NCBI RefSeq assembly: GCF_000147335.1 | Contig: NC_014501.1 | Location: 248,001-312,000, forward strand | Source of the DNA: Gloeothece verrucosa PCC 7822 | Lineage (GTDB): Bacteria; Cyanobacteriota; Cyanobacteriia; Cyanobacteriales; Microcystaceae | Direction of reading: 5' to 3' | DNA: 64,000 nt | In this document: in pieces, positions 1 through 64,000 of the stretch | Numbering within the stretch: position 1 is the stretch's first letter | Layout: each line of letters starts with the position of its first letter | Program-made: the position numbers and the translations under genes | Notes under the pieces: model-generated | Seen by the model: only the letters and a program-made list of their open reading frames with translations | What the model was told of the DNA's origin: nothing | Databases searched by the model: none

Positions 1-120
1 CTTTTTAAGAATTGTTCATTTTCACCGAGAACTTGAGATTGAGTTAACTAGACAGTGCTGTTGATGGGATTTTTCTGGTATTAATCTTAAAAATGCTGTG
101 CTACTTTAATCCTACTGTAT

Positions 121-128
121 CTTAACCT
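121..128 (+). promoter_or_regulatory. Possible PHO box upstream of phoX
   Basis: CTTAACCT matches the cyanobacterial PHO-box half site (PyTTAAPyPyT) and lies about 90 bases before the PhoX-type phosphatase start. A second exact-type octamer, TTTAACCT, is at 198-205 and a near match, TTTAATCC, at 105-112. The usual 11-base tandem spacing is not seen, so PhoB-type control is only a suggestion. The rest of 1-217 holds no recognisable gene. Confidence 0.3.
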
Positions 129-217
129 CCTTATAAACAGAAGGCTCTAAAATCATAATTTGGTAAAATCCTCTAGATTAAATTCTGGACAAATCTTTTT
201 AACCTCAAGACTCATCT

Positions 218-2470
218 ATGACTATCAAACGTCGAGAATTCTTAGCTTTTTTAGGCATCAGTGCCGGAACAGTTACACTAAATCCCTTGGCCAAATTTCC
301 TGCAACTGAAAAAAGCATAGCCGCTACTATTCCCAATACTCTAGCAAAAGAACTATCAAACCCCAACCTTTTTTCCATTCAACTTCCTATCCCCCTCGAT
401 ATTGATAATCTAACAGCAGATGAGCAAAAATCCGCCTACAGCACTTATGAAGTGGTAGATGATTTGGTACTGCCTTCGGGTTTTACCTATGATGTCATTG
501 CCGCTTGGGGCGATCCAGTGGGAGATTCTCGCTTTGGCTACAATAATGATTACCTTTCCTTGCTGGAAACAGCGCCCAACGAGGGGTTATTAACCGTTAA
601 TTTTGAATATATTAGTAGCAACACCTGGTTACAAACTTTCTCTAAGGTAATCGGGCAATCTTTACCTCTCGAAATCAAAGAAATCCCTACAGGTTATGAA
701 GAAGAAATCCAAGCCTTTGAATTACCCGAAAATGACCCTTTAAAAACACAAGTAAAAGCCACTTGTGAGCAAGCACTCATTGATTTAGGAATAGGGGTTA
801 TTTCTATTCGCCGTAATTCCAACGGTCAATGGGAAAGAACTTATGCTAAAACCGATAGACGTATTACCGGCATATCCGGACTCAAAGACGGACGCTACTT
901 AAAAGCAACCGGTCCTGCTGTGGCAGTTTTCACTAAAACCAATAAGCAAGGTTATGATGATCAACTCGGCGAAAAAATTATCGGGACTTTTCAAAACTGT
1001 GCAGGAGGAACCACACCTTGGGGAACAGTCTTTAGTGCTGAAGAAAACTTTCAAGACCAAGTTCCTGAAGCAGTAATGGCCGATGGTTCATCTTTAAAAC
1101 CCTCTCAAACTCCTTTTAAAATAATTGTCAGCAAAACTGGCGGCAAAAATGAAGTTAATATCACCGGTTGGGCTAATGTATTTGGTTTAGCCGGCAATAA
1201 ATACGGTTGGATGGTAGAAATAGACCCTGCTAACCCCAATGACTACGGAACCAAACACACTTGGTTAGGGCGCTATCGTCACGAAGCAGTGGCCTTTCAT
1301 ACAGTGGCCGATAAACCTTTAGCTGTTTATTCAGGATGTGATCGCCGAGGAGGACACTTATATAAGTTCGTCTCCAAAGCTAACATCAAAGACCCCAAAG
1401 ACAAAAGCAATTCCCGTTTAATGGAAGATGGGATGCTATACGGAGCAAAATTTAACCCCGATGGAACCGGGCGCTGGATAGCATTACGTCCTGATACCCC
1501 TGTAGATCCCGTTTTACCCTCTCAAGTCCAAGGAAAAGAGGGTCAGGGAATTGTGGGCCTACCGAACCCCAAGCGCACAGAAGGCGGCATCATAAAAATA
1601 AGCCGCGATGAGGATATTACCAGCTATAAACAACAATTTAAAACCCTCAGCGATCTTTACCCAGGGAACCCCAGCGAAAAACAGGGTGCTATCTTAATTG
1701 ATGCTCATTATGCCGCTAATGCTGCCGGTGTGACTTGTACCGCGCGGCCAGAAGACACTGAAATGAGTCCAGATGGCACACTTTATATGACCTACACCTC
1801 GGGTACACCTGACAGTAGCGGCGGTCCCGATCCACAGATTTTTAAGGGCCCCAATGGAGAAACCGCCTATGAATTTGGTTGGATCATGAGTCTAAAAGAA
1901 GACAATAACGATCCAGCCGCCATGACATTTCGCTGGAAACTCTTTTCTACAGGAGGAGAACCCGCTAAAGGCGGCCTCGGTTTTTCTAACCCTGATAATC
2001 TTAAGCTAGATAACAAAGGCAATTTGTGGATGGTGACAGATATGACCACCCTAACCATGAATAAAGCCATCCCTGAGCGAGTCATTGAGGGTAAAGCCGT
2101 CAGCCAAACCGAATTAGTCGGGTTATTTGGCAATAATAGCGCTTGGTTTATACCTACAAGCGGCAAAAATGCCGGCAATGCTTATCCTTTTGCCATCGGA
2201 CCAATGGAAACAGAAATGACAGGGCCGACTTTCACTTCGGACCAAAAAACCCTATTGATTTCTATTCAACATCCAGGAGAAGCCGGCGGAATTCGTGAAA
2301 ATATGCAGTCTGAAACTCGAAACTTTCTCATTCAAACCACTAACGGCCAAGAATTCACCCAAAAAAGAACAGTACCCATCGGTTCAAATTGGCCCTCTAA
2401 AAAACCCAATGATCCTCCTCGTCCGGCTATCGTTGCCATTCGAAGACTCAATCAAGAGACTATCGCCTAA
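218..2470 (+). CDS. phoX: PhoX-family alkaline phosphatase (DUF839), Tat-exported
   Basis: A 750-aa protein of the PhoX/DUF839 family, predicted to release phosphate from organic phosphoesters outside the cytoplasm. The N-terminus carries a twin-arginine export signal, KRREFLAFLG at residues 4-13, followed by a hydrophobic stretch. The body shows family-like segments such as SAEENF, HEAVAFHTVADKPLAVYSG and TEMSPDGTLYMTYT, the last resembling the C-terminal metal-binding part of PhoX proteins. Family members use calcium and iron cofactors; that is family knowledge. The gene is monocistronic: a terminator-like hairpin follows 14 bases after the stop, and possible PHO-box octamers lie upstream. 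Family assignment is strong, but some DUF839 proteins have no tested phosphatase activity. Confidence 0.85.
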   Translation: MTIKRREFLAFLGISAGTVTLNPLAKFPATEKSIAATIPNTLAKELSNPNLFSIQLPIPLDIDNLTADEQKSAYSTYEVVDDLVLPSGFTYDVIAAWGDPVGDSRFGYNNDYLSLLETAPNEGLLTVNFEYISSNTWLQTFSKVIGQSLPLEIKEIPTGYEEEIQAFELPENDPLKTQVKATCEQALIDLGIGVISIRRNSNGQWERTYAKTDRRITGISGLKDGRYLKATGPAVAVFTKTNKQGYDDQLGEKIIGTFQNCAGGTTPWGTVFSAEENFQDQVPEAVMADGSSLKPSQTPFKIIVSKTGGKNEVNITGWANVFGLAGNKYGWMVEIDPANPNDYGTKHTWLGRYRHEAVAFHTVADKPLAVYSGCDRRGGHLYKFVSKANIKDPKDKSNSRLMEDGMLYGAKFNPDGTGRWIALRPDTPVDPVLPSQVQGKEGQGIVGLPNPKRTEGGIIKISRDEDITSYKQQFKTLSDLYPGNPSEKQGAILIDAHYAANAAGVTCTARPEDTEMSPDGTLYMTYTSGTPDSSGGPDPQIFKGPNGETAYEFGWIMSLKEDNNDPAAMTFRWKLFSTGGEPAKGGLGFSNPDNLKLDNKGNLWMVTDMTTLTMNKAIPERVIEGKAVSQTELVGLFGNNSAWFIPTSGKNAGNAYPFAIGPMETEMTGPTFTSDQKTLLISIQHPGEAGGIRENMQSETRNFLIQTTNGQEFTQKRTVPIGSNWPSKKPNDPPRPAIVAIRRLNQETIA

Positions 2471-2483
2471 ATTATAACATTCT

Positions 2484-2515
2484 AGGGTGGACAAAATTCA
2501 CCCTTTCCTTTTTTC
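2484..2515 (+). terminator. Rho-independent terminator after phoX
   Basis: AGGGTG (2484-2489) pairs with CACCCT (2499-2504) across a 9-base loop, followed by a T-rich tract. Confidence 0.7.
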
Positions 2516-2729
2516 TTGGCGCGAAATCAAAAAACATTTAACTTAACTAAAAATTTTTCTGTAAAACCGACTCTTGATTTTGTAGTAAAACTTAATATCC
2601 TTGTACATAAAGGTTAACATCCCCGATTGTAAATTTGACAATGTTGGATTTACATCGGCAACACAAAATCCACACAATCATTAGATTATTATAGTGATTA
2701 GCTAAGAACAAAATTTTTTTTACAAGATT

Positions 2730-2960
2730 ATGGGTGAACTAAGTATATCTACTCAAAATATCAACGGACGTAAGGTCGACTCCTATTTATTTTGGTTACG
2801 TGTTAAAAATCTTTTATCAACAGGTTTTTTTGTCACGGTGTTTGGCAGTTTTCTTTTAATGGTTATGTTTTATCGTTTTCATGGGTTAGATAACAAATCT
2901 TTTAGCACATTTGAAAAGGCCCAGGAAAATAGTTTATTAGAAAATCATCAAAAAATTTAA
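2730..2960 (+). CDS. Small single-span membrane protein, unknown function
   Basis: 76 aa with a polar N-terminus (about 1-27), one hydrophobic segment at about 30-50 (LLSTGFFVTVFGSFLLMVMF) and a polar C-terminal tail. No family was recognised. It stands alone, with about 260 bases to the upstream phosphatase and a strong terminator directly downstream, so it is probably transcribed from its own promoter. The terminator and plausible composition argue that it is a real gene, but there is no functional evidence. Confidence 0.55.
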   Translation: MGELSISTQNINGRKVDSYLFWLRVKNLLSTGFFVTVFGSFLLMVMFYRFHGLDNKSFSTFEKAQENSLLENHQKI

Positions 2961-2991
2961 TTTTAACATTTTTTTATTTATATAAAAAACC

Positions 2992-3028
2992 AGGGTGGGT
3001 GATAACAAGTAACCCGCCCTCGATTTTT
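2992..3028 (+). terminator. Rho-independent terminator
   Basis: AGGGTGGGT (2992-3000) pairs with ACCCGCCCT (3012-3020, one G-T pair) around an 11-base loop, followed by a short T run (3024-3028). It serves the small membrane-protein gene upstream. Confidence 0.75.
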
Positions 3029-3076
3029 AAAAAGACTGTTTTAACGTTTGCTCATAGAGGAGAAGAAATTTTTTGC

Positions 3077-3262
3077 TTATTTTTCTGCTCGGCGTGTAGC
3101 TTTTTCATTTTTGGGCGCTTCTTGCGCTCTTGCAGATTCAAATTTATCAGCTATAATTTCTTCAGGATCAATGGTAGGATCGGCGGCAGAATAAAGTTGA
3201 CCTTCAGCGTTAGTATTCGGTTTAGTAGAATGCCCTTTATGACTCGCGTGTCCACCTGGCAT
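3077..3262 (-). CDS. Small hydrophilic protein, unknown function
   Basis: 61 aa starting MPGGHASHKGH, rich in His, Lys, Glu and Ala, with no membrane segment. A longer frame reaches 3295, but the start at 3262 is preferred because AGAGGTG lies at proper distance just before this ATG. I believe similar short proteins with the MPGGHASHKGH start occur in other cyanobacteria, but cannot verify it here. Function unknown; composition suggests an intrinsically disordered protein. The 298 bases from 3263 to 3560 up to tex hold no recognisable gene. Confidence 0.6.
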   Translation of the reverse strand: MPGGHASHKGHSTKPNTNAEGQLYSAADPTIDPEEIIADKFESARAQEAPKNEKATRRAEK

Positions 3263-3560
3263 AATTTTCACCTCTTTTTTTAGAGTATAATTCAAGAGTA
3301 ATGAATAATCTTTTAAAGTTTCTTCTATCTTTTGATTGAATATTTTTTGTCTTTTCTGAACAGTAAACCTTTCTTAAGAAATAATTATTTAGATATAATT
3401 CCTAAAAGATGATCCCCCCCAACCCCCCTTAATAAGCGGTGGATAACTGACAAAAATTTTAGGATGGGCAATCTAGATCAACTTTGAAGAATGACAAAAG
3501 CGGCTTGATCCTTTAAAATCTTAACAGGGTTAAATATTTGTTTTAATTTCATCGTTAAAA

Positions 3561-5723
3561 ATGTCAATGGTCAATATTGCTCAAATTCTTGCTACTGAGT
3601 TATCTTTACGTCCTCAACAGGTCTCAAATGCTCTTGAATTATTAGCAGAAGGAGCAACTATTCCTTTTATTGCGCGTTATCGCAAGGAAAAAACCGGCTC
3701 ACTCGATGAAACTCAATTAAGAACTATCTCGGAACGTTATACTTATATAACTGAATTAGAAGACCGGAAAAAAGTTATCTTAGAAGCAATTGCGGCACAA
3801 AATAAACTGACTGATGAACTGAAAAATAAAATTGAATCCTGTTTACAAAAAAACGAATTAGAAGACCTCTATTTACCTTATAAACCTAAACGCCGCACCC
3901 GAGCAACTATTGCTAAAGAACAAGGGTTAGAACCTTTAGCCGAGTTGATTAAATCCCTTAATTATCCTGCCTCTAAACCTGTTTCTTTAAGGGAAGAAGC
4001 GGCTAAATATATTAATGAGGAAAAAGGAATTAAAACAGAAGAAGAGGCTTTAAATGGGGCATCCGATATCTTAGCAGAAGAAGTATCCGAAAAAGCGAAT
4101 CTACGGGCTTACTTACGGGATTATTTGATGAAAGAGGGGCTGTTTATTTCTCGTATTAAAGATGAACACCCAGAAGGCAGTACAAAATATGAAATGTATC
4201 GAAACTTTCAAGCCGCCGTTAAAAAAATTGCACCTCATAATATTTTAGCCTTATTTCGCGGAGAAAGCGAAGGAATTTTAGCCGTTGATCTGGATTTTGA
4301 TGAGGCTTTTGTTCAATCCTATTTAGAGTCACAGGAAATCAAAACAAAAATTTCCGAAGTGCGAGAGTTTTATCAAAAAATGCTCAAGGATGCTTTTAAC
4401 CGTTTGATTAAATCTTCTTTAATTCGAGAAGTGAGATCCGATAGAAAAACTTGGGCAGATTTAGAGTCTATTAAAACTTTTGAAGCAAATTTAAGAAACT
4501 TGTTACTCTCTCCACCGGCAGGAATGAAGCCAACAATGGCAATAGATCCAGGGTTTCGTACGGGATGTAAGGTGGCAATTTTATCAGAAACCGGCAAATT
4601 TTTAGACTATCAAGCAATCTTTCCTCATACGGGAGATCGAGGACGTTCTGAAGCGGCTATTACAGTTAAAAAATTAATTGAAAAATATCAGATAGAATTG
4701 ATCGCTATCGGCAATGGTACAGCCTCCCGAGAAACGGATCAATTTATTACTGAAGTATTGAAAAGTTTAGACAAAAAACCGGTTAAAGTAATTGTCAATG
4801 AGTCAGGCGCTTCTATTTATTCTGCATCGGATACAGCAAGGGAAGAGTTTCCTGATTTAGATGTTACAGTACGGGGAGCCATTAGTATAGGAAGAAGATT
4901 ACAAGACCCTCTGGCAGAGTTGGTAAAAATTGACCCTAAATCCATAGGCGTGGGGCAATATCAGCATGATGTAGAGCAAAAGTTGTTGAAAAAGAAATTA
5001 GAGGAAACCGTCGAAAGTTGTGTCAATTATGTGGGGGTTGATTTAAATACGGCTTCTAAACAATTGTTGATTTTTGTGTCGGGGATAACGCCTTCTGTGG
5101 CGAATAATATTGTCGAATATCGCAACAAAAATGGGGCGTTTAAGAACCGCAAAGAGTTGCTGAAAGTGGCTAAACTCGGGCCGAAAGCCTTTGAACAAGC
5201 GGCGGGTTTTTTACGTATTCGGGGAGGGGATAATCCTTTAGATAATACTGCTGTTCACCCAGAAAGTTATAAGGTGGTGGAAGCGATAGCGGCTTCTTTG
5301 GGAGTGCCTTTAAAGAAAATTACTGAGGTGAGTTCCCGCATACAGTCTTTAGATTTGAAGCAATTTGTCACTGATACGATTGGTATACCGACTTTAAAGG
5401 ATGTGATTCAAGAGTTAGAAAAACCGGGAAGGGACCCTAGAGAACAGTTTCAATATGCTTCTTTTAAAGAGGGTATTATGGAGATTTCGGATTTAAAAGA
5501 GGGGATGGAGTTAGAAGGAATTGTTACGAATGTGGTGAATTTTGGGGCGTTTGTGGATGTGGGAGTACATCAGGATGGGTTGGTTCATATTTCCCAATTG
5601 GCGGATCATTTTGTCAGTGACCCTAATCAGGTGGTAAAAGTGGGACAGGTGGTAAAGGTGCGGGTTATGGAGGTGAATGAAAAGTTAAAACGGATTGGTT
5701 TGTCGATGAAGGCGGCTAGGTAA
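3561..5723 (+). CDS. tex: Tex-family RNA-binding transcription accessory protein
   Basis: A 720-aa Tex/YhgF protein, full length for the family. The order is an N-terminal helical region (about 1-200), a YqgF/RNase H-like domain (about 325-450, with MAIDPGFRTGCK), helix-hairpin-helix repeats (about 495-560, SGITPSVANNIVEYRNKNG) and a C-terminal S1 RNA-binding domain (about 645-715, GIVTNVVNFGAFVDVG). Tex proteins bind nucleic acid and are linked to transcription and RNA metabolism in the cytoplasm. The first ATG was kept; an ATG two codons later (3567) is equally possible. Monocistronic. Confidence 0.95.
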   Translation: MSMVNIAQILATELSLRPQQVSNALELLAEGATIPFIARYRKEKTGSLDETQLRTISERYTYITELEDRKKVILEAIAAQNKLTDELKNKIESCLQKNELEDLYLPYKPKRRTRATIAKEQGLEPLAELIKSLNYPASKPVSLREEAAKYINEEKGIKTEEEALNGASDILAEEVSEKANLRAYLRDYLMKEGLFISRIKDEHPEGSTKYEMYRNFQAAVKKIAPHNILALFRGESEGILAVDLDFDEAFVQSYLESQEIKTKISEVREFYQKMLKDAFNRLIKSSLIREVRSDRKTWADLESIKTFEANLRNLLLSPPAGMKPTMAIDPGFRTGCKVAILSETGKFLDYQAIFPHTGDRGRSEAAITVKKLIEKYQIELIAIGNGTASRETDQFITEVLKSLDKKPVKVIVNESGASIYSASDTAREEFPDLDVTVRGAISIGRRLQDPLAELVKIDPKSIGVGQYQHDVEQKLLKKKLEETVESCVNYVGVDLNTASKQLLIFVSGITPSVANNIVEYRNKNGAFKNRKELLKVAKLGPKAFEQAAGFLRIRGGDNPLDNTAVHPESYKVVEAIAASLGVPLKKITEVSSRIQSLDLKQFVTDTIGIPTLKDVIQELEKPGRDPREQFQYASFKEGIMEISDLKEGMELEGIVTNVVNFGAFVDVGVHQDGLVHISQLADHFVSDPNQVVKVGQVVKVRVMEVNEKLKRIGLSMKAAR

Positions 5724-5742
5724 TTGGATTAAGTTAGATTAT

Positions 5743-6199
5743 AAGCGCCCTACACCCTGAAGGGTGAGGCTACACGAACGAAGCCCGCCTGCGCGGGCTA
5801 TATAATAAATTGTGTGAGATAATTCTGATTTGTTTTTTATTTTTCCTCTTGTTGATCTAGTTGTTGACGATAATTTTCTATTTCATTTAAAACTTCTTCA
5901 AATAAAGGATTATTTTCATACATTCCGGCAAATTTTAACCAAGGATGTTCAGATTTTATTGCTGGATGAGTTGATGTTGAAGGCTGAGAAAGCGATCGCA
6001 TAATTAAAAAATCGACAAATAGATCAACTTCCTGCACCAGCGCTTCTGGTAATTGCTGAATTTTGGCAATGGTTTTCTGATGTAAACTCATCTGCTTATA
6101 CTTCAATATTAAAATATTAGCCCGCGCAGGCGGGCTTTGTTCGTATAGCCCCACCCTTCAGGGTGTGGGATCTTGAGGGTGTAGAATCTTCAGGGCGCT
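5743..6199. repeat. Long inverted repeats enclosing a small gene (MITE-like cassette)
   Basis: The segment 5752-5804 reappears inverted at 6115-6166 with few differences (key piece AGCCCGCCTGCGCGGGCT, itself a hairpin). An outer pair, AGCGCCCT (5743-5750) and AGGGCGCT (6192-6199), extends the symmetry. Between the arms lies only one small DUF2281-like gene. The right outer arm overlaps the last codons of the neighbouring STAND gene. This looks like a non-autonomous mobile cassette or a gene captured between two copies of one palindromic repeat. Confidence 0.7.
5837..6091 (-). CDS. DUF2281-like small protein (antitoxin-type)
   Basis: 84 aa beginning MSLHQKTIAKIQQLPEALVQ, followed by EVDLFVDFLIMRS and a C-terminal segment with HPWLKFAGMYENNPLFEEVL. 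This matches the layout of DUF2281-type proteins, which in cyanobacteria often act as antitoxins beside a PIN or RelE-like toxin. The frame continues upstream to 6154 into the inverted-repeat arm, but the start at 6091 fits the family. No toxin gene is adjacent, so it is either an orphan antitoxin or cargo of the flanking inverted repeats. A HIP1 octamer lies inside it (5992-5999). Confidence 0.7.
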   Translation of the reverse strand: MSLHQKTIAKIQQLPEALVQEVDLFVDFLIMRSLSQPSTSTHPAIKSEHPWLKFAGMYENNPLFEEVLNEIENYRQQLDQQEEK

Positions 6200-9100
6200 T
6201 GATACCCCAACTCCCTCGCCTTTTGAAAATCCGCCGCCGCTTGTTGCTCATTGCCCAACTTACCATAACACTCGCCGCGTTTGTCGTAAATATAAGCATT
6301 AGGATAAAAGCGAAGAACTTCGTTAAAATCATCAATCGCTCGATAGTATTGTTTTAGTTCAATAAAAGCAAGTCCTCTATCATAATAGGCTTTGAAATTT
6401 TGAGGATAGATTTGAATGGATCTCGTTAAAATAGCAATACCGGTTTTCCATTCTTTGGCTTTAAGTTTCTCAACAGCTTTCTGATACAACTCATTAGATC
6501 CGATCTGAGGATTAAAGATATATTTATCACAGGTTTCACAAGCTTGTTTTTCTTCTTCGGTTTGGGGGTTTTTGAAAATAGGATAGTAACGTAATTGATG
6601 ACAGCAGACTTCTAGCCAACTGCGCCAACTCCCTCGCCACAGCCGCACAGTTTTATCATCACTCCCACTGACAATAATTTCCCCATCTGGGCTAAAAGCC
6701 ACTGAGTTGACCCGATTTTCATGTCCACGAAAAGGAGCAGCTATCGGGTTGCCCTGTTTATCCCACAGCCGCACTGTTTTATCCTCACTCCCACTGACAA
6801 TCATTTCCCCATCACGACTAAAGGCCACTGAGGTGACAGGATTTTCATGTCCTCTCAAAGGTTCACCGATAGGGTTGCCCTTTTTATCCCATAGTCGCAC
6901 TGTTTTATCCTCACTCCCACTGACAATCATTTCCCCATCACGACTAAAGGCCACTGAGGTGACACCATTTTCATGTCCTCTTAAAGGTTCACCGATGGGG
7001 TTGCCTTTTTTATCCCACAGCCACACTGTTTTATCCTTACTCCCACTGGTAATCATTTCCCCGTCTGGACTAAAGGCTACTGAGGTGACAATTCTTTTAT
7101 GTCCACGAAAAGGTTCAGCAATAGGGTTGCCTTTTTTATCCCACAGCCGTACTGTTTTATCCTGACTTGCACTGACAATCATTTCCCCGTCTGGACTAAA
7201 AGCTACTGAGGTGACACCTCTTTCATGTCCTCTTAAAGGTTCAGCAATAGGGTTGCCTTTTTTATCCCACAACCGCACTGTATCATCCTGACTTCCAGTG
7301 ACAATCATTTCCCCGTCTGGACTAAAAGCTACTGAGGTGACAATTCTTTTATGTCCACGAAAAGGTTCAGCTAAGGGGTTGCCCTGTTTATCCCACAGCC
7401 GCACAGTTCCATCCCTACTCCCACTGACAATTATCCCCCCTTCGGTTTGGGGGAGCGGACTAAAAGCTACTGAGGTGACATAACTTTCATGTCCACGAAA
7501 AGGTTCAGCTATCGGGTTGCCCTGTTTATCCCACAGCCGCACTGTTTCATCTTCACTCCCACTGACAATCATTTCTCCATCTGAACTAAAAGCCACTGAG
7601 GTGACCCAATTTTCATGTCCAATAAAAGGTTCAGCTATAAGGTTGCCCTGTTTATCCCACAGCCGCACAGTTTTATCCCAACTCCCACTGACAATCATTT
7701 CCCCATCTGAACTAAAAGCCACTGAGGTGACATAATCTTCATGTCCACGAAAAGGTTCAGCTATAAGGTTGCCCTGTTTATCCCACAGCCGCACAGTTTT
7801 ATCCCAACTCCCACTGACAATCATTTCCCCATCTGAACTAAATGCCACTGAGGTGACATAACTTTCATGTCCACGAAAAGGTTCAGCTATAAGGTTGCCC
7901 TGTTTATCCCACAGCCGCACTGTGTCATCCCAACTCCCACTGACAATCATTTCCCCATCTGAACTAAAAGCCACTGAGTTGACAATACTTTCATGTACCT
8001 TGAAAGGATCAGCAATAGGGCTGCCTTTTTTATCCCACAGCCGCACTGTATCATCCCCACTCCCACTGACAATCATTTCCCCATCCGGACTAAACGCCAC
8101 TGATTCGACAGTGCTTTCATGTCCTCTCAAAGGTTCAGCTATCGGATTGCCCTTTTTATCCCACAGCCGCACTGTATTATCCCAACTCCCACTGACAATC
8201 ATTTCCCCATCACGACTAAACGCCACTGATTCGACAGTGCTTTCATGTCCTCTCAAAGGTTCAGCTATCGGATTGCCCTTTTTATCCCACAGCCGCACTG
8301 TATTATCCCAACTCCCACTGACAATCATTTCCCCATCACGACTAAAGGCTACTGAAGTCACACCTCTTTCATGTCCGCAAAAGGGAATAGACTTTTTAAC
8401 TCTTTCCATCACTAAATATAAATTCCTCTGAACAGGAGTAAAAATCTCATGAGGTGCTTTATCCAGATTCTCTCCTATGGCTTGAATCGCCAAAACAAGC
8501 GGCGCTAAAGTTTGGGAAGTCAACAAAATCTCTACCCTTGCCGCCTTTTCCCTCAATCTTGACTCAGTTAAAGCAAGATCTAACCGTTCAATTTGCTCTT
8601 GTTTTTCCCTGACTACCCGTTCACTCTCAGCAATACTCGCCGCCACAAACTCATCTACTTCTACCCCTAAATCTCTAAAAGCGCCTTCTTGTTGAAACTC
8701 CCGTACTCGTGCTAACTTTGACCCACTCCAGAGTTCATCGGATGCCTTATCGGTGTTGCGTAATTCATACCAGAGTTTAGCATCATCGATCAAGCGCTTC
8801 CGCAAGATAATAATATCTTCTTTTTCCTTGACCAAATCCTGTAACACAGACCAACTTCTTAACAGCGCTTCGTGAGCAACTTCTACTGTTTCCTGTTCTT
8901 TCCCACTCACCAACAAGCGATTATCAATCAACTTATTTAAAGCGCTTTCTAACTCCTTCCCATCCCGAAACTTAGACAAATTCACGCGGCGACTTACGGG
9001 TTCATTTCCTGCAATATCCACCAGTTCAATAAATATTTGTTTTGCCGCTTCTTGTTCTTCTTTTGTCAGTTCTGATGAATAAATTTTATCTGCCTGCTGT

Positions 9101-10062
9101 TGTAAAGCGCCTGCTACCCCATCAATAGCATTATAAGTCTTAGATTTTAACTCTCGATTTTGCTCTTGAATCTTTTCTTGTTGCCACAACAACTTAAGGG
9201 TATATTGCAACAGAGGTAAACAACCCGCCTGTTGTTTAAAATCATCAATAATTTGGTCAACTAAATTTTTCTCAAACGTTACCCCATTTCGTGCCGTCGG
9301 TTCAGCAATAGCTGACCTCAACTCTCCGTCACTCATATCCGTCAAGAGAATATTCTTCTTTTCAATGTAGTGAACCAATAGCGGATACTTACTCAGTCTG
9401 CCATAAAAATCAGACCGCATCGTCATGATTAGTTTAAGGGTTGTATCTTCTCCTTTTTCCCCCAATAACTGAACCAAACTACTGACAAATCTATCCCGCA
9501 CTAATTCAGGAGTAAGGGTAAATAACTCCTCAAACTGATCGATAAACAGCAACCACCCCCTATCTTTTTTTAAATTATTAACGACTTTGATTAATGTTTC
9601 TGCCGCTTCTTCTCGTGCTAACTTTGCTTGAGACTGCGGATAACGGGATAACAAGCGCCCATAAAGAGACTCAAAAGGATTTTCATCAGGAACAAAAGTT
9701 AAATTAATAAACCCTTCTAACCCGGGTTTATCCGTCAACTGAGGAATTACCCCCGCCTGAATTAGGGAAGATTTACCACTACCTGATTGCCCCAACAATA
9801 ACAATAGATTATGCTGTTCTAAATGAGTCAGGAGTTTTTTAATAAATTCATCTCGTCCAAAAAATTTATCTTTATCTTCGGGTTTGAATTTTTCTAGTCC
9901 TAAATAGGGACATCCTAGAATAAGGGGACGTTGATGAATGTTTTCTGGTGGCTGCTGATAAATAAAAGTTTGATGAATGGTTGATTCTTGAATTTTATAA
10001 GCTCCAACACCTGTAACATCCCGTCCCACATTAACATTATTTTCTGAACCTGGGTTACTCAT
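6190..10062 (-). CDS. STAND NTPase with 14 WD40 repeats and C-terminal TPRs (bacterial NLR-like)
   Basis: 1290 aa. Residues 9-31 form a polar strand-like motif (NVNVGRDVTGVGAYKI) shared with the upstream small protein. A P-loop NTPase of the nSTAND type follows: Walker A GQSGSGKSS at 91-99, Walker B LLFIDQFEE at 171-179, arginine motif TMRSDF near 215. After a winged-helix-like region and a coiled coil come 14 tandem 42-aa WD40 repeats (about 564-1140), enough for two seven-bladed propellers, then TPR-like helices (about 1180-1290). STAND NTPases act as ligand-sensing switches, and in bacteria many are antiviral or cell-death sensors. It sits 8 bases behind the small gene, so the two are co-transcribed. 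The ligand is unknown. Confidence 0.9.
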   Translation of the reverse strand: MSNPGSENNVNVGRDVTGVGAYKIQESTIHQTFIYQQPPENIHQRPLILGCPYLGLEKFKPEDKDKFFGRDEFIKKLLTHLEQHNLLLLLGQSGSGKSSLIQAGVIPQLTDKPGLEGFINLTFVPDENPFESLYGRLLSRYPQSQAKLAREEAAETLIKVVNNLKKDRGWLLFIDQFEELFTLTPELVRDRFVSSLVQLLGEKGEDTTLKLIMTMRSDFYGRLSKYPLLVHYIEKKNILLTDMSDGELRSAIAEPTARNGVTFEKNLVDQIIDDFKQQAGCLPLLQYTLKLLWQQEKIQEQNRELKSKTYNAIDGVAGALQQQADKIYSSELTKEEQEAAKQIFIELVDIAGNEPVSRRVNLSKFRDGKELESALNKLIDNRLLVSGKEQETVEVAHEALLRSWSVLQDLVKEKEDIIILRKRLIDDAKLWYELRNTDKASDELWSGSKLARVREFQQEGAFRDLGVEVDEFVAASIAESERVVREKQEQIERLDLALTESRLREKAARVEILLTSQTLAPLVLAIQAIGENLDKAPHEIFTPVQRNLYLVMERVKKSIPFCGHERGVTSVAFSRDGEMIVSGSWDNTVRLWDKKGNPIAEPLRGHESTVESVAFSRDGEMIVSGSWDNTVRLWDKKGNPIAEPLRGHESTVESVAFSPDGEMIVSGSGDDTVRLWDKKGSPIADPFKVHESIVNSVAFSSDGEMIVSGSWDDTVRLWDKQGNLIAEPFRGHESYVTSVAFSSDGEMIVSGSWDKTVRLWDKQGNLIAEPFRGHEDYVTSVAFSSDGEMIVSGSWDKTVRLWDKQGNLIAEPFIGHENWVTSVAFSSDGEMIVSGSEDETVRLWDKQGNPIAEPFRGHESYVTSVAFSPLPQTEGGIIVSGSRDGTVRLWDKQGNPLAEPFRGHKRIVTSVAFSPDGEMIVTGSQDDTVRLWDKKGNPIAEPLRGHERGVTSVAFSPDGEMIVSASQDKTVRLWDKKGNPIAEPFRGHKRIVTSVAFSPDGEMITSGSKDKTVWLWDKKGNPIGEPLRGHENGVTSVAFSRDGEMIVSGSEDKTVRLWDKKGNPIGEPLRGHENPVTSVAFSRDGEMIVSGSEDKTVRLWDKQGNPIAAPFRGHENRVNSVAFSPDGEIIVSGSDDKTVRLWRGSWRSWLEVCCHQLRYYPIFKNPQTEEEKQACETCDKYIFNPQIGSNELYQKAVEKLKAKEWKTGIAILTRSIQIYPQNFKAYYDRGLAFIELKQYYRAIDDFNEVLRFYPNAYIYDKRGECYGKLGNEQQAAADFQKARELGYQAP
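6640..8372 (-). repeat. Tandem array of 14 WD40-coding repeats (~126 bp each)
   Basis: Each unit encodes a blade of the form SVAFSPDGEMIVSGS...TVRLWDKKGNPIAEP. Neighbouring units are almost identical at DNA level; the first two blades are nearly the same. The eighth blade carries a short palindromic insertion. This homogeneity points to recent duplication or gene conversion. Confidence 0.9.
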
Positions 10063-10070
10063 GGCAACAT

Positions 10071-10445
10071 TTAACTAATATCACCTTGATTAATAGTTGA
10101 GCCGCTTATGTTGTATCCCGCAACCCCTTTAACACCACCCTCTATATTAATATTACCTCCTGGTGTCTCTTGGGGTTTTAACTGCTGTAATAACTCCTGT
10201 GCTTTTTTGATAATTTCCTCATCTTTATCAACTTCTGCCTCAACTAATTCATCTTTCAAAAGTTCTTTGACTGCCTCGGGTTTCTTCTCTAATTTGTCTA
10301 ATAAATAACCCGCATCTGCTTTACCTTTACTTTCTAACTTTTTTTTGATGAAATCTTTTAATGCCTTGTAAAGATCGCCAGCTACTTCTCCCGCCGGTTT
10401 AGCCGCACCGGCTATCAGTGCTGAAACAATAACATCAATTGCCAT
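10071..10445 (-). CDS. Bell-like effector candidate with C-terminal amyloid-type motif
   Basis: 124 aa. The N-terminus (MAIDVIVSALIAGAAKPAGE) is a small-residue-rich amphipathic or membrane-prone helix, followed by charged helices to about residue 92. A Gly/Pro linker leads to NINIEGGVKGVAGYNIS and STINQ (98-120). That segment aligns without gaps to residues 9-31 of the downstream STAND protein, with 11 of 23 positions identical. The layout matches bacterial NLR-associated amyloid signalling pairs, where a Bell-domain effector with a C-terminal motif is templated by the N-terminal motif of the adjacent NLR. The Bell assignment is inference from layout and helix character. First gene of the operon. 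Confidence 0.7.
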   Translation of the reverse strand: MAIDVIVSALIAGAAKPAGEVAGDLYKALKDFIKKKLESKGKADAGYLLDKLEKKPEAVKELLKDELVEAEVDKDEEIIKKAQELLQQLKPQETPGGNINIEGGVKGVAGYNISGSTINQGDIS

Positions 10446-10577
10446 AATTTCCTCGAAATCAAAATCAAAAGAGCTTCATTATCCATCATAGCTCAACTAT
10501 ACTTAAGAGAGAGGACAACAATTAACATAAATTAAAAAATATTTATATAAAAAAATAACTCAAACCCAACAAAAAAC

Positions 10578-11078
10578 ATGACAAAACCACAAGATAAAAA
10601 TACAAATATCTCTAAACTGACAAAAAAATTAACTCATCTACGTAACCTGAGCAACTTATTAGATAATGCCATTCTCATACCCGGGACATCCTACCGTATA
10701 GGCATAGATCCCATAATCGGATTAATCCCCGGAGCCGGAGACTATTTAGGAACAGCCTTATCCGCTTATATCGTCATCCAAGCCGCCTTAATGGGAGCCT
10801 CCAAACCCACCTTATCCAAAATGGCATTAAACATAATTTTAGACACCTTAGTGGGCACAGTACCCATATTAGGAGACTTTGTTGATGTAACCTGGAAAGC
10901 CAACACAAAAAACCTAGAACTCCTAGAAGAAAACCTCCACCTTACCCAACCGAGAAAAACAACAGACTGGCTATATATCATCCTATTAATAATAATAATC
11001 TTTCTCGTACTAGCTGCCACAACCGCCCTATTTTTATTCCTCCTGCAACTAATTTGGCGGCTAATCAATCACCAATAA
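10578..11078 (+). CDS. DUF4112 membrane protein
   Basis: 166 aa. The core LIGLIPGAGDYLGTALSAY and the later TVPILGDFVDVTWKANTKN are typical of DUF4112, with hydrophobic helices at about 45-80 and 130-160. The family is widespread in bacteria and lacks a firm function. A strongly hydrophobic C-terminal helix suggests inner-membrane location. It lies divergent from the STAND operon with about 130 bases between, and only 49 bases ahead of the next gene, so the two may share a transcript. Confidence 0.85.
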   Translation: MTKPQDKNTNISKLTKKLTHLRNLSNLLDNAILIPGTSYRIGIDPIIGLIPGAGDYLGTALSAYIVIQAALMGASKPTLSKMALNIILDTLVGTVPILGDFVDVTWKANTKNLELLEENLHLTQPRKTTDWLYIILLIIIIFLVLAATTALFLFLLQLIWRLINHQ

Positions 11079-11127
11079 AAGCCCCAAAACAGTAAAATAT
11101 AAACTTGAACTCAAACCCCATCCCCCC

Positions 11128-12057
11128 ATGAACAAACCCTCTTTGCACTCTCTTTGCCGCTTGGCGGCTTGGCGCGAAATAAAAACCCCTTTTCTCCTAG
11201 CACTCTCACTCATCATCAGCCTAAACATTGCCCCCAAAACCACCTCAACCGAACAACCCCCAATCATCACCCAACAGCAACAAAACGAACAGCAAAAAGA
11301 CTTTCAACAACTGATTAACTATGCAGCAACCCATCAACTAAATAACAAATCGATGGGACAAATCATGCAAGCAATAGCTCATCAACTCCTCGGTTCACAA
11401 TACAAAGCCGGCTTACTCGAACAAACCCCCGAAGAAAGCTTATTTATATCACTAAAACAATTTGACTGTCTATTATTTGTGGAAACAGTCCTAGCTCTTT
11501 CCCGAAATATTGCCCAACAAGATTACACTTATCCCACCTTTACCCATCATATCCAAGACACACGCTACCGCCAAGGAAAACTCGACGGATATTGCAGCCG
11601 CTTACACTACTTTTCTGAGTGGATAGAAGACAATCAAAAGCGAGGAAATATTCAAAATATCACCGCATCTTTAGGCGGAATTCCCCTCAAGAAAACCCTA
11701 AACTTTATGAGTACCCATCGCCAAGCTTACCGGCAACTGAAAAGCCATACCAACTATGAATGTATTCTCCAAGTGGAAAAGAATTTAGAAAGTTTAAAAA
11801 TTCGCTATATTCCTCAACCTCAAATCCGACAAATTTATAACCAACTCCAACCCGGAGATATTATCGGAGTCGCTACAAATTTGAGTGGTTTAGATGTCAC
11901 TCATACCGGCTTAGTGTATCGTTTTCCTAATGGAAAAATCGGCTTTATTCATGCTTCTCCTGCCGGCCAAGTGACCATTGCGGCTGATTTACAGCAATAC
12001 ATAAAAAATGTTAACCATGCCGTCGGTATTATTGTCGCCCGTCCCCTAAAAAATTAA
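11128..12057 (+). CDS. DUF1460 N-acetylmuramoyl-L-alanine amidase-like protein
   Basis: 309 aa with an N-terminal hydrophobic export signal (about 18-35). The DUF1460 core shows FDCLLFVETVLALSRNI with the likely nucleophile Cys, YCSRLHYFSEWI, and a late GDIIGVATNLSGLDVTHTGL bearing the His. The family has an NlpC/P60-like fold, and structural homologues cleave peptidoglycan; a periplasmic wall-remodelling role is inference. The stop overlaps the stop of the convergent TPR gene by four bases (TTAA), leaving no room for a terminator between them. Confidence 0.8.
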   Translation: MNKPSLHSLCRLAAWREIKTPFLLALSLIISLNIAPKTTSTEQPPIITQQQQNEQQKDFQQLINYAATHQLNNKSMGQIMQAIAHQLLGSQYKAGLLEQTPEESLFISLKQFDCLLFVETVLALSRNIAQQDYTYPTFTHHIQDTRYRQGKLDGYCSRLHYFSEWIEDNQKRGNIQNITASLGGIPLKKTLNFMSTHRQAYRQLKSHTNYECILQVEKNLESLKIRYIPQPQIRQIYNQLQPGDIIGVATNLSGLDVTHTGLVYRFPNGKIGFIHASPAGQVTIAADLQQYIKNVNHAVGIIVARPLKN

Positions 12058-13262
12058 TTCTGTTCATTCTGATTTTGCCCTAAAAGATCTTGTAACTTAA
12101 TCTTCGCTAACTCAAAATTCGGCTCAATTTCTAGCGCTTTATGGTAAGAAGCGATGGCTTCTTCATTGCGTCCCATATTTTCTAGCGTAAAGCCCCGGTT
12201 ATACCAACCTTGATAATAATCTTCTTGTAATTCGATCAGCTTATCCCAACAAACTAGACAATCTTCCCAACGTTGGAGACTAAATAAAACACTGCCGCGA
12301 GAATTCCAGATTTGAGGGTCATCGGCATCCAATTCAAGGGCTTTATTGATGCTTTCTAACGCTTCGTCTAACCTTCCTAAATAAGCCAAAGCACTACTCC
12401 GATTATGCCAAGCTTCTGCCAAATCCGGGTCTAGGGCTAGGGCTTGGTCCCAAGAAGCGATCGCCCCTTCCCAGTCAGCCATCTCGGCTTGCTGTACTCC
12501 TCGTTGGAACCACTCGTCTACGCTTGAGGGTTCTTGAGTGGGGTATTCCTGATTTTGAACTTGTTGAAATTGCTCGATCAACACATTGACAATTTCTTGA
12601 GGGTCGTTTGTCTGTATTCCCAACTGTTGAGCCAAGGTTTGAGCAAGATTAGAGTCATGCTGTAAACGTTCTAATAATTCGTCTATGGTTAACGCTTCTG
12701 GTGGTGGGTTAGGGATAGTATCTTCGGAAGCGTCTATGCTCATTTGGGGTTGTAATGAGATCACAGGGGCAGAAGTTTTCATCTCTGTTTGAGATGTATC
12801 TGGGCCATCATATTCCCAGACGCTATTTTTTTGGTTTTTATTATAGAGTTCTCTGCCAATGCGATAAGATGTTTCCCCGATCAGTTGTATTTTCGGGATG
12901 GTCTGCGCTAATTCTCCTAAACGCAGCATACGAGCGGCTAATAATTGATTTGGGGCCGAGGAAGACAAGACCTTTTCGCCAAAACGTTCTAGCCAGACGG
13001 CCCATTTCTTTTGTTTTCCCTGTTCCCCCAGATTATTAAAAAACTTAACGATTCGTCCTTCATGCCACCCATGACCGATCCCTTCCATTAGCTGCATGAA
13101 CAAAAATTCATAATCGGTATCTGTCAGTGGCGGGGCAGACTCCCCTTGATCGGTTCTTCTCCTTACAGACAAAGAAGAAGAAGGTCCTATAGACCTTGAG
13201 CCAAACAGTTGCCCAAAGAAGCTTGTAATCCACTGCCAAATCCGCCTGAATAGTCCCTGCAT
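12054..13262 (-). CDS. TPR-repeat protein
   Basis: 402 aa. The first about 150 residues contain a basic start and a conserved helical region (FLFMQLMEGIGHGWHEGRIV). A low-complexity linker rich in Pro and Ser follows, then about four tetratricopeptide repeats (about 255-395; for example AEAWHNRSSALAYLGRLDEA). TPRs mediate protein-protein contacts. No membrane span is evident, so it is probably a cytoplasmic scaffold. It converges with the DUF1460 gene and diverges from petC. Partner unknown. Confidence 0.85.
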   Translation of the reverse strand: MQGLFRRIWQWITSFFGQLFGSRSIGPSSSLSVRRRTDQGESAPPLTDTDYEFLFMQLMEGIGHGWHEGRIVKFFNNLGEQGKQKKWAVWLERFGEKVLSSSAPNQLLAARMLRLGELAQTIPKIQLIGETSYRIGRELYNKNQKNSVWEYDGPDTSQTEMKTSAPVISLQPQMSIDASEDTIPNPPPEALTIDELLERLQHDSNLAQTLAQQLGIQTNDPQEIVNVLIEQFQQVQNQEYPTQEPSSVDEWFQRGVQQAEMADWEGAIASWDQALALDPDLAEAWHNRSSALAYLGRLDEALESINKALELDADDPQIWNSRGSVLFSLQRWEDCLVCWDKLIELQEDYYQGWYNRGFTLENMGRNEEAIASYHKALEIEPNFELAKIKLQDLLGQNQNEQN

Positions 13263-13592
13263 TCTTTTTTGATTTTGATTGCTATCCGATTAGAGTTACT
13301 CTACTTAATTAGTTTAGCGGTTAACTGTGCTTTTCTTCTGGAGGGGTGACCTTATATTCTTCAATCCGGCACCATTTTATTGACAAGAGTTACTAATAGT
13401 CTTACCGAATTTACTCATCAGGGGTCACTTTCTGTAATAATTTAGAACGGTGTCGTAAATTTTTTTTAAGACTGACCATCACCATTGTGCTGATAATATT
13501 ACTATGCTTGCCTTCTGAGGCCAGCAAAAATAAGAAAATCTCAGACAGGGATTTTCAGACAATTTACAAAAGTTAACAATTAACGTGTAATT
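13263..13592 (+). promoter_or_regulatory. Intergenic region carrying the petCA promoter
   Basis: 330 bases between the TPR gene and petC, which diverge. No open frame of note. The segment must contain the petC promoter; no clear -35/-10 pair was assigned. Confidence 0.4.
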
Positions 13593-14135
13593 ATGGCTCA
13601 AATGTCCGGCTCGGCTGATGTTCCCGATATGGGTCGTCGCCAATTCATGAACCTTCTAACCTTTGGTACCATCACAGGCATTGCGGCAGGGGCCCTCTAT
13701 CCTGTGGTGAAGTATTTTATTCCGCCTTCTAGTGGTGGGGCTGGGGGTGGACTCACCGCTAAAGACGCTCTAGGTAATGACATTATTGTCAGTGAGTATC
13801 TCAGTACCCATAAAGAAGGCGAGCGCTCTTTGGCCCAAGGACTCAAAGGTGATCCCACCTATATTGTGGTAACCCAAGAAAAAACCATTGCCGACTATGG
13901 GATCAACGCGGTTTGTACTCACCTCGGCTGTGTGGTTCCTTGGAATGCCAGCGAAGAAAAATTTATCTGTCCTTGTCACGGTTCCCAATATAATGCCGAA
14001 GGCAAAGTGGTCCGAGGACCTGCGCCTCTGTCGTTGGCGTTGGTTCATGCGGATGTGACTCAAGACGATAAAGTCGTCTTTACCCCTTGGACAGAAACCG
14101 ATTTTCGTACCAATGAAGACCCTTGGTGGGCTTAA
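13593..14135 (+). CDS. petC: Cytochrome b6f Rieske iron-sulfur protein
   Basis: 180 aa, full length. The N-terminal membrane anchor ([20 protein letters not shown]) is preceded by the RRQF twin-arginine-type motif. A glycine-rich hinge (SSGGAGGG) leads to the Rieske domain, with cluster ligands in CTHLGC (near 108-113) and CPCHGS (near 126-131). It transfers electrons from plastoquinol to cytochrome f in the thylakoid b6f complex. petA follows 170 bases downstream on the same strand, the standard cyanobacterial petCA arrangement. Confidence 0.98.
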
Positions 14136-14305
14136 TGATGAACGGAACAGAACAGTGAACAGTTGACACGGCGGTACTTCGCGCTTCGCTATCCCCTGCT
14201 AGAGACTGATAAATTCCCAATTCTGGCTCGGTGTTGGCTGTCTCCTGGTTACTGATCTTAATGTGGGTTAATGAATAGAGAGTTTTAAAGAGTTAACGAA
14301 CTTAG

Positions 14306-15292
14306 ATGAGAACACCTCATTTCGCAGCAATTTGGCAAACAGGAAAGCAAACGATTTTTCAAGCACTCTTACTGGCGATCGCTACTCTTTCCCTGTTTTT
14401 AACAACAGATTTAGTCGTACCTCAATCGGCGGCTGCCTATCCCTTTTGGGCACAAGAAACCGCTCCAGAAACGCCTAGAGAAGCTACTGGGCGTATTGTC
14501 TGTGCTAACTGCCATCTAGCCCAAAAACCGGCAGAAATAGAAATTCCCCAATCAGTATTGCCCGATACGGTTTTTGAAGCCGTCGTGAAAATCCCCTATG
14601 ACCATAGTGTTCAACAAGTTCTTGGCGATGGTTCAAAAGGTGGGTTAAACGTTGGCGCAGTGCTAATGTTGCCTGACGGCTTTAAAATCGCTCCCCCTGA
14701 CCGAATTCCTGAAGAATTACAGGAAAAAGTCGGCGATTTATATTTTCAAACCTATAAAGAAGGCCAAGATAATGTTGTTATTGTTGGTCCTCTACCGGGT
14801 GATCAATACGAAGAGATTGTTTTCCCCATTCTCTCTCCAGATCCCGCTAAAGACAAAAATATTGAGTTTGGTAAATATTCCGTTCACTTAGGGGCTAACC
14901 GAGGACGGGGCCAAGTTTACCCAACCGGACAATCCAGCAATAATAACCTTTTCAAAGCTTCTGTAGCGGGAACCATCACCGACATCGTTTCCTTGGAAGA
15001 GGGGGGCTATGAAGTGACCATTTCTGGCGACAACGGGCAAGCGGTAGAGGCTATTCCTGCTGGACCTGAATTAATTGTCTCACAAGGGCAACAGGTAGCC
15101 GCCGGAGAAGCACTCACCAATAATCCTAATGTGGGTGGATTCGGACAGAAAGACACAGAAGTGGTGTTACAAAGCCCCACTCGTATTACTTGGTTGCTTG
15201 TTTTCTTAGCCGCTATCATGCTGGCTCAAATTCTCTTAGTTATTAAGAAAAAACAAGTAGAAAGAGTTCAAGCCGCAGAGATGAATTTTTAA
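14306..15292 (+). CDS. petA: Apocytochrome f
   Basis: 328 aa. An N-terminal signal (about 1-44) ends before YPFWAQ, whose Tyr becomes the N-terminus and axial heme ligand. The c-type heme motif CANCH follows shortly after. The large beta-rich lumenal domain ends in one C-terminal membrane helix ([18 protein letters not shown]) and a short stromal tail. It carries electrons from the Rieske protein to plastocyanin or cytochrome c6. Second gene of petCA, ended by a strong terminator. A HIP1 site lies in the signal region (14375-14382). Confidence 0.98.
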
Positions 15293-15356
15293 CCATTAAG
15301 CCTTAACCGCTTATGGGTTAATCGTTGATTCAATCTTCCTCAAATAATCTCAAGAC

Positions 15357-15379
15357 ACAGGCTTTTAGCCTGTTTTTTT
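15357..15379 (+). terminator. Rho-independent terminator of petCA
   Basis: ACAGGC (15357-15362) pairs perfectly with GCCTGT (15367-15372) across a 4-base loop, followed by seven or more T. Confidence 0.9.
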
Positions 15380-15546
15380 GTGGAAAAATCCACTAACATT
15401 CTCATCTTAATTGAGCCATCCCCATTCCACTGTTCCCTTTTCTCTAAGATGACAAATATTCTCAATAAAAAAAGTTTGTTGCAAATAGTCTCTAATAATC
15501 GCTATCATTGTCAAGAGAGTAGGATTTCTTGAGAGAAAATTTAAAG

Positions 15547-16080
15547 ATGCCTCCTTATACAGCCACTTCCCTCAAAGCTGAACTCAATGCCCGAGGCTGG
15601 CGCTTAACTCCTCAACGGGAGAAAATTTTGCACGTTTTTCAAAACCTTCCAAGAGGCAATCATCTTAGTGCAGAGGAACTCCATGAGCTATTAGATCAGC
15701 GCGGCGAAGCCATTAGCTTATCGACTATTTATCGTAGTGTTAAATTAATGTCACGGATGGGAATTCTGCGAGAATTAGAACTAGCTGAAGGTCATAAACA
15801 TTATGAACTTCATCAACCCTATCCGAACCATCATCACCATTTAGTTTGTATTCAATGTAATAAAACCATTGAATTTAAAAATGATTCAATTTTGAAACAA
15901 AGTCTTAAACAATGTGAAAAAGAAGGCTTTCAATTAATTGATTGTCAGTTAACAGTAATGACGATTTGTCCAGAAGCTATTCGGATGGGATGGCCTTCGG
16001 CACTGCCGAGTAATTGGTCTTGCACCCGCGCTATCTCTGGAAACCAGCACCATGACAATTTGGAAGATTGGGAAGAGTAA
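15547..16080 (+). CDS. fur: Fur-family transcriptional regulator (cyanobacterial Fur)
   Basis: 177 aa from the ATG at 15547; an in-frame TTG at 15529 is a less likely start. A winged helix occupies about 1-90 (AELNARGWRLTPQREKIL, LSTIYRSVKLM). The dimerisation/metal domain has the His-rich HHHHLVCIQC and IEFKND. The sequence resembles cyanobacterial FurA-type repressors, which control iron uptake and are redox linked. The C-terminus has single Cys residues (TICPEA, WSC) instead of the usual second CxxC pair, so structural zinc binding may differ. Convergent with sufE. No clear Fur box was assigned upstream. Confidence 0.88.
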   Translation: MPPYTATSLKAELNARGWRLTPQREKILHVFQNLPRGNHLSAEELHELLDQRGEAISLSTIYRSVKLMSRMGILRELELAEGHKHYELHQPYPNHHHHLVCIQCNKTIEFKNDSILKQSLKQCEKEGFQLIDCQLTVMTICPEAIRMGWPSALPSNWSCTRAISGNQHHDNLEDWEE

Positions 16081-16144
16081 AAAGTTAACAGTGAACCGTA
16101 AAAATTCGTCAATTAATCGTTGTTAACTGCTAACTATTTACTCA

Positions 16145-16585
16145 TTAAGCAGAGCTTTCTAATTGAAACAAGAGTGCCTTTTTCTTCATCATTTGAAAAA
16201 TATTGTAAAACCCGTTAGCACGGGAAGGAGTGAGACTCATTTTTAAGCCCGTTTCTTCAATAAAATCTGGGGTAACTGCCATAATTTCTTGAGGCGTTAA
16301 GCCATTGAGTCCTTCCACCAAAAAAGCCACTAAGCCTTTAACTAACTGAGCATCTGAGTCCCCTTGATACCATACCTTACCCTCTTTAAGATCGGCGGTA
16401 ATATAAACTTGGGAGGTACAGCCAGAGACTTTATTTTCAGGTGTTTTACCTTCCTCGGGCATAGCTTCTAACTTTTTAGCGTACCAGAGGAGTTGCTCAT
16501 AACGTTTTTTGGGGTCTGAGCGGCTCTTAAATTTTTGTACAATACGATCCAGGTTAGGGGGTAAAGGTGTGCTATCAGATGACAT
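16145..16585 (-). CDS. sufE: SufE-family sulfur acceptor protein
   Basis: 146 aa, full length. The acceptor Cys lies in VSGCTSQVYI (near residue 51), the defining SufE motif. The C-terminal helical half includes LTPSRANGFYNIFQMM. SufE takes persulfide sulfur from cysteine desulfurase SufS and stimulates it for Fe-S cluster assembly. It stands as a single gene, convergent with fur, as expected in cyanobacteria where sufE is outside the sufBCDS cluster. Confidence 0.93.
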   Translation of the reverse strand: MSSDSTPLPPNLDRIVQKFKSRSDPKKRYEQLLWYAKKLEAMPEEGKTPENKVSGCTSQVYITADLKEGKVWYQGDSDAQLVKGLVAFLVEGLNGLTPQEIMAVTPDFIEETGLKMSLTPSRANGFYNIFQMMKKKALLFQLESSA

Positions 16586-16712
16586 AGTAATAAACCTGTA
16601 GCTAATTAGAACGAAATTTTGTCACAACTTAAAAGAATTTGTCCAGTTGTTAATCTAGCTTAATTTTACCAGAAATTTAGGGTTTAAAGCCGAGTGGTAG
16701 AACGGCGACTTT

Positions 16713-16759
16713 TGAGACAAAAGAAATGTATTAGCGAGAGATATTGTCTCAGGTTTTTT
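16713..16759 (+). other. Terminator-like hairpin in a divergent intergenic region
   Basis: TGAGACAA (16713-16720) is an exact inverted match to TTGTCTCA (16744-16751), followed by GGTTTTTT. It lies between the divergent sufE and the next gene, where no coding gene would need a plus-strand terminator. It may end a short unannotated transcript or be a regulatory leader. The rest of 16586-16881 shows no gene. Confidence 0.35.
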
Positions 16760-16881
16760 AGGGAAATAAATCCTGATCAATATAGAATAAACCTAAAAAT
16801 GATTTGAGTTCGTCTTAAACAGTGTTTGAATATAAAAATTAAAGTCTATTCACTTAAAGTCTATTTAATTAAGGATCATTG

Positions 16882-17391
16882 ATGAATTTTAAAGAATTAG
16901 ACCCACCTATTCAAGAAATCTTGCACTGTTATAAACCAGCACTGACTTATATCGGTGTGGACTTTTCTCGAGAAGACGTACAGGAAGCCATAGAGTATGC
17001 TTATGATGACCTAGAAGCGAGGCTTCAAAGCGTGATCGAGTATTGGTATTTTCTACAACATAAAAACCAACAGTTGAACTATCCTAGTGCCTGTCTGATC
17101 ACGGCCCTTAGTGAGGGGTGGACTCCGAAAAATTGGCAACAGGAATACTTAGATAATCCCAATTTTAAAAGTCCTTGTTTATTATGGTGGGAGAAAGCCG
17201 CCGAAGTTTGGGGACAAGACAAGAGAAATGAATTAGTGGCCGATGTTAGCGAAACAGACGACGGTTATGAGTATATTCTATTTAGGTCAGGGAAAACCCT
17301 TTCTTTAAAAATTGCTCAGATTTGGGGATGGGAAAGAGTGCTAGACTATGGGCAAGCAAAAAGTGGACAAGCGGCTCTTGAGGATTTTTAA
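16882..17391 (+). CDS. Conserved hypothetical protein
   Basis: 169 aa from the ATG at 16882, which is preceded by AAGGA (16871-16875). The N-terminal half is helical and aromatic-rich (DLEARLQSVIEYWYFLQH); the middle has PSACLITALSEGWTPKNWQQ and the C-terminal half a short beta-like segment. The middle piece resembles a helix often seen near DNA-replication or transposon-related proteins, but I do not recognise a family. No membrane span. It is followed by about 100 bases before the transglutaminase-like gene. Confidence 0.6.
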   Translation: MNFKELDPPIQEILHCYKPALTYIGVDFSREDVQEAIEYAYDDLEARLQSVIEYWYFLQHKNQQLNYPSACLITALSEGWTPKNWQQEYLDNPNFKSPCLLWWEKAAEVWGQDKRNELVADVSETDDGYEYILFRSGKTLSLKIAQIWGWERVLDYGQAKSGQAALEDF

Positions 17392-17495
17392 GCTGTTAAG
17401 TTCAGTTTTGACATTCTTTTAATGATAAATTTGCTAGGCTAGTAGATTGTAGGCATCATCAGATAGATTTTTAATTCATTCATCTATAATTTTCC

Positions 17496-19196
17496 ATGAC
17501 TCCTGATACAGAACTCACACCCGTTGATCAAGGCCAACTTCAAGCACGAACGATCCGCCCCATTGCAGCTAGTGCAATTTATGGCATTGCGTTTGACGGA
17601 GATATATTACTAGCAGTTGATCCGAGAAATGGCTATCTTCTACAGATAGATCCCTTCACGAATAATACTACCATCATTAATCCTCATAACTGGGACGATT
17701 TTATTGGGGCTACAGGGTTAGCGATCGCCGATGATACCCTCTGGTTTACAACCCGAGAAAATGTCTATTTTTGTCCGATTTCCCGACAAGGAACCACGAT
17801 ATCCTTGACTTATCCGGCTCAATTATTTACTCGTCTGAACTATCCGGTCAATGGGGTAGCTGTACAGGAAGGGGCTGTATATGTCACCTGTCAGAAAAGT
17901 GGAGATATTTATATTTTTAACCGAGAAAACGGCAAAGAAATTACCCGTTTATATGCTCCCGGCATCGGCACGCAAAATATTACAGTTAAGGGAGAACAAC
18001 TCTGGTTATCTGATCCCCTAGAACAAACAATTTTCTGTTTGGATCGAGCAACGGGGAAAGAGATTTTTAGTGTCTTAACACCCTTTGAGTCTCCCACCGG
18101 CTTAGCTTTTCATCGTTGTCAAAAAACGGGAAAAGAGACTTTATATGTGGCTTATACCTATTCGGAACCTTATATCCGAGATAATCCTAATGCCGAACCC
18201 AATTATGAACTACAATACCGTGACCGCACCTTCATTCATCCGCTTTATTTCCGGTTAGATACTGAGAAAAAATATGCCCTTTCCAACGGTTATTTAATAG
18301 AAGTATCTTATGTAGAAGAATTAGAACCGTTAGATCCCTTTTTATTACCCAATGTAGAATGGCGCATTGCTTTACCCGCCGAAACAGACCGACAAAAGGT
18401 AAGAAAAGTCGAAGCCATCGGACTTCCTTTCACCGAAGAAGTACAAGAAGGACAACGGGTAGCTGTGTTCAAATTTGATCAGTTGACCAACAATGCTCGC
18501 TATGTTTTTGGCTGGAAAGCCATTTTAGAAGTTTGGAGTATTAAATATCAAATCAAGCCGCGTGAGTGCGAAAATATCCCAGAATTATCGCCGGAATATC
18601 AAGCGCGATATCTGATCGATAATGATGATTTAGCAATGGATACAGAAATTATTCGTCGGGCGGCAGAAGAAGCCATCGGACGAGAAACAAACTTATTGCG
18701 AAAAATGTATAGTATCCGAAATTATGTTTATGATCGCCTTTCTTATGGCATTAAACCTCATATTGATTCCCCAGATATAGCCCTAAAACGAGGTGTGGGG
18801 TCTTGTGGGGAATATTTAGGTGTATTATTAGCTTTGTCTCGCCTCAATGGAATTGCTTGTCGTACAGTAGGACGTTATAAATGTCCGGCTCATCCTTTAA
18901 TGAAAAATTTGCCTTTACAACCGGATTATAATCATGTTTGGATGGAGTTTTATATACCCGGATTTGGCTGGTTACCGATGGAATCTAATCCCGATGATAT
19001 CAATGAAGGGGGGCCTTATCCGACGCGCTTTTTTATGGGGTTAGCTTGGTATCATGCGGAGATGGCCAAAGATGTGCCTTTTGAAAGGTTATTGAGTAAC
19101 GGTTCTCCCGTAAATAAAGAGCAGGTTTCTATCGGGGAGTTAGCCATTAATCATGTACAGTTTACCATTTTGGAAGAGTTAGACCCCAATCAATGA
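17496..19196 (+). CDS. Transglutaminase-like protein with N-terminal beta-propeller
   Basis: 566 aa. Residues about 20-240 contain repeated propeller-like strands (IYGIAFDGDILLAVDPRNGY, LWLSDPLEQTIFCLD). A linker of about 100 residues follows, then a transglutaminase/protease-like core: GVGSCGEYLGVLLALSRLNGI with the Cys, YNHVWMEFYIPGFGW with the His, and MESNPDD with the Asp, so the Cys-His-Asp triad is complete. Such cores hydrolyse or crosslink peptide amides; the substrate is unknown. No signal peptide, so probably cytoplasmic. It is close to the convergent queC gene (36 bases). Confidence 0.8.
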   Translation: MTPDTELTPVDQGQLQARTIRPIAASAIYGIAFDGDILLAVDPRNGYLLQIDPFTNNTTIINPHNWDDFIGATGLAIADDTLWFTTRENVYFCPISRQGTTISLTYPAQLFTRLNYPVNGVAVQEGAVYVTCQKSGDIYIFNRENGKEITRLYAPGIGTQNITVKGEQLWLSDPLEQTIFCLDRATGKEIFSVLTPFESPTGLAFHRCQKTGKETLYVAYTYSEPYIRDNPNAEPNYELQYRDRTFIHPLYFRLDTEKKYALSNGYLIEVSYVEELEPLDPFLLPNVEWRIALPAETDRQKVRKVEAIGLPFTEEVQEGQRVAVFKFDQLTNNARYVFGWKAILEVWSIKYQIKPRECENIPELSPEYQARYLIDNDDLAMDTEIIRRAAEEAIGRETNLLRKMYSIRNYVYDRLSYGIKPHIDSPDIALKRGVGSCGEYLGVLLALSRLNGIACRTVGRYKCPAHPLMKNLPLQPDYNHVWMEFYIPGFGWLPMESNPDDINEGGPYPTRFFMGLAWYHAEMAKDVPFERLLSNGSPVNKEQVSIGELAINHVQFTILEELDPNQ

Positions 19197-19232
19197 CTCT
19201 AACTCCTGAGTCGGAGACTCCTGCTATATTTC

Positions 19233-19916
19233 TTAACTTTTTAGAACCGGTGTTGCCAATTCAGGATAACCCGCCTCAATTAAAGCGCGGTTCCGAATGC
19301 GGCAGGAGTCACATAACCCACAAGGTTCATCTCCCCCTTGATAACAAGACCAAGTATCGGCAATCGGAACTTCCAAACTCATTGCACGACGGACGATATC
19401 AGCTTTTGAGTCTTTGACTAAAGGAGCCATTAATTGAATCGCTTTTCCTTCTACTCCCACTTTAGAAGACAAACTGGCTAATTTTTGAAAAGCCTCAATA
19501 TATTCAGGACGACAGTCAGGATAACCGGAATAGTCCACCGCATTAATACCTAAATAAATGGCTTCTGCGCCTTTTGCTTCTGCTAGAGAGAGGGCGATAG
19601 CAATAAAAACTGTATTGCGACCCGGTACATAGGTATTCGGGATCAGATTAGGTTTAACCCCATCGGTAGGCATATCGATCAACTCATCCGTCAGAGAAGA
19701 ACCGCCCCATTGAGACAGATTAACATCCATAATATAGTGAGATTTGATGTCCAATGCCGCCACAACTTTTTTAGCCGCTTGTAGTTCTCGTTGGTGGCGT
19801 TGTCCATAAGACAAAGAGAGGGCGATCACCTCATAGCCATCCGCAAGGGCGATCGCGGCGCTAGTGGCTGAGTCTAAGCCACCCGATAATAAAACAACTG
19901 CGAGGGGTTGATTCAT
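19233..19916 (-). CDS. queC: 7-cyano-7-deazaguanine (preQ0) synthase
   Basis: 227 aa, full length. The PP-loop ATPase motif [12 protein letters not shown] is at the N-terminus, and the C-terminal zinc site uses CYQGG...[10 protein letters not shown]. QueC converts 7-carboxy-7-deazaguanine to preQ0 in queuosine precursor biosynthesis. It is the last gene of a minus-strand run with a DUF29 gene and queE. HIP1 at 19849-19856. Confidence 0.96.
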
Positions 19917-19929
19917 GGTTAATGATTAA

Positions 19930-20394
19930 TTATTCTGGCCAGTAATCAATATTTAAGATTTGCTCTTGAGTAAAAGGGCAAATTTCAGGAAATATTTCTA
20001 GAGGTAAATTGGTCTGACTAGCGGCTAATTGTCTGCCATGACCATAACACTCATCAAAAACTTCAGCCACATAAAATTTTAGACTAGGACAATCTGAAAA
20101 AATTTCTTGTAGTCTTAGACGATGTTTAATGACGATAGACTGATAGCTTTCAGAACGCACAGAGGGTTGATATTGATATTGAAGTAAATTCATCAACAGA
20201 ACTCGAAGATTACTTTTAAGGGTATTTTGAGTTCTTCTGGCAGTTCCTTCAAGTTCTTTAATTAAATTATCTAGATCAATTTGCTCAAAAGACCTATCTT
20301 GTAATAACTTAATAGTGATCATTAACCATTGATAAAAATCTCGTTCATAAAGAGAACTTGGGTAATTAAAAGTTGGGTTTTGTAAAATAGCCAT
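19930..20394 (-). CDS. DUF29 family protein
   Basis: 154 aa with the DUF29 hallmarks YERDFYQWLMITIKLLQ, DLDNLIKELEGTARR and a helical body ending in CPFTQEQILNIDYWPE. DUF29 proteins are very abundant in cyanobacteria, often in paralogue groups, and have no established function. It lies between queE and queC with 13 and 24 bases on either side, so it is co-transcribed with preQ0 synthesis genes. That may be chance, as these genes move often. Confidence 0.85.
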   Translation of the reverse strand: MAILQNPTFNYPSSLYERDFYQWLMITIKLLQDRSFEQIDLDNLIKELEGTARRTQNTLKSNLRVLLMNLLQYQYQPSVRSESYQSIVIKHRLRLQEIFSDCPSLKFYVAEVFDECYGHGRQLAASQTNLPLEIFPEICPFTQEQILNIDYWPE

Positions 20395-20418
20395 AATTAG
20401 AATAAAGGTAACAAACCA

Positions 20419-21036
20419 TTAACGAACATTTAGAAATTTATGAGTTTGTAAACTCATACGCCATTGAGGATGCTTTAAAACAAATTCAAAAATTAAGGCT
20501 CCCGAGTTAGGGGTATTCCATTCGGGTTGAAGATATTTAACCACCGTTGAGGGCAGTTTAGCGGCTTGGCGTTGCGCCCAATGTAAATCTTCTTCATTGG
20601 CAATTACCACCTTAAGCTCATTAACCTGCTCATAGATACTTTCGTGGGGTCGCTTATAGGGTTTAGGAGAAAAGGTGACCCAGTGGAAGTTACCGCTAAA
20701 AGGATGGCTCCCAGAGGTTTCGAGATGAACCCGTAGTCCTAAAAGTTGTAATTCTCGGGTTAGAGGAATTAGATCGTGCATTAAAGGTTCGCCACCGGTA
20801 ATCACCACTATAGCCGGATTAGCCATTTTAGCTGACTCGAGTAAATTTTCCACTGACTGATGGGGATGACGTTTAGGGTTCCAAGATTCCTTTTGATCGC
20901 ACCAAGGACAATAAACATCACACCCTCCAAGGCGAATAAAAAAAGCACTGACTCCAGTCCAAGCTCCTTCACCCTGAATTGAATGAAAAGTTTCTACAAT
21001 AGGATAGGTACAATGGGTTAGGTTAACAGTTTTCAT
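20419..21036 (-). CDS. queE: 7-carboxy-7-deazaguanine synthase (radical SAM)
   Basis: 205 aa. SIQGEGAWTGVSAFFIRLGG leads to the radical SAM cysteines in CDVYCPWC, followed by VITGGEPLM (SAM-binding GGE) and HLETSGSHPF. QueE makes 7-carboxy-7-deazaguanine from carboxytetrahydropterin. First gene of the queE-DUF29-queC run. Its start is only 24 bases from the divergent ycf51 gene, so the promoters must overlap or lie inside the neighbouring genes. Confidence 0.95.
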   Translation of the reverse strand: MKTVNLTHCTYPIVETFHSIQGEGAWTGVSAFFIRLGGCDVYCPWCDQKESWNPKRHPHQSVENLLESAKMANPAIVVITGGEPLMHDLIPLTRELQLLGLRVHLETSGSHPFSGNFHWVTFSPKPYKRPHESIYEQVNELKVVIANEEDLHWAQRQAAKLPSTVVKYLQPEWNTPNSGALIFEFVLKHPQWRMSLQTHKFLNVR

Positions 21037-21060
21037 AAAATAGGCCGAACGTCAACTAAA

Positions 21061-21585
21061 ATGGAGTTTCCAACAGATTTTTCTACCTATACTTTGTGGT
21101 CAGCTTATCTGACTGTAGCTTTCCTCCTTTTTACCATTATTGCGTTTATCTTTAAATGGGGATTTCGTTTTCGCTTAGTGGGCGTTACGGGTTTTATGGG
21201 GGTACTAACAGGAGGGTTATTTGCTCTCGGACTAGGACTATATACCCGTACCGAAGTGCCTGGCTCCGTGCGTTATGCTTTAGTCTATGATAACGGAGCC
21301 AATCAAGCAGTGATTTCTGTTGCCGATCAAATTAATCCTTCACAAGTGGAAGCGACTCTATATCAAGCTTCCGATGATTTATTTTCTTTTGGTAGAGCCG
21401 ATCGAGAAGGTCAGGGTAAGCTGACTATCCGTCTGAGGACTCTTGTCCATCCAGAACCGGGGCTGTCTATTCCCCTCTATCTCGGAGAAGTTAAACGTTC
21501 CTTAAGAGTTCGAGATGATGAGCAAGTTCAAGTGACAATTTTTACTGATAAGTTTGCTCAATTACCTCAAGATAATAACAGTTAA
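21061..21585 (+). CDS. ycf51: Ycf51 family protein (DUF2518)
   Basis: 174 aa. Two N-terminal membrane helices (about 12-30 and 36-60) are followed by a soluble beta-rich domain (RYALVYDNGANQAVISVADQ). This is the Ycf51 arrangement, found in cyanobacteria and red-lineage plastids with no known biochemical role. Divergent from queE. A run of GTTAACAGT-type short repeats follows the stop (21583-21620). Confidence 0.88.
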   Translation: MEFPTDFSTYTLWSAYLTVAFLLFTIIAFIFKWGFRFRLVGVTGFMGVLTGGLFALGLGLYTRTEVPGSVRYALVYDNGANQAVISVADQINPSQVEATLYQASDDLFSFGRADREGQGKLTIRLRTLVHPEPGLSIPLYLGEVKRSLRVRDDEQVQVTIFTDKFAQLPQDNNS

Positions 21586-21715
21586 CAGTTCATCGTTAAC
21601 AGTTAACAGTTAGTGGGTTGTCAGTGTTCAATGATTAGTCATTTCTGTTGACTGTTAACTCCTTTCTCAGTTTTTGAGTTGCCTCACTGTTGCCCAAAAA
21701 TTTAAAAATACCGTC

Positions 21716-22879
21716 ATGAAACAAAAAACACCTCAATTGTTAAATTCAACTGCAACTATTTTACCTCCCCTAATGATTGCTCCGACACAAGTGTTAAGAG
21801 GGGAAAATATTTTATTGCAGACTGGGGAAGCGATCACCCGTTTGGGAAAACGTCCTCTGATTGTTGGGGGAAATCACACCCTAAATTTAGTCGAACCTCG
21901 TTTAAAACCGCTTTTTGATCAGCATAACCTCTGTATCTCTACAGCTAATTATAGCCCTGATTGCTCAGAAAATTCTCGGAAATTTCTTAAGAATTTAGTC
22001 AAAGAGCATCAAGCTGATTTAATTATTGGGGTGGGTGGGGGTAAAGCCTTAGATATGAGCAAATTATTAGCCGCTCAATGTCAACTGCCTGTGGTGACTA
22101 TTCCCACTTCTGCGGCAACTTGTGCGGCTTGGAGTGCCTTATCTAATGTTTATTCAGATCAGGGGGCTTTTTTATATGATGTGCCTTTATCTCGCTGTCC
22201 TGATTTATTGATTTTGGATTATGATTTGATTAAAACTGCTCCTCAAAGAACCTTAATAGCCGGAATCGGAGATGCACTGGCTAAATGGTATGAAGCATCA
22301 GTAAGTAGTGGGAATTCTAGCGCCACTTTAATTATTTCTGCGGTGCAACAAGCGAGAATTTTAAGAGATATTCTTTTGCAAAAATCTGAGAAAGCACTCT
22401 CTACTCCCGGCGGCGAAGAATGGCGTGAGGTGGTAGATGCTACGGTTTTAGTAGCTGGAGTCATTGGAGGTTTGGGAGGAGCAAATTGTCGTACTGTGGC
22501 GGCTCATGCTGTCCATAATGGCTTAACTCACCTGCCGGCGGCTCATGATGCCTTACATGGAGAAAAAGTGGCTTATGGGATTTTGGTACAATTGCGGCTA
22601 GAAGAAATGGTACAGGGTAATCAATTGGCTGTTTCTGCTCGTCAACAGTTATTAAAATTTTATGATCAGATTGGTTTACCAAAAAGTTTAGAAGATTTGG
22701 GGTTAAAAAATATTACTTTATCTGAGTTGCGTCATGCGGCTGAGGTGGCTTGTAATCCTAAGTCCGATATTCATCGTTTGCCTTTTACGGTGATTCCAGA
22801 CGAGTTGATGGCGGCGATGGTTTCTACTACGGTTTTACGCGAAAGTCGCCGAGAGCAAGATGTTAAAAGTTTGGATTAA
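21716..22879 (+). CDS. GldA-like iron-containing alcohol/glycerol dehydrogenase family protein
   Basis: 387 aa from the ATG at 21716; the frame extends upstream without a better start. NAD-binding region GVGGGKALDMSKLLA, then PTSAATCAAWSALS; metal ligands are expected around GIGDALAKWYEA (Asp) and the two His-containing segments VAAHAVHNGLTH and HDALHGEKVAYG. The family oxidises glycerol or related polyols with NAD+. The physiological substrate here is uncertain; such proteins in cyanobacteria are also annotated as glycerol-1-phosphate dehydrogenase-like. Single gene with its own terminator. Confidence 0.82.
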   Translation: MKQKTPQLLNSTATILPPLMIAPTQVLRGENILLQTGEAITRLGKRPLIVGGNHTLNLVEPRLKPLFDQHNLCISTANYSPDCSENSRKFLKNLVKEHQADLIIGVGGGKALDMSKLLAAQCQLPVVTIPTSAATCAAWSALSNVYSDQGAFLYDVPLSRCPDLLILDYDLIKTAPQRTLIAGIGDALAKWYEASVSSGNSSATLIISAVQQARILRDILLQKSEKALSTPGGEEWREVVDATVLVAGVIGGLGGANCRTVAAHAVHNGLTHLPAAHDALHGEKVAYGILVQLRLEEMVQGNQLAVSARQQLLKFYDQIGLPKSLEDLGLKNITLSELRHAAEVACNPKSDIHRLPFTVIPDELMAAMVSTTVLRESRREQDVKSLD

Positions 22880-22886
22880 AATTACG

Positions 22887-22911
22887 GTGGGCTTTGTCCC
22901 ACTACTTTTTT
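22887..22911 (+). terminator. Rho-independent terminator of the GldA-like gene
   Basis: GTGGG (22887-22891) pairs with CCCAC (22898-22902), followed by TA and a T run. It lies between convergent genes. Confidence 0.7.
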
Positions 22912-22971
22912 ATCCTAATAAAAAAAACTGAACCTCCAAAGCAAACTAAGGCTCAGAATTTTACTTTTTTT

Positions 22972-23796
22972 CTAGGAGAGAGACTTTGGTTGACGGGTAA
23001 GCATCAATCCACTTAAAAACAAGGCTAGACCTACTATCGTGCTTGGTTCAGGAATTTCTCTAGATGTCGCGCTGGGTGCAGGTGCATTAGTATTAGATAA
23101 ACTCGGTTCACTTAGGTCAGTTCCATATTGGAAACGAACATTTTTAATCGAGTTGAGTTTAAAGTCAGCCGGCAAATTCGATAAAACGAAGGTTACGCTA
23201 TCTTTGACAAAAGTTCCTTTTTTCACTGGGTTATTAGCATCAGCATTGACACTCTTGATAATGCCGTAATTAAATTGCTGAGTACCCCCATCCTCGGAAA
23301 GATGAAACCCTGGAGTGATCCCAAAGCCGGCAGTTCCTAGTCCATAATGCTGTGTTACTTGCGGACTTGCATTGCCACCCAATCCTGTAGAGACAGTAGT
23401 AGATGAAAAGCCCCATAGCTTGGGGGTTGCAAGATTGACATTGGTTGCCGTGTTATTACCGTTGATGACCGTTGGGGCTGTAGCTGAAAACAAAGATAAG
23501 CTAGGATTGCCGGTAAGATCCCAAAAAACCCCTGTCAGTACATCACTCGGTTTTGAGACGGGGTTCAAGTTTTCCAGGGTTATTGTTAACTTTCCTGGGT
23601 TAAGACTGTCATCAAAGGTGGCTTTTGCTGATAAAGAATTGGAAGAAACTGAGTTAGTACCTGTCCCTGTAACAGAGATTGAAGCGGCTTGTACAGGAGT
23701 TTGCCAGGCTAGTAGTACAGGTGATAAAGCCACACCAGCTATCCATAGTGCAGGTTTAATGATGTTAACAAACGATGGTTGATTGAGAAATTTCAT
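22972..23796 (-). CDS. PEP-CTERM sorting-domain exported protein
   Basis: 274 aa. A signal peptide (about 1-37, ending VQA-AS) leads to a beta-rich domain high in Asn, Thr and Ser. The C-terminus has the PEP-CTERM signal: IPEPSTIVGLALFLSGLML then a basic tail. PEP-CTERM proteins are processed by exosortase and sent to the cell surface or extracellular matrix. The central domain (FDDSLNPGKLTITLENLNPV) resembles the XDD-type or related PEP-CTERM families, which have no known activity. Preceded by 211 AT-rich bases (23797-24007). Confidence 0.88.
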   Translation of the reverse strand: MKFLNQPSFVNIIKPALWIAGVALSPVLLAWQTPVQAASISVTGTGTNSVSSNSLSAKATFDDSLNPGKLTITLENLNPVSKPSDVLTGVFWDLTGNPSLSLFSATAPTVINGNNTATNVNLATPKLWGFSSTTVSTGLGGNASPQVTQHYGLGTAGFGITPGFHLSEDGGTQQFNYGIIKSVNADANNPVKKGTFVKDSVTFVLSNLPADFKLNSIKNVRFQYGTDLSEPSLSNTNAPAPSATSREIPEPSTIVGLALFLSGLMLTRQPKSLS

Positions 23797-24007
23797 TAAT
23801 AGCTTTTTCCTTCTTTAATAGCTGATCAACTCAGTGTTTTTCTTTAGCTAAATTACTCTATATGATTTAAATTAGTTAAATTAACTTAAGCGATTCCACT
23901 TAAATCTATTTGTAACAATTATTTTTACATTTGTCAACATTTTTTTACAAAATAAATTTATGATAAATTCTTGCTAGTGTTTGATATATTCTTAACAAAA
24001 TATCCCG

Positions 24008-24448
24008 CTAAAGTTCTGACTCAAAAGCCGCCTCAAGATATTGACTGAGGGTTAATTGATAGCCTTCCCAAAAGACCGGCTTACCTAAACTAATATCTGA
24101 TTTGATGGGTTGATTGAGGTCACACTTTTTCTTTTTATAACTCACTATAGCAACATCAAAACGACAAGGTAAAAGAGCTAAATTCGGGTATTCACCTAAA
24201 AATAATCCTGCACTTCGGATAAGTTTAAGTTGTTTTTGCGTGTTAATTGCTAATAACCCGTCAGCATCCCAATTGCCGCTACTGCGTGTTTTAACCTCTA
24301 TAAATGCTAAAGTTGGACAAGTTAAGCATTGAGCAATGATGTCAATTTCTCCCCAACGACAACGCCAGCGATGATGAAGGATAGACCATTGTTGCGCTTT
24401 TAACCATTCTAAAACTAATTTTTCTCCGAGTTCACCAATTTTAGTCAT
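24008..24448 (-). CDS. YraN/UPF0102 family endonuclease-like protein
   Basis: 146 aa with the UPF0102 core: GELGEKLVLEWLKAQQW, RWGEIDIIAQ and FIEVKTRSSG, giving the nuclease-like E-x(n)-D-x(n)-ExK signature of the restriction-endonuclease fold. Function is not settled in the family. The start codon (24446-24448) sits inside a heptameric TTAGTCA-type repeat array, which is unusual. Confidence 0.88.
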   Translation of the reverse strand: MTKIGELGEKLVLEWLKAQQWSILHHRWRCRWGEIDIIAQCLTCPTLAFIEVKTRSSGNWDADGLLAINTQKQLKLIRSAGLFLGEYPNLALLPCRFDVAIVSYKKKKCDLNQPIKSDISLGKPVFWEGYQLTLSQYLEAAFESEL

Positions 24449-24491
24449 TAGTCGTTAGTAGTTAGTCGTTAGTTATTAGTTATTAGTTATC
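24445..24491. repeat. Short tandem repeat (heptamer TTAGTNR, STRR-type)
   Basis: About six degenerate copies of TTAGTCG/TTAGTAG/TTAGTTA fill the gap between the GTPase and yraN genes and run into the yraN start codon. Such heptameric repeats are typical of cyanobacterial intergenic DNA. Confidence 0.75.
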
Positions 24492-24498
24492 TTTTCCC

Positions 24499-26091
24499 TT
24501 ACCAATCATCATCATTTCTTCTGACGTAAACTTCTTCGGTTTCTTCTTCTTGTTCTTCTTCGGGATCTTGCCATTGATCAGAAAAAGGTTTAACCACTTT
24601 ATTAATAGCATCTGAAATAAAGGCTTTGATAAACTCATCCTTGCGGCTTAACTGAAACTGTCGCTGCACAACTTCGGTAATTCCTCCATCTCCCCAGTCT
24701 TGATCGTGGCGGAAATATTCCACAAAACTTTTCCCGGCAATACGGGTTAAATAAGCACCTGTTACTGCTTGTATGGCTTTCCCGACTATATAAGTGGCTA
24801 CCTGAAACTGTAAGGCTCTTGCTAATAATTCTACGGCTCCTTTAACCACTCCTAAACTGACCAACGTTTTGCCTAAAGATAAGGCTAATTCTTTTCCTCT
24901 CTCGCTATTAATTTCACAGTTATAAACCTGACCAATTTCGATCACCATTTGGGCGTTAACGGCGGCGGCGGCTAACATATCCACAACCGGTAAAGGTGTA
25001 ACGGCAATTACTCCGGCTCCTATCCATTGATAACGGTCTATAATTTTATCAGCTTGTCTTCGTCTTTGACTATCAATAATTTTTCTAGCTTCTTCTCCTA
25101 ATCGTTGCGATTGCAATAAGATATTATCAGCAATTAAATCCTCTCCCTCTGCCCGTAAAATAGCCGCTAACCGTTTAATTAAAGGAATAATATCCGGTTC
25201 AGGTTGAATGAGTTCTCCATTTTCTAATTGCACGGGTTGAGGGTTAGCCGCCAGTGCCACAATATCAGCCGCATTAATAAAGTCTTGTACCCGTTGTTTT
25301 AACTGATTTAAAATGACTTCTTGATCTTCATCAGAATACAGATCAGTTTTGTTAAAAATCAGTAGGGATCGTTTACCAATTCCTACTAACATTCGCAGGG
25401 GTTCATATTCAGATTGACGTAAATCATTATCTATTACAAATAAAAGTAGGTCTGCCTCAGTCGCTAACTGTCTGGCTAATTGTTCTCGTTGTGTTCCGGC
25501 GATGCCGGCTTCTAAAATTCCTGGAGTATCGGTAATTAAAATTTCCCGAGAAATCCCTTTTAATTTAAGCCGATAAGTTTCGCCTATCTGAGTGGTTCCC
25601 ATAGTGGCCTCAACATTACCCACCATTTCGCCGATTAAAGCATTAACCAGAGAAGTTTTGCCGGCTGAACCGGTGCCGAATACCACTACTCGCAATTCTC
25701 CTCGGGCTAAATTAGCTTCTATTTCTTGCGATCTGCTTAATAAGGCTTTTTGAGAAACTTTATCCTGAATTTGCTGCACTTGTCTTTTAACAGCTTTCAG
25801 ATTTTCTGAGGCGGCCTCGGTTTTTTGTTGGGGAAGTTTAGCGGCTATACGACGGTAACGGGCCTTTTTACTGGACTGTTTTGGGGATGAGAAAACATTG
25901 AAGTAATAGAAGAACCCATAAATAATGCACCCAAGTACAACAATCAACAACCAAACCATCAAATGAGCCAATAAAGGGGAACTCCAGGCTATTTGGCTGT
26001 AGAGTCTGTAAATCGAATCAATTAACCACAAAAGTAGTCCCAGAAGGATTCCTAGACTAATAATTAGAGTCAGTAGGCGTGGCAGAGGCAT
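24499..26091 (-). CDS. Membrane-anchored Era-like GTPase with DUF697 domain
   Basis: 530 aa. Two membrane helices lie at the N-terminus (about 5-27 and 40-66). The GTPase domain follows: G1 GTGSAGKTS, G2-like TMGTTQIG, G3 DTPG, G4 NKTD. The C-terminal DUF697 part (about 350-470) has hydrophobic helices with AVTPLPVVDMLAAAAV. The tail is acidic (EEEQEEETEEV). GTPases of this type are thought to act at membranes; the exact role is unknown. Both ends of the gene are flanked by TTAGTCA-type heptamer arrays. Confidence 0.88.
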   Translation of the reverse strand: MPLPRLLTLIISLGILLGLLLWLIDSIYRLYSQIAWSSPLLAHLMVWLLIVVLGCIIYGFFYYFNVFSSPKQSSKKARYRRIAAKLPQQKTEAASENLKAVKRQVQQIQDKVSQKALLSRSQEIEANLARGELRVVVFGTGSAGKTSLVNALIGEMVGNVEATMGTTQIGETYRLKLKGISREILITDTPGILEAGIAGTQREQLARQLATEADLLLFVIDNDLRQSEYEPLRMLVGIGKRSLLIFNKTDLYSDEDQEVILNQLKQRVQDFINAADIVALAANPQPVQLENGELIQPEPDIIPLIKRLAAILRAEGEDLIADNILLQSQRLGEEARKIIDSQRRRQADKIIDRYQWIGAGVIAVTPLPVVDMLAAAAVNAQMVIEIGQVYNCEINSERGKELALSLGKTLVSLGVVKGAVELLARALQFQVATYIVGKAIQAVTGAYLTRIAGKSFVEYFRHDQDWGDGGITEVVQRQFQLSRKDEFIKAFISDAINKVVKPFSDQWQDPEEEQEEETEEVYVRRNDDDW

Positions 26092-26095
26092 TTTC

Positions 26096-26131
26096 GGTTA
26101 GTCAGCAGTCATTAGTCAGTAGTCATCAGTG
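26096..26131. repeat. Short tandem repeat (TTAGTCA heptamers)
   Basis: GTTAGTCAGCAGTCATTAGT-type degenerate heptamers just upstream of the GTPase gene, related to the array at 24445-24491. Confidence 0.65.
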
Positions 26132-26192
26132 ATTTCTCACCGAATCATTTTCCTACACTTTATCGAAAATTGCGGGTAAAAACCTCGCCCTT

Positions 26193-26330
26193 CTAGGGCG
26201 AATTTATAGACTTAATGAAATCTCTCAAAACCTCCGACATCGTAATATTTAATTTTTGAGCGTAGTTTTTGAGCTTCTCATATTCTAGCTCATTGATATA
26301 GAACTGTATTTTCTTCATTCTTCTTGTCAT
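26193..26330 (-). CDS. Tiny ribbon-helix-helix (CopG-like) protein beside tnpB
   Basis: 45 aa, starting MTRRMKKIQFYINELEYEKL and continuing KNYAQKLNITMSEVLRDFIK. This is the complete strand-helix-helix pattern of RHH DNA-binding proteins: a basic N-terminal strand (KKIQFYI), helix 1 (ELEYEKLKNYAQKL), the NITMSE turn and helix 2. It is divergent from tnpB with 49 bases between the two starts, an ideal site for a regulator of both genes. Repression of tnpB is inference. Confidence 0.75.
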   Translation of the reverse strand: MTRRMKKIQFYINELEYEKLKNYAQKLNITMSEVLRDFIKSINSP

Positions 26331-26379
26331 AAGGCTTGATTAGTGATATACTCCTACATAAGGATATAATACAATTGCA

Positions 26380-27522
26380 ATGAAAGCCAGGTATCAATTT
26401 CGCGTTTACCCAACAAAAGACCAACAGATAGCCATCGCTAGACTGTTTGGTTGTTGTCGGGTAGTCTGGAATGATGCCTTGAGTTTTTGTCAAGAGAAAT
26501 ATAAGCAAGGAGAGAAAAAACCCAGCTATGGCGAACTGTCTAAAAGGTTAACTCAACTTAAGAAGAGTAGCGAAAAAGAATGGTTAGGGGAAGTGTCTTC
26601 TATCCCCTTGCAGCAATCATTAAAAGATTTAGAACAAGCTTATTCTAACTTTTTTAAATCTTGCAAAGGAGAGAGGAAAGGGAAAAAGATAAAGCCTCCT
26701 AAATTTAAGAAGCGTAAATCGAGACAGTCAGCCAAGTTTACCGATAACGGGTTTAAGGTAAGACAACACAATGTCTATCTCCCAAAGATAGGTAAACTAC
26801 GAATTGTTTGGACTAGACCCCTGCCTTCTCCCCCCTCATCAGTCACGCTGATTAAAGATAGTGCTGACAGGTATTTCTTGAGTTTTGTAGTTGAGATACA
26901 TCCTGAAAAGTTGCCCGACAATGAGCAATCTATTGGAATTGACTTGGGTATTATTGACTTCGCCACTTTTAGCAATGGTGAAAAGGTCAAAGCCCCTAAG
27001 CCCTTAAAGAAAAGATTAAAGAGGCTCAAGAAGCTACAAAGGAAATTTTCTAGAAAGAAAAAAGGTAGTAAACGGCGTGAAGTAGCTCGTAAAAAAGTAG
27101 CTAAACTCCATGCCAAAATAGCTGACACTAGAAAAGATTTTCTTCATAAACTATCCACTAGAGTTGTGCGTGAAAATCAAACTATCGCTCTAGAAGATTT
27201 AAATACAAGTGGGTTAATGAAAAACCGTAAACTCGCCCGAGCCATATCAGATTTGGGATGGTGTACCTTCCGAGATATGTTAACAGCTAAATCGGAAAAA
27301 TACGGGCGTGATTTACGGATAATTGACCGATGGGAGCCAACATCACAAAAATGCTCGTGTTGTGGGAAAAAGGGAGGCAAAAAAGAACTTTATGTTAGAG
27401 AGTGGCTTTGTCTTTTCTGTGGCACATGGCATGACAGGGATGTGAATGCAGCTAAAAACATTTTAGTCGCGGGTGGACTATCCGAGACTTTAAACGGAGT
27501 GCGACTCGTTCAGTCGAAATAA
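26380..27522 (+). CDS. tnpB: RNA-guided nuclease TnpB (exon 1 read into intron)
   Basis: Read without splicing it gives 380 aa, but only the 373 codons to 27498 are true exon; the rest is the start of a group II intron. All catalytic parts are present: RuvC acidic residues at Asp188 (GIDLGI), Glu272 (ALEDLN) and Asp354 (HDRDVN), and the zinc finger CSCCG...CLFCG. The N-terminal OrfB helix-turn-helix region begins MKARYQFRVYPTKDQQ. TnpB cuts DNA guided by omega RNA from the element's 3' end. Exon 2 (29969-30079) supplies the last 36 residues, giving 409 aa after splicing. Confidence 0.9.
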   Translation: MKARYQFRVYPTKDQQIAIARLFGCCRVVWNDALSFCQEKYKQGEKKPSYGELSKRLTQLKKSSEKEWLGEVSSIPLQQSLKDLEQAYSNFFKSCKGERKGKKIKPPKFKKRKSRQSAKFTDNGFKVRQHNVYLPKIGKLRIVWTRPLPSPPSSVTLIKDSADRYFLSFVVEIHPEKLPDNEQSIGIDLGIIDFATFSNGEKVKAPKPLKKRLKRLKKLQRKFSRKKKGSKRREVARKKVAKLHAKIADTRKDFLHKLSTRVVRENQTIALEDLNTSGLMKNRKLARAISDLGWCTFRDMLTAKSEKYGRDLRIIDRWEPTSQKCSCCGKKGGKKELYVREWLCLFCGTWHDRDVNAAKNILVAGGLSETLNGVRLVQSK

Positions 27523-28141
27523 GCAGTAATACTTAGGGATGACTGACATCTGATGAGTAACCATGAGGTTGAACAAGCACTTAAATCCTCATCAGGTGAT
27601 AACTTAATATCCGTAAAGGTGATGGTAGCCATCTGAGCCAAAAGCTAAGAAAGATGGTTGAAACTGCAAAGAATCACTAAATACCTAGTCCTTTCCCGTA
27701 GATGTTACGGTGACAGTATCGCCCCTAGTCATTTAAGACTGGTAAACTTATAGGCTAAAGCGGGGCGAAAAGGCAGTAACACCAAGAACGATGGTGAATC
27801 CTGTCTAACATCTAGTCATGGTTAGGAATACGAACTCTTGCCTGAAACGTCGTTAGAGTCACCCAGCCTACTCGTTCTATCGGCTGGAAACAAAAGTTAA
27901 AGGTCTAAAATGCCAGCAGATTTCCGTTTCTGAACTGGGAACATCCATATAGACTCGGCGTAGAAAGAGAACCTAAAGCTAGCAGCAACGGATATTAGGA
28001 ACGAAGTAAACCTTATAAATCTCTTGGAAATAGGTCGATTTATCCAAGTAGTAACCAACGCAAGATTTATAAGGGAAAGATGGTGTAAAAAGCCAAAGCC
28101 TGTTTGTAATAAATAGGATATGCTGACGTACACCCGATTAC

Positions 28142-29962
28142 ATGGAATATATAGTCGCTAATAGGAGCGAATATGTTATGAACACGGTCACAAAACCGAT
28201 GTATGAATGGAAGGACATCAATTGGCGTAAAGTCGAAAGATGTATCTTTAAACTCCAAAAACGAATATATAGAGCCAGTCAACAGGGCAATGTCAGAGTA
28301 GTTCACAAATTACAACGGCTACTCTTAAATAGCTGGTACGCTAAATTAATAGCAGTTCGACGAGTTACTCAAGATAATTCGGGCAAGAAAACCGCAGGAA
28401 TTGACGGAGTTAAATCCCTATCTCCTAAACAAAGAATGGCACTTGCTGAAGGGTTAAAATTGGGTCACAAAAGTCAACCAACTCGTCGAGTATGGATTCC
28501 AAAAGCTGGAACAGATGAAAAACGACCATTAGGAATTCCAACAATGTATGAACGTGCTTTACAAGCAGTAGTAAAACTAATGTTAGAACCCGAATGGGAG
28601 GCAAAGTTTGAACCGAATTCTTATGGTTTCCGACCAGCACGTTCAGCCCATGATGCAATCGAAGCAATATTTAATGTAATTAGTCATAAGGCAAAATATG
28701 TCTTAGATGCTGACATTTCAAAATGCTTTGATAAAATCAATCATGATAGACTTCTGGCGAAATTAGAAACTTACCCAAAGCTAAGACGACAAATCAAAGC
28801 TTGGTTAAAGGCAGGAGTAATGGAGGGAAAATCCCTATTTCCAACCGACGAAGGTACACCACAGGGCGGTGTTCTTAGCCCTTTATTAGCCAATATAGCC
28901 TTGCACGGAATGGAAATAAAAGTTAAGCAATACGCGGAAACTTTGAAAGGGAAGAAACAAAGGAATCGAAAAGCATTATCATTAATTAGATATGCAGACG
29001 ACTTTGTAATAATCCATGAAAATCTAGAGGTCATTCTAAAATGCCAGGAACTAATAAGGGACTGGTTAGCAGAAATGGGACTATAACTCAAACCTAGCAA
29101 AACTAAAATTACCCATACTCTTTATGAGTATAACGGGAATTTAGGATTCAATTTCCTTGGATTTAATATCCGACAATACCCAATCAAGGGAATACATAAT
29201 AGCGGAAAAAATACCAACGGAAAAAGACTAGGTTTTAAAACCCTTATCAAACCCGCCAAAGAAAAAGTAAAACTCCACAATTATAAGATAGGTAATTTAA
29301 TCCAAAAGCATAAAACGCAACCGCAAAGTGCCTTAATCAAGCAATTAAATACGGTAATAAAAGGATGGACTAATTATTACAAAACAGTAATATGTAAAGA
29401 CACCTTTTATAAATGCGATAATATCACCTATCAACAACTTAGAGCGTGGAGTCATTACAGACACCCAAGAAAAAATAAGCACTGGATAGTCAGAAAATAC
29501 TGGCAATCCGAAAAGACAAGAAACTGGGTGTTTAAAACAAAAGACGGATTAACCCTGAATACACACGGTGAAACTGAAAAAGTCAAATACGTCAAGGTAC
29601 AGGGAGTAAGAAGTCCTTACGACGGGGATATGATCTATTGGAGTAGTCGATTAGGGAAACACCCTGAAATGCCAGCAGAAAAAGCAAATCTATTAAAGAA
29701 ACAAAGAGGACGCTGTGCATATTGTGGATTACATTTCCGAGATGGAGATTTAATAGAAACCGACCACATTATCCCCAAGTTCAAGGGGGGTAAAAACTCA
29801 AAACAAAATAAGCAGTTACTCCATCGACATTGCCACGACCTGAAAACTGCACAGGATATGACGGGTACTCATGATAAGAGCCGTGTAATTGAGGAGCGGA
29901 GTGAAACTAAAGTCTCACGCTCCGTTCTGAAGACGAGTCAGGGGGGCGACCCTCTGGCTTAG
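28142..29962 (+). pseudogene. Group II intron-encoded RT/maturase/HNH protein with one in-frame stop
   Basis: One frame of 606 codons interrupted only by TAA at 29084-29086, where related proteins have a sense codon (probably GAA, in a region reading LAEMGL...LKPSKTK). RT domain: IPTMYERALQ, EGTPQGGVLSPLL, catalytic RYADDFVIIH. After the stop come the rest of RT and the maturase domain (FNFLGFNIRQY, VIKGWTNYYK), then an HNH endonuclease (CAYCG...ETDHIIPKFKGG...HRHCHD). An ATG at 28178 is an alternative start. The frame runs into domains V and VI. Unless the stop is suppressed, mobility would require another maturase. Confidence 0.88.
29894..29927 (+). ncRNA. Group II intron domain V
   Basis: 34 bases: GAGCGGAGTG, then AAACTAAAGT, then CTCACGCTCCGTTC. 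GAGCGGAGTG pairs with the 3' half, and the catalytic AGC triad sits at the base. Exact 34-base length is typical of domain V. Confidence 0.85.
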
Positions 29963-29968
29963 TTTAAT

Positions 29969-30079
29969 CGCGATGTGAAAGCATCTTCAGGTAAAAGAAA
30001 GAGGAAGTGTAAGACTACCTCGGTAGCAATTTCTGTTGAAGCGCCCACCACCTTTAAACCGGTTCAGTTGAGCTTGTGA
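29969..30079 (+). CDS. tnpB: tnpB exon 2
   Basis: 36 codons plus TGA, continuing the tnpB frame after intron removal (RDVKASSGKRKRKCK, then TTSVAISVEAPTTFKPVQLS). The tail resembles cyanobacterial TnpB C-termini, which often end in a VEAPTH...VQLSL pattern. Without splicing these residues are lost. The omega RNA of TnpB elements usually overlaps this part of the gene. Confidence 0.85.
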   Translation, partial: RDVKASSGKRKRKCKTTSVAISVEAPTTFKPVQLSL

Positions 30080-30172
30080 AAGAGGAATCGCCCCTTCAGG
30101 TCGGCGAGGATGTCAACAGTGTATTCCTAGTAATGGCTACAGACCAATGACTCATGACTTTCTTTAACCCGG

Positions 30173-31648
30173 TCAACCAATTTGAATATTTCTAACGCGC
30201 ACCGGTACACAAGCATGAGTCATTTGGGCCACTTGCATGGGTTCGCCTTTGCCACACATATTGGTTCCGCATTGGATTCTTTCTGACGCTGGGCCTAGGG
30301 CATCTATACTATTCCAAAAATCGGTGGTCATAGAATGATAGGTCACATTTTTTAACATCCCTACGATTTTGCCCTTTTCAATTTTCCAAAAGGCATCTCC
30401 GCCAAATTGAAAGTTACGCCGTTGCTGATCAATAGAATAACTGCCAATTCCATCAATTAAAATTCCCTCTTCGGTATCGGCTATCATCTCCTCTAAGCTG
30501 GCAGTATGACTTCCCCCATCAGGCCCCGGTTCTAATCCTAAATTGGGAATGCGTACCATAGGAATACTGCCCCAACTATCTGCATAAGCGCTTCCGTTAC
30601 TGCTTTCTCGTCCTAATCGATGGGCGGTTTCTCGGTCGGTGAGATAGTCTACTAAAATACCCTCTTTAATCACATACCATTGTTGCGCTTTGACTCCTTC
30701 ATCATCATAAGCGACGGTTCCTCGTCCTGCGGCTTGGGTGCGATCCGCGATAAAGTTAATCCAAGGGGCCCCATATTGCAGTTTTCCTAATTTATCGGTA
30801 GTAGCAAAGCTTGTGCCGGCAAAGTTAGCCTCATAGCCATAGACGCGATCTAATTCTGTGGGGTGCCCAACAGATTCATGAATGGTTAACCAGAGATTGG
30901 TTGGTTTGAGGATGAGGGTTGTTTGAGTAGAGGGGATTTTAGGGGCGTTTACTTTTTCGATGGCCTCAAGGGCGACTCGATCTACATTGTTTAAGAGGTC
31001 TTGCCGATTAATATGTTCATAGCCTAAATTGAGGGGATAACGTTCATAATAGCGAGTTTGGGCATCTCCATTAGCTACTGCTGTGCAACCAAAACCGGCA
31101 TAACTGCGATAGATGGTTTGTGTAATCAATGATCCTTCTGTGGAGGCGAAGGTTTTTTCTTCTTGGGTAAAACTGAGAAAGGCCTCGGCTTTTTTCACGC
31201 CGCGATCACCATAGGCGAGAAGTCCATCAGTCAGGGTTAATAGCAGTTGGGCTTTTTCTTCGATGGGAATGCTAAAAGGATCAATTTCGATGGGAGTTAT
31301 ATAAGTATCTTGATAGGCTTCAACCGGAACTAATTTAACGGGTTGTTGTTGAGTGAGGCGGCTGGCTTTGGCAATTTCTACGGCTAAAGTGACGATGCGG
31401 CTAATTTCTTCGGGGGTTTTTCGATGTGAAGCCGCAAATCCCCAAGCCCCTTGATAAAGAACTCGCACCCCAAAACCTGAGTTAATATCATCTCTTAAGT
31501 CGGCCAGGGAGTGATCGCGGGCGCGGTAGCGTTGATTACGGTAGCTACAAAAGCGAATGTCTCCATATTCGCAGCCGGTTTGACGGATTAATTCAATGGC
31601 TAGATTGGCTAATTCTGCTGTGGTTTTTTTTGGCGGCGCTTGTACCAT
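30173..31648 (-). CDS. tldD: TldD-family metalloprotease
   Basis: 491 aa, full length. The metal-binding HESVGHPTELDR sequence has the family HExxxH pattern. N-terminal dimerisation region includes RARDHSLADLRDDINSGFGV; the C-terminus has CGKGEPMQVAQMTHACVPVR. TldD works with TldE/PmbA as a zinc protease processing peptides such as microcins and degrading unfolded peptides. The tldE partner is not in this window. Confidence 0.92.
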   Translation of the reverse strand: MVQAPPKKTTAELANLAIELIRQTGCEYGDIRFCSYRNQRYRARDHSLADLRDDINSGFGVRVLYQGAWGFAASHRKTPEEISRIVTLAVEIAKASRLTQQQPVKLVPVEAYQDTYITPIEIDPFSIPIEEKAQLLLTLTDGLLAYGDRGVKKAEAFLSFTQEEKTFASTEGSLITQTIYRSYAGFGCTAVANGDAQTRYYERYPLNLGYEHINRQDLLNNVDRVALEAIEKVNAPKIPSTQTTLILKPTNLWLTIHESVGHPTELDRVYGYEANFAGTSFATTDKLGKLQYGAPWINFIADRTQAAGRGTVAYDDEGVKAQQWYVIKEGILVDYLTDRETAHRLGRESSNGSAYADSWGSIPMVRIPNLGLEPGPDGGSHTASLEEMIADTEEGILIDGIGSYSIDQQRRNFQFGGDAFWKIEKGKIVGMLKNVTYHSMTTDFWNSIDALGPASERIQCGTNMCGKGEPMQVAQMTHACVPVRVRNIQIG

Positions 31649-31737
31649 CTCTTTTTTTAGTCCTCACCAAGTTATTCCTTCAGTTTATCTAATTAGCTGT
31701 GCTCTATTTATCCATATTTTATTTCTTTTGTCAATAC

Positions 31738-32034
31738 TTAATAAGACAGAGGACAGCTTTTCAGCGCTTGAATACTCCAATTTAAAACCACTAATTGAAT
31801 AACAAATAAAATAATAATAAACCCAAAAATTAGCAAACTATATTTTTTAAACATTCGTATAATTAATTTTTCTATGGCTCTCACTAAAAGAGATTCCATT
31901 TCTTGGTTAGAAAGGGTTTTATCAATAATTCCCTCGATTTCTTGGTTTAAGGCTTCGCCGGCTTGATTAGTAACTTTTCTAACGTTTCTCTTAAAAAGAA
32001 TTTGAAATCGTCTAAAAAAATTATTTTTTTTCAT
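31738..32034 (-). CDS. Small membrane protein, unknown function
   Basis: 98 aa: a basic N-terminus (MKKNNFFRRFQILFKRNVRK), an amphipathic middle (EIEGIIDKTLSNQEMESLLV) and one or two hydrophobic helices at about 66-90 (LLIFGFIIILFVIQLVVLNW). No family recognised. It lies between tldD and a DUF1232 gene on the same strand; the gap to DUF1232 (120 bases) contains a palindrome, so it may be separately transcribed. Confidence 0.6.
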   Translation of the reverse strand: MKKNNFFRRFQILFKRNVRKVTNQAGEALNQEIEGIIDKTLSNQEMESLLVRAIEKLIIRMFKKYSLLIFGFIIILFVIQLVVLNWSIQALKSCPLSY

Positions 32035-32096
32035 GGTGAGAGGATTTTGTTCATTTTTTTCATGATAACAAAAAACCGCGTTAATATTAAATATTT

Positions 32097-32116
32097 AAGC
32101 CTGCATAGGCAGGCTT
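32097..32116 (-). terminator. Hairpin downstream of the DUF1232 gene
   Basis: AAGCCTGC (32097-32104) is the inverted partner of GCAGGCTT (32109-32116). It resembles the AGCCCGC/GCGGGCT hairpin in the inverted repeats near 5780 and 6125 and may belong to the same palindromic repeat family. No good T run, so terminator function is uncertain. Confidence 0.45.
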
Positions 32117-32154
32117 TAGCTTGAGAGAATTTATGTTTAATGTTTCGGATAAAT

Positions 32155-32445
32155 TTATTCAGAAGTAGCGGAAACTTCTACAGTAGCGTCTTGAGGTTGT
32201 GATTCAGGATTATTAATTTCGTGCCGACGTTGGCGATTTTCAGTGATTAGCCGCGAAATTTCTGTCATTAGCAGAGTAAGCACTACTCCATCGTCAATCC
32301 ATCCCAGGATAGGAATAAAGTCAGGCAGAATATCAATGGGACTTATTAAATAGAGAAAAGTGCCTAAAATAATAACCCAACGATACTTAGGATTACGGAC
32401 TTGACTCCGATACCAGTTATAAAAAGACTCAACAATATGGTTCAT
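32155..32445 (-). CDS. YkvA-like DUF1232 membrane protein
   Basis: 96 aa. The core WVIILGTFLYLISPIDILPD followed by FIPILGWIDDGVV is the DUF1232 signature, with two hydrophobic segments. Family members are small membrane proteins of unknown function. The C-terminal tail is polar and Glu-rich. Single gene. Confidence 0.88.
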   Translation of the reverse strand: MNHIVESFYNWYRSQVRNPKYRWVIILGTFLYLISPIDILPDFIPILGWIDDGVVLTLLMTEISRLITENRQRRHEINNPESQPQDATVEVSATSE

Positions 32446-32785
32446 TTCTACCTATCCATACTCGTTCTATCTTTATTTTTACGAGTTTACCCTCGAGAAA
32501 ACAGTAGGGATTGTTCTCTCTAAGGTTCGGTTTTCTGGGAAAATGTAAAGCGTTTAAATCCACTGACTTAAACGACTTATTGGGATTCGGGAACTTGGGG
32601 GATTTAAAATAATTACTTCGGCGAATTTGTTAAATTTTGTTACAAAAAGCCCCATTCTCCTCTATGAAGGTCAATAATATAAATAAGCACAAATACTCAA
32701 TCTAATTCCCCAACTAAATCCCAAAAAAGTCTAAAGAAATTGCTCTCATGTTTGATTTAAGAGTAGGTTAATCTATTAAAAATCT

Positions 32786-32890
32786 TAAGAAAATTTAAAT
32801 ATTGCCAGCGCTTTCACCTATAAATTGCTGGTATTTAGTAAGCGCCAAACCTAGAAACTACAGGAGTTTCTGGGTTTGATATTTTTTTTT
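32786..32890 (+). ncRNA. Candidate small RNA with interleaved stems and a terminator
   Basis: TTGATT (32752-32757) and TATTAA (32774-32779), 16 bases apart, could be a promoter. CCAGC (32805-32809) pairs with GCTGG (32827-32831), while GCGCTT (32808-32813) pairs with AAGCGC (32840-32845). The stems interleave, giving a pseudoknot or two alternative folds. A strong terminator ends the unit. No known RNA family was recognised; the start is a guess. Confidence 0.4.
32847..32890 (+). terminator. Strong Rho-independent terminator
   Basis: AAACCTAGAAACT (32847-32859) pairs with AGTTTCTGGGTTT (32865-32877) with one G-T pair and a 5-base loop, followed after GATA by nine T. No protein gene lies upstream on this strand, which supports a non-coding transcript. 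Confidence 0.8.
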
Positions 32891-33044
32891 GTAAACAACA
32901 CTATGCAAGCAGGAGATAACCGACTATAACTGAGATAGCTTTTGCGTTCTTTCCCCATAGCTCAATCAGTAAAAACACCCGTTTTGGGGATGAAATTGTC
33001 ACAAGCTGTATCAAGAACCAATTACAGTAAGGATAAGTAGCACA

Positions 33045-33176
33045 ATGGATACTCAACATCAACAAATAGAGAACTATCTAGAGTTTGCGAGAGAGGTAAT
33101 GCAGAAGACACTGGAATTATGTCAAGCGCAACAAGCGCAAAGAGACAAAAAACTGCAATTGTGCCAGAAAAACTGA
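33045..33176 (+). CDS. Possible 43-aa small protein
   Basis: MDTQHQQIENYLEFAREVMQ followed by a Gln- and Lys-rich helix with two Cys. AGGA lies about 12 bases upstream, somewhat far. Charged helical composition is plausible for a small protein, but there is no other support. Confidence 0.3.
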   Translation: MDTQHQQIENYLEFAREVMQKTLELCQAQQAQRDKKLQLCQKN

Positions 33177-33453
33177 GCATTAACCGGATATTTTGCTTTG
33201 GCGAAAGCTATTTAGGGACGGGTTACCCAAATTTTCAGTCTGAACCGAAAAAATTCCTTAACTGTCAGGCAAGGGAATTACAAGTTTTGATTAGGCACTC
33301 CTGCAACAGGTAAAGGTTTGAGGGTTTGTTTGTTAACGTGATCATCTAAAATTTAAATGTGCCACACCCTGAGAGGTAAAATCTGTTCTTGAAGGTTTTC
33401 GCTATTACCCTACCGGCGGTATAGTGAAATTGAGAGCGATGAGAATTGATTGA

Positions 33454-33759
33454 CCTAATGGAAAAGCTAATAGTATCAAATTTTTTGAATTTATCCAGGC
33501 AGGTAATACATTACAATCTCAAAAAAATAGCTTAAATTTAAATGGAAAAAATAAGCGGCAAAAACTTTTTAAAGTCGTTGCTGAATTAGAAGTTTTAAAT
33601 ATTAATGATTTTGCCGTGTACACTCTAGAAAACGGTGAACTGAAAAGCATCATTAATCAAGAAAACAAGTTAATCGATACTAATATTATTGACGAAGTTT
33701 CCAATAAAATTAGTGAGGAGTTTGAAAAACTTCTAGATTTAGAATTTGAGGGAGCATAA
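33454..33759 (+). pseudogene. Gene fragment without start codon
   Basis: 101 sense codons following a stop at 33451-33453, with protein-like composition (RQKLFKVVAELEVLNINDFA, ENKLIDTNIIDEVSNKISEE) but no in-frame ATG, GTG or TTG near its beginning. It is best read as the C-terminal part of a decayed gene. Family not recognised. Confidence 0.45.
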
Positions 33760-33762
33760 TGA

Positions 33763-33885
33763 ATGAATTTGGCAGACTGCTCTCAGCAAGTTCAAGACAA
33801 AATAATTGTTCTCAAAGATCAAATTTTACGAGTAAAACCATCAGGGTATCAAGAAGAATTAAGCCGCATTATCATTAAAAAGTAG
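33763..33885 (+). CDS. Possible 40-aa small protein, next to the fragment
   Basis: MNLADCSQQVQDKIIVLKDQ then ILRVKPSGYQEELSRIIIKK. It follows the preceding fragment by three bases, the spacing of a translationally coupled gene, so it may be the downstream remnant of the same decayed operon. No family recognised. Confidence 0.35.
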   Translation: MNLADCSQQVQDKIIVLKDQILRVKPSGYQEELSRIIIKK

Positions 33886-33924
33886 TAAAATAAAAAACGC
33901 TCCCAAACTCCCCTCAAAACCATC

Positions 33925-35856
33925 ATGACTAACCCCCAAACCGCCCCTTATGGATCTTGGAAATCTCCCATTACCTCAGACTTAATCGTTGCTGGAAGTA
34001 TTGGACTCGGTAATGTGATCCTCGATGGAGAGGATATTTACTGGTTAGAAGCAAGACCCACCGAAGGAGGAAGAAATGTCTTAGTCAAACTCGCTTCAGA
34101 TGGAACGACTAGCGATATTACCCCTCAACCCTATAATGTGCGGACCCGTGTGCATGAATACGGAGGAGGTAGTTGTATCGTTGCAGAGGGAACAGTCTAT
34201 TTTTCCAATTTTGTCGACGGGAGACTCTATAAACAACTCCCCAACCGTGAACCGCAACCCCTCACCGCCGAATCAAAACGACGCTACGCAGATGCAATTG
34301 TAGACTCACAACGAAGCCGCTTAATCTGCGTTTGTGAGGATCACTCTAACTCGGACCTAGAACCCGAAAATAGTATTATCAGCATCGATATCAACACCGG
34401 TGACATAACAACTCTAGTCAGTGGAAGTGACTTTTACTCCTCACCTCGTCTAAGTCCCGACGGATTACAATTAGCTTGGTTAAGTTGGAATCATCCTAAC
34501 TTACCTTGGGATGAAACTGAATTATCTATCGCCTCTGTTCAAGAAGATGGTACCCTCAAAGCAGCGAAAATTATCGCCGGCGGGGAAAATGAATCAATTT
34601 GTGAACCCAAATGGTCAGAGGAGGGGCAATTATATTTTTCCAGTGATCGCACAGGATGGTGGAATCTCTACCGCTACCATCAGTCCGGAACCATCGATAC
34701 TCTATGTCCCCTCAATGCAGAATTTGCTTATCCTCATTGGGTATTTGGCATCTCTACCTATACCCTTGCCGGTGACGAGATCTACTGTACCTACACTCAA
34801 AATGGTCGGTGGTATCTGGCACAATTAAATCCCAACACCGGCAATTTAACTCCCATCGACACCCCCTGCACAGAAATAGGTTCTCTCAAATCCTACAAAA
34901 ACACCCTAGTTTTTATCGGCGGTTCCCCCACCCAACCCAACGCAGTCATTAAAGTAGACTTAAACAGCAAACAAACCACCATCCTCAAACAATCTACTAA
35001 CCTAGACATCGACCTAGGATATATTTCTATTCCTGAAGTGATCGCTTTCCCCACCGAAGGCGGATTAACTGCCTATGCTTGGTATTATCCCCCTACCAAT
35101 AAAGATTACATCGCCCCTGACAGAGAATTACCCCCTCTACTGGTAAAAAGTCATGGAGGGCCGACCGCCTGTGCCACCGCTAATTTTAGCTTAAGAGTGC
35201 AATACTGGACCAGTCGAGGATTTGCTTACTTAGATGTCAATTATGGCGGCAGTACAGGATTTGGCCGAGAATACCGCCAACGCTTAGATAAAAACTGGGG
35301 AATTGTCGATGTGGATGACTGTATTAATGCGGCAAAATATTTAGTTCAACAAGGGAAAGCAGACGGAAAACGCCTCGCTATTTCTGGGGGAAGTGCCGGC
35401 GGTTACACCACTTTAGCCGCCTTAACATTTCGCAATGTCTTTCAAGCCGGAGCGAGTTATTATGGAGTCAGCGATTTAGAAGCGTTAGCCAAAGATACTC
35501 ATAAATTTGAATCTCGCTATCTAGACCGCTTAATTGGTCAATATCCCCAAGAAAAAGACCTTTATCAACAACGATCACCTATTATGTTTACGGATCGTCT
35601 CGACTGTCCTGTGATCTTCTTTCAAGGATTAGAAGATAAAGTGGTTCCCCCTAATCAAGCTGAAATGATGGTAGCAGCGATCAAAACTAAGGGGTTACCG
35701 GTGGCATACGTTCCCTTTGAAGGAGAACAACATGGGTTCCGCCGCGCCGAAAACATCAAACGCGCTTTAGATGGAGAATTTTACTTTTATTCCCGCATTT
35801 TTGGCTTTACCCCGGCTGATTCCCTTGAACCCGTAGCCATCGAAAATTTAGCTTAA
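33925..35856 (+). CDS. S9-family serine peptidase (acylaminoacyl/dipeptidyl peptidase-like)
   Basis: 643 aa. The N-terminal about 370 residues form a beta-propeller-like domain with WD/PD40-type strands (LSPDGLQLAWLSWNHPNLPW). The C-terminal alpha/beta hydrolase has the nucleophile in SGGSAGGYTT, the Asp region in GLEDKVVPP and the His in EGEQHGFR. S9 enzymes of this type remove acyl-amino acids or dipeptides from short peptides. No signal peptide, so cytoplasmic. Followed after 42 bases by the FHA-ABC gene on the same strand. Confidence 0.92.
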   Translation: MTNPQTAPYGSWKSPITSDLIVAGSIGLGNVILDGEDIYWLEARPTEGGRNVLVKLASDGTTSDITPQPYNVRTRVHEYGGGSCIVAEGTVYFSNFVDGRLYKQLPNREPQPLTAESKRRYADAIVDSQRSRLICVCEDHSNSDLEPENSIISIDINTGDITTLVSGSDFYSSPRLSPDGLQLAWLSWNHPNLPWDETELSIASVQEDGTLKAAKIIAGGENESICEPKWSEEGQLYFSSDRTGWWNLYRYHQSGTIDTLCPLNAEFAYPHWVFGISTYTLAGDEIYCTYTQNGRWYLAQLNPNTGNLTPIDTPCTEIGSLKSYKNTLVFIGGSPTQPNAVIKVDLNSKQTTILKQSTNLDIDLGYISIPEVIAFPTEGGLTAYAWYYPPTNKDYIAPDRELPPLLVKSHGGPTACATANFSLRVQYWTSRGFAYLDVNYGGSTGFGREYRQRLDKNWGIVDVDDCINAAKYLVQQGKADGKRLAISGGSAGGYTTLAALTFRNVFQAGASYYGVSDLEALAKDTHKFESRYLDRLIGQYPQEKDLYQQRSPIMFTDRLDCPVIFFQGLEDKVVPPNQAEMMVAAIKTKGLPVAYVPFEGEQHGFRRAENIKRALDGEFYFYSRIFGFTPADSLEPVAIENLA

Positions 35857-35898
35857 AAAACTCTCGTGGTAGAGATGTTCAACGACTACTCATAACCC

Positions 35899-38325
35899 AT
35901 GACTACTCATCCTCGTCCCGCCACACTGGTTACTAATCAACCTCGCATCGAATTGAATCAAAATGGAGAAATTCGAGCCTTTAACCTGAGTGAAGATTAT
36001 CATATTTTGGGCAGAGAGCCTCATCAACCCTCTCCCATCGGGTTATCACTCCCTCAAACTTGGACGATGGTCAGTCGAATCCAAGCTTGTTTCCGTAAAA
36101 TAGGCACAGATTATTATATCTATGATGGAGATGGAGAAAGTAAGCCCAGTAGTAACGGATTATTTATTAAAAATCGGTTGATTCCCCCCAAAGAAGGCTA
36201 TAAACTTGAACATGGGGACCAGATTAGCATTGGACAAAATCGACGAAAATGGGTAACCATTACTTATATTGACCCTGAAAAAGTCAACACGGGAACTCTT
36301 CCACGAACTAGGACTATTCCCTTAGCTAATCGTTCTGTGGTCATCGGTCGAGACCCTACAGCCACCTTAGAATTAGATGCACCCACCATATCTCGTCATC
36401 ACGCCACCATTGATCAGGGAGACGGCGGTCGTTACACGCTGACCGACTATAGCACGAATGGTGTATTTGTTAACGATCAAAAGGTGAAGGGGTCTATTGA
36501 CCTTGCAGATGGAGATAGTATTCGCATTGGACCTTATACTTTTTTATTACAAAGAGATGAATTAGTTTTAGCCGATGCCGGCGATCAAATTCGCATTGAT
36601 GCTAAAAATATTTTGTTAATTAAATATAGAAAAAAACAACCGATTAGATTATTAAATAATATTTCATTAGTCATAGAACCGGGTCAATTAGTGGCTATTG
36701 TCGGCGGAAGCGGCTCAGGCAAATCTACTTTAATCAAAACTTTATTGGGTTTAGAAGCCATTAGTCAAGACAATAATCAAACTCCAATAGAAAGAGCCGT
36801 TTATTTAAATGGAGATAATATTAGACTTTATTTTAATATTTATAGAACCTTAATCGGTTATGTTCCTCAACAAGATATCGTGCATACGAATTTAACGGTT
36901 TATGAAGTGCTTTATTATGCGGCTAAATTAAGACTTCCTTCAGACCAGAATTTAAATCAACTGCTGGCCAAAACCATCGATGATGTGGAACTGTCTCAAC
37001 GAAAAGATACTCTCGTTAAAGATTTAAGTGGAGGACAGTTAAAACGGGTTAGCATCGCTGTAGAATTATTAGCTGATCCGAAATTATTCTTTTTAGATGA
37101 ACCCACATCGGGATTAGACCCCGGATTGGATAAAAAAATGATGCAATTGTTGCGAAGATTAGCCAATGAAGGAAGAACCGTTATCTTAGTGACTCATGCG
37201 ACTAATAATATTACTCTCTGTGATCGTTTAGTATTTTTAGGCTTAGGCGGCAATCTCTGTTATTTTGGCACGCCAGATAAAGCCTTAGAATTTTTTACGA
37301 TTGATAGTGGAGATTTTGCTGATATTTATATAGAATTAGATACCCCAGAAGCCGTTGCTACTGTCGAGCAAAAATATCATCAATCAGAATATTACAAAGA
37401 CTATATAGAAAATCGTCTCGCGCAATCTTCCCAAAAAGAACATTTAGTTCCTCAACAAGTTAAAGCCCCCTTTAGGCGACAATTATCGGTACTAATTCAA
37501 CGCTATGTTAAATTACTGGTGCGGGACCGCGTGAATTTATTATTATCCCTATTAACAGCCCCCATCGGCATTAGTTTAATGACTTTAGCCATTCGAGAAC
37601 AAACACCTTTTAAAGGCGTTAGTGATGCGACTCTGGCGGGTTTAGCCTTAAAAGTTCTCTTTGTTTTTACTTGTGCCGCCATTTGGGTTGGATTAGCCAG
37701 TTCTCTACAAGAAATCGTCAAAGAAGCTGCTATTTATATGAGAGAGCGGCTAGTTAATTTAGGCTTATTAGCCTATTTAGGGTCTAAAGTTTTGAGCTTA
37801 GGAGCATTAGCTATCCTGCAAAGTGTGTTGATTACATTGGTGGTTTTAATTTGTTTTAAAGCTCCCTCGTCTCCGACTCTGCTCGTTCCTTGGCCGGTGG
37901 GAGTATTTATCACAACATTTTTAACCTTAATGGCAGCGATTAGTCTGGGTTTAATGGTATCAGCTAGTGTCAAAAATATTACCCAAGCTAATAGTGCTTT
38001 GCCGATTTTATTATTGCCTCAAATTATCTTCGCCGGTGTATTATTTAGCATGAAAGGAGTCAGTAAATTTTTGTCTTGGTTGATGATTGGTCGTTGGTCA
38101 GTGGGCGCTTATGGTACAATTATTGACCTCAATTTTCTGATTCCACCTAATCCCGAAACCACCGATGTAGGAGGCAGCTATAAGTTACCCCTAGAACGCT
38201 CTGATGTTTATGCTGTAACTTGGGATAATTTAGCGAAAAATTGGGGAATTCTCCTGCTGCATATTACCGTTTACCTGCTGATTACTTATTGGTTGCAAAA
38301 ACGTAAAGATGTTTTTAAAACTTAA
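35899..38325 (+). CDS. ABC transporter fused to two FHA domains (ABCG-like)
   Basis: 808 aa. Two forkhead-associated domains occupy about 15-110 and 130-215 (VVIGRDPTATLELDAPTISR with the HH and STNG phosphothreonine-binding features). The ATPase domain (about 225-460) has Walker A GGSGSGKST, signature LSGGQLKR and Walker B FFLDEPTSG. The C-terminal ABC2 membrane domain has about six helices (about 525-808). The NBD-before-TMD order matches ABCG half transporters, probably working as a dimer. FHA domains suggest control by Ser/Thr kinases. Substrate unknown. Confidence 0.93.
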   Translation: MTTHPRPATLVTNQPRIELNQNGEIRAFNLSEDYHILGREPHQPSPIGLSLPQTWTMVSRIQACFRKIGTDYYIYDGDGESKPSSNGLFIKNRLIPPKEGYKLEHGDQISIGQNRRKWVTITYIDPEKVNTGTLPRTRTIPLANRSVVIGRDPTATLELDAPTISRHHATIDQGDGGRYTLTDYSTNGVFVNDQKVKGSIDLADGDSIRIGPYTFLLQRDELVLADAGDQIRIDAKNILLIKYRKKQPIRLLNNISLVIEPGQLVAIVGGSGSGKSTLIKTLLGLEAISQDNNQTPIERAVYLNGDNIRLYFNIYRTLIGYVPQQDIVHTNLTVYEVLYYAAKLRLPSDQNLNQLLAKTIDDVELSQRKDTLVKDLSGGQLKRVSIAVELLADPKLFFLDEPTSGLDPGLDKKMMQLLRRLANEGRTVILVTHATNNITLCDRLVFLGLGGNLCYFGTPDKALEFFTIDSGDFADIYIELDTPEAVATVEQKYHQSEYYKDYIENRLAQSSQKEHLVPQQVKAPFRRQLSVLIQRYVKLLVRDRVNLLLSLLTAPIGISLMTLAIREQTPFKGVSDATLAGLALKVLFVFTCAAIWVGLASSLQEIVKEAAIYMRERLVNLGLLAYLGSKVLSLGALAILQSVLITLVVLICFKAPSSPTLLVPWPVGVFITTFLTLMAAISLGLMVSASVKNITQANSALPILLLPQIIFAGVLFSMKGVSKFLSWLMIGRWSVGAYGTIIDLNFLIPPNPETTDVGGSYKLPLERSDVYAVTWDNLAKNWGILLLHITVYLLITYWLQKRKDVFKT

Positions 38326-38490
38326 TGACTTTCCGCAAAATTATTGCAATTTTATCATAGATAAAAAGTTCTCCCAAAATATTAAAATAAGTTAAAGAAA
38401 AATCCGAAGTCTGTAAAGATTTATAATAAAAAAAGTGTATAAAGGAAAATATATAGATACAATTTGCTAAGAAAGAATGAGGTGAGCCAA

Positions 38491-39321
38491 ATGTATAAAT
38501 CCCATCAAAAAAGCCCTTTCACATTGGCTTGCTGGCTAATCATGCTTGCCAGCGTAATCTTCTTATCGGGTTGCAATGGAGGCGACAAAACAACCACAGA
38601 TAACAACAGTCCAGCACCCACAACAGCAACATCTCCCGACACAGGAACCGCATCACCTGCTACTAGCACATCCGAAGGAACAGTCGATCCCATTACCGCA
38701 GGAATGACAGGCGCAGAACGCCAAAACACTGATCCTCTAGAATTATTACAAAGTGATCAACTCAAAACCGAGTTAAAGATCACCCCAGATCAAGAAACCA
38801 AAATTAAACAGATTACCCAAGATTTTAGAGGAAAATTACAACAAATTTACGGCAATGTGAACTTAAACGGACTCCCACCAGCAGAACAGAGCAAAAAACT
38901 TGAAGAAGTTAGCGGACCCGTTCAAGAAGAAATCAATAAAACCCGTCAAGAAATAGGAAAAGTTTTAAGCCCAAATCAAGTTAAGCGCTTTAAAGAAATT
39001 ACCCTACAAATTTACGGATTTGGCGTTCTCAACAGCGATCAATACGCGCAAGACTTAAAACTGACGGATGAACAGCAGAAAAAGATCGGTACCATTCGAA
39101 CTCAGATGATTAGCAAAATGCGGACTAGCTGGCAAATTCCCCCCAGTGACAAGCAAGAAAAGGAAAAAGTGATTGACACCAACCGTAAGGTAATGGAAGG
39201 CATTATCAAAGAAAGCAACGATGAAGTGTTAGCGGTTCTCACTCCTGACCAAAAGAAAAGTCTAGAAAGCTTAAAAGGCGAAAAATTTGACTTTAAGCCG
39301 CCAGCACCACCTGCAAGCTAA
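38491..39321 (+). CDS. Spy/CpxP-like periplasmic lipoprotein
   Basis: 276 aa from the ATG at 38491, preceded by GAGGTGA at ideal distance. Lipoprotein signal with lipobox LSGC (about 23-26). A Thr/Ser/Pro-rich linker leads to two related helical segments with LTxxQ-like patterns (ELKITPDQETKIKQITQDFR and DLKLTDEQQKKIGTIRTQM). These resemble Spy/CpxP chaperone-type proteins, which bind unfolded proteins in the periplasm. The similarity is at pattern level. Single gene. Confidence 0.7.
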   Translation: MYKSHQKSPFTLACWLIMLASVIFLSGCNGGDKTTTDNNSPAPTTATSPDTGTASPATSTSEGTVDPITAGMTGAERQNTDPLELLQSDQLKTELKITPDQETKIKQITQDFRGKLQQIYGNVNLNGLPPAEQSKKLEEVSGPVQEEINKTRQEIGKVLSPNQVKRFKEITLQIYGFGVLNSDQYAQDLKLTDEQQKKIGTIRTQMISKMRTSWQIPPSDKQEKEKVIDTNRKVMEGIIKESNDEVLAVLTPDQKKSLESLKGEKFDFKPPAPPAS

Positions 39322-39419
39322 GTGTTTAGTCAACTGTCAACCGTGAACAAACACGGTAAACTCCATTAATTCAGATGCCCATTAAATCAAAATAACTCCC
39401 TCAAACTCAGGAAAAACGG

Positions 39420-40445
39420 ATGAATTTTCTTAATCAACAAGAGCAAATCCAAAACGGGCAAATTACTAAAACCGAACTGATAACATTGCTTCAAGCTTCT
39501 GGGTCTTTGCAACAGCAATTGTTCCGACAGGCCCGAGAAATTCGACAGCGATATCATGGCGATCAAGTTGTGGTGCGAGGCGTAATAGAAATTTCTAATT
39601 ACTGCCAAAAAAACTGTAATTATTGCGCCATGAGGGCCACTAACCAAAAGTTAGAAAGATATCGTTTAGGAGTCGAACAAATTTTTGCCATCGGGACTCA
39701 CATCAAAGAGGCAAATATCCCCATTATTTTTCTTCAAGGGGGTCAAGACCCGCACTGTGATCCCATTTTAGAAGAAGTCATTCCCCGGCTGAAAAAAGAA
39801 TTGAACTTAAGCGTTCTTTTATGCTTAGGAGAAAAACCGCGAGAAGCCTATCAAAAATTTGCTGAATTGGGGGCAGATTCTTATATTCTTAAGTTTGAAA
39901 CTTCCTCCCCTAGTCTCTACAAAAATATAGCCCATACCCCTTTACTGAGAAGATTACAATGTATTCGCACTCTACAGGAAAGCGGCTTTAAAGTGGGTAC
40001 AGGTAATATTGTCGGTTTACCCAATCAAACTATAGATTCTTTAGCCGAGGATATCTTACTAGCACTGGAAATACAGCCCGATTTTGTTAGCTCATCTCCG
40101 TTTATTCCTAATCAGGATACGCCCTTGGAAAATTTGCCCTATGGAGATATCAATCTCACCCTTAACACAATGGCACTCTATAGAATTTTGTTACCTTCCT
40201 GTCTAATTCCTACAGTGAGTGCTTTAGAAAAAATTCAAAAAGGGGGTCAATTAATGGGGTTAAATGCAGGGGCTAATGTCCTGACGATTAACTTTACGCC
40301 TGCCCAATGTCGCGACAAATATGCGATTTACTCTAAACAGCGATTTGTGGTGAGTTTAGAACACGCCCAACAAACCATAAAACAGGCAGGATTAAGTTCT
40401 AACTCTTTTAAATCGCCAGTTTTAATGAGTGGAGGAACTCCTTAA
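39420..40445 (+). CDS. Radical SAM enzyme related to HydE/BioB/PylB
   Basis: 341 aa. The cluster-binding cysteines are CQKNCNYC at about 62-69, in the sequence RGVIEISNYC typical of the HydE/BioB/PylB group. Later features are FLQGGQDP, TGNIVGLPNQT and the BATS-like C-terminus with LMGLNAGANVLTINFTP. HydE acts in [FeFe]-hydrogenase cofactor assembly, but no hydrogenase gene lies nearby, so another substrate is likely. It begins a same-strand run with a methyltransferase, a transporter and a second radical SAM enzyme. Confidence 0.85.
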   Translation: MNFLNQQEQIQNGQITKTELITLLQASGSLQQQLFRQAREIRQRYHGDQVVVRGVIEISNYCQKNCNYCAMRATNQKLERYRLGVEQIFAIGTHIKEANIPIIFLQGGQDPHCDPILEEVIPRLKKELNLSVLLCLGEKPREAYQKFAELGADSYILKFETSSPSLYKNIAHTPLLRRLQCIRTLQESGFKVGTGNIVGLPNQTIDSLAEDILLALEIQPDFVSSSPFIPNQDTPLENLPYGDINLTLNTMALYRILLPSCLIPTVSALEKIQKGGQLMGLNAGANVLTINFTPAQCRDKYAIYSKQRFVVSLEHAQQTIKQAGLSSNSFKSPVLMSGGTP

Positions 40446-40489
40446 ACAAGGCGTTAATCATTAACCATGAATAATCAATAATAAACCGG

Positions 40490-41599
40490 ATGAGAATCAT
40501 CACAACAAGGAGAGAAACCCAAGCAATTATCTTAGCCATATTGGCAATTTTAGCCGCTATCTTAGTGATAGTTTTCTTCACGAAAAGCTCACCCAATAGC
40601 CAAGAACATAAATCGGCGGGGGGGGAATGGCTTGAGATTACTACCCCTATGTCTTTAATTCACATAGGGAGTAATGACTCTTTTGCTATTACTGAAGAAG
40701 GAAACCGAGCCGCTAAACTGGTTTATGATGCAGTCGCCCATAAAAACCTCGATTCTGCTAAAGCCGCCAGTGAACTCTATACTCAATTAATTCCTAAAGA
40801 AAATTATGGCGGAGAATACAGCACCTTACAATGGTTTTGTGATTACTTTTTAGCCTCTGAATCCCAAAAAAAAGAATTTTTAAAAGACAAATATGTGTCC
40901 AGTTTTTTTGAATTCTTTTCGGCTAATGATTTTACCAACTTAAAAGATTATTTAACCCTAAAATATCACTTGAACAAATTAGAGGAGCAATTTACCCAAG
41001 CCGATCAAGAAAGAAAAGCCCTGTTAGAAGACACTATTCTTTTTAATAATCCGAGAAGGGAAGAATGGGAAAAAACTAGCAAAATGATGACTTTTTTTCC
41101 GATCAAAGCCGGAGATAAAATTGCTGATGTTGGCAGTGGCCCAGGGTATTTTACCTTTAAATTTGCCGAAATTGTTGGGGATAAAGGGCGTGTTTTTGCT
41201 ATTGATACTGTGGAAAAACATTTGGATTATGTTAACCACGTCAGTCAAAAATATGGCATAAAAAATGTTGAAACGGTCTTGACCCAAGGAGATACTCTTG
41301 GCGTTGGAGAAAATCAAATAGATGTGGCATTTTTATGTTCTTTGTATCACAATATTTACGGGATGGATAAAGAGGATGACCGACATCGCTTTATTGATAA
41401 TATTAAAAAATCCCTGAAAAAAGACGGGACTTTAATTATTGTTGATAATGCGGTAGTGGAACGGGGAAAACTTCCTTATCATGGTCCTTATATTGCCAAA
41501 CAATTAATTATTGGACAGCTTAAGTATTACGGTTTTCGCTTTGTTAAAGATTTCGCTTCTGTGCCTCAAAGATATGTTTTAATCTTCAAAAAAATGTGA
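40490..41599 (+). CDS. Membrane-anchored class I SAM-dependent methyltransferase
   Basis: 369 aa. An N-terminal membrane anchor (about 11-30, AIILAILAILAAILVIVFF) precedes a helical region of about 160 residues without a recognised family. The C-terminal Rossmann methyltransferase has motif I ADVGSGPGYFTF and later VFAIDTVEKHL and the acidic DVAFLCSLYHNIYG. The anchored, likely outward- or membrane-facing catalytic domain is unusual. Its stop overlaps the next start by one base, indicating translational coupling to the transporter gene. Confidence 0.82.
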   Translation: MRIITTRRETQAIILAILAILAAILVIVFFTKSSPNSQEHKSAGGEWLEITTPMSLIHIGSNDSFAITEEGNRAAKLVYDAVAHKNLDSAKAASELYTQLIPKENYGGEYSTLQWFCDYFLASESQKKEFLKDKYVSSFFEFFSANDFTNLKDYLTLKYHLNKLEEQFTQADQERKALLEDTILFNNPRREEWEKTSKMMTFFPIKAGDKIADVGSGPGYFTFKFAEIVGDKGRVFAIDTVEKHLDYVNHVSQKYGIKNVETVLTQGDTLGVGENQIDVAFLCSLYHNIYGMDKEDDRHRFIDNIKKSLKKDGTLIIVDNAVVERGKLPYHGPYIAKQLIIGQLKYYGFRFVKDFASVPQRYVLIFKKM

Positions 41600-42480
41600 T
41601 GGAGGATTTAAGAATTATTGGAATTTTTGCGGGCCTTGGCTCGGCGGCTTCGTGGGCAATGGGTTCTATCCTATTTAAGCGGCTGGGTGAGCGAATTTCC
41701 CCTTTAGCCATGACCTTTGCCAAAGGAAGTCTCAGTATTATTTTACTCGCTTTAGCTTTGGCTTTTATCGGTTATGAAAGCATCGAAGAACAATCCTTAT
41801 TGCTGTTAATTTTAAGTGGATTATTAGGCATTGCTGTCAGTGATACCTTATTTTTTGAAGCCCTACAAGATTTAGAAGCACATTCTTTAGTTTTATTGAT
41901 GACTTTTGGACAGGTTTTCACGGTTGTCTTAGCGGTGCTATTTCTGGGAGAGCAACCCTCCCGAGTACAATGGGCGGGGATTTTTTTAATTGTGTTAGGA
42001 ATTACGGTGGTTTTAATTTCAAAAATTACAGGAGAAGAAAAAGCTTCTCGATTAAAAGGCATGATTTTGGGTTTGTTAGCTGTAATTTGTATGTCGGTAT
42101 CTTTGATTATTATTAAGGATAGTTTAGACTCGGTTTCTGCTTTGAGCGCGACTTTTATCCGCATGATTTCAGGAACTACCGGCATCCTGTTTTTAGGCGT
42201 GATCACGAATAAGTTGGGGCGTTGGATGCTGCCGTTTTCTGATGTCAAATTAGGCGGCTTGTTTGTTGTCTCTGTCTGTGTGGTAACCTTTGGCGGGTTT
42301 TGGTTGTCTATCGTGGCTTTTAAGTATCTTGATGTGGCGATAGCTAATACCTTAATTTCTACGGAACCTTTATTTGTTTTGCCTTTAGCCGCTATTTTTG
42401 CTCAAGAAAAAGTGACTTTAAAAGCGGTAGTGGGAACGGCGATTACCACTACTGGAATTATCTTACTTTGCCGGGGGTAA
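41599..42480 (+). CDS. EamA/DMT-family transporter
   Basis: 293 aa with about ten hydrophobic helices and two EamA halves. Typical segments are GSAASWAMGSILFKRLGERI and LISTEPLFVLPLAAIFAQEK. DMT transporters export or exchange small metabolites such as amino acids or nucleotide-sugars across the inner membrane. The coupling to the methyltransferase gene suggests it moves a product or precursor of that pathway, which is inference. Confidence 0.9.
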   Translation: MEDLRIIGIFAGLGSAASWAMGSILFKRLGERISPLAMTFAKGSLSIILLALALAFIGYESIEEQSLLLLILSGLLGIAVSDTLFFEALQDLEAHSLVLLMTFGQVFTVVLAVLFLGEQPSRVQWAGIFLIVLGITVVLISKITGEEKASRLKGMILGLLAVICMSVSLIIIKDSLDSVSALSATFIRMISGTTGILFLGVITNKLGRWMLPFSDVKLGGLFVVSVCVVTFGGFWLSIVAFKYLDVAIANTLISTEPLFVLPLAAIFAQEKVTLKAVVGTAITTTGIILLCRG

Positions 42481-42626
42481 AAAGTTAAATAAACTTTATA
42501 TTTTTAAATTGGTACAAGTTTATTTAGTAGAATTTTAAGATTAAAACTTGTTTGAGATAGTTTTAGTGTAATAAGTCAATTAGCTACGGGATTTTTATCC
42601 ACTAATTCTAGAGAGGAATTCGGAAA

Positions 42627-44072
42627 ATGATTCAAGTTATAGAGCGCAATAATAAGCAAACACAACGGTTAATGGAGAGGGCAAAAGAAAGAATAGAAGA
42701 TTTTAAGCGGCTTCAGACAGCCGGATTAATTTGTAAGAGTGGGGATTTTTTTCCGTCGGTTCATTATCCGCCTATTACCATGTATGCTCCTACCACCGAA
42801 GAGGAGTTATTTAGGACTTATACTAGCCCTAGTGATGGATTATTTGATGTTTATGTTCATATACCTTTCTGTCGTCGCCATTGCACTTTCTGCCATTATC
42901 CGGTGATGTTGGGAGAACAAACTGCTGAGAAAGATCATTATCTTCAAGCATTAGAAAAAGAAATGGATATTTATATGAAGCGTCTCGGCGGGGATAAAAT
43001 TCGAGCGAGATCGATTTTGATCGGAGGAGGTACGCCCACTTATTTGAGTTTGGCGCAAATGAGACGCTTTTTAGATTTTTTTGTGGAACGGGTTGATCTG
43101 TCCACTTGTAAGCAATTTAATTATGATGTTGATCCGGTCACTTTGATCGGTTCTGAAGGGATAGAAAGGCTAAAAATGATGCGCTCTTATGGCGTTGATC
43201 GTGTCACCATTGGCATACAATCTTTTAATGAGTCGGTACTCAAAAAAATGGGGCGGCATCATGGGGCAAAAGAAGCGATAGAATCGATCCGAAATTGTCA
43301 AGATTTAGGGTTTCAGGTAAATATTGAATTTATTTTTGGCTATTGGGGGCAAACTCTAGAAAACTGGATCGAGGTAATCGAAGAAGCGGTTTCTTTAGAC
43401 ACCGAAGAGATACAGTTATATCGACTGAAAGTAGAAGCTTATGGAGATTATCAGGGCGCGATTAAAAAAGTCCGAGAAATTCGCCCGCAAGAAATCCCAA
43501 CTGTTGAAGAAACTTTGATGATGAAACAGGTAGCCATCGATATTCTTAATGAACATGGTTATTATGAAAATCTGCGGCGAGTCTTTAGCAAAAAGCCTGA
43601 ACATTACTCTCATTATGCTGATAATCAATGCTGTGGATTGTTGGATCAAATTGGCTTAGGATTAACGGCTTTTAGTAGTCTTCGAGACAGGTTTGTGCTA
43701 AATACTCAAAATATGGATGAATATTATGCTCTCATTGAGTCCGGCAAATTACCTCTGAACCGAGGGATAGTCAGAAGTTCCGAAGAACAAATGAGATGGG
43801 CGGTAGTTCTTCCTCTAAAAAATCGCCGGGTATGGAAGAGTTATTTTAAACAAATTACTGGGGCTGATCTTAATGAGGTGTTCGGGGAAAAAATTAAGCA
43901 ATTAAAAACTTTTGGTTTACTGTTTGAAAATGAGGAGAAAATTGAATTGACGAAATTAGGGGCTTTTTTTGCTGATGAAGTCGCCCAACAATTTCATCAT
44001 CCTGACTATGTTCCTTTTCCTCAAGATGCTTATTTTCAAGGGGCATTATATCCCTATAGAAGTTGTGTGTGA
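42627..44072 (+). CDS. HemW/HutW-like radical SAM protein
   Basis: 481 aa. The cluster motif is CRRHCTFC at about 87-94 in VYVHIPFCRRHCTFCHYPV, the form of the oxygen-independent coproporphyrinogen oxidase/HemW superfamily. SAM-binding GGGTPTYLS and GVDRVTIGIQSFNE follow. The C-terminal winged part (KLGAFFADEVAQQFHH) resembles HemW-type C-domains. Relatives include heme chaperones, heme-opening enzymes and class C radical SAM methyltransferases; which applies is unclear. The stop (44070-44072) lies inside an adjoining IS200/IS605 terminus, so the natural C-terminus may have been altered. AGAGAGGAA lies 10 bases before the start. Confidence 0.85.
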   Translation: MIQVIERNNKQTQRLMERAKERIEDFKRLQTAGLICKSGDFFPSVHYPPITMYAPTTEEELFRTYTSPSDGLFDVYVHIPFCRRHCTFCHYPVMLGEQTAEKDHYLQALEKEMDIYMKRLGGDKIRARSILIGGGTPTYLSLAQMRRFLDFFVERVDLSTCKQFNYDVDPVTLIGSEGIERLKMMRSYGVDRVTIGIQSFNESVLKKMGRHHGAKEAIESIRNCQDLGFQVNIEFIFGYWGQTLENWIEVIEEAVSLDTEEIQLYRLKVEAYGDYQGAIKKVREIRPQEIPTVEETLMMKQVAIDILNEHGYYENLRRVFSKKPEHYSHYADNQCCGLLDQIGLGLTAFSSLRDRFVLNTQNMDEYYALIESGKLPLNRGIVRSSEEQMRWAVVLPLKNRRVWKSYFKQITGADLNEVFGEKIKQLKTFGLLFENEEKIELTKLGAFFADEVAQQFHHPDYVPFPQDAYFQGALYPYRSCV

Positions 44073-44459
44073 CATCCTCCCGACGCTCATCGCAAGCGAT
44101 AGAGCGCGGGCTTCCCAACCTCACGATTGGGCATTTCTAGTTACTTCCTTTTACGGTTTTACGCCACTTATCTAGTAGTTGCTGGTACAAACGAAATGTA
44201 TATTTCTCCCAACAGTGTTACTCCGACAGCCCGACTGCATAGACGTTTGGCTTCCCCAGAGTCCCTGGGTACTGGCTACCATTTTTTGGAAGACTTTGAC
44301 CTAATTACGGTCAAGTTTTTACCCAAGCACCGAAAGTCAACCGATGACTTTATTTCTTGCTTGGAACCCCATAACTTGAATTGTCAAGGTACTGTACCGT
44401 CGCCAGAGTTTGGAGGTTCCAGCTTTCGCCTACCTTTCACTCGCAGTTGTGTTTAATTA
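44067..44459 (-). mobile_element. IS200/IS605-type 3' end remnant
   Basis: Read on the minus strand it ends in GCGTCGGGAGGATGTCAC (44067 side), preceded by a hairpin in the GAGCG/CGCTC region, the typical right end of cyanobacterial TnpB elements. Upstream is a decayed frame with two stops (pieces PVPRDSGEAKRLCSRAVG and GEIYISFVPATTR), possibly the C-terminal part of a tnpB. No RuvC core is left. Such ends contain the omega RNA region, so a transcript could still be made. Confidence 0.65.
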
Positions 44460-44522
44460 AGTCGGGTGCGTTACGCTATGCTAACACACCCTACAGCAGC
44501 TACAGTCGCCAAAAGGGTTGTT

Positions 44523-45746
44523 TTAGCTGACACCGGAGACTTCTAACTCTTCTTGAGATTGAGGAATACTCACCCTAGGTAAACGATGCTTAAACCCGCA
44601 AAGAATTTCCCAAGAAATGGTTCCTAATTTATCGGCCCACTCATCAGCCGTAATTTCTTGGTCTTGATCTTTACCAATTAAAGTCACCACTTCGCCGGCT
44701 TGTAAATCGGGAATATTACTCACATCTAACATTAATTGATCCATTGTAATGGCCCCAATTTGAGAAATGCGTTGTCCCCGGACCAAAACCTCTAAACGGT
44801 TAGATAAATTCCGTTGCACACCATCTGCATAACCAATACCCACCACCGCTATGCGTAACGGGCGATCGCTGATAAACTGATAGCCGTAACTTACCCCTGT
44901 ACCGGCGGGGATGGTTTTTACCTGAGTGACTCGCGCTTTGACTTGTAAAACCGGTTTGAGGTCCACGCTTTCCCGCAGATGAGGAGCCGGATACAATCCA
45001 TATAATCCTAATCCTACTCTGACTAAATCATAATGGAGAGACGGATCAGTTAAGGTAGCGGCTGAATTGGCAAAATGAAGACGAGGGGGAGTAATACCAT
45101 TAGCTTTAATTTCAGCAATAGCCGCTTCAAAACGTTGATGTTGTAGCCGCATGACAGTGGGATCTGGGTCATCGGCCGTTGCTAAATGGGAATAGATACT
45201 GGCAATTTTTAGATAGGGTAATTGCTGCACTAACTGCACAAAAGCGGCGGCTTCGGTCCAAATAGTCCCTAAGCGAGACATCCCTGTATCGAGTTTAAGA
45301 TGAACCGGCAGGCTTTGATCGAGTTTAGTCAGGGTTTCTGAAAAGACTAACGCTTGTTGAGGGTTACACAGAGTGGGTTGTAACTTCCACTGGGCAATAG
45401 TGGCAATTTCAGCAGGGGTATTAATTGCCCCTAAAATGAGTATTGGTGCAGCAATGCCGGCTTCTCTAAGTTCAATACCTTCCCCTAACGTTGCAATGGC
45501 TAACCAAGTTGCTCCGGCTTGTAGGGCAGTTTGAGCAACCCGTACTGCCCCATGACCGTAGGCATCTGCTTTAACTACGGCCATTAATGCCGTTGAAGGT
45601 GATAAAATTTGCTTTATGGAGCGGATATTATGAGCTAGGGCATGGTGATCGATTTCTATCCAAGCCCGGTGACGGATAATTTCTGATAAACTGGGGGTAT
45701 AACGCCCAACGGTCAGACCATTAGGGGTTGTTTGTCGACTCAGCAT
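44523..45746 (-). CDS. alr: Alanine racemase
   Basis: 407 aa. The PLP lysine is in VVKADAYGHGA, and the catalytic Tyr region is in VSYGYQFISDRPLRIAVVG. N-terminal TIM barrel and C-terminal beta domain are both present at usual length. It makes D-alanine for peptidoglycan. Monocistronic. HIP1 at 44862-44869. Confidence 0.96.
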   Translation of the reverse strand: MLSRQTTPNGLTVGRYTPSLSEIIRHRAWIEIDHHALAHNIRSIKQILSPSTALMAVVKADAYGHGAVRVAQTALQAGATWLAIATLGEGIELREAGIAAPILILGAINTPAEIATIAQWKLQPTLCNPQQALVFSETLTKLDQSLPVHLKLDTGMSRLGTIWTEAAAFVQLVQQLPYLKIASIYSHLATADDPDPTVMRLQHQRFEAAIAEIKANGITPPRLHFANSAATLTDPSLHYDLVRVGLGLYGLYPAPHLRESVDLKPVLQVKARVTQVKTIPAGTGVSYGYQFISDRPLRIAVVGIGYADGVQRNLSNRLEVLVRGQRISQIGAITMDQLMLDVSNIPDLQAGEVVTLIGKDQDQEITADEWADKLGTISWEILCGFKHRLPRVSIPQSQEELEVSGVS

Positions 45747-45936
45747 TGCTGACTTCTCCTCACAAATGCAAGCCTAAAGCTTTGATCTTACAAGCATTTT
45801 AAGTTTAAGATAGGTCTAAATTAACAGATGTTCCTAAAAAGTCAACAGCAAAGTTGTATATTTTTGCGTGATGGGGCAGACATAAGGGGTTATCTGTGCT
45901 ACCATCTGGGATAAATTAAATTCAATCTCGATACCT

Positions 45937-46443
45937 ATGGGCAAGGTACTGGTGTTAAACGCCTCCTATGAGCCGCTCAATATTACCAGTTGGAAGAGGG
46001 CGGTTGTATTGTTACTCAAAGGTAAGGCTGAGCAACTTGAACACAATGGTCGACTTCTCTATAGTGGTCTTCCTCTCCCGACAGTTATCCGATTACGGCA
46101 TTATGTTAAAGTTCCTTATAAGGAGATTCCTTTAACCCGCCGAAATATTCTCGAACGAGACCGACATACTTGTCAATACTGTAGTTACAAAGGTGAGCAA
46201 TTAACGTTAGATCATGTGATTCCCCGTTCTCGCGGTGGAGGGGAAACTTGGGAAAATCTGGTTACCGCTTGTGTGCGCTGCAATGTGAAAAAAGGTAACC
46301 GAACCCCTAAAGAAGCTAATATGACTCTTTTGTCTCAACCTCGTAAACCCTACAGTAGTTTGTATTTTGAACTGATTAAGCATACTCGCGGTGAGTCTAA
46401 CCAGGAGTGGAGAAAGTATGTGATCGGTATTTCATCTGAGTGA
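45937..46443 (+). CDS. HNH endonuclease family protein
   Basis: 168 aa. The N-terminus VLVLNASYEPLNITSWKRAV is typical of a common cyanobacterial HNH group. The nuclease core has CQYCSYKG, LDHVIPRSRGG and the zinc pair CVRCNVKKGN. Such stand-alone proteins are widespread and may act in DNA repair; the exact role is not known. Single gene. Confidence 0.9.
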   Translation: MGKVLVLNASYEPLNITSWKRAVVLLLKGKAEQLEHNGRLLYSGLPLPTVIRLRHYVKVPYKEIPLTRRNILERDRHTCQYCSYKGEQLTLDHVIPRSRGGGETWENLVTACVRCNVKKGNRTPKEANMTLLSQPRKPYSSLYFELIKHTRGESNQEWRKYVIGISSE

Positions 46444-46766
46444 AATAATAGCATAGCATATTAAGGGCCAAGAACAAGCAATTTTTTGGCGGTGCTTTAT
46501 GGCCTATAGGTTTTTTTGTGGGTTGGCGGCTACGGTAAAATTAACCCTATAGGTTTTGTGGCGGCTCTAGTTGAGTGGGTTTTTCCCTGAGAATTAAGCA
46601 AATATCGGTTAAAAAAGAGGCTAGAAAAAAATACGGGAAAAAGTTTCAAAAGTTTAAGCTATTTGACCCACCCCACCGAGATTGATCTAGACTAATGTTG
46701 GTTCTTACCCCTTGTTCGTGTAATTATCTAGTACCAGCGCCGCCACAAATTTTTAGTACAACCTTT
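46444..46766. other. Intergenic region
   Basis: 323 bases with short direct repeats (two copies of CCTATAGGTTTT around 46502 and 46544, and several GGCGGCT/GGCGGTG motifs). No gene or RNA recognised; probably contains the promoter of the next gene. Confidence 0.3.
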
Positions 46767-47207
46767 ATGAAAACACCAAAAAAATTAACATTAGGGATCA
46801 GCCTTTTATGCTTAGGTAGTTTAACCGCCATAACTCAGCCGCTATCGGCTCAAAGCGGGAACACTAATCTAGACAATTTACCCGATAACTCTCAGCAGAT
46901 GAGAATATGGGGTTGTAGCAAGGGAGAGAGTAGCATCGAAGTTGAAGCCAAAGATGTCAATATTTGGAAAGACATGATCGAGGGGGGAGGATGGCAATGT
47001 AATGAGCAAATAGAACCCATTGCTCAGAGTGACGTAATGTTATCTTGTGATCCTTATGATGTGATTGGAAACTTAACCCTCGTTTGGCTCAACGGTGAAC
47101 AGGGAAAACAGCAACTACAAGCTTGGATGAAACAGTTAAGCGAACAACCCGGTATGATTTGCCGCATCAGCGATGAGGGCGCTTGGGGAGGCTTAGAGAA
47201 TAAATAA
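46767..47207 (+). CDS. Secreted protein, unknown function
   Basis: 146 aa from the ATG at 46767; an upstream in-frame ATG at 46695 would place a non-signal-like stretch before the signal. Signal peptide KKLTLGISLLCLGSLTAITQ cleaved near LSAQS. The mature part has three or four Cys (WGCSKGE, WQCNEQ, LSCDPYD, MICRIS), suggesting disulfides and a periplasmic or extracellular location. No family recognised. Confidence 0.6.
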   Translation: MKTPKKLTLGISLLCLGSLTAITQPLSAQSGNTNLDNLPDNSQQMRIWGCSKGESSIEVEAKDVNIWKDMIEGGGWQCNEQIEPIAQSDVMLSCDPYDVIGNLTLVWLNGEQGKQQLQAWMKQLSEQPGMICRISDEGAWGGLENK

Positions 47208-47237
47208 ACCTATACAGTCTGTGGAGAGTGAGGAGAT

Positions 47238-47265
47238 AAAAAAATAGGGGGTCATCTCCCCCCTA
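47238..47265 (-). terminator. Rho-independent terminator for the hsp20 remnant
   Basis: On the minus strand, ATAGGGGGG pairs with CCCCCTA and is followed by seven T (47238-47244 read in reverse). It lies about 50 bases past the decayed hsp20 frame, so the termination signal has outlived the gene. Confidence 0.75.
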
Positions 47266-47311
47266 TCTACACCTCAATTATTCCCTAGCTAACTTGAACT
47301 TTAACAAGTTT

Positions 47312-47596
47312 CTATTTTTCTACATCTGTCTTAGGTAAGACTATGTTGAAAATTCCCTCTTTATATTCGCCAGTGACTTGGGTATTTTCTACAGATGCGG
47401 GTAAAGAAATGACTCTTTGAAACTTCCCATAGCGTAATTCGCTTTTAGCGCCTCCATTTTCTGAGGTTTTGCTTTCTTGCTTGCGTTATCCGCTAATAGC
47501 GACAGTTTTCTGACTGACTTGAATATCTAAATCTTCCGCTTTCATGCCAGGAATTTCTAGTTTAAGATGAAAGGCTTCCTATTGATCGCGTTTTCT
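47312..47596 (-). pseudogene. Decayed small heat-shock protein (Hsp20)
   Basis: The alpha-crystallin domain is readable: EAFHLKLEIPGMKAEDLDIQ, VSQKTVAISG, SELRYGKFQRVISLPASVEN, GEYKEGIFNIVLPKTDVEK. Stops interrupt it at 47486-47488 (TAA) and 47579-47581 (TAG), and the N-terminal part of the gene is not found. In intact Hsp20 the first stop position is normally Glu (SGERK). The gene is therefore inactive or recently decaying; its own terminator remains. Confidence 0.85.
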
Positions 47597-47632
47597 CCTC
47601 CTATCTTTAACCCGGCTCTCTCATCTCCCCTA

Positions 47633-48763
47633 TTAATGAAATTTCTCATAGCCATAAGGTAGGGTAACAATAAAAGTCGTCCCTAGGTTAATTTGACTTT
47701 CACAAGCGATGGTTCCGCCGTGAAGCTCTACACATTGTTTAACAATGGATAATCCTAATCCTGTCCCCCGAATTTTTTCTACATTATCGCCTCGCACAAA
47801 AGCCTCAAACAATTTTTGTTGCTTTTCAAGCGGAATGCCTATGCCGGGATCTTTGATTTGACAAATAACTTGATGCTCTTGATAAATTAATTTACAAGAA
47901 ATTATCCCGCCATCTGGAGAATATTTAATGGCATTATCAAGTAAATTAGAAAAAATATGGTATAATAAATTTTTATCCATGTAAACTTTGAAATCTGAGT
48001 TAAACAATTTAAAATGATCTGTCTTCGAGTCAGTGACACTCATAAATTCAATTTGATGCCGACTGCCTGAAGCCATCTGAAATTGCTCCACTAATTCTTG
48101 ACAAAATTGGTCTAAGTTAAAAAAGGAAGGATGAAAGGTTAATTTTCCTTCTTCGGCCTGATTAATAATCACAATATCATTTAATAATTGGGTCATCCTC
48201 TTCACTCCTGAGTGCATCAACTGAAGAATTCTTTCCTGCTTGTCTCTAGAAAGCTTGTGATAATGATTTTGTAAAAGTTGGGCACTGGCAGAAATAGCAC
48301 TTAAAGGACTACGTAAATCATGGGAAGCCATAGAAAGAAAGCGGCTTTTAAAGGCATTGAGGTGCTGTAATTGCTCATTAGCCGCTTTTAATTCCAGGGT
48401 TAAGCGACGTGATCGCAATAAGGCTTTTAGCCGCCCTAAGAGTTCTACCTTTTCAATGGGAATAACGAGCGCTTCATCCACTTGAGCCGGTAACACATCG
48501 TTAATAATTTTCATCTGAGGACGGGAAATTAACAGCACAAAAGGCAGAAAAACCGGTTCAGATGCCTCTCGTCGCGCCTGTAACTGGCATTGATAACGTT
48601 TTAAAGCTAATCCATCTACAATACATAAATCAAAGTCTTGACTCAGGCTTTTCTCATTGACAAAAAACAAGAGAGAATATTCAGTTTTTAATAAATCTGT
48701 CAGTAAACGACGATTTTCGCTTTGAGACACCATCAGCAAAATATGATCCTTGACCTCAACCAT
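47633..48763 (-). CDS. Sensor histidine kinase with N-terminal receiver-like domain
   Basis: 376 aa. The first about 120 residues have the fold pattern of a receiver domain (DHILLMVSQSENRRLLTDLL, DLCIVDG) but the usual acidic cluster is reduced. HisKA follows with the phospho-acceptor His in SMASHDLRSPLSAISASAQL, then the HATPase with NLLDNAIKYSPDG (N box), DPGIGIP (G1) and GTGLGLSIVK (G2). No membrane span, so a cytoplasmic kinase. It may be regulated by or act in phosphorelay through its N-terminal domain. Confidence 0.88.
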   Translation of the reverse strand: MVEVKDHILLMVSQSENRRLLTDLLKTEYSLLFFVNEKSLSQDFDLCIVDGLALKRYQCQLQARREASEPVFLPFVLLISRPQMKIINDVLPAQVDEALVIPIEKVELLGRLKALLRSRRLTLELKAANEQLQHLNAFKSRFLSMASHDLRSPLSAISASAQLLQNHYHKLSRDKQERILQLMHSGVKRMTQLLNDIVIINQAEEGKLTFHPSFFNLDQFCQELVEQFQMASGSRHQIEFMSVTDSKTDHFKLFNSDFKVYMDKNLLYHIFSNLLDNAIKYSPDGGIISCKLIYQEHQVICQIKDPGIGIPLEKQQKLFEAFVRGDNVEKIRGTGLGLSIVKQCVELHGGTIACESQINLGTTFIVTLPYGYEKFH

Positions 48764-48920
48764 TAGCTCGCCCTACTTTAATCTAACCTGTCAGTTGGCA
48801 ACAGATAAATTCTGTAAATCCTGTGAAAAAAATTAACCATTGCTTTTAAATCGAGAATACTAGAGGAGAGTGTATTGTCAATCACTCAAAATAGATAAAG
48901 AAGAATTGCGAAGAATCATC

Positions 48921-50084
48921 ATGAAGTTGGCCACCCGAGTCGGTAAAGTCACCCCTTCCCTAACATTGACCATTGCTGCTAAAGCTAAAGCAATGAAAGG
49001 ACAAGGGATCGATGTTTGTAGTTTTAGTGCTGGAGAACCGGATTTTGATACACCTACCCATATCAAGGAAGCGGCTAAACTGGCTTTAGATCAAGGTAAG
49101 ACCAAGTATGGTCCGGCAGCCGGAGAACCCAAGTTAAGAGAAGCCATCGCTAAAAAATTGTACCAAGATAACCATCTCAATTATCCCCCTGAACAGGTGA
49201 TGGTGACCAATGGCGGGAAACATTCTCTATTTAACTTGATGTTGGCTTTAATTGAACCTGGGGATGAAGTGATTATTCCTGCTCCCTACTGGCTGAGTTA
49301 TCCTGAAATGGTAACCCTGGCCGGGGGAACATCGGTTATTGTGCAAACTCAAGCTGATTATGATTATAAAATTACCCCTGAGCAATTAAAAGAAGCCATT
49401 ACCCCAAAAACTAAGTTATTTGTTCTTAACTCGCCTTCTAACCCTACAGGAACGGTTTACACGCCACAAGAAATCCAAAAGTTAGCCGAAATTATCGTGG
49501 AAAAGGATATTTTGGTGGTTTCTGATGAGATTTATGAAAAAATTCTCTATGATGGCGCAGAACATCAAAGTATTGGGAGTTTTGGCGATGAGATTTTTCA
49601 GAGGACGATCATTAGTAATGGGTTTGCCAAAAGCTATTCCATGACGGGTTGGCGCATTGGCTATATGGCGGGACCGAAAGAACTCATTAAAGCAATGACT
49701 ACCATCCAGAGTCATAGTACCTCGAATGTTTGTACTTTTGCTCAGTATGGCGCGGTAGCGGCTTTAGAAGGTTCTCAAGAATGTGTCGAACAGATGTGTA
49801 AAGCTTTCGCCGAACGCCGCCAGGTGATGTTAGAGAGAATTAATCAAATTGATAAGCTCAGTTGTCCGGTTCCCAATGGTGCTTTTTATGTTTATGTTGA
49901 TATTAGCCAAACGGGAATGACTTCTCTGGATTTCTCGGATAAGTTACTGGAGTCTCAAAATGTCGCCGTAATTCCGGGGATTGCTTTTGGTAATGATACC
50001 ACTATCCGTCTGTCTTATGCTACCGATATGAAGACGATTGAAAAAGGATTGGATCGTATCGCCCAGTTTATGGCATCTTTGTGA
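48921..50084 (+). CDS. aspC: Aspartate aminotransferase (class I PLP aminotransferase)
   Basis: 387 aa from the ATG at 48921; an in-frame GTG at 48870 is less likely. PLP lysine in [14 protein letters not shown]; other family motifs are [33 protein letters not shown] and [15 protein letters not shown]. Transfers the amino group between aspartate and 2-oxoglutarate, in the cytoplasm. A GC hairpin (CCCCCC at 50115-50120 with GGGGGG at 50133-50138) follows but has no T run. Confidence 0.93.
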
Positions 50085-50186
50085 TATTGGGCATTAGCAT
50101 AGCTCCCCTCGTATCCCCCCTACTCTCTTCCTGGGGGGAGTAAATTTAAGCAGGCTGTTTTTTACTAGATACTACAAGCTATAAAA

Positions 50187-50259
50187 TGGAGGTAAGCGGA
50201 CTCGAACCGCTGACATCCTGCTTGCAAAGCAGGCGCTCTACCGACTGAGCTATACCCCC
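50187..50259 (-). tRNA. tRNA-Ala (anticodon UGC)
   Basis: 73 bases on the minus strand: acceptor GGGGGTA pairs with TACCTCC (one G-U), D arm GCTCAGTCGGTAGAGC, anticodon stem CCTGC/GCAGG with loop TTTGCAA (anticodon TGC), T arm with GGTTCGAGTCC and discriminator A. CCA is not encoded. Confidence 0.97.
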
Positions 50260-50720
50260 AAGTTATGAATTTATTAAATTCAAGGTTTTTTCTTTGCCTT
50301 ATCTAGTATAGCGATCACTCTTCTAAATGTCAACTACTTTCTAAAACTCTTACAGATAAAGGGTTCTGGAATTTGCTTTCTTAAGCTTTACTCCATCTAT
50401 TAGTCAATTAAACTTGCCTACGAGTTTTTAAGTAGGACTTTTTAGTATCAGATTAGTATCATCTGAATCTCTTAAAAGTCTTTCTATAAAATAGTTTTAG
50501 CCATTTTAGTATCAGATGGATATGTATAAAAAAAAATTATTTTTAATATAAAAATATATTAGTTTTTTAAAGACAGAGGCCCGAAGCGGAATTTATAACT
50601 AAATCACTAAATAACTAGATCAATTTTTAGTAAAATATAAACTTTAAAGATATTCTAGAAAATGAGAAAAAAAACTAGAGTTTATCTAGTCTTGGCTTAT
50701 TATTTAGTTTTTCTTCTTAA
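50260..50720. other. AT-rich intergenic region between tRNA-Ala and the integrase
   Basis: 461 bases, very AT-rich, without a gene-like frame. It contains a short direct repeat (AGTATCAGAT near 50449 and 50508). No second copy of the tRNA 3' end was seen, so no attachment-site pair can be assigned. Confidence 0.4.
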
Positions 50721-51929
50721 TTAATTTCTAGGACAAATGTTGGTAATTTTGTCACTATCTAAATATCTTTCTTCGATAATCCTTACTGAATTATCAACCC
50801 ACTTAGCTACCACTGCCGCAGAAATACCATTACTGATTTGTTTTGTTATGAATGTGTCTCGTAATTGATAAGGGGTTGTCTCTCTTCCTAATAAAGGATC
50901 TACAACTTTGTTCCAGGCACGATTAGAGAAGTTATTATAATTAATCGCTTTTCCTGTCGGAGATTTAAAAACTAATTCGTTAGGAGAAACCTTAAGATTT
51001 TTTATGCTTTTTAACAAATTAGTAAGCTTATCATCACATCTAAATTTACGAGATCTATTGTTTTTTGATTTTTCATTCTCAACCGCTTCACCTTTTATAT
51101 GGACTATAGATCTATCGAATGTTATTGTTTGTAATTTATCGTCTATTTGTCCCCAAGTTAACCCAATGGCTTCGCTAGGTCTGCATCCCGTATAAGCAAG
51201 AAATTTTACAAAAGGGAGATAAAAGTTGTAAGCGTATCCTCTATACACATCTGTAGTTCCTGCTTTTAAAACTCCTTTATGATTAGCAAAAGCATCGAAT
51301 ATTGCTTCTAATTCTTGATCAGAAAAAGCATCTGGAATAGAATTATCTTCCCAGTTGTGACGCAGTTCTGTTGCCATTCCTTCGTAAGGACTCTTGTCTA
51401 ATTCAACTAACTTGTTTTTAATACCCCACTTAACACAAGCATTTATGTGGATTAAAATTCTTTTTGTCATTGAATCCGTCGTATGAGCGAGTAAATATTT
51501 CCTTACATCAAGAGCTTTGCTAATATCTTGCACTGGCATTTTATTTATATGACTACCAACAGTTGTTTTATATTCGTTTAATGTTTTAGCTTTCACTGTG
51601 CAACTCTTGTAAGAAACATATTTATTCCATAACTCGGTAAGGGTTAATTCTTTTTTCTCAGGAGGTCTTACAACATTTAAATCTTTTCTTAACTTGTATT
51701 TAGACAAGTTTTCAGGATTAAATCTCTGTAAAACTAGATCCGACTGTAATTCTTTTACTTTTGCTTGGGCAAGCTTTCTATTTTCTAAGGTATCACTCAC
51801 TCCTAAGCCAATTGTGTACTGTTTACCATTAAAGCTAAATCGCACTCGTAAACGATCTCGAAAACTCTCTAGACTAACGCTTCCTGCACTGGCTTTTTTA
51901 GGTTTCTCAGTGTTCTTACTAGGTTTCAT
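50721..51929 (-). CDS. Tyrosine recombinase (phage-type integrase)
   Basis: 402 aa. An N-terminal Arm/AP2-like part (SLESFRDRLRVRFSFNGKQY) and SAM-like core precede the catalytic domain: box I Arg in YTGCRPSEAIGLTW, box II YQLRDTFITKQI, and Tyr in IEERYLD. The His positions of the usual HxxR and the GH motif are replaced (YQLR; VDNS), a variant form seen in some integrases. It sits about 460 bases from tRNA-Ala without phage or island cargo, so it may be a leftover of an integrated element. Confidence 0.85.
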   Translation of the reverse strand: MKPSKNTEKPKKASAGSVSLESFRDRLRVRFSFNGKQYTIGLGVSDTLENRKLAQAKVKELQSDLVLQRFNPENLSKYKLRKDLNVVRPPEKKELTLTELWNKYVSYKSCTVKAKTLNEYKTTVGSHINKMPVQDISKALDVRKYLLAHTTDSMTKRILIHINACVKWGIKNKLVELDKSPYEGMATELRHNWEDNSIPDAFSDQELEAIFDAFANHKGVLKAGTTDVYRGYAYNFYLPFVKFLAYTGCRPSEAIGLTWGQIDDKLQTITFDRSIVHIKGEAVENEKSKNNRSRKFRCDDKLTNLLKSIKNLKVSPNELVFKSPTGKAINYNNFSNRAWNKVVDPLLGRETTPYQLRDTFITKQISNGISAAVVAKWVDNSVRIIEERYLDSDKITNICPRN

Positions 51930-51987
51930 CTAAATATAACTTCTATGATGTATACCGGTATTATGGGCAAAATTTTTTTGAATCGCT

Positions 51988-52887
51988 ATGAGTCAGGTTG
52001 TTGTTACCTTTTATAAATTTGTTTCTCTGCCAGACTATACCCGTCTACAGGCTCCTATTCTAGCCTACTGCCAACAACAAGCCATCAAAGGAACGATCCT
52101 ACTGGCCTGTGAAGGAATCAACGCCACGCTCGCCGGGACTCGTGCGGGAATAGATGCAGTCTTGTCTTTTTTGCGTCGTGATAGCCGCTTCGAGGATTTA
52201 GAAGTCAAAGAATCTTTGGCCGAGTCTCCCCCGTTTGAACGCATGAAAGTCAAACTCAAGCGAGAAATCGTCACCCTAGGACAACCTCAAGCCAACCCTC
52301 ATCAACAGGTAGGAATTTATGTCAGTCCTAAAGATTGGAATGAGTTGATCAGCGATCCCGATGTGATGGTCATTGATACTCGCAATGACTACGAAGTATC
52401 TATCGGGACTTTTCAAGGCGCGATCAACCCTCAAACTCATTCTTTCCGAGAGTTCCCCAATTATATACAAAATTCTCTTGATCCCACTCAGCCTAAAAAA
52501 ATTGCCATGTTTTGTACTGGTGGGATTCGTTGCGAAAAAGCCTCATCTTATCTAATCACTCAAGGCTTTGAGCAAGTTTATCATCTCAAAGGCGGAATTT
52601 TAAAATATTTAGAAGAGATTCCTCCCGAAGAAAGTTTATGGGAAGGAGAATGTTTTGTCTTTGATGAACGTATAGCCATTAAACATCAACTCGAACCCGG
52701 AAGCTATGATATGTGCCGCAGTTGTGGTCATCCCATTTCAGAGATGGATAAAGAGTCTCCTCAATATGAAGAAGGTATTTGTTGTCCTTACTGTTTTGAG
52801 AGTCTCGGCCAAGAAAAAAGAAAGCGGCAACAAGAAAAAGTGCGGCAGTTACAACTCAAAAGTCGTAAAGCTTTTAAGAATGGTTAA
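51988..52887 (+). CDS. trhO: tRNA U34 hydroxylase TrhO (rhodanese-like)
   Basis: 299 aa. The N-terminal domain matches the TrhO/YceA family (ILLACEGINATLAGTRAG), the rhodanese domain has its Cys in MFCTGGIRCEKASSYL, and the C-terminal Cys-rich tail has CRSCGHP...CPYCFE. TrhO makes 5-hydroxyuridine at the wobble position of tRNA, using prephenate-independent chemistry with oxygen. It overlaps the end of the opposite-strand small gene by 14 bases. Confidence 0.92.
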   Translation: MSQVVVTFYKFVSLPDYTRLQAPILAYCQQQAIKGTILLACEGINATLAGTRAGIDAVLSFLRRDSRFEDLEVKESLAESPPFERMKVKLKREIVTLGQPQANPHQQVGIYVSPKDWNELISDPDVMVIDTRNDYEVSIGTFQGAINPQTHSFREFPNYIQNSLDPTQPKKIAMFCTGGIRCEKASSYLITQGFEQVYHLKGGILKYLEEIPPEESLWEGECFVFDERIAIKHQLEPGSYDMCRSCGHPISEMDKESPQYEEGICCPYCFESLGQEKRKRQQEKVRQLQLKSRKAFKNG

Positions 52888-53122
52888 TAACTACAGATAA
52901 TAATGCCTCTTCTATTGGCTTTGGTAATTCGATAGGATGAAACCGATTTATCGAAAAAGCATAGTCTTCACCGCTTTCATCAAGCACTCTAATTAGACCG
53001 TTTATTTCTGCTGTCTCATCAGGAATAACACGGTATATTTTGCCGACTTCTAGTGAAGCTTCGTAGCCTTCATTATTAAGACACACTACAAACTGATTGG
53101 CTTGAGATAGAGCTATTTCCAT
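52874..53122 (-). CDS. Small protein, second gene of a pair
   Basis: 82 aa from the ATG at 53122; a TTG at 53128 would overlap the upstream stop. Contains QFVVCLNNEGYEASLEVGKI and YRVIPDETAE, a beta-rich SH3-like pattern that I recall from cyanobacterial hypotheticals. It begins 2 bases after the previous gene ends, so the two form an operon. The 3' end overlaps trhO on the other strand. Function unknown; size and pairing would also suit a toxin-antitoxin system. Confidence 0.6.
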   Translation of the reverse strand: MEIALSQANQFVVCLNNEGYEASLEVGKIYRVIPDETAEINGLIRVLDESGEDYAFSINRFHPIELPKPIEEALLSVVINHS

Positions 53123-53124
53123 AG

Positions 53125-53361
53125 TCAATCTAGAAACGGTAGCTTAAGCTTAAATTCTTTTTTGCCAATTCCATGAGCTTCGTACCAATGGACTTCAGCT
53201 AACCTAATTATACCATTGGCTAATTGAACTTGGGCTATGCCCTTTAATTTTCTCCATTTACCCTTGCCATACTTTTTTTGTAATCGTAGTCGATTACGAA
53301 TTCCTGTTCCTGTGGCAATAATTTCAATGTTCGTAATATCGCTGATAATTTCAAAATCCAC
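53125..53361 (-). CDS. Small basic protein, first gene of a pair
   Basis: 78 aa, basic, with IEIIATGTGIRNRLRLQKKY and GKGKWRKLKGIAQVQLANGI then EVHWYEAHGIGKKEFK. The sequence is beta-rich and Lys/Arg-rich. Similar proteins occur in cyanobacterial genomes as hypotheticals. It is directly upstream of another small gene. No function can be assigned. Confidence 0.6.
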   Translation of the reverse strand: MDFEIISDITNIEIIATGTGIRNRLRLQKKYGKGKWRKLKGIAQVQLANGIIRLAEVHWYEAHGIGKKEFKLKLPFLD

Positions 53362-53473
53362 TATTAAGCTAGTTTAAAAGAGATATTTTCGATCATAACA
53401 TTTCTCTCTCCCGAAAAAATCTCCCATCAACTAACTTAATTAACGCGGCATTTGTTGTATTTTTGGAAGCACC

Positions 53474-54139
53474 TCAAAAATTTTTCATTGCCAAAGTTAA
53501 CCCATCAGCAATAGGCACTAGACTAAGATTAATTCGGGGATCTTGGTGTAGTTTTTCATTCAATGAGCGAATGATTTTTGTTCTATTATCTTGGACGCTG
53601 GGATCAGCCACTCTTCCGCTCCAAAGCACATTATCAATGGCAATTAATCCACCTGGACGAACTAACTTTAATGCCGCTTCATAATAGTGATCGTAATTGC
53701 TTTTATCAGCATCAATAAAGGCAAAATCAAAGGTTTCTGCTTCTCCTTGTTGCAGGAGTTGCGCTAAACTCTCCAGAGCCGGAGCAAGACGAAGGTCAAT
53801 TTTATCAGTCACTCCCGCTAGTTCCCAGTAGCGACGGGCGATCCCTGTATAGCCTTCATCAAGATCTAGGGCGATCACCTTACCTTCGGGGGGAAGGGCT
53901 AAAGCCACCACTAAGCTACTATAGCCCGTAAATACGCCGATTTCTAGCGTTTTTTTCGCTCCCATCAATTGAATTAATAAAGCTAGAAACTGTCCTTGCT
54001 CTGGCGCAATTTGCATTCTTGCCATAGGATGTTGGGCTGTTTCTTGGCGTAATTGAGTTAAAATTTCGGGTTCTCGTAAAGAAACCGCCTGGAAATATTC
54101 ATACAAACCCGCATCTAATCCGAGAGTTTTGGCAGCCAT
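53474..54139 (-). CDS. Class I SAM-dependent O-methyltransferase
   Basis: 221 aa, the length of the caffeoyl-CoA O-methyltransferase-like family. Motif I is LEIGVFTGYSSLVVALALP; divalent-metal region FAFIDADKSNYDHYYEAAL; the later GGLIAIDNVLWSGRVADP is the family's third conserved segment. It methylates catechol-type hydroxyls in known relatives, with Mg2+; the substrate here is unknown. Single gene. Confidence 0.9.
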   Translation of the reverse strand: MAAKTLGLDAGLYEYFQAVSLREPEILTQLRQETAQHPMARMQIAPEQGQFLALLIQLMGAKKTLEIGVFTGYSSLVVALALPPEGKVIALDLDEGYTGIARRYWELAGVTDKIDLRLAPALESLAQLLQQGEAETFDFAFIDADKSNYDHYYEAALKLVRPGGLIAIDNVLWSGRVADPSVQDNRTKIIRSLNEKLHQDPRINLSLVPIADGLTLAMKNF

Positions 54140-54195
54140 ATCATAATTATATTATTTTGTCAATAATTATCCGTGATGAATTCCCTAAAAGCATT

Positions 54196-54342
54196 TTAAT
54201 CATTTTTTAGGGCGATAGGTTGAATCATTGGGCTGAATTTAGGTTTTTGAGAGTTAGCCACTGAATCAGAAAAATAACGCGCGTACATGGCTAAACTCAT
54301 GGTGAGCAATATTGATGTAGTCAATCGGCCTAATTTTTTCAT
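54196..54342 (-). CDS. 48-aa small exported or membrane protein
   Basis: Starts MKKLGRLTTSILLTMSLAMY and ends in a polar, Pro-containing tail (MIQPIALKND). The ATG is preceded by GGGGAGAGG, a strong ribosome binding site. The N-terminus is a signal peptide or short membrane helix. No family recognised; the size is below usual annotation limits. Confidence 0.55.
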   Translation of the reverse strand: MKKLGRLTTSILLTMSLAMYARYFSDSVANSQKPKFSPMIQPIALKND

Positions 54343-54390
54343 CCTCTCCCCATTTAATATTACCAACTAGGCTGCAATTTTGAGCGAATG

Positions 54391-54413
54391 AGTGCGGAGC
54401 TTTTTCCGCATCC
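54391..54413. repeat. Palindromic repeat copy A
   Basis: AGTGCGGAGC then TTTTTCCGCATCC, a variant of the AGTGCGGAAC/GTTCCGCACCCC repeat. Confidence 0.6.
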
Positions 54414-54604
54414 TTTGTTAATAAAGGGTTATCACTCTTTAGCTAACAGCGACGCATGAACACTTGGGTTTAACCCTTCCATCAAACGGTAGCGCATCGG
54501 ATTCGCATCTCGTTTATGTCCCTACCCTACGGCGGCTAACTAATAATTGATCATCGATTTGTGATAACACTCACTTAGGCTTCTGTGTGATATTTTAGTG
54601 TGAT

Positions 54605-54629
54605 AGTGCGGAACGAGTTCCGCACCCCA
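54605..54629. repeat. Palindromic repeat copy B
   Basis: AGTGCGGAACGAG followed by TTCCGCACCCCA; almost perfect palindrome GTGCGGAACGAGTTCCGCAC. Confidence 0.7.
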
Positions 54630-54855
54630 ATCTAGTTAACAAAAACCTTGAGGTCAGCGATTAATTTTTTGAGACAACAGCGTAAATTTGTTCTACTTAT
54701 TTAATTAATGATGACCTTTATAGATTCCTTACTTGCTTAGGACTAGAATGAGAGCAGAAAAAGTTCCCGAACAATCTACTCAAAAGTCTTAAGTAAATCT
54801 TAAGATATGTAAAGAAACCTGCCTTTGTCTGTAAGAACTGCCGACAATACGATTG

Positions 54856-55746
54856 ATGACAGAGCCAACACAAGACATAACTCTCGCTCAAGCAACGATC
54901 TTACTCATCCGCTATGGGTTTGATCTCAAAGGCTATTTTCCTCAAGAACTGATCGATAAGTGGTTGAAAGATTACTCAGCCAAATGGATACGCACCGCTA
55001 TTATTGAAGCGCTTTATCAGGGACGTTATAAAGCCATCTCGGTTGAGCAAATCTTGAAATTGTGGAGGCGGCGAGAACAAATGACCAGTCATTTTAGTCA
55101 TGAATTTGAACGTTTAATTTGCCGTAATCTGCTTGAGCAAGAAGAATCGGGCGAATATGCCAAAAGCCATGATCATCCCCCCCAAAACACAGCCACAAAA
55201 ACTCTCTCAAAATCTTTTAACCCTGCTGTGATCCCTGAACAAAATCGGATTTTTTCCCCTCATAGCCATCAGCCGCCTTTTTATCCGTTAACAGCAGTGC
55301 GGAACTCGTTCCCCACCCCAATAAATGAAGCCACTGACGAGGATTTAAACCATCCCTTAGTGTCTAACTCCAGTGATGAAAACTTATCGGTTTATGAGGC
55401 GGCTCAATCACACTTAAGAAGCAACTCACAAGCTTCGCCGCTATCTCTGCTCAATCATGAGGGTTTACCCACGAGCGATACTAAGGTTAATAACTCCCAG
55501 GATTTAAAATCGGCCTTAACCAATTTAGATGAGTTGTTTACTCAATTTTTTACGGAGACTGATCCCCAAAAATCGGCATCATCGGCCTTTTATACGGATT
55601 TAGATCACGATTATCAATGGCGAGGAACCATCGCCGGGCGAACGATTGATGAATTTACCCCAAAATTAGACCGTTCGGAATTGTACTCTAAGCTTAAGGC
55701 AGTAGTCCAACAACAGTTAGAAGAAAAAACCCAAGTCAATCGCTAA
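54856..55746 (+). CDS. Conserved cyanobacterial hypothetical protein
   Basis: 296 aa from the ATG at 54856 (a TTG one codon earlier also reads in frame). The N-terminal about 90 residues are conserved-looking (ILLIRYGFDLKGYFPQELID, WIRTAIIEALYQGRYKAIS, QILKLWRRREQM). The middle is a low-complexity linker rich in Pro and Ser that contains an inserted palindromic repeat (copy C). The C-terminus (about 230-296) is helical. Function unknown; no membrane spans. Confidence 0.75.
   Translation: MTEPTQDITLAQATILLIRYGFDLKGYFPQELIDKWLKDYSAKWIRTAIIEALYQGRYKAISVEQILKLWRRREQMTSHFSHEFERLICRNLLEQEESGEYAKSHDHPPQNTATKTLSKSFNPAVIPEQNRIFSPHSHQPPFYPLTAVRNSFPTPINEATDEDLNHPLVSNSSDENLSVYEAAQSHLRSNSQASPLSLLNHEGLPTSDTKVNNSQDLKSALTNLDELFTQFFTETDPQKSASSAFYTDLDHDYQWRGTIAGRTIDEFTPKLDRSELYSKLKAVVQQQLEEKTQVNR
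55296..55320. repeat. Palindromic repeat copy C, inside a coding sequence
   Basis: AGTGCGGAACTCG followed by TTCCCCACCCCA, read in frame within the linker of the hypothetical protein (residues VRNSFPTP). It shows that the repeat can enter genes without breaking the frame. Confidence 0.65.
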
Positions 55747-55832
55747 AAATTCCTTGATCCCTAAGCGGTTAAAAAACTCTTGAACCCGGCAATGTTACAA
55801 TATGTAAAAAAACTGAAACGTCAAGGAAACGA

Positions 55833-57306
55833 ATGCGAGTTGCGATCGTTGGTGCAGGATTAGCCGGAATGGCCACCGCTATAGAGCTAGTGGATGCCGG
55901 CTGTGAAGTGGAAATCTTTGAATCTCGTCCCTTTGTGGGTGGCAAGGTGGGCAGTTGGCTAGATGCAGATGGCAATCACATTGAGATGGGACTACACGTC
56001 TTCTTTGGTTGCTATTACAATTTGTTTGAAGTGATGAAAAAAGTAGGGGCGATTGAAAATCTACGCCTCAAAGAACATACTCATACTTTTATTAATGAAG
56101 GCGCAAAAGTAGGAGAATTAGATTTTCGTTTCTTTACAGGAGCGCCCTTTAACGGATTAAAAGCCTTTTTTACCACTTCTCAACTTTCTACCATTGATAA
56201 AATTGCTAATTCGGTTGCTCTCGGAACTAGCCCGATCGTTCGCGGTTTAATAGACTTTGAAGGGGCCATGAAAAAGTATCCGAGATTTGGATTCTATCAG
56301 TTTTGCTGATTGGTTTCGCTCACATGGCGGCAATAATGGCAGTCTAAAACGTATGTGGAACCCCATTGCCTACGCCCTAGGATTTATTGATACAGAAAAT
56401 ATATCCGCCCGTTGTATGTTGACAATTTTTCAGTTTTTTGCGGCTAAAACTGAAGCGTCAGTATTACGGATGTTAGAAGGTTCCCCTGATGAATATTTAC
56501 ACAAACCTATCATTAATTATTTAGAACAACGCGGCACAAAAATTTATACTCGACGACAAGTCAGAGAAATTTTATATCAACAAGAAGGACAAGCAACCCA
56601 AGTCACCGGGATCATTGTCGCCAATGGGGAAAGCCAAGAAACCATTAAAGCCGATGCTTATGTCTGTGCCACTGATGTGCCGGGAATTCAACGTCTATTA
56701 CCTCAAGATTGGCGTAAGTGGCCCGAATTTGACAATATCTATAAATTAGAAGCTGTTCCTGTGGCAACGGTACAGTTACGCTTTGATGGTTGGGTGACAG
56801 AATTAAATGATCCCCAAAAACGTCAACAGTTAGAAAAAGCCGCCGGCATCGATAATTTACTCTATACGGCTGATGCTGACTTTTCTTGTTTTGCTGACCT
56901 CGCTTTAACCAGTCCTGCCGATTATTATCAACCCGGACAAGGGTCTTTATTACAATTAGTTTTAACCCCCGGCGATCCTTTTATTAAAGAAAATAATGAA
57001 GCGATCGCCAATCATGTTTTAAAACAAGTACACAAGCTTTTTCCCTCTTCTCGGGAACTCAAAATGACGTGGTACAGTGTGGTTAAATTAGCTCAGTCCC
57101 TCTACCGAGAAGCCCCCGGCATGGACCGTTATCGCCCTGCACAAGTTACCCCGATCCCAAATTTCTTCCTAGCGGGGAGCTATACCCAACAAGATTATAT
57201 TGATAGTATGGAAGGGGCAACCCTTTCTGGCAGACAAGCGGCGAAAGCAATTTTAGAAAAAGCTGAAGATTTAAAAATTAGTCCTCAAGCTTCTATTGCC
57301 AGCTAA
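55833..57306 (+). pseudogene. crtQ: Zeta-carotene desaturase with a single-base frameshift
   Basis: Two overlapping frames together make a full-length Zds. The first (55833-56309) has the FAD dinucleotide motif [15 protein letters not shown] and continues to GAMKK; the second reads [19 protein letters not shown] onward and ends with the carotenoid-desaturase C-terminus [20 protein letters not shown]. The break is a run of five A at 56271-56275: four A would restore ATG AAA AGT ATC. Zds desaturates zeta-carotene to lycopene. The change could be a sequencing error or a real mutation. It is followed by the SRPBCC gene that accompanies zds in cyanobacteria. Confidence 0.9.
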
Positions 57307-57377
57307 ATCGATCATTGTTGAACAATTTGGTGGGCTACTGCCCACCGTACTATAAAAAACTAATATTCACCACTAAA

Positions 57378-57824
57378 ATGAGCAATTGGTTAGAACATAC
57401 CGTACAAGTTGAAGTTAATGCGCCGATTGAGCTAGTCTGGAGTTTATGGTCTGATATAGAACAGATGCCCCGTTGGATGAAGTGGATTGAGTCTGTTAAG
57501 GTCTTAGAAGATAATCCTGAGTTGTCCCGTTGGAAATTGGCTAGTGGTCGCTTTGAATTTACTTGGTTATCGAAAATTTTAAGAGTGATTCCCAATCAAA
57601 TTATTCAATGGGAATCTGTGGACGGGTTACCAAATCGAGGGGCAATTCGCTTTTATGATCGTCATGGCAGTAGTGTGGTTAAATTGACGGTGGCTTATTC
57701 GATTCCGGGTTGGTTAGGTAAGTTAATGGATAATCTTTTTTTAGGTCGTGTGGTTGAATCTACCATCCAAGCCGATTTAGAACGATTTAAACAGTATACA
57801 ATGAACGTCCAAAGTCAATCCTAA
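57378..57824 (+). CDS. SRPBCC-family (polyketide cyclase/dehydrase-like) protein
   Basis: 148 aa from the ATG at 57378; upstream extension to 57315 is not supported. The hydrophobic-cavity START-like fold is suggested by APIELVWSLWSDIEQMPRWM and WKLASGRFEFTWLSKI. Cyanobacteria often carry such a gene directly after zds, suggesting a carotenoid-linked lipid-binding role, but no activity is proven. It overlaps the 3' end of the convergent TetR gene by four bases. Confidence 0.85.
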   Translation: MSNWLEHTVQVEVNAPIELVWSLWSDIEQMPRWMKWIESVKVLEDNPELSRWKLASGRFEFTWLSKILRVIPNQIIQWESVDGLPNRGAIRFYDRHGSSVVKLTVAYSIPGWLGKLMDNLFLGRVVESTIQADLERFKQYTMNVQSQS

Positions 57825-58363
57825 GCCAAAAGCCGCTCAGGAAGAGAAGCGATCATCTCCTCAAAAGGAGCCGTGTTACCCAATCCCCTAGCCAATACCA
57901 AAGCCCCTTGAATTAAGATTATAGCCTCTTGTGCCCGATGTTTAGCTATTTCTGCTGGTATTCCGGCTTCTAGTAACAGACGCGCCAGTTCATCTAGCCA
58001 AATTTTCAGCATTTGTTCAATTTGGCGGTGAAATAGGTCATTACCCTCCCCAAAGGTAATGGCATTGAGTAAACAATTTTCTTGACCTTGCTGATAAAAC
58101 TCATTTAAATTCTCGCACATCACCCGCAGGCGTTCCAGGGGTTCATCCCTAGTGCGTAAAGCGGCTAAAATCGTCGTCTCAAACCATTGCCCCACATATT
58201 CTAATACGGCGGCGGCCATTTCTTCTTTCCCTCCCCGAAAGTGATGATACAGACTCGAACGCCCTAAACCCGTTGCCATTGATAAACGTGACAGGGTTGC
58301 TCCCTCATAACCATATCGCCGAAAAACCGGGATTAATTGCCGAATCGCTTGTTCTCTAGACAT
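57821..58363 (-). CDS. TetR-family transcriptional regulator
   Basis: 180 aa from the ATG at 58363; longer in-frame starts would run into the operator. The HTH reads GYEGATLSRLSMATGLGRSS followed by LYHHFRGGKEEM. The C-terminal TetR ligand domain continues to the end (AQEAIILIQGALVLARGLG). It is divergent from the GST-PNPOx operon across a region with two matching 14-base palindromes, so it most likely represses both itself and that operon. Confidence 0.92.
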   Translation of the reverse strand: MSREQAIRQLIPVFRRYGYEGATLSRLSMATGLGRSSLYHHFRGGKEEMAAAVLEYVGQWFETTILAALRTRDEPLERLRVMCENLNEFYQQGQENCLLNAITFGEGNDLFHRQIEQMLKIWLDELARLLLEAGIPAEIAKHRAQEAIILIQGALVLARGLGNTAPFEEMIASLPERLLA

Positions 58364-58398
58364 TTTTCTCTTTTTATTTCCAAGTGGATTTTCATTGT

Positions 58399-58442
58399 AC
58401 CGAATATTCGGTCTTGACATTAAACAGAACGTTCGGTACAAT
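58399..58442 (+). promoter_or_regulatory. Promoter with two TetR operators
   Basis: TTGACA (58414-58419), 17 bases and TACAAT (58437-58442) form a near-consensus promoter for the GST gene. ACCGAATATTCGGT (58399-58412) is a perfect palindrome; ACAGAACGTTCGGT (58424-58437) differs at one position from the ACCGAA-NN-TTCGGT consensus. The two lie 25 bases apart centre to centre, flanking the -35 and overlapping the -10. On the minus strand another TACAAT (58394-58399) can serve the TetR gene. Confidence 0.85.
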
Positions 58443-58475
58443 AAGAGAGTCAAAGAAAAAAAGCAGGTTAAGACC

Positions 58476-59108
58476 ATGATTAAGCTATACGGACATGAAC
58501 TCTCGGGTAACAGTTACAAAGTGAAACTCTTTTTATCTTTGTTGAATCTTGACTATGAATACATACAGGTTGATCTGATGCAAGGAGAACACAAAGGAGA
58601 AGAATTTCTCAAGCTTAACCCCTTTGGACAAGTGCCTGTATTGGTGGATGATCAAACCATCCTTTCAGATGCTCAAGCTATTTTAGTGTATTTAGCGCGT
58701 CGTTACGGCAATGAACAATGGTTACCCAATGATGCAGAGTCTCTTAGCCGCATCGTGCGTTGGTTATCCACTACTGCTGGAGAAATTCGCCAAGGTACAG
58801 AAGCCGCTAGACTATTTTACTTATTTAATGCTAAGAGCGTCAATATTGATGTGGCAACTCAAAAAGCGGCTTTTATTCTTCATCAAATTGACCAACATTT
58901 ACAAGGGCGAGAGTGGTTAGAATTAGGACATCCTACCATTGCTGATGTGGCTGTATTTCCTTATATTGCCTTAGCGCCCGATGGAAAAATTGCTCTTGAT
59001 CACTATCCTAATATACAAGCTTGGATTGAGCGTATTAAAAACCTGCCGGGTTTTGTAGGAATGCCGAATATAGAAGTGTCTAAAAAAGCCATCGCTATTT
59101 CAGCATAA
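58476..59108 (+). CDS. Glutathione S-transferase family protein
   Basis: 210 aa from the ATG at 58476. Thioredoxin-like N-domain: MIKLYGHELSGNSYKVKLFL, with the GSH-binding VPVLVDDQTILSDAQAILVY (Ser in DAQ position). The helical C-domain follows, ending GFVGMPNIEV. GSTs conjugate or reduce electrophiles with glutathione. It is the first gene of a TetR-controlled operon, suggesting a stress or xenobiotic response. Confidence 0.9.
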   Translation: MIKLYGHELSGNSYKVKLFLSLLNLDYEYIQVDLMQGEHKGEEFLKLNPFGQVPVLVDDQTILSDAQAILVYLARRYGNEQWLPNDAESLSRIVRWLSTTAGEIRQGTEAARLFYLFNAKSVNIDVATQKAAFILHQIDQHLQGREWLELGHPTIADVAVFPYIALAPDGKIALDHYPNIQAWIERIKNLPGFVGMPNIEVSKKAIAISA

Positions 59109-59178
59109 ATTATAAATTTTTGGTAGGCTATCCCTACCCAACTACTCCTTAATCAGATTTTGTATGAGGGAAAAAATC

Positions 59179-59772
59179 ATGGCTAGAAATTTTACGAATA
59201 TAGCCTTTACTGATGGCGTGAAAGCGACTCAAAGCTGCTACGGTTCTAGAGAAATTTATGATAACTTTGCCAAGCGAGGGGTATCTGAAGATGTATTAAC
59301 AGCGAAAGAAATAGAATTTATTGCGGCACGAGACAGCTTTTATATGGGAACAGTTAATAGTAATGGCTGGCCTTATATACAATTTCGAGGAGGGCCTCAA
59401 GGATTTTTAAAAGTTCTCGATGAGAAAACTTTAGGTTTTGTAGATTTTAATGGGAATCAACAATATCTGAGTTCAGGGAATCTAAAAGACAATAACCGAA
59501 TTTTCTTATTTTTGATGGATTATGCTCATCGAAGACGCTTAAAAATTTGGGGACGCGCCCAAGTAATTGATGATAACCCCGAATTGCTCAATCAATTAGC
59601 TGACCCCAATTATCAAGCCGAATTAGGACGAGTATTTTTGATTAAAATGGAAGCGCTTGATTGGAATTGTCCCCAACATATTCCCATTCGTTATTCTGAG
59701 GCAGAAGTCCAAGAAATGATTGCTCCGCTTGCGGCACGGATTCGGGAATTAGAGAGTCAATTAGGGCAATAA
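59179..59772 (+). CDS. Pyridoxamine 5'-phosphate oxidase-like flavoprotein
   Basis: 197 aa from the ATG at 59179, which has GAGGGA at good distance; the ATG at 59164 is less likely. Typical split-barrel features are FYMGTVNSNGWPYIQFRGG, NNRIFLFLMDYAHRRRLKIW and the C-terminal coiled tail. Members bind FMN or F420-like cofactors and often reduce stress-related substrates. It is downstream of the GST gene and shares its promoter. Confidence 0.88.
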   Translation: MARNFTNIAFTDGVKATQSCYGSREIYDNFAKRGVSEDVLTAKEIEFIAARDSFYMGTVNSNGWPYIQFRGGPQGFLKVLDEKTLGFVDFNGNQQYLSSGNLKDNNRIFLFLMDYAHRRRLKIWGRAQVIDDNPELLNQLADPNYQAELGRVFLIKMEALDWNCPQHIPIRYSEAEVQEMIAPLAARIRELESQLGQ

Positions 59773-59791
59773 AACTTTTTATTAGGTGAAC

Positions 59792-59818
59792 AGTGCGGAA
59801 CACGAGCGTTGCACCCCA
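59792..59818. repeat. Palindromic repeat copy D
   Basis: AGTGCGGAACACGAG followed by CGTTGCACCCCA, a diverged copy of the family seen at 54391, 54605 and 55296. It lies 20 bases past the PNPOx gene. Confidence 0.55.
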
Positions 59819-60003
59819 GTCTCTCATACTATAATAATTTCGGTGCTTAGTAATAGCGCGGCTCAAAATTTATAGGTTTCTCATCAAAATCATTCCCACC
59901 TCTAACCGAGCTTAAGGACTGTTTATAAATCCACACTAAAATTTTTGGTAATTATGCGTATCTTACCCTTAATTACCCTAAAAATAAACCAGTAATTCAA
60001 CTT

Positions 60004-60252
60004 TTAATCAGCAGCAATATTGTAGCGCAACCCGTTGGCGGCTAGTGCGTCTAGATTGGGTGTTTGGATGGGACTCCCATAACAACCAAATTGACCGAAT
60101 CCCGTATCATCAAGGACGCTAAACAGCACATTAGGAGTGCCTTCTTTAGCTGGCAAAGGTTTTGGCCAAGCAGGACTAGACTGATCTACTGTCCGTCCTA
60201 TTACACCAGGAAAAGTGGTTTTGGGTTTGTATTCACGTAAGTACCTGGACAT
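60004..60252 (-). pseudogene. Arylsulfatase N-terminal fragment
   Basis: 82 codons with the sulfatase N-terminal signature PNVLFSVLDDTGFGQFGCYG, with the metal-binding DD, followed by QTPNLDALAANGLRY. It stops just before the catalytic CxPxR region that normally follows, so the protein is not functional. The first codons and the ATG come from the inverted-repeat element at 60239-60367, so the 5' part of the gene was lost as well. Confidence 0.85.
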
Positions 60253-60367
60253 AAATAAAGTTGATTATGTTAAGAAATGTAAAAGCCTTGAAAGCCTTTC
60301 CTGTTCCCAGATCCCAGATCCGGTGTTCCCTTACCAAACAGTTAACTTTAATTTTGTCCAGGTACTT
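60239..60367. mobile_element. MITE-like element with 27-bp terminal inverted repeats
   Basis: AAGTACCTGGACATAAATAA (60239-60258) extends to AAAGTTGAT; the reverse complement of 60341-60367 reads AAGTACCTGGACAAAATTAA then AGTTAAC. Nothing coding lies within the 129 bases. The inner part has no gene. It joins the sulfatase fragment at its 5' end. Confidence 0.7.
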
Positions 60368-60427
60368 AGCGGCATAGATTTATCCTTTTAGGCAAATTTT
60401 TGTGTAATAAATTGGGGATTTTAATGC

Positions 60428-60865
60428 TCAAAAATTTAACGACCTAATAATTACCCCAATAAAACTAAGTAACCCAATCATTAGCAAAGCCACCGCAATA
60501 ATTTCCGCACTATTAGAGGATTCGTAAGTATAGCAATTGCTCTGAATTTGTTTGAGTAAGCGACGATGTTCTCTCAATCCTAAAGCCATCCCCAGCATTC
60601 CCGTAGCAATAAAAGACAGTCCCACGATGACCGAAAATCTGACTGGGTTAAGGTTATGACCAAGATGGGTATTTTCAATCGCCTTGACGATAGTGGGAAT
60701 ACCAAAGCCAAAAGCAATCAAGGATAGAGAGGTGCGTATCCAAGCCATTAAAGTGCGGTCTGCTGCTGCCCGGCTGCGATATTTAGCCAGTTCGGTGCGG
60801 TCTGCTGCTAATTCATTGGTAGAACGCTGTTTAGGGGTTTCTGAGTTGATAGGCGGCTGGCTCAT
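60428..60865 (-). CDS. DUF202/YidH-family membrane protein
   Basis: 145 aa. A polar N-terminus leads to TELAKYRSRAAADRTLMAWI and RTSLSLIAFGFGI, the DUF202 signature, with three hydrophobic helices (about 48-65, 78-98 and 120-140). The family consists of small inner-membrane proteins of unknown function. Single gene. Confidence 0.9.
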   Translation of the reverse strand: MSQPPINSETPKQRSTNELAADRTELAKYRSRAAADRTLMAWIRTSLSLIAFGFGIPTIVKAIENTHLGHNLNPVRFSVIVGLSFIATGMLGMALGLREHRRLLKQIQSNCYTYESSNSAEIIAVALLMIGLLSFIGVIIRSLNF

Positions 60866-61196
60866 AATGGATTAGTTTTGGTCTAATGCGGCTAATTTGC
60901 GCTTATTCCAGATAGATAGAGAACACCCAGAACGGCTCCCAAAATCAAATAAAGCTAAACCAATATTGTCAGCAATAACCAGGATAGACTGCTCATTATT
61001 GGGACTCGCTGTAACTTGTAACGGCTCCGGGTGATCACCATGATCATAATAACAACATCGATAATCGCCAAGCTTTGAAAAACACTGCAAGTCTCAAAAC
61101 ACATACTAAAGCAACCTGCACCAAAAACCGATCTTTAGTCATAAAAGTTAAGGATTAGGCGAGGATTGCGGCTAATTTAATGAATCAATATATATT

Positions 61197-61862
61197 TCAC
61201 TTCATAAGAGCATTAAGTAATTCATCAATATCTTTCAACCCTTGTACACCTGGCTCTCCATAAACAATTTTTTTAATATTATCTAACTCATCTTTAGGGT
61301 TGATAGGTTGTGTAGTTTTATAGGATGATGCTGAGGTATGAGCAATAATTCCCCTGTTCTCACCAAAGGAGTTCATAGAAGTAAGCCAGAATTCCTCTAG
61401 ATAATCACAGTTGATCCCGATAGGTAAAAGCAGAGTCAAAAGATTTTTTTCTTTAATACCATGATTATCATTTACACAAGAGATAAAACAGCTAAGAGCT
61501 TTATCTATTTTCTGATCTAATTGTAACTTTTCCTTATGTTTTTGCTTGGAACTCGTTTGTTTAGGCGTAAGCGAATCTGGAGGTGCTTCTAATTCCATTC
61601 CCGAAAAAGCAAGTAAACAGATTAATGTGCGTCGAATTTCTGCATTTTTCTTCCAAGCTTTAACGGCTGACAATGCTATTTCTTTCATTCGATCTTCAAG
61701 ATAAGCTTCAATTTCAGCATGAGCTAATACTCGATAAGAACTTGCATGAACTAACTGTCTTTCAGAATATAAGCCAGATGGATCAAATTTTCTAGGTAGA
61801 AAATATTTTCTAAGTATATTTAGCTCCTTTTCTAGCGCTCTAAATCTTGGAGAACGAGGCAT
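61197..61862 (-). CDS. HEPN-domain protein (MAE_28990/RiboL-PSP type), probable RNase effector
   Basis: 221 aa, helical. The N-terminal half has AHAEIEAYLEDRMKEIALSA, typical of MAE_28990-like HEPN proteins, and the catalytic R-x4-H motif appears as NRGIIAHTS near residue 170. HEPN proteins of this type are metal-independent RNases in toxin-antitoxin and defence systems. It begins 17 bases after the DUF262 gene ends, so the two are co-transcribed; the ribonuclease is the likely toxic arm. Activity is inferred from the motif. Confidence 0.8.
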   Translation of the reverse strand: MPRSPRFRALEKELNILRKYFLPRKFDPSGLYSERQLVHASSYRVLAHAEIEAYLEDRMKEIALSAVKAWKKNAEIRRTLICLLAFSGMELEAPPDSLTPKQTSSKQKHKEKLQLDQKIDKALSCFISCVNDNHGIKEKNLLTLLLPIGINCDYLEEFWLTSMNSFGENRGIIAHTSASSYKTTQPINPKDELDNIKKIVYGEPGVQGLKDIDELLNALMK

Positions 61863-61879
61863 ATCTAATCTTTTCTACC

Positions 61880-63106
61880 TTATCTAAATCCTGAAAAAAA
61901 AATCCGATTATCAATTAATTCAGGAATGTTAAAATCTATTTTCAAAACTTCTCGTAAAGCCTTCCCCCAAAGGGCCAATCTTGTGTAAGTTTTAGCAATA
62001 GTATTTGTAGTGCTTTTGAGGGAATTGATAAAATCTTGTGATGAAGAACAAAGAGTCTTAAATGCTTGTTCAATTTTTGTTGGATCTACCTCGTTTACTC
62101 TTTCTCTAATGACTGGATCTGAAAAATAAAATAATATTGCTTCTAGTAAAGAATAACTCCGATTTTTTTCATATTTTTCTTTATTTTTTAACCAAATTCT
62201 TCCAAAATTATCTTGGCCAAATATCTTGATAGTAAGCATCATAGCATCTTCAAATTGTTGAAGAGTTTTCTCTATATTATCTTGATCTTTTTCCCAAGCT
62301 TTATTAAGTTTTTTACAGGTTTCATCTAGAAAAGCTTTTAAACTCCCTCTATATGCAGGCAAAAAATACTGAAATGCAACGTATTTTAAGAGTAATTGAT
62401 TATCACGCATCCTAAAATCTGGTTGTTTAGGGAAAATATATTTTAACCCTTGACTTTTATTTGACCAATCATCTATATAATCAGTAAACTTGCCGGGATT
62501 TAAAGCTTGTCTGAGTTCTTGAGGAGATAAAGGAGTATTTTCAACATTTAATCTCAAAAAGACTTTATATAGAAAATCTTCACTTTGCCAATTTCGTATG
62601 ATTGTTGTCCTAATTGTTTGATTGTCTAAAGCATCTAAAGTGTCACGATGTAAAGGATCAAAGTTTTCCCATTTCAATCCATTAAGCTCGGAGAGAAATT
62701 CTAAACCTTTTAACTTAAAATTATTATTAACTGATTTACTTTGATTATAAAATTGCAAAATGGTGAGTAAACGCTGCTTACCATCTAGCACTAAATATTT
62801 ACCTTTTTCTCTTTCTACTAAAACTATTTGTGGTACAGGAAGCCCTAAAATCAAAGATTCTATAAAACGACTCTTGCGTATAATATTCCAAGCATCTCGG
62901 CGCTGAAAACTAGGATTTAAGTTAATATTCTCACGGGTCAGTTGATTTAAGATAGTTTCTGTTGTCCAATCAGTTCCATAAACAACAATTTTAGAAATCT
63001 GTTTGATATCAAAGTGAGAAGTATCTGACTCATCCTGTTCATCATCATCGCCAAGTTCTTCTTCCCACTCTTCTCTTTCGTCCTCTAGCTCTAATATCTG
63101 GCTCAT
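61880..63106 (-). CDS. DUF262 (GmrSD-like, ParB/Srx-fold) protein
   Basis: 408 aa. An acidic N-terminus (EEWEEELGDDDEQDESD) precedes the DUF262 core: NPSFQRRDAWNIIRKSRFIE, LILGLPVPQIVL and the catalytic-type YLVLDGKQRLLTILQF. The remaining about 250 residues are helical. DUF262 domains occur in GmrSD and related antiviral systems and use nucleotides. The DGQQR-type motif (here DGKQR) is present. First gene of the operon with HEPN; AT-rich composition suggests acquisition. The upstream gene is truncated, so the cassette may have inserted there. Confidence 0.85.
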   Translation of the reverse strand: MSQILELEDEREEWEEELGDDDEQDESDTSHFDIKQISKIVVYGTDWTTETILNQLTRENINLNPSFQRRDAWNIIRKSRFIESLILGLPVPQIVLVEREKGKYLVLDGKQRLLTILQFYNQSKSVNNNFKLKGLEFLSELNGLKWENFDPLHRDTLDALDNQTIRTTIIRNWQSEDFLYKVFLRLNVENTPLSPQELRQALNPGKFTDYIDDWSNKSQGLKYIFPKQPDFRMRDNQLLLKYVAFQYFLPAYRGSLKAFLDETCKKLNKAWEKDQDNIEKTLQQFEDAMMLTIKIFGQDNFGRIWLKNKEKYEKNRSYSLLEAILFYFSDPVIRERVNEVDPTKIEQAFKTLCSSSQDFINSLKSTTNTIAKTYTRLALWGKALREVLKIDFNIPELIDNRIFFSGFR

Positions 63107-63192
63107 CTTATATCTTTTTTACTAGGCGGCTTGAAAATAACTCTTAATCCTCAATTATAACATAAATTTTTTTTCTTAATCAAACAAAGCAT

Positions 63193-63384
63193 TTAACAAA
63201 AACTAGCGATATAAAGCGTAATCCCATCAGGGTCAAATTCTTCACATTTTTTCGCCAGATTAATAATAGACTTTTCAGCGAGCTTCCATTGCTGTTGCCA
63301 TCCCGGCGGACTAGCCGCCTCAGTAGCCGCCTTTTTGGCCAGAATAATTGTATAGTCTCGTTTTTGTAAAAGATGCTCTGACAT
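63193..63384 (-). pseudogene. Truncated VWA-like protein
   Basis: 63 codons: RDYTIILAKKAATEAASPPG, WKLAEKSIINLAKKCEEFDP and DGITLYIAS, then a stop. Related cyanobacterial proteins with this N-terminus continue for about 200 residues into a von Willebrand A-type domain. The cut coincides with the boundary of the DUF262-HEPN cassette, so insertion of that cassette is the likely cause. The identification relies on recall of the family. Confidence 0.6.
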
Positions 63385-63397
63385 TTTTAGGTTTTAA

Positions 63398-63637
63398 TTA
63401 CCAAAGGGGATCAGAATATAAATTAATCGTGATAGACTTTGTCCCGGCTGGCACAGCACTAATACAAGCACAGATAGGTGTTCCATCATCTAACTCGACT
63501 TCACAGGCATGACAAGACCCCATCAAACAACCTGTAGGAATAAGAACACCGGCCCTTTGTGCTACCTCTAACATGGGTTCTCCCGCAGTAGCATCAATGG
63601 TGATATCATCAGGTAAAAATCGAATTTGAACGGTCAT
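63398..63637 (-). CDS. [2Fe-2S] plant-type ferredoxin-like protein
   Basis: 79 aa. The ligand cysteines are C(x5)C(x2)C in TGCLMGSCHACEVEL, and the fourth in CACIS near residue 58. Shorter than photosynthetic ferredoxin. Electron transfer role is expected. It lies just downstream of cobQ and just upstream of the truncated VWA gene. Confidence 0.88.
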   Translation of the reverse strand: MTVQIRFLPDDITIDATAGEPMLEVAQRAGVLIPTGCLMGSCHACEVELDDGTPICACISAVPAGTKSITINLYSDPLW

Positions 63638-63676
63638 TTTTTCTTTCCTTTTAGGCGTTACCTAGATCAGATCTCT

Positions 63677-64000
63677 TTAGAGTTTTGATAAAATCGGCGT
63701 TAAGTCTAAATGAGATTCCACTAAATCCGCGATCACATTTAAAGTCGCTTCCCGTTGCTCTCGATAGTTAGCAATACCGGTAGGTAAAGCAGACAGTCCT
63801 CGCCGATGTCGTAAAAAATTTAACCACGCCCGTCGCCAAGCCCCATTATCAAATAGTCCATGCAAATAACAACCCCAAATTAAATGGGAACTGTTGACTA
63901 AACCTAATTTTTCGTCATTAAACAAAGCTTGACAACCCAGCTTTTCAGGTTGCTTGACCCCATTAACTAAGCGAGTAACGCCCTGATGAATTTCATAGCC
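63677..64000 (-). CDS. cobQ: Cobyric acid synthase, C-terminal part (runs off the window)
   Basis: The frame continues to the window end: GYEIHQGVTRLVNG, NDEKLGLVNSSHLIWGCYLH, then GLFDNGAWRRAWLNFLR. The GYEIHQG and YLHGLFDN segments with the catalytic His are typical of the glutamine amidotransferase domain of CobQ, which amidates adenosylcobyrinic acid side chains in cobalamin synthesis. The 5' portion is outside the window, and the true start cannot be placed. Confidence 0.9.
   Translation of the reverse strand, partial: GYEIHQGVTRLVNGVKQPEKLGCQALFNDEKLGLVNSSHLIWGCYLHGLFDNGAWRRAWLNFLRHRRGLSALPTGIANYREQREATLNVIADLVESHLDLTPILSKL

Follow-up and report, generated by a model that had tools for sequence, protein, structure and literature searches.

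A group II intron in the predicted omegaRNA stretch of a tnpB gene from Gloeothece verrucosa PCC 7822

Group II introns and IS200/IS605-type elements

In the cyanobacterium Thermosynechococcus elongatus, the F4 group II introns occupy a conserved position within the IS200-family element ISEL1, and trans-acting maturases have been recorded in this species (PMC2882425). In the available portion of that account, neither tnpB nor a guide RNA is discussed for the F4 introns (PMC2882425). Self-splicing introns joined to IS605-type elements are also known as IStrons, in which a group I intron carries the IS element in its 3' part (PMC4227781, PMC3073962). The omegaRNA is produced by TnpB from its own mRNA (PMC10278001) and, in the intronless ISDra2, the scaffold shares sequence with the end of the tnpB gene, TnpB residues 376-408 overlapping omegaRNA positions -109 to -10; this tail is disordered and cleavage persists after its deletion (PMC10097598). 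Cyanobacterial group II introns of the CL type possess RT, maturase and HNH parts (PMC8919778).

The present study concerns a window of 64,000 nucleotides from G. verrucosa PCC 7822 (contig NC_014501.1, positions 248,001 to 312,000), in which a tnpB gene is interrupted by a group II intron (Table 1). Its TnpB is a homologue of the ISDra2 protein, although the distance from scaffold to right end in ISDra2 is unlike that of the cyanobacterial set (PMC10097598). The intron is likened to the CL type (PMC8919778) by its RT, maturase and HNH parts rather than by class, and it differs in that its maturase frame contains a stop and its domain V loop is not of the GNRA kind. It does not correspond to an IStron, defined as a group I intron containing an IS element, since a group II intron lies here inside the tnpB element and the nesting is reversed. 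The splicing of IStrons has reportedly been studied for a conflict with guide RNA. No description of tnpB or omegaRNA interrupted by a group II intron was found in the available portions of the literature searched, most subscription journals lying outside its scope. As far as these sources extend, Thermosynechococcus provides a precedent for group II introns within an IS200-type element (PMC2882425), whereas the splitting of a presumed omegaRNA is new.

Table 1. Features of the interrupted tnpB element, with positions in the window.
Feature	Position	Strand	Basis
tnpB exon 1, 373 codons	26380..27498	+	HTH_OrfB_IS605, OrfB_IS605, Cas12f1-like_TNB (Pfam, NCBIfam)
Hairpin P1, presumed omegaRNA, in exon 1	27466..27488	+	covariation
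IBS1 AAACGGA, final 7 nt of exon 1	27492..27498	+	pairs with 27923-27929; shuffle test
GA of strand GA^CG across the splice junction	27497..27498 (CG 29969-29970)	+	predicted partner UGUC 30111-30114; consensus fold
Group II intron, 2470 nt, GTGCG...TTTAAT	27499..29968	+	Rfam RF00029; borders from siblings in other tnpB genes
EBS1 TCCGTTT, intron domain I	27923..27929	+	7 bp with IBS1
Intron-encoded protein frame: RVT_N, RVT_1, GIIM maturase, HNH; one in-frame TAA	28142..29962, TAA 29084-29086	+	two pieces searched apart
Domain V, 34 nt, AGC triad, UAAA loop, one A.C mismatch in upper stem	29894..29927	+	fold, loci survey
Domain VI stem, bulged A 8 nt before 3' splice site	29931..29965	+	fold
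tnpB exon 2, 36 codons + stop	29969..30079	+	comparison with relatives
Hairpin CTACC..GGTAG, presumed omegaRNA, in exon 2	30015..30026	+	4/5 pairs changed on both sides among 25 sequences
Right-end hairpin TCGCC..GGCGA	30088..30107	+	fold of joined segment; covarying in relatives
Right end of IS200/IS605-type element, GATGTCAA; guide would come next	30109..30116	+	in 32 relatives (selection criterion there)

The interrupted gene and its exon junction

The intron is located between tnpB codons 373 and 374, and joining position 27498 to 29969 yields 409 codons without a stop, followed by TGA at 30077-30079. The exon ends proposed in a first-pass annotation, GGA for exon 1 and CGC at the start of exon 2, proved exact, as did its account of a second mobile element inside a mobile nuclease gene, the precise excision of which would restore the frame. 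The intron ends fit the group II rule (GUGYG at the 5' end, AY at the 3' end) and Rfam Intron_gpII matches positions 29892-29968 with 43 bits against a gathering threshold of 40. The 3' border is backed independently by related introns in other tnpB genes (L167, L169, L170, L260), in which the Rfam match ends 6 nt early and the intron end was placed by the exon join; this join gives a conserved TnpB N-terminus and sets the end 6 nt past GGCTTAG, as for the window intron. Over ten introns, with 6 nt each, the IBS1/EBS1 positions are paired in 55 of 60 cases against a shuffled mean of 35.2 (0/20000 shuffles as high), in two registers chosen after a one-register pass that had given 44/60, with 6/2000 shuffles as high. 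The borders, the 34-nt domain V, the domain VI stem and the IBS1/EBS1 pairing that had been read from the letters are each supported by these Rfam, fold, sibling and shuffle results. The intron probably arrived by retrohoming via this pairing, and its relatives probably did so likewise at other tnpB sites. Its position between codons is confirmed, but it is no sign of phase selection, because the same four siblings interrupt tnpB in phase 1.

When the exon 1/intron junction pattern was searched with one mismatch allowed in 386 genomes of the phylum, three genomes matched, including that of the window; the other two matches (L285 and L286) have no tnpB around them and look like chance. Among these genomes, the exact insertion site is thus far a singleton. 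Fifty plasmid records match the query, none covering 80% of it, and among the 25 matches listed 24 fall in the intron and the remaining one in tnpB.

IS200/IS605-type TnpB features are present in the protein, namely an HTH region, RuvC motifs (GIDLGI at 186, ALEDLN at 270 and HDRDVNAA at 351) and zinc-finger motifs (SQKCSCCG at 322 and WLCLFCG at 342), the RuvC and zinc-finger motifs all lying in exon 1 and having the roles that we presume for them. In a phmmer comparison with ISDra2 TnpB (8bf8), window residues 5-373 align on residues 7-384; residue 373 falls on ISDra2 residue 384, within the tail 376-408. The product of the unspliced frame would consist of 373 residues followed by VRLVQSK. 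The first-pass view that splicing keeps TnpB production possible is not supported in this form, since the catalytic motifs are complete in exon 1 and the matching ISDra2 tail is dispensable. Splicing would likely be required for the guide more than for the enzyme.

The C-terminal tail of the joined protein aligns with that of uninterrupted relatives, and an exon-2-like tail occurs in most of the relatives listed in the comparison, while a few (e.g., P0047, P0076, P0082) end early or diverge. For the nucleotide comparison, 32 relatives were kept that have a match to the exon 1 tail, a right-end motif and no N, those dropped including L047, L068, L115, L117 and L145. Exon 2 contains an extra 27 nt (9 codons) after GGA|CGCG that are absent from these 32, and in the fold of the joined RNA part of them makes up a small GAUGU..GCAUC hairpin. 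The idea that the first exon 2 codons, RDVKASS, were copied from the RDVNAA motif of a different tnpB was dropped, as MAFFT puts the extra 27 nt after CGCG.

The presumed omegaRNA and the condition of the intron

By analogy with ISDra2, the conserved RNA that lies at the end of the gene and is split by the intron is presumably the omegaRNA scaffold. The element has a right end of the IS200/IS605 type, with a hairpin and a conserved terminal motif (30088-30116), which finishes 148 nt past the intron, or 121 nt without the extra 27. This is just beyond the 116-nt scaffold that is sufficient in ISDra2, and on distance alone the scaffold might lie wholly within exon 2.

Evidence for conserved structure across the junction came from an alignment of 24 relatives and the joined window segment, in which eight of the 32 relatives with long insertions (L045, L061, L102, L106, L122, L140, L152, L153) were omitted. 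The consensus fold has 33 pairs, 18 of which show changes on both sides, and a set of four helices is paired in 95.4% of cells versus 87.7% when shuffled. Hairpin P1 is paired in 200 of 200 cells, 31 of which are changed on both sides (shuffled mean 10.9, 0/500 as high; slid versions 1-7). At the codon level, nine invariant residues in the stretch of codons 359-373 were compared over 8 sequences, and five of them use one and the same codon throughout, versus 15 of 161 earlier in the gene. Conserved covarying hairpins flank the intron on both sides, and the junction itself lies within the near-invariant strand GGACG. Its GA^CG part is paired with UGUC in 99 of 100 cells, a strand so constant that covariation cannot show; for the junction-spanning helix no covariation was found with either partner (UGUC, GCGTC). 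The alternative partner GCGTC fails the shuffle test (45/50 versus 44.3) and has one of its pairs broken in the window, and a proposed UCCG/CGGA stem is paired in only 87% of cells, none being changed on both sides.

With regard to the intron itself, domains V and VI fold with a z of -4.66 over 77 nt, the upper stem of domain V being open in that fold. The domain V loop is UAAA, while a GNRA loop occurs in 115 of 121 surveyed loci, which contain some repeated copies and are thus not independent of one another (15 from the same genome, 9 plus 60 from the family, 28 from genome G449 and 9 from the order). The GNRA loop serves in zeta' docking and some lineages have other loops (PMC3494683); it bears on activity more than on group II identity and is not defining in all lineages. 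The RT/maturase frame is also not intact, owing to one in-frame TAA. Both defects were missed by the first-pass annotation, and the splicing competence that it assumed is not supported. The maturase stop and the UAAA loop speak against efficient splicing, and the window intron may splice poorly.

Taking these observations together, we lean towards the reading that the intron sits in the predicted omegaRNA stretch of tnpB and that its removal would reunite the two halves of the reading frame and also those of the guide scaffold, the scaffold likely being what the nuclease needs. Under this model, an unspliced transcript would provide a TnpB core without a usable guide, while splicing would restore frame and scaffold at once. 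Since the intron's own reading frame is stopped, splicing would depend on a maturase supplied in trans, and the altered domain V loop would make it weak. That splicing instead serves the production of full-length TnpB, as was originally read, agrees with the exact restoration of the frame and with a tail resembling that of relatives; it is nonetheless unlikely, given the catalytic motifs complete without exon 2, a matching tail dispensable in ISDra2 (PMC10097598) and a constraint near the junction that acts at the RNA level, as seen in P1 covariation and codon identity. It appears very improbable that the 3' splice site lies 27 nt beyond the standard one, in the manner of a Bacillus cereus intron whose 3' extension is mentioned in the title of a cited reference (reference list of PMC4227781). 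The length of the protein would then match that of the relatives, exon 2 being 27 nt longer than theirs, but GGA|CGCG matches the native GGACGCG of uninterrupted genes at the standard site, where the sibling introns also end; the extra nucleotides come later and do not shift the splice site, and this arrangement was rejected.

It is quite possible, on the other hand, that the intron is a fossil which no longer splices, the TnpB gene being permanently separated from its guide RNA and decaying. Besides the stop in the maturase, the UAAA loop and A.C mismatch of domain V speak for this reading, while L168, which is similar to the window intron in this part, keeps GAAA. L167, its nearest sibling in this genome, no longer has a complete maturase frame, and the intact maturase frames compared from the same genome are at most 65% identical in the RT part and at most 51% in the maturase/HNH part. 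In the window segment, five of the 33 pairs in the consensus for the presumed scaffold are broken, a figure equalled by the worst of the 24 relatives (L048, also 5), with two mismatches in a small exon 2 helix and three pairs out of register in the right-end hairpin. Against decay, that hairpin pairs in its own register in the fold of the joined segment, P1 is fully paired and both exons are open. The maturase frame has a dN/dS of 0.09-0.19 versus three relatives on both sides of the stop, a range from near-saturated dS with both branches averaged, which suggests that the stop is recent.

Recurrence of introns in tnpB and its meaning

Of the 15 group II introns of the same genome, five lie within tnpB genes; for three of these five the right end follows after 142-160 bases. 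Within the family, tnpB was found beside the intron in three of 60 loci picked from the upper part of the domain V list, 18 of these stretches being short because of contig ends; L222 has tnpB on the 3' side only, L243 on the 5' side only and next to a tandem intron, and L244 is weak. tnpB is a recurrent but minority intron site in the family sample, the proportion of 5/15 being valid for its own genome only. The exact motif AGGATGTCA occurs 60-250 nt past the intron in four of 121 loci (the window, L164, L296, L299) and in none at a control distance of +500 to +690, which 120 of the 121 loci reach. A wider motif was needed for the right end of L159; it also matched L175 (+233) and missed the window and L164, and the right end of L168 was found by eye. 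The clustering of right-end distances at 130-162 nt is a lead, resting on few cases partly chosen after looking.

In G449, which has 28 domain V hits, introns L296 and L299 lie 162 nt before the right end GATGTCAA, and we infer that they are the F4 introns of T. elongatus. With tblastn and one query no tnpB match was found on their 5' side, and the element looks like a remnant. These introns differ from that of the window, which sits at GGA^CGC, in that their 3' exon starts within the codons for NAARNI, part of the RuvC-III motif; they also look ORF-less, and in L316 a possible 5' border lies some 850 nt upstream.

A broader and rather doubtful proposal is that of a splice-gated guide RNA, according to which group II introns have inserted time and again into the omegaRNA region of tnpB elements, leaving the nuclease whole, with the guide formed only after splicing and the maturase in control. 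EBS1 (UCCGUUU) pairs with the same GGA as the junction strand of the guide scaffold, so that the intron, in splicing, and the guide, in folding, would be in competition for these bases.

If the TnpB guide does need removal of the intron, guide production would constitute a controllable step apart from nuclease production, and the junction offers a natural test of where the omegaRNA starts. Group II introns have been placed in tnpB repeatedly, several of them at similar distances from the right end, which suggests that this RNA region is an intron refuge in which the protein is spared.

The interrupted gene and its protein core

In the genome of G. verrucosa (7.84 Mb, seven contigs, with the window at C1:248001-312000), the window's tnpB frame matches the NCBIfam guided_TnpB model above cut-off and contains three TnpB-type domains (Pfam). 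A group II intron opens with GTGCGACTCGTT at 27499 and ends in GCTTAGTTTAAT at 29968, where the Rfam model match also ends. The first-pass annotation had claimed that joining 27498 to 29969 restores the frame, and 409 codons were indeed obtained, with QLSL as the last residues. It had also called for comparison with uninterrupted relatives. This has been carried out at the protein level (those carrying the script's motif among 120 proteins listed) and at the DNA level (32 loci), and the relatives continue past the junction, most of the 32 loci reading ...AAACGGA^CGYGGAGG.... Exon 2 holds an extra 27 nt that in the joined RNA partly fold into a small hairpin.

Exon 1 carries GIDLGI, ALEDLN, HDRDVNAA and both zinc-finger cysteine pairs, its last residue aligning to residue 384 of ISDra2 TnpB. 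Residues 376-408 of the latter are described as disordered and as overlapping the essential omegaRNA scaffold, with their deletion leaving cleavage intact and protein stability slightly lower (PMC10097598). Because exon 1 holds these motifs and the matching ISDra2 tail is dispensable for cleavage, the product of an unspliced transcript (373 residues plus VRLVQSK) would be expected to keep a complete TnpB core.

Features of the window and of the introns compared (L-handles, loci; G-handles, genomes, G000 being the own genome)
Feature	Position	Remark
CRISPR-DR28 (Rfam) matches, opposite strands	5777-5800 (+), 6118-6141 (-)	35.7 and 36.6 bits; gathering 35
tnpB reading frame	start 26380, stop 27520-27522	
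Hairpin P1	27466-27488	exon 1; covariation
EBS1	27923-27929	
Maturase frame	28142-29962	
Single stop, TAA	29084-29086	at RT match end, ahead of maturase domain
Extra 27 nt	29973-29999	multiple of three
Right-end motif AGGATGTCA, again	44070 (-)	possibly end of second tnpB-type element
Right-end motif, third copy	50211	overlaps tRNA; probably chance
Intron L167		near tnpB codon 10
Intron L165		mid-tnpB, KIAA^QIVSDN
Intron L164		C-terminal part of tnpB
Intron L159		tnpB of a different type, judged by sequence; VLT^RPQKLKF
Intron L162	2178-4651 (G000:C6)	2474 nt, GGVA^KTT
Intron L163	(G000:C4)	2474 nt, GGVA^KTT
Introns L166, L161	1661-3926, 1726-4432 (G000:C1)	between codons
Intron L168	(G045:C45)	
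Intron L259	G136:C67:40161-44824	two tandem copies

Conserved RNA around the junction

Conserved RNA structure is present on both sides of the intron. The joined window segment was aligned with the 3' segments of 24 relatives, the other eight of the 32, which have long insertions, being excluded, and the consensus fold (RNAalifold) comprises 33 pairs, 18 of them changed on both sides. In P1, 200 of 200 cells are paired and 31 show both-side changes; the shuffled mean is 10.9, and slid versions give 1 to 7. P1 is coding, yet its pairs are kept through CG/GC/GU changes, which is not expected from codon constraint alone; in codons 359-373, invariant-residue codons are identical in eight sequences in 5/9 cases, compared with 15/161 earlier in the gene. 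Covariation has also been detected in the exon 2 hairpin CTACC..GGTAG and in the right-end hairpin. The nearly invariant strand GACG, split by the intron as GA^CG, has two predicted partners: UGUC just 5' of the guide (99/100 cells paired, covariation uninformative) and GCGTC (149/160 cells paired in the 32 relatives, with no significance by shuffling). The window segment breaks five of the 33 consensus pairs, joint highest of 25 sequences, two in a small exon 2 helix and three in the right-end hairpin, out of register in the MAFFT alignment; in its own register the latter is TCGCC..GGCGA. We infer that the conserved RNA flanking the intron is the omegaRNA scaffold. Length speaks against this: the junction is 148 nt from the right end (121 nt if the extra 27 are discounted), a little beyond the 116 nt of scaffold sufficient in ISDra2, and a scaffold confined to exon 2 is conceivable.

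Related introns and exon pairing

Fifteen domain V matches occur in the genome, ten of them in the wider group of the window intron, and five of these ten (window, L167, L165, L164 and L159) split tnpB. An uninterrupted version of the joined L159 peptide is present in genome G012, at a single place covered by both L078 and L175. L164 is placed in tnpB because of its 5' side and downstream right end; a search for an uninterrupted relative of its joined tail found none. The hosts of the other five are presumably two ParA-like, one DJ-1/PfpI-like and one NblA-like gene, plus one further gene. For the remaining five of the 15 (L194-L198), tblastn with a panel of 19 found no tnpB. The genome contains 27 tnpB matches, an estimated ~0.4% of its length, and among 60 family loci outside it tnpB adjoins the intron in only three. 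From intron end to right end the distance is 148 nt in the window, 142 in L164, 160 in L159, 130 in L168 and 162 in two introns of genome G449.

Close kin of the window intron lie in other tnpB genes, with 69-75% identity over the matched length. In L167, L169, L170 and L260, tnpB is split in phase 1 within the N-terminal motif R-[LI]-[YK]-P, following its third residue (Tyr or Lys), and joining gives a normal TnpB start; borders there were set by the join, the Rfam match being 6 nt short. EBS1 tracks the 5' exon in ten introns, with 55/60 positions paired against a shuffled mean of 35.2 (0/20000 shuffles as high), a count allowing two registers, chosen after a one-register pass with 44/60 (6/2000 as high). 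Pairing is 5/6 in L170, L168 and L073, 4 in L259 and 6 in the remaining six.

Several further arrangements have been observed. L162 and L163, of equal length at the same P-loop site in what we take to be ParA-like genes on small contigs, look like homing between replicons. L166 and L161 interrupt host-type, not mobile, genes, which from their joined peptides we assume to be NblA-like and DJ-1/PfpI-like, respectively. L315 and L316 (G449) lie in stretches that retain a right end and the 3' end of tnpB, where no tnpB 5' part was seen, apparent guide-RNA remnants carrying an intron. L168, close kin of the window intron, precedes an IS605-type right end; no tnpB was detected beside it. In the related L259, both copies score equally against the window intron, and one copy seems to have inserted at the end of the other.

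Splicing and the guide RNA

At the position of the maturase stop, three relatives have a sense codon. Against these, dN/dS is 0.09-0.19 ahead of the stop and 0.16-0.19 past it, with dS near saturation; these low values on both sides suggest that the stop is young. The domain V loop is GNRA in 115 of 121 parsed loci. In the window it is UAAA, with one mismatch in the upper stem; L254 and L271 (AAAA) deviate as well, as do L164, L259 and L276 (poor parse). The domain V zeta-zeta' contact is described in PMC3494683, according to which the GAAA motif is not used by all lineages. Given the maturase stop and the altered domain V, unaided splicing appears doubtful. Maturases of T. elongatus are described as acting on other introns (PMC2882425), and one review states that most bacterial copies are truncated or inactivated (PMC4424553).

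An IS200-family element with group II introns at a conserved site has already been described (PMC2882425), so that the kind is known; in the literature searched, no paper was found placing one in the guide-RNA segment of tnpB, and the position within this presumed segment is the new point. A recent fossil, whose intron no longer splices, holds a good share of the probability, though short of an even chance. The bolder reading, rather unlikely in our estimate, is a splice-gated guide RNA, in which the nuclease would be made whole and the guide would be obtained only if the intron were spliced.
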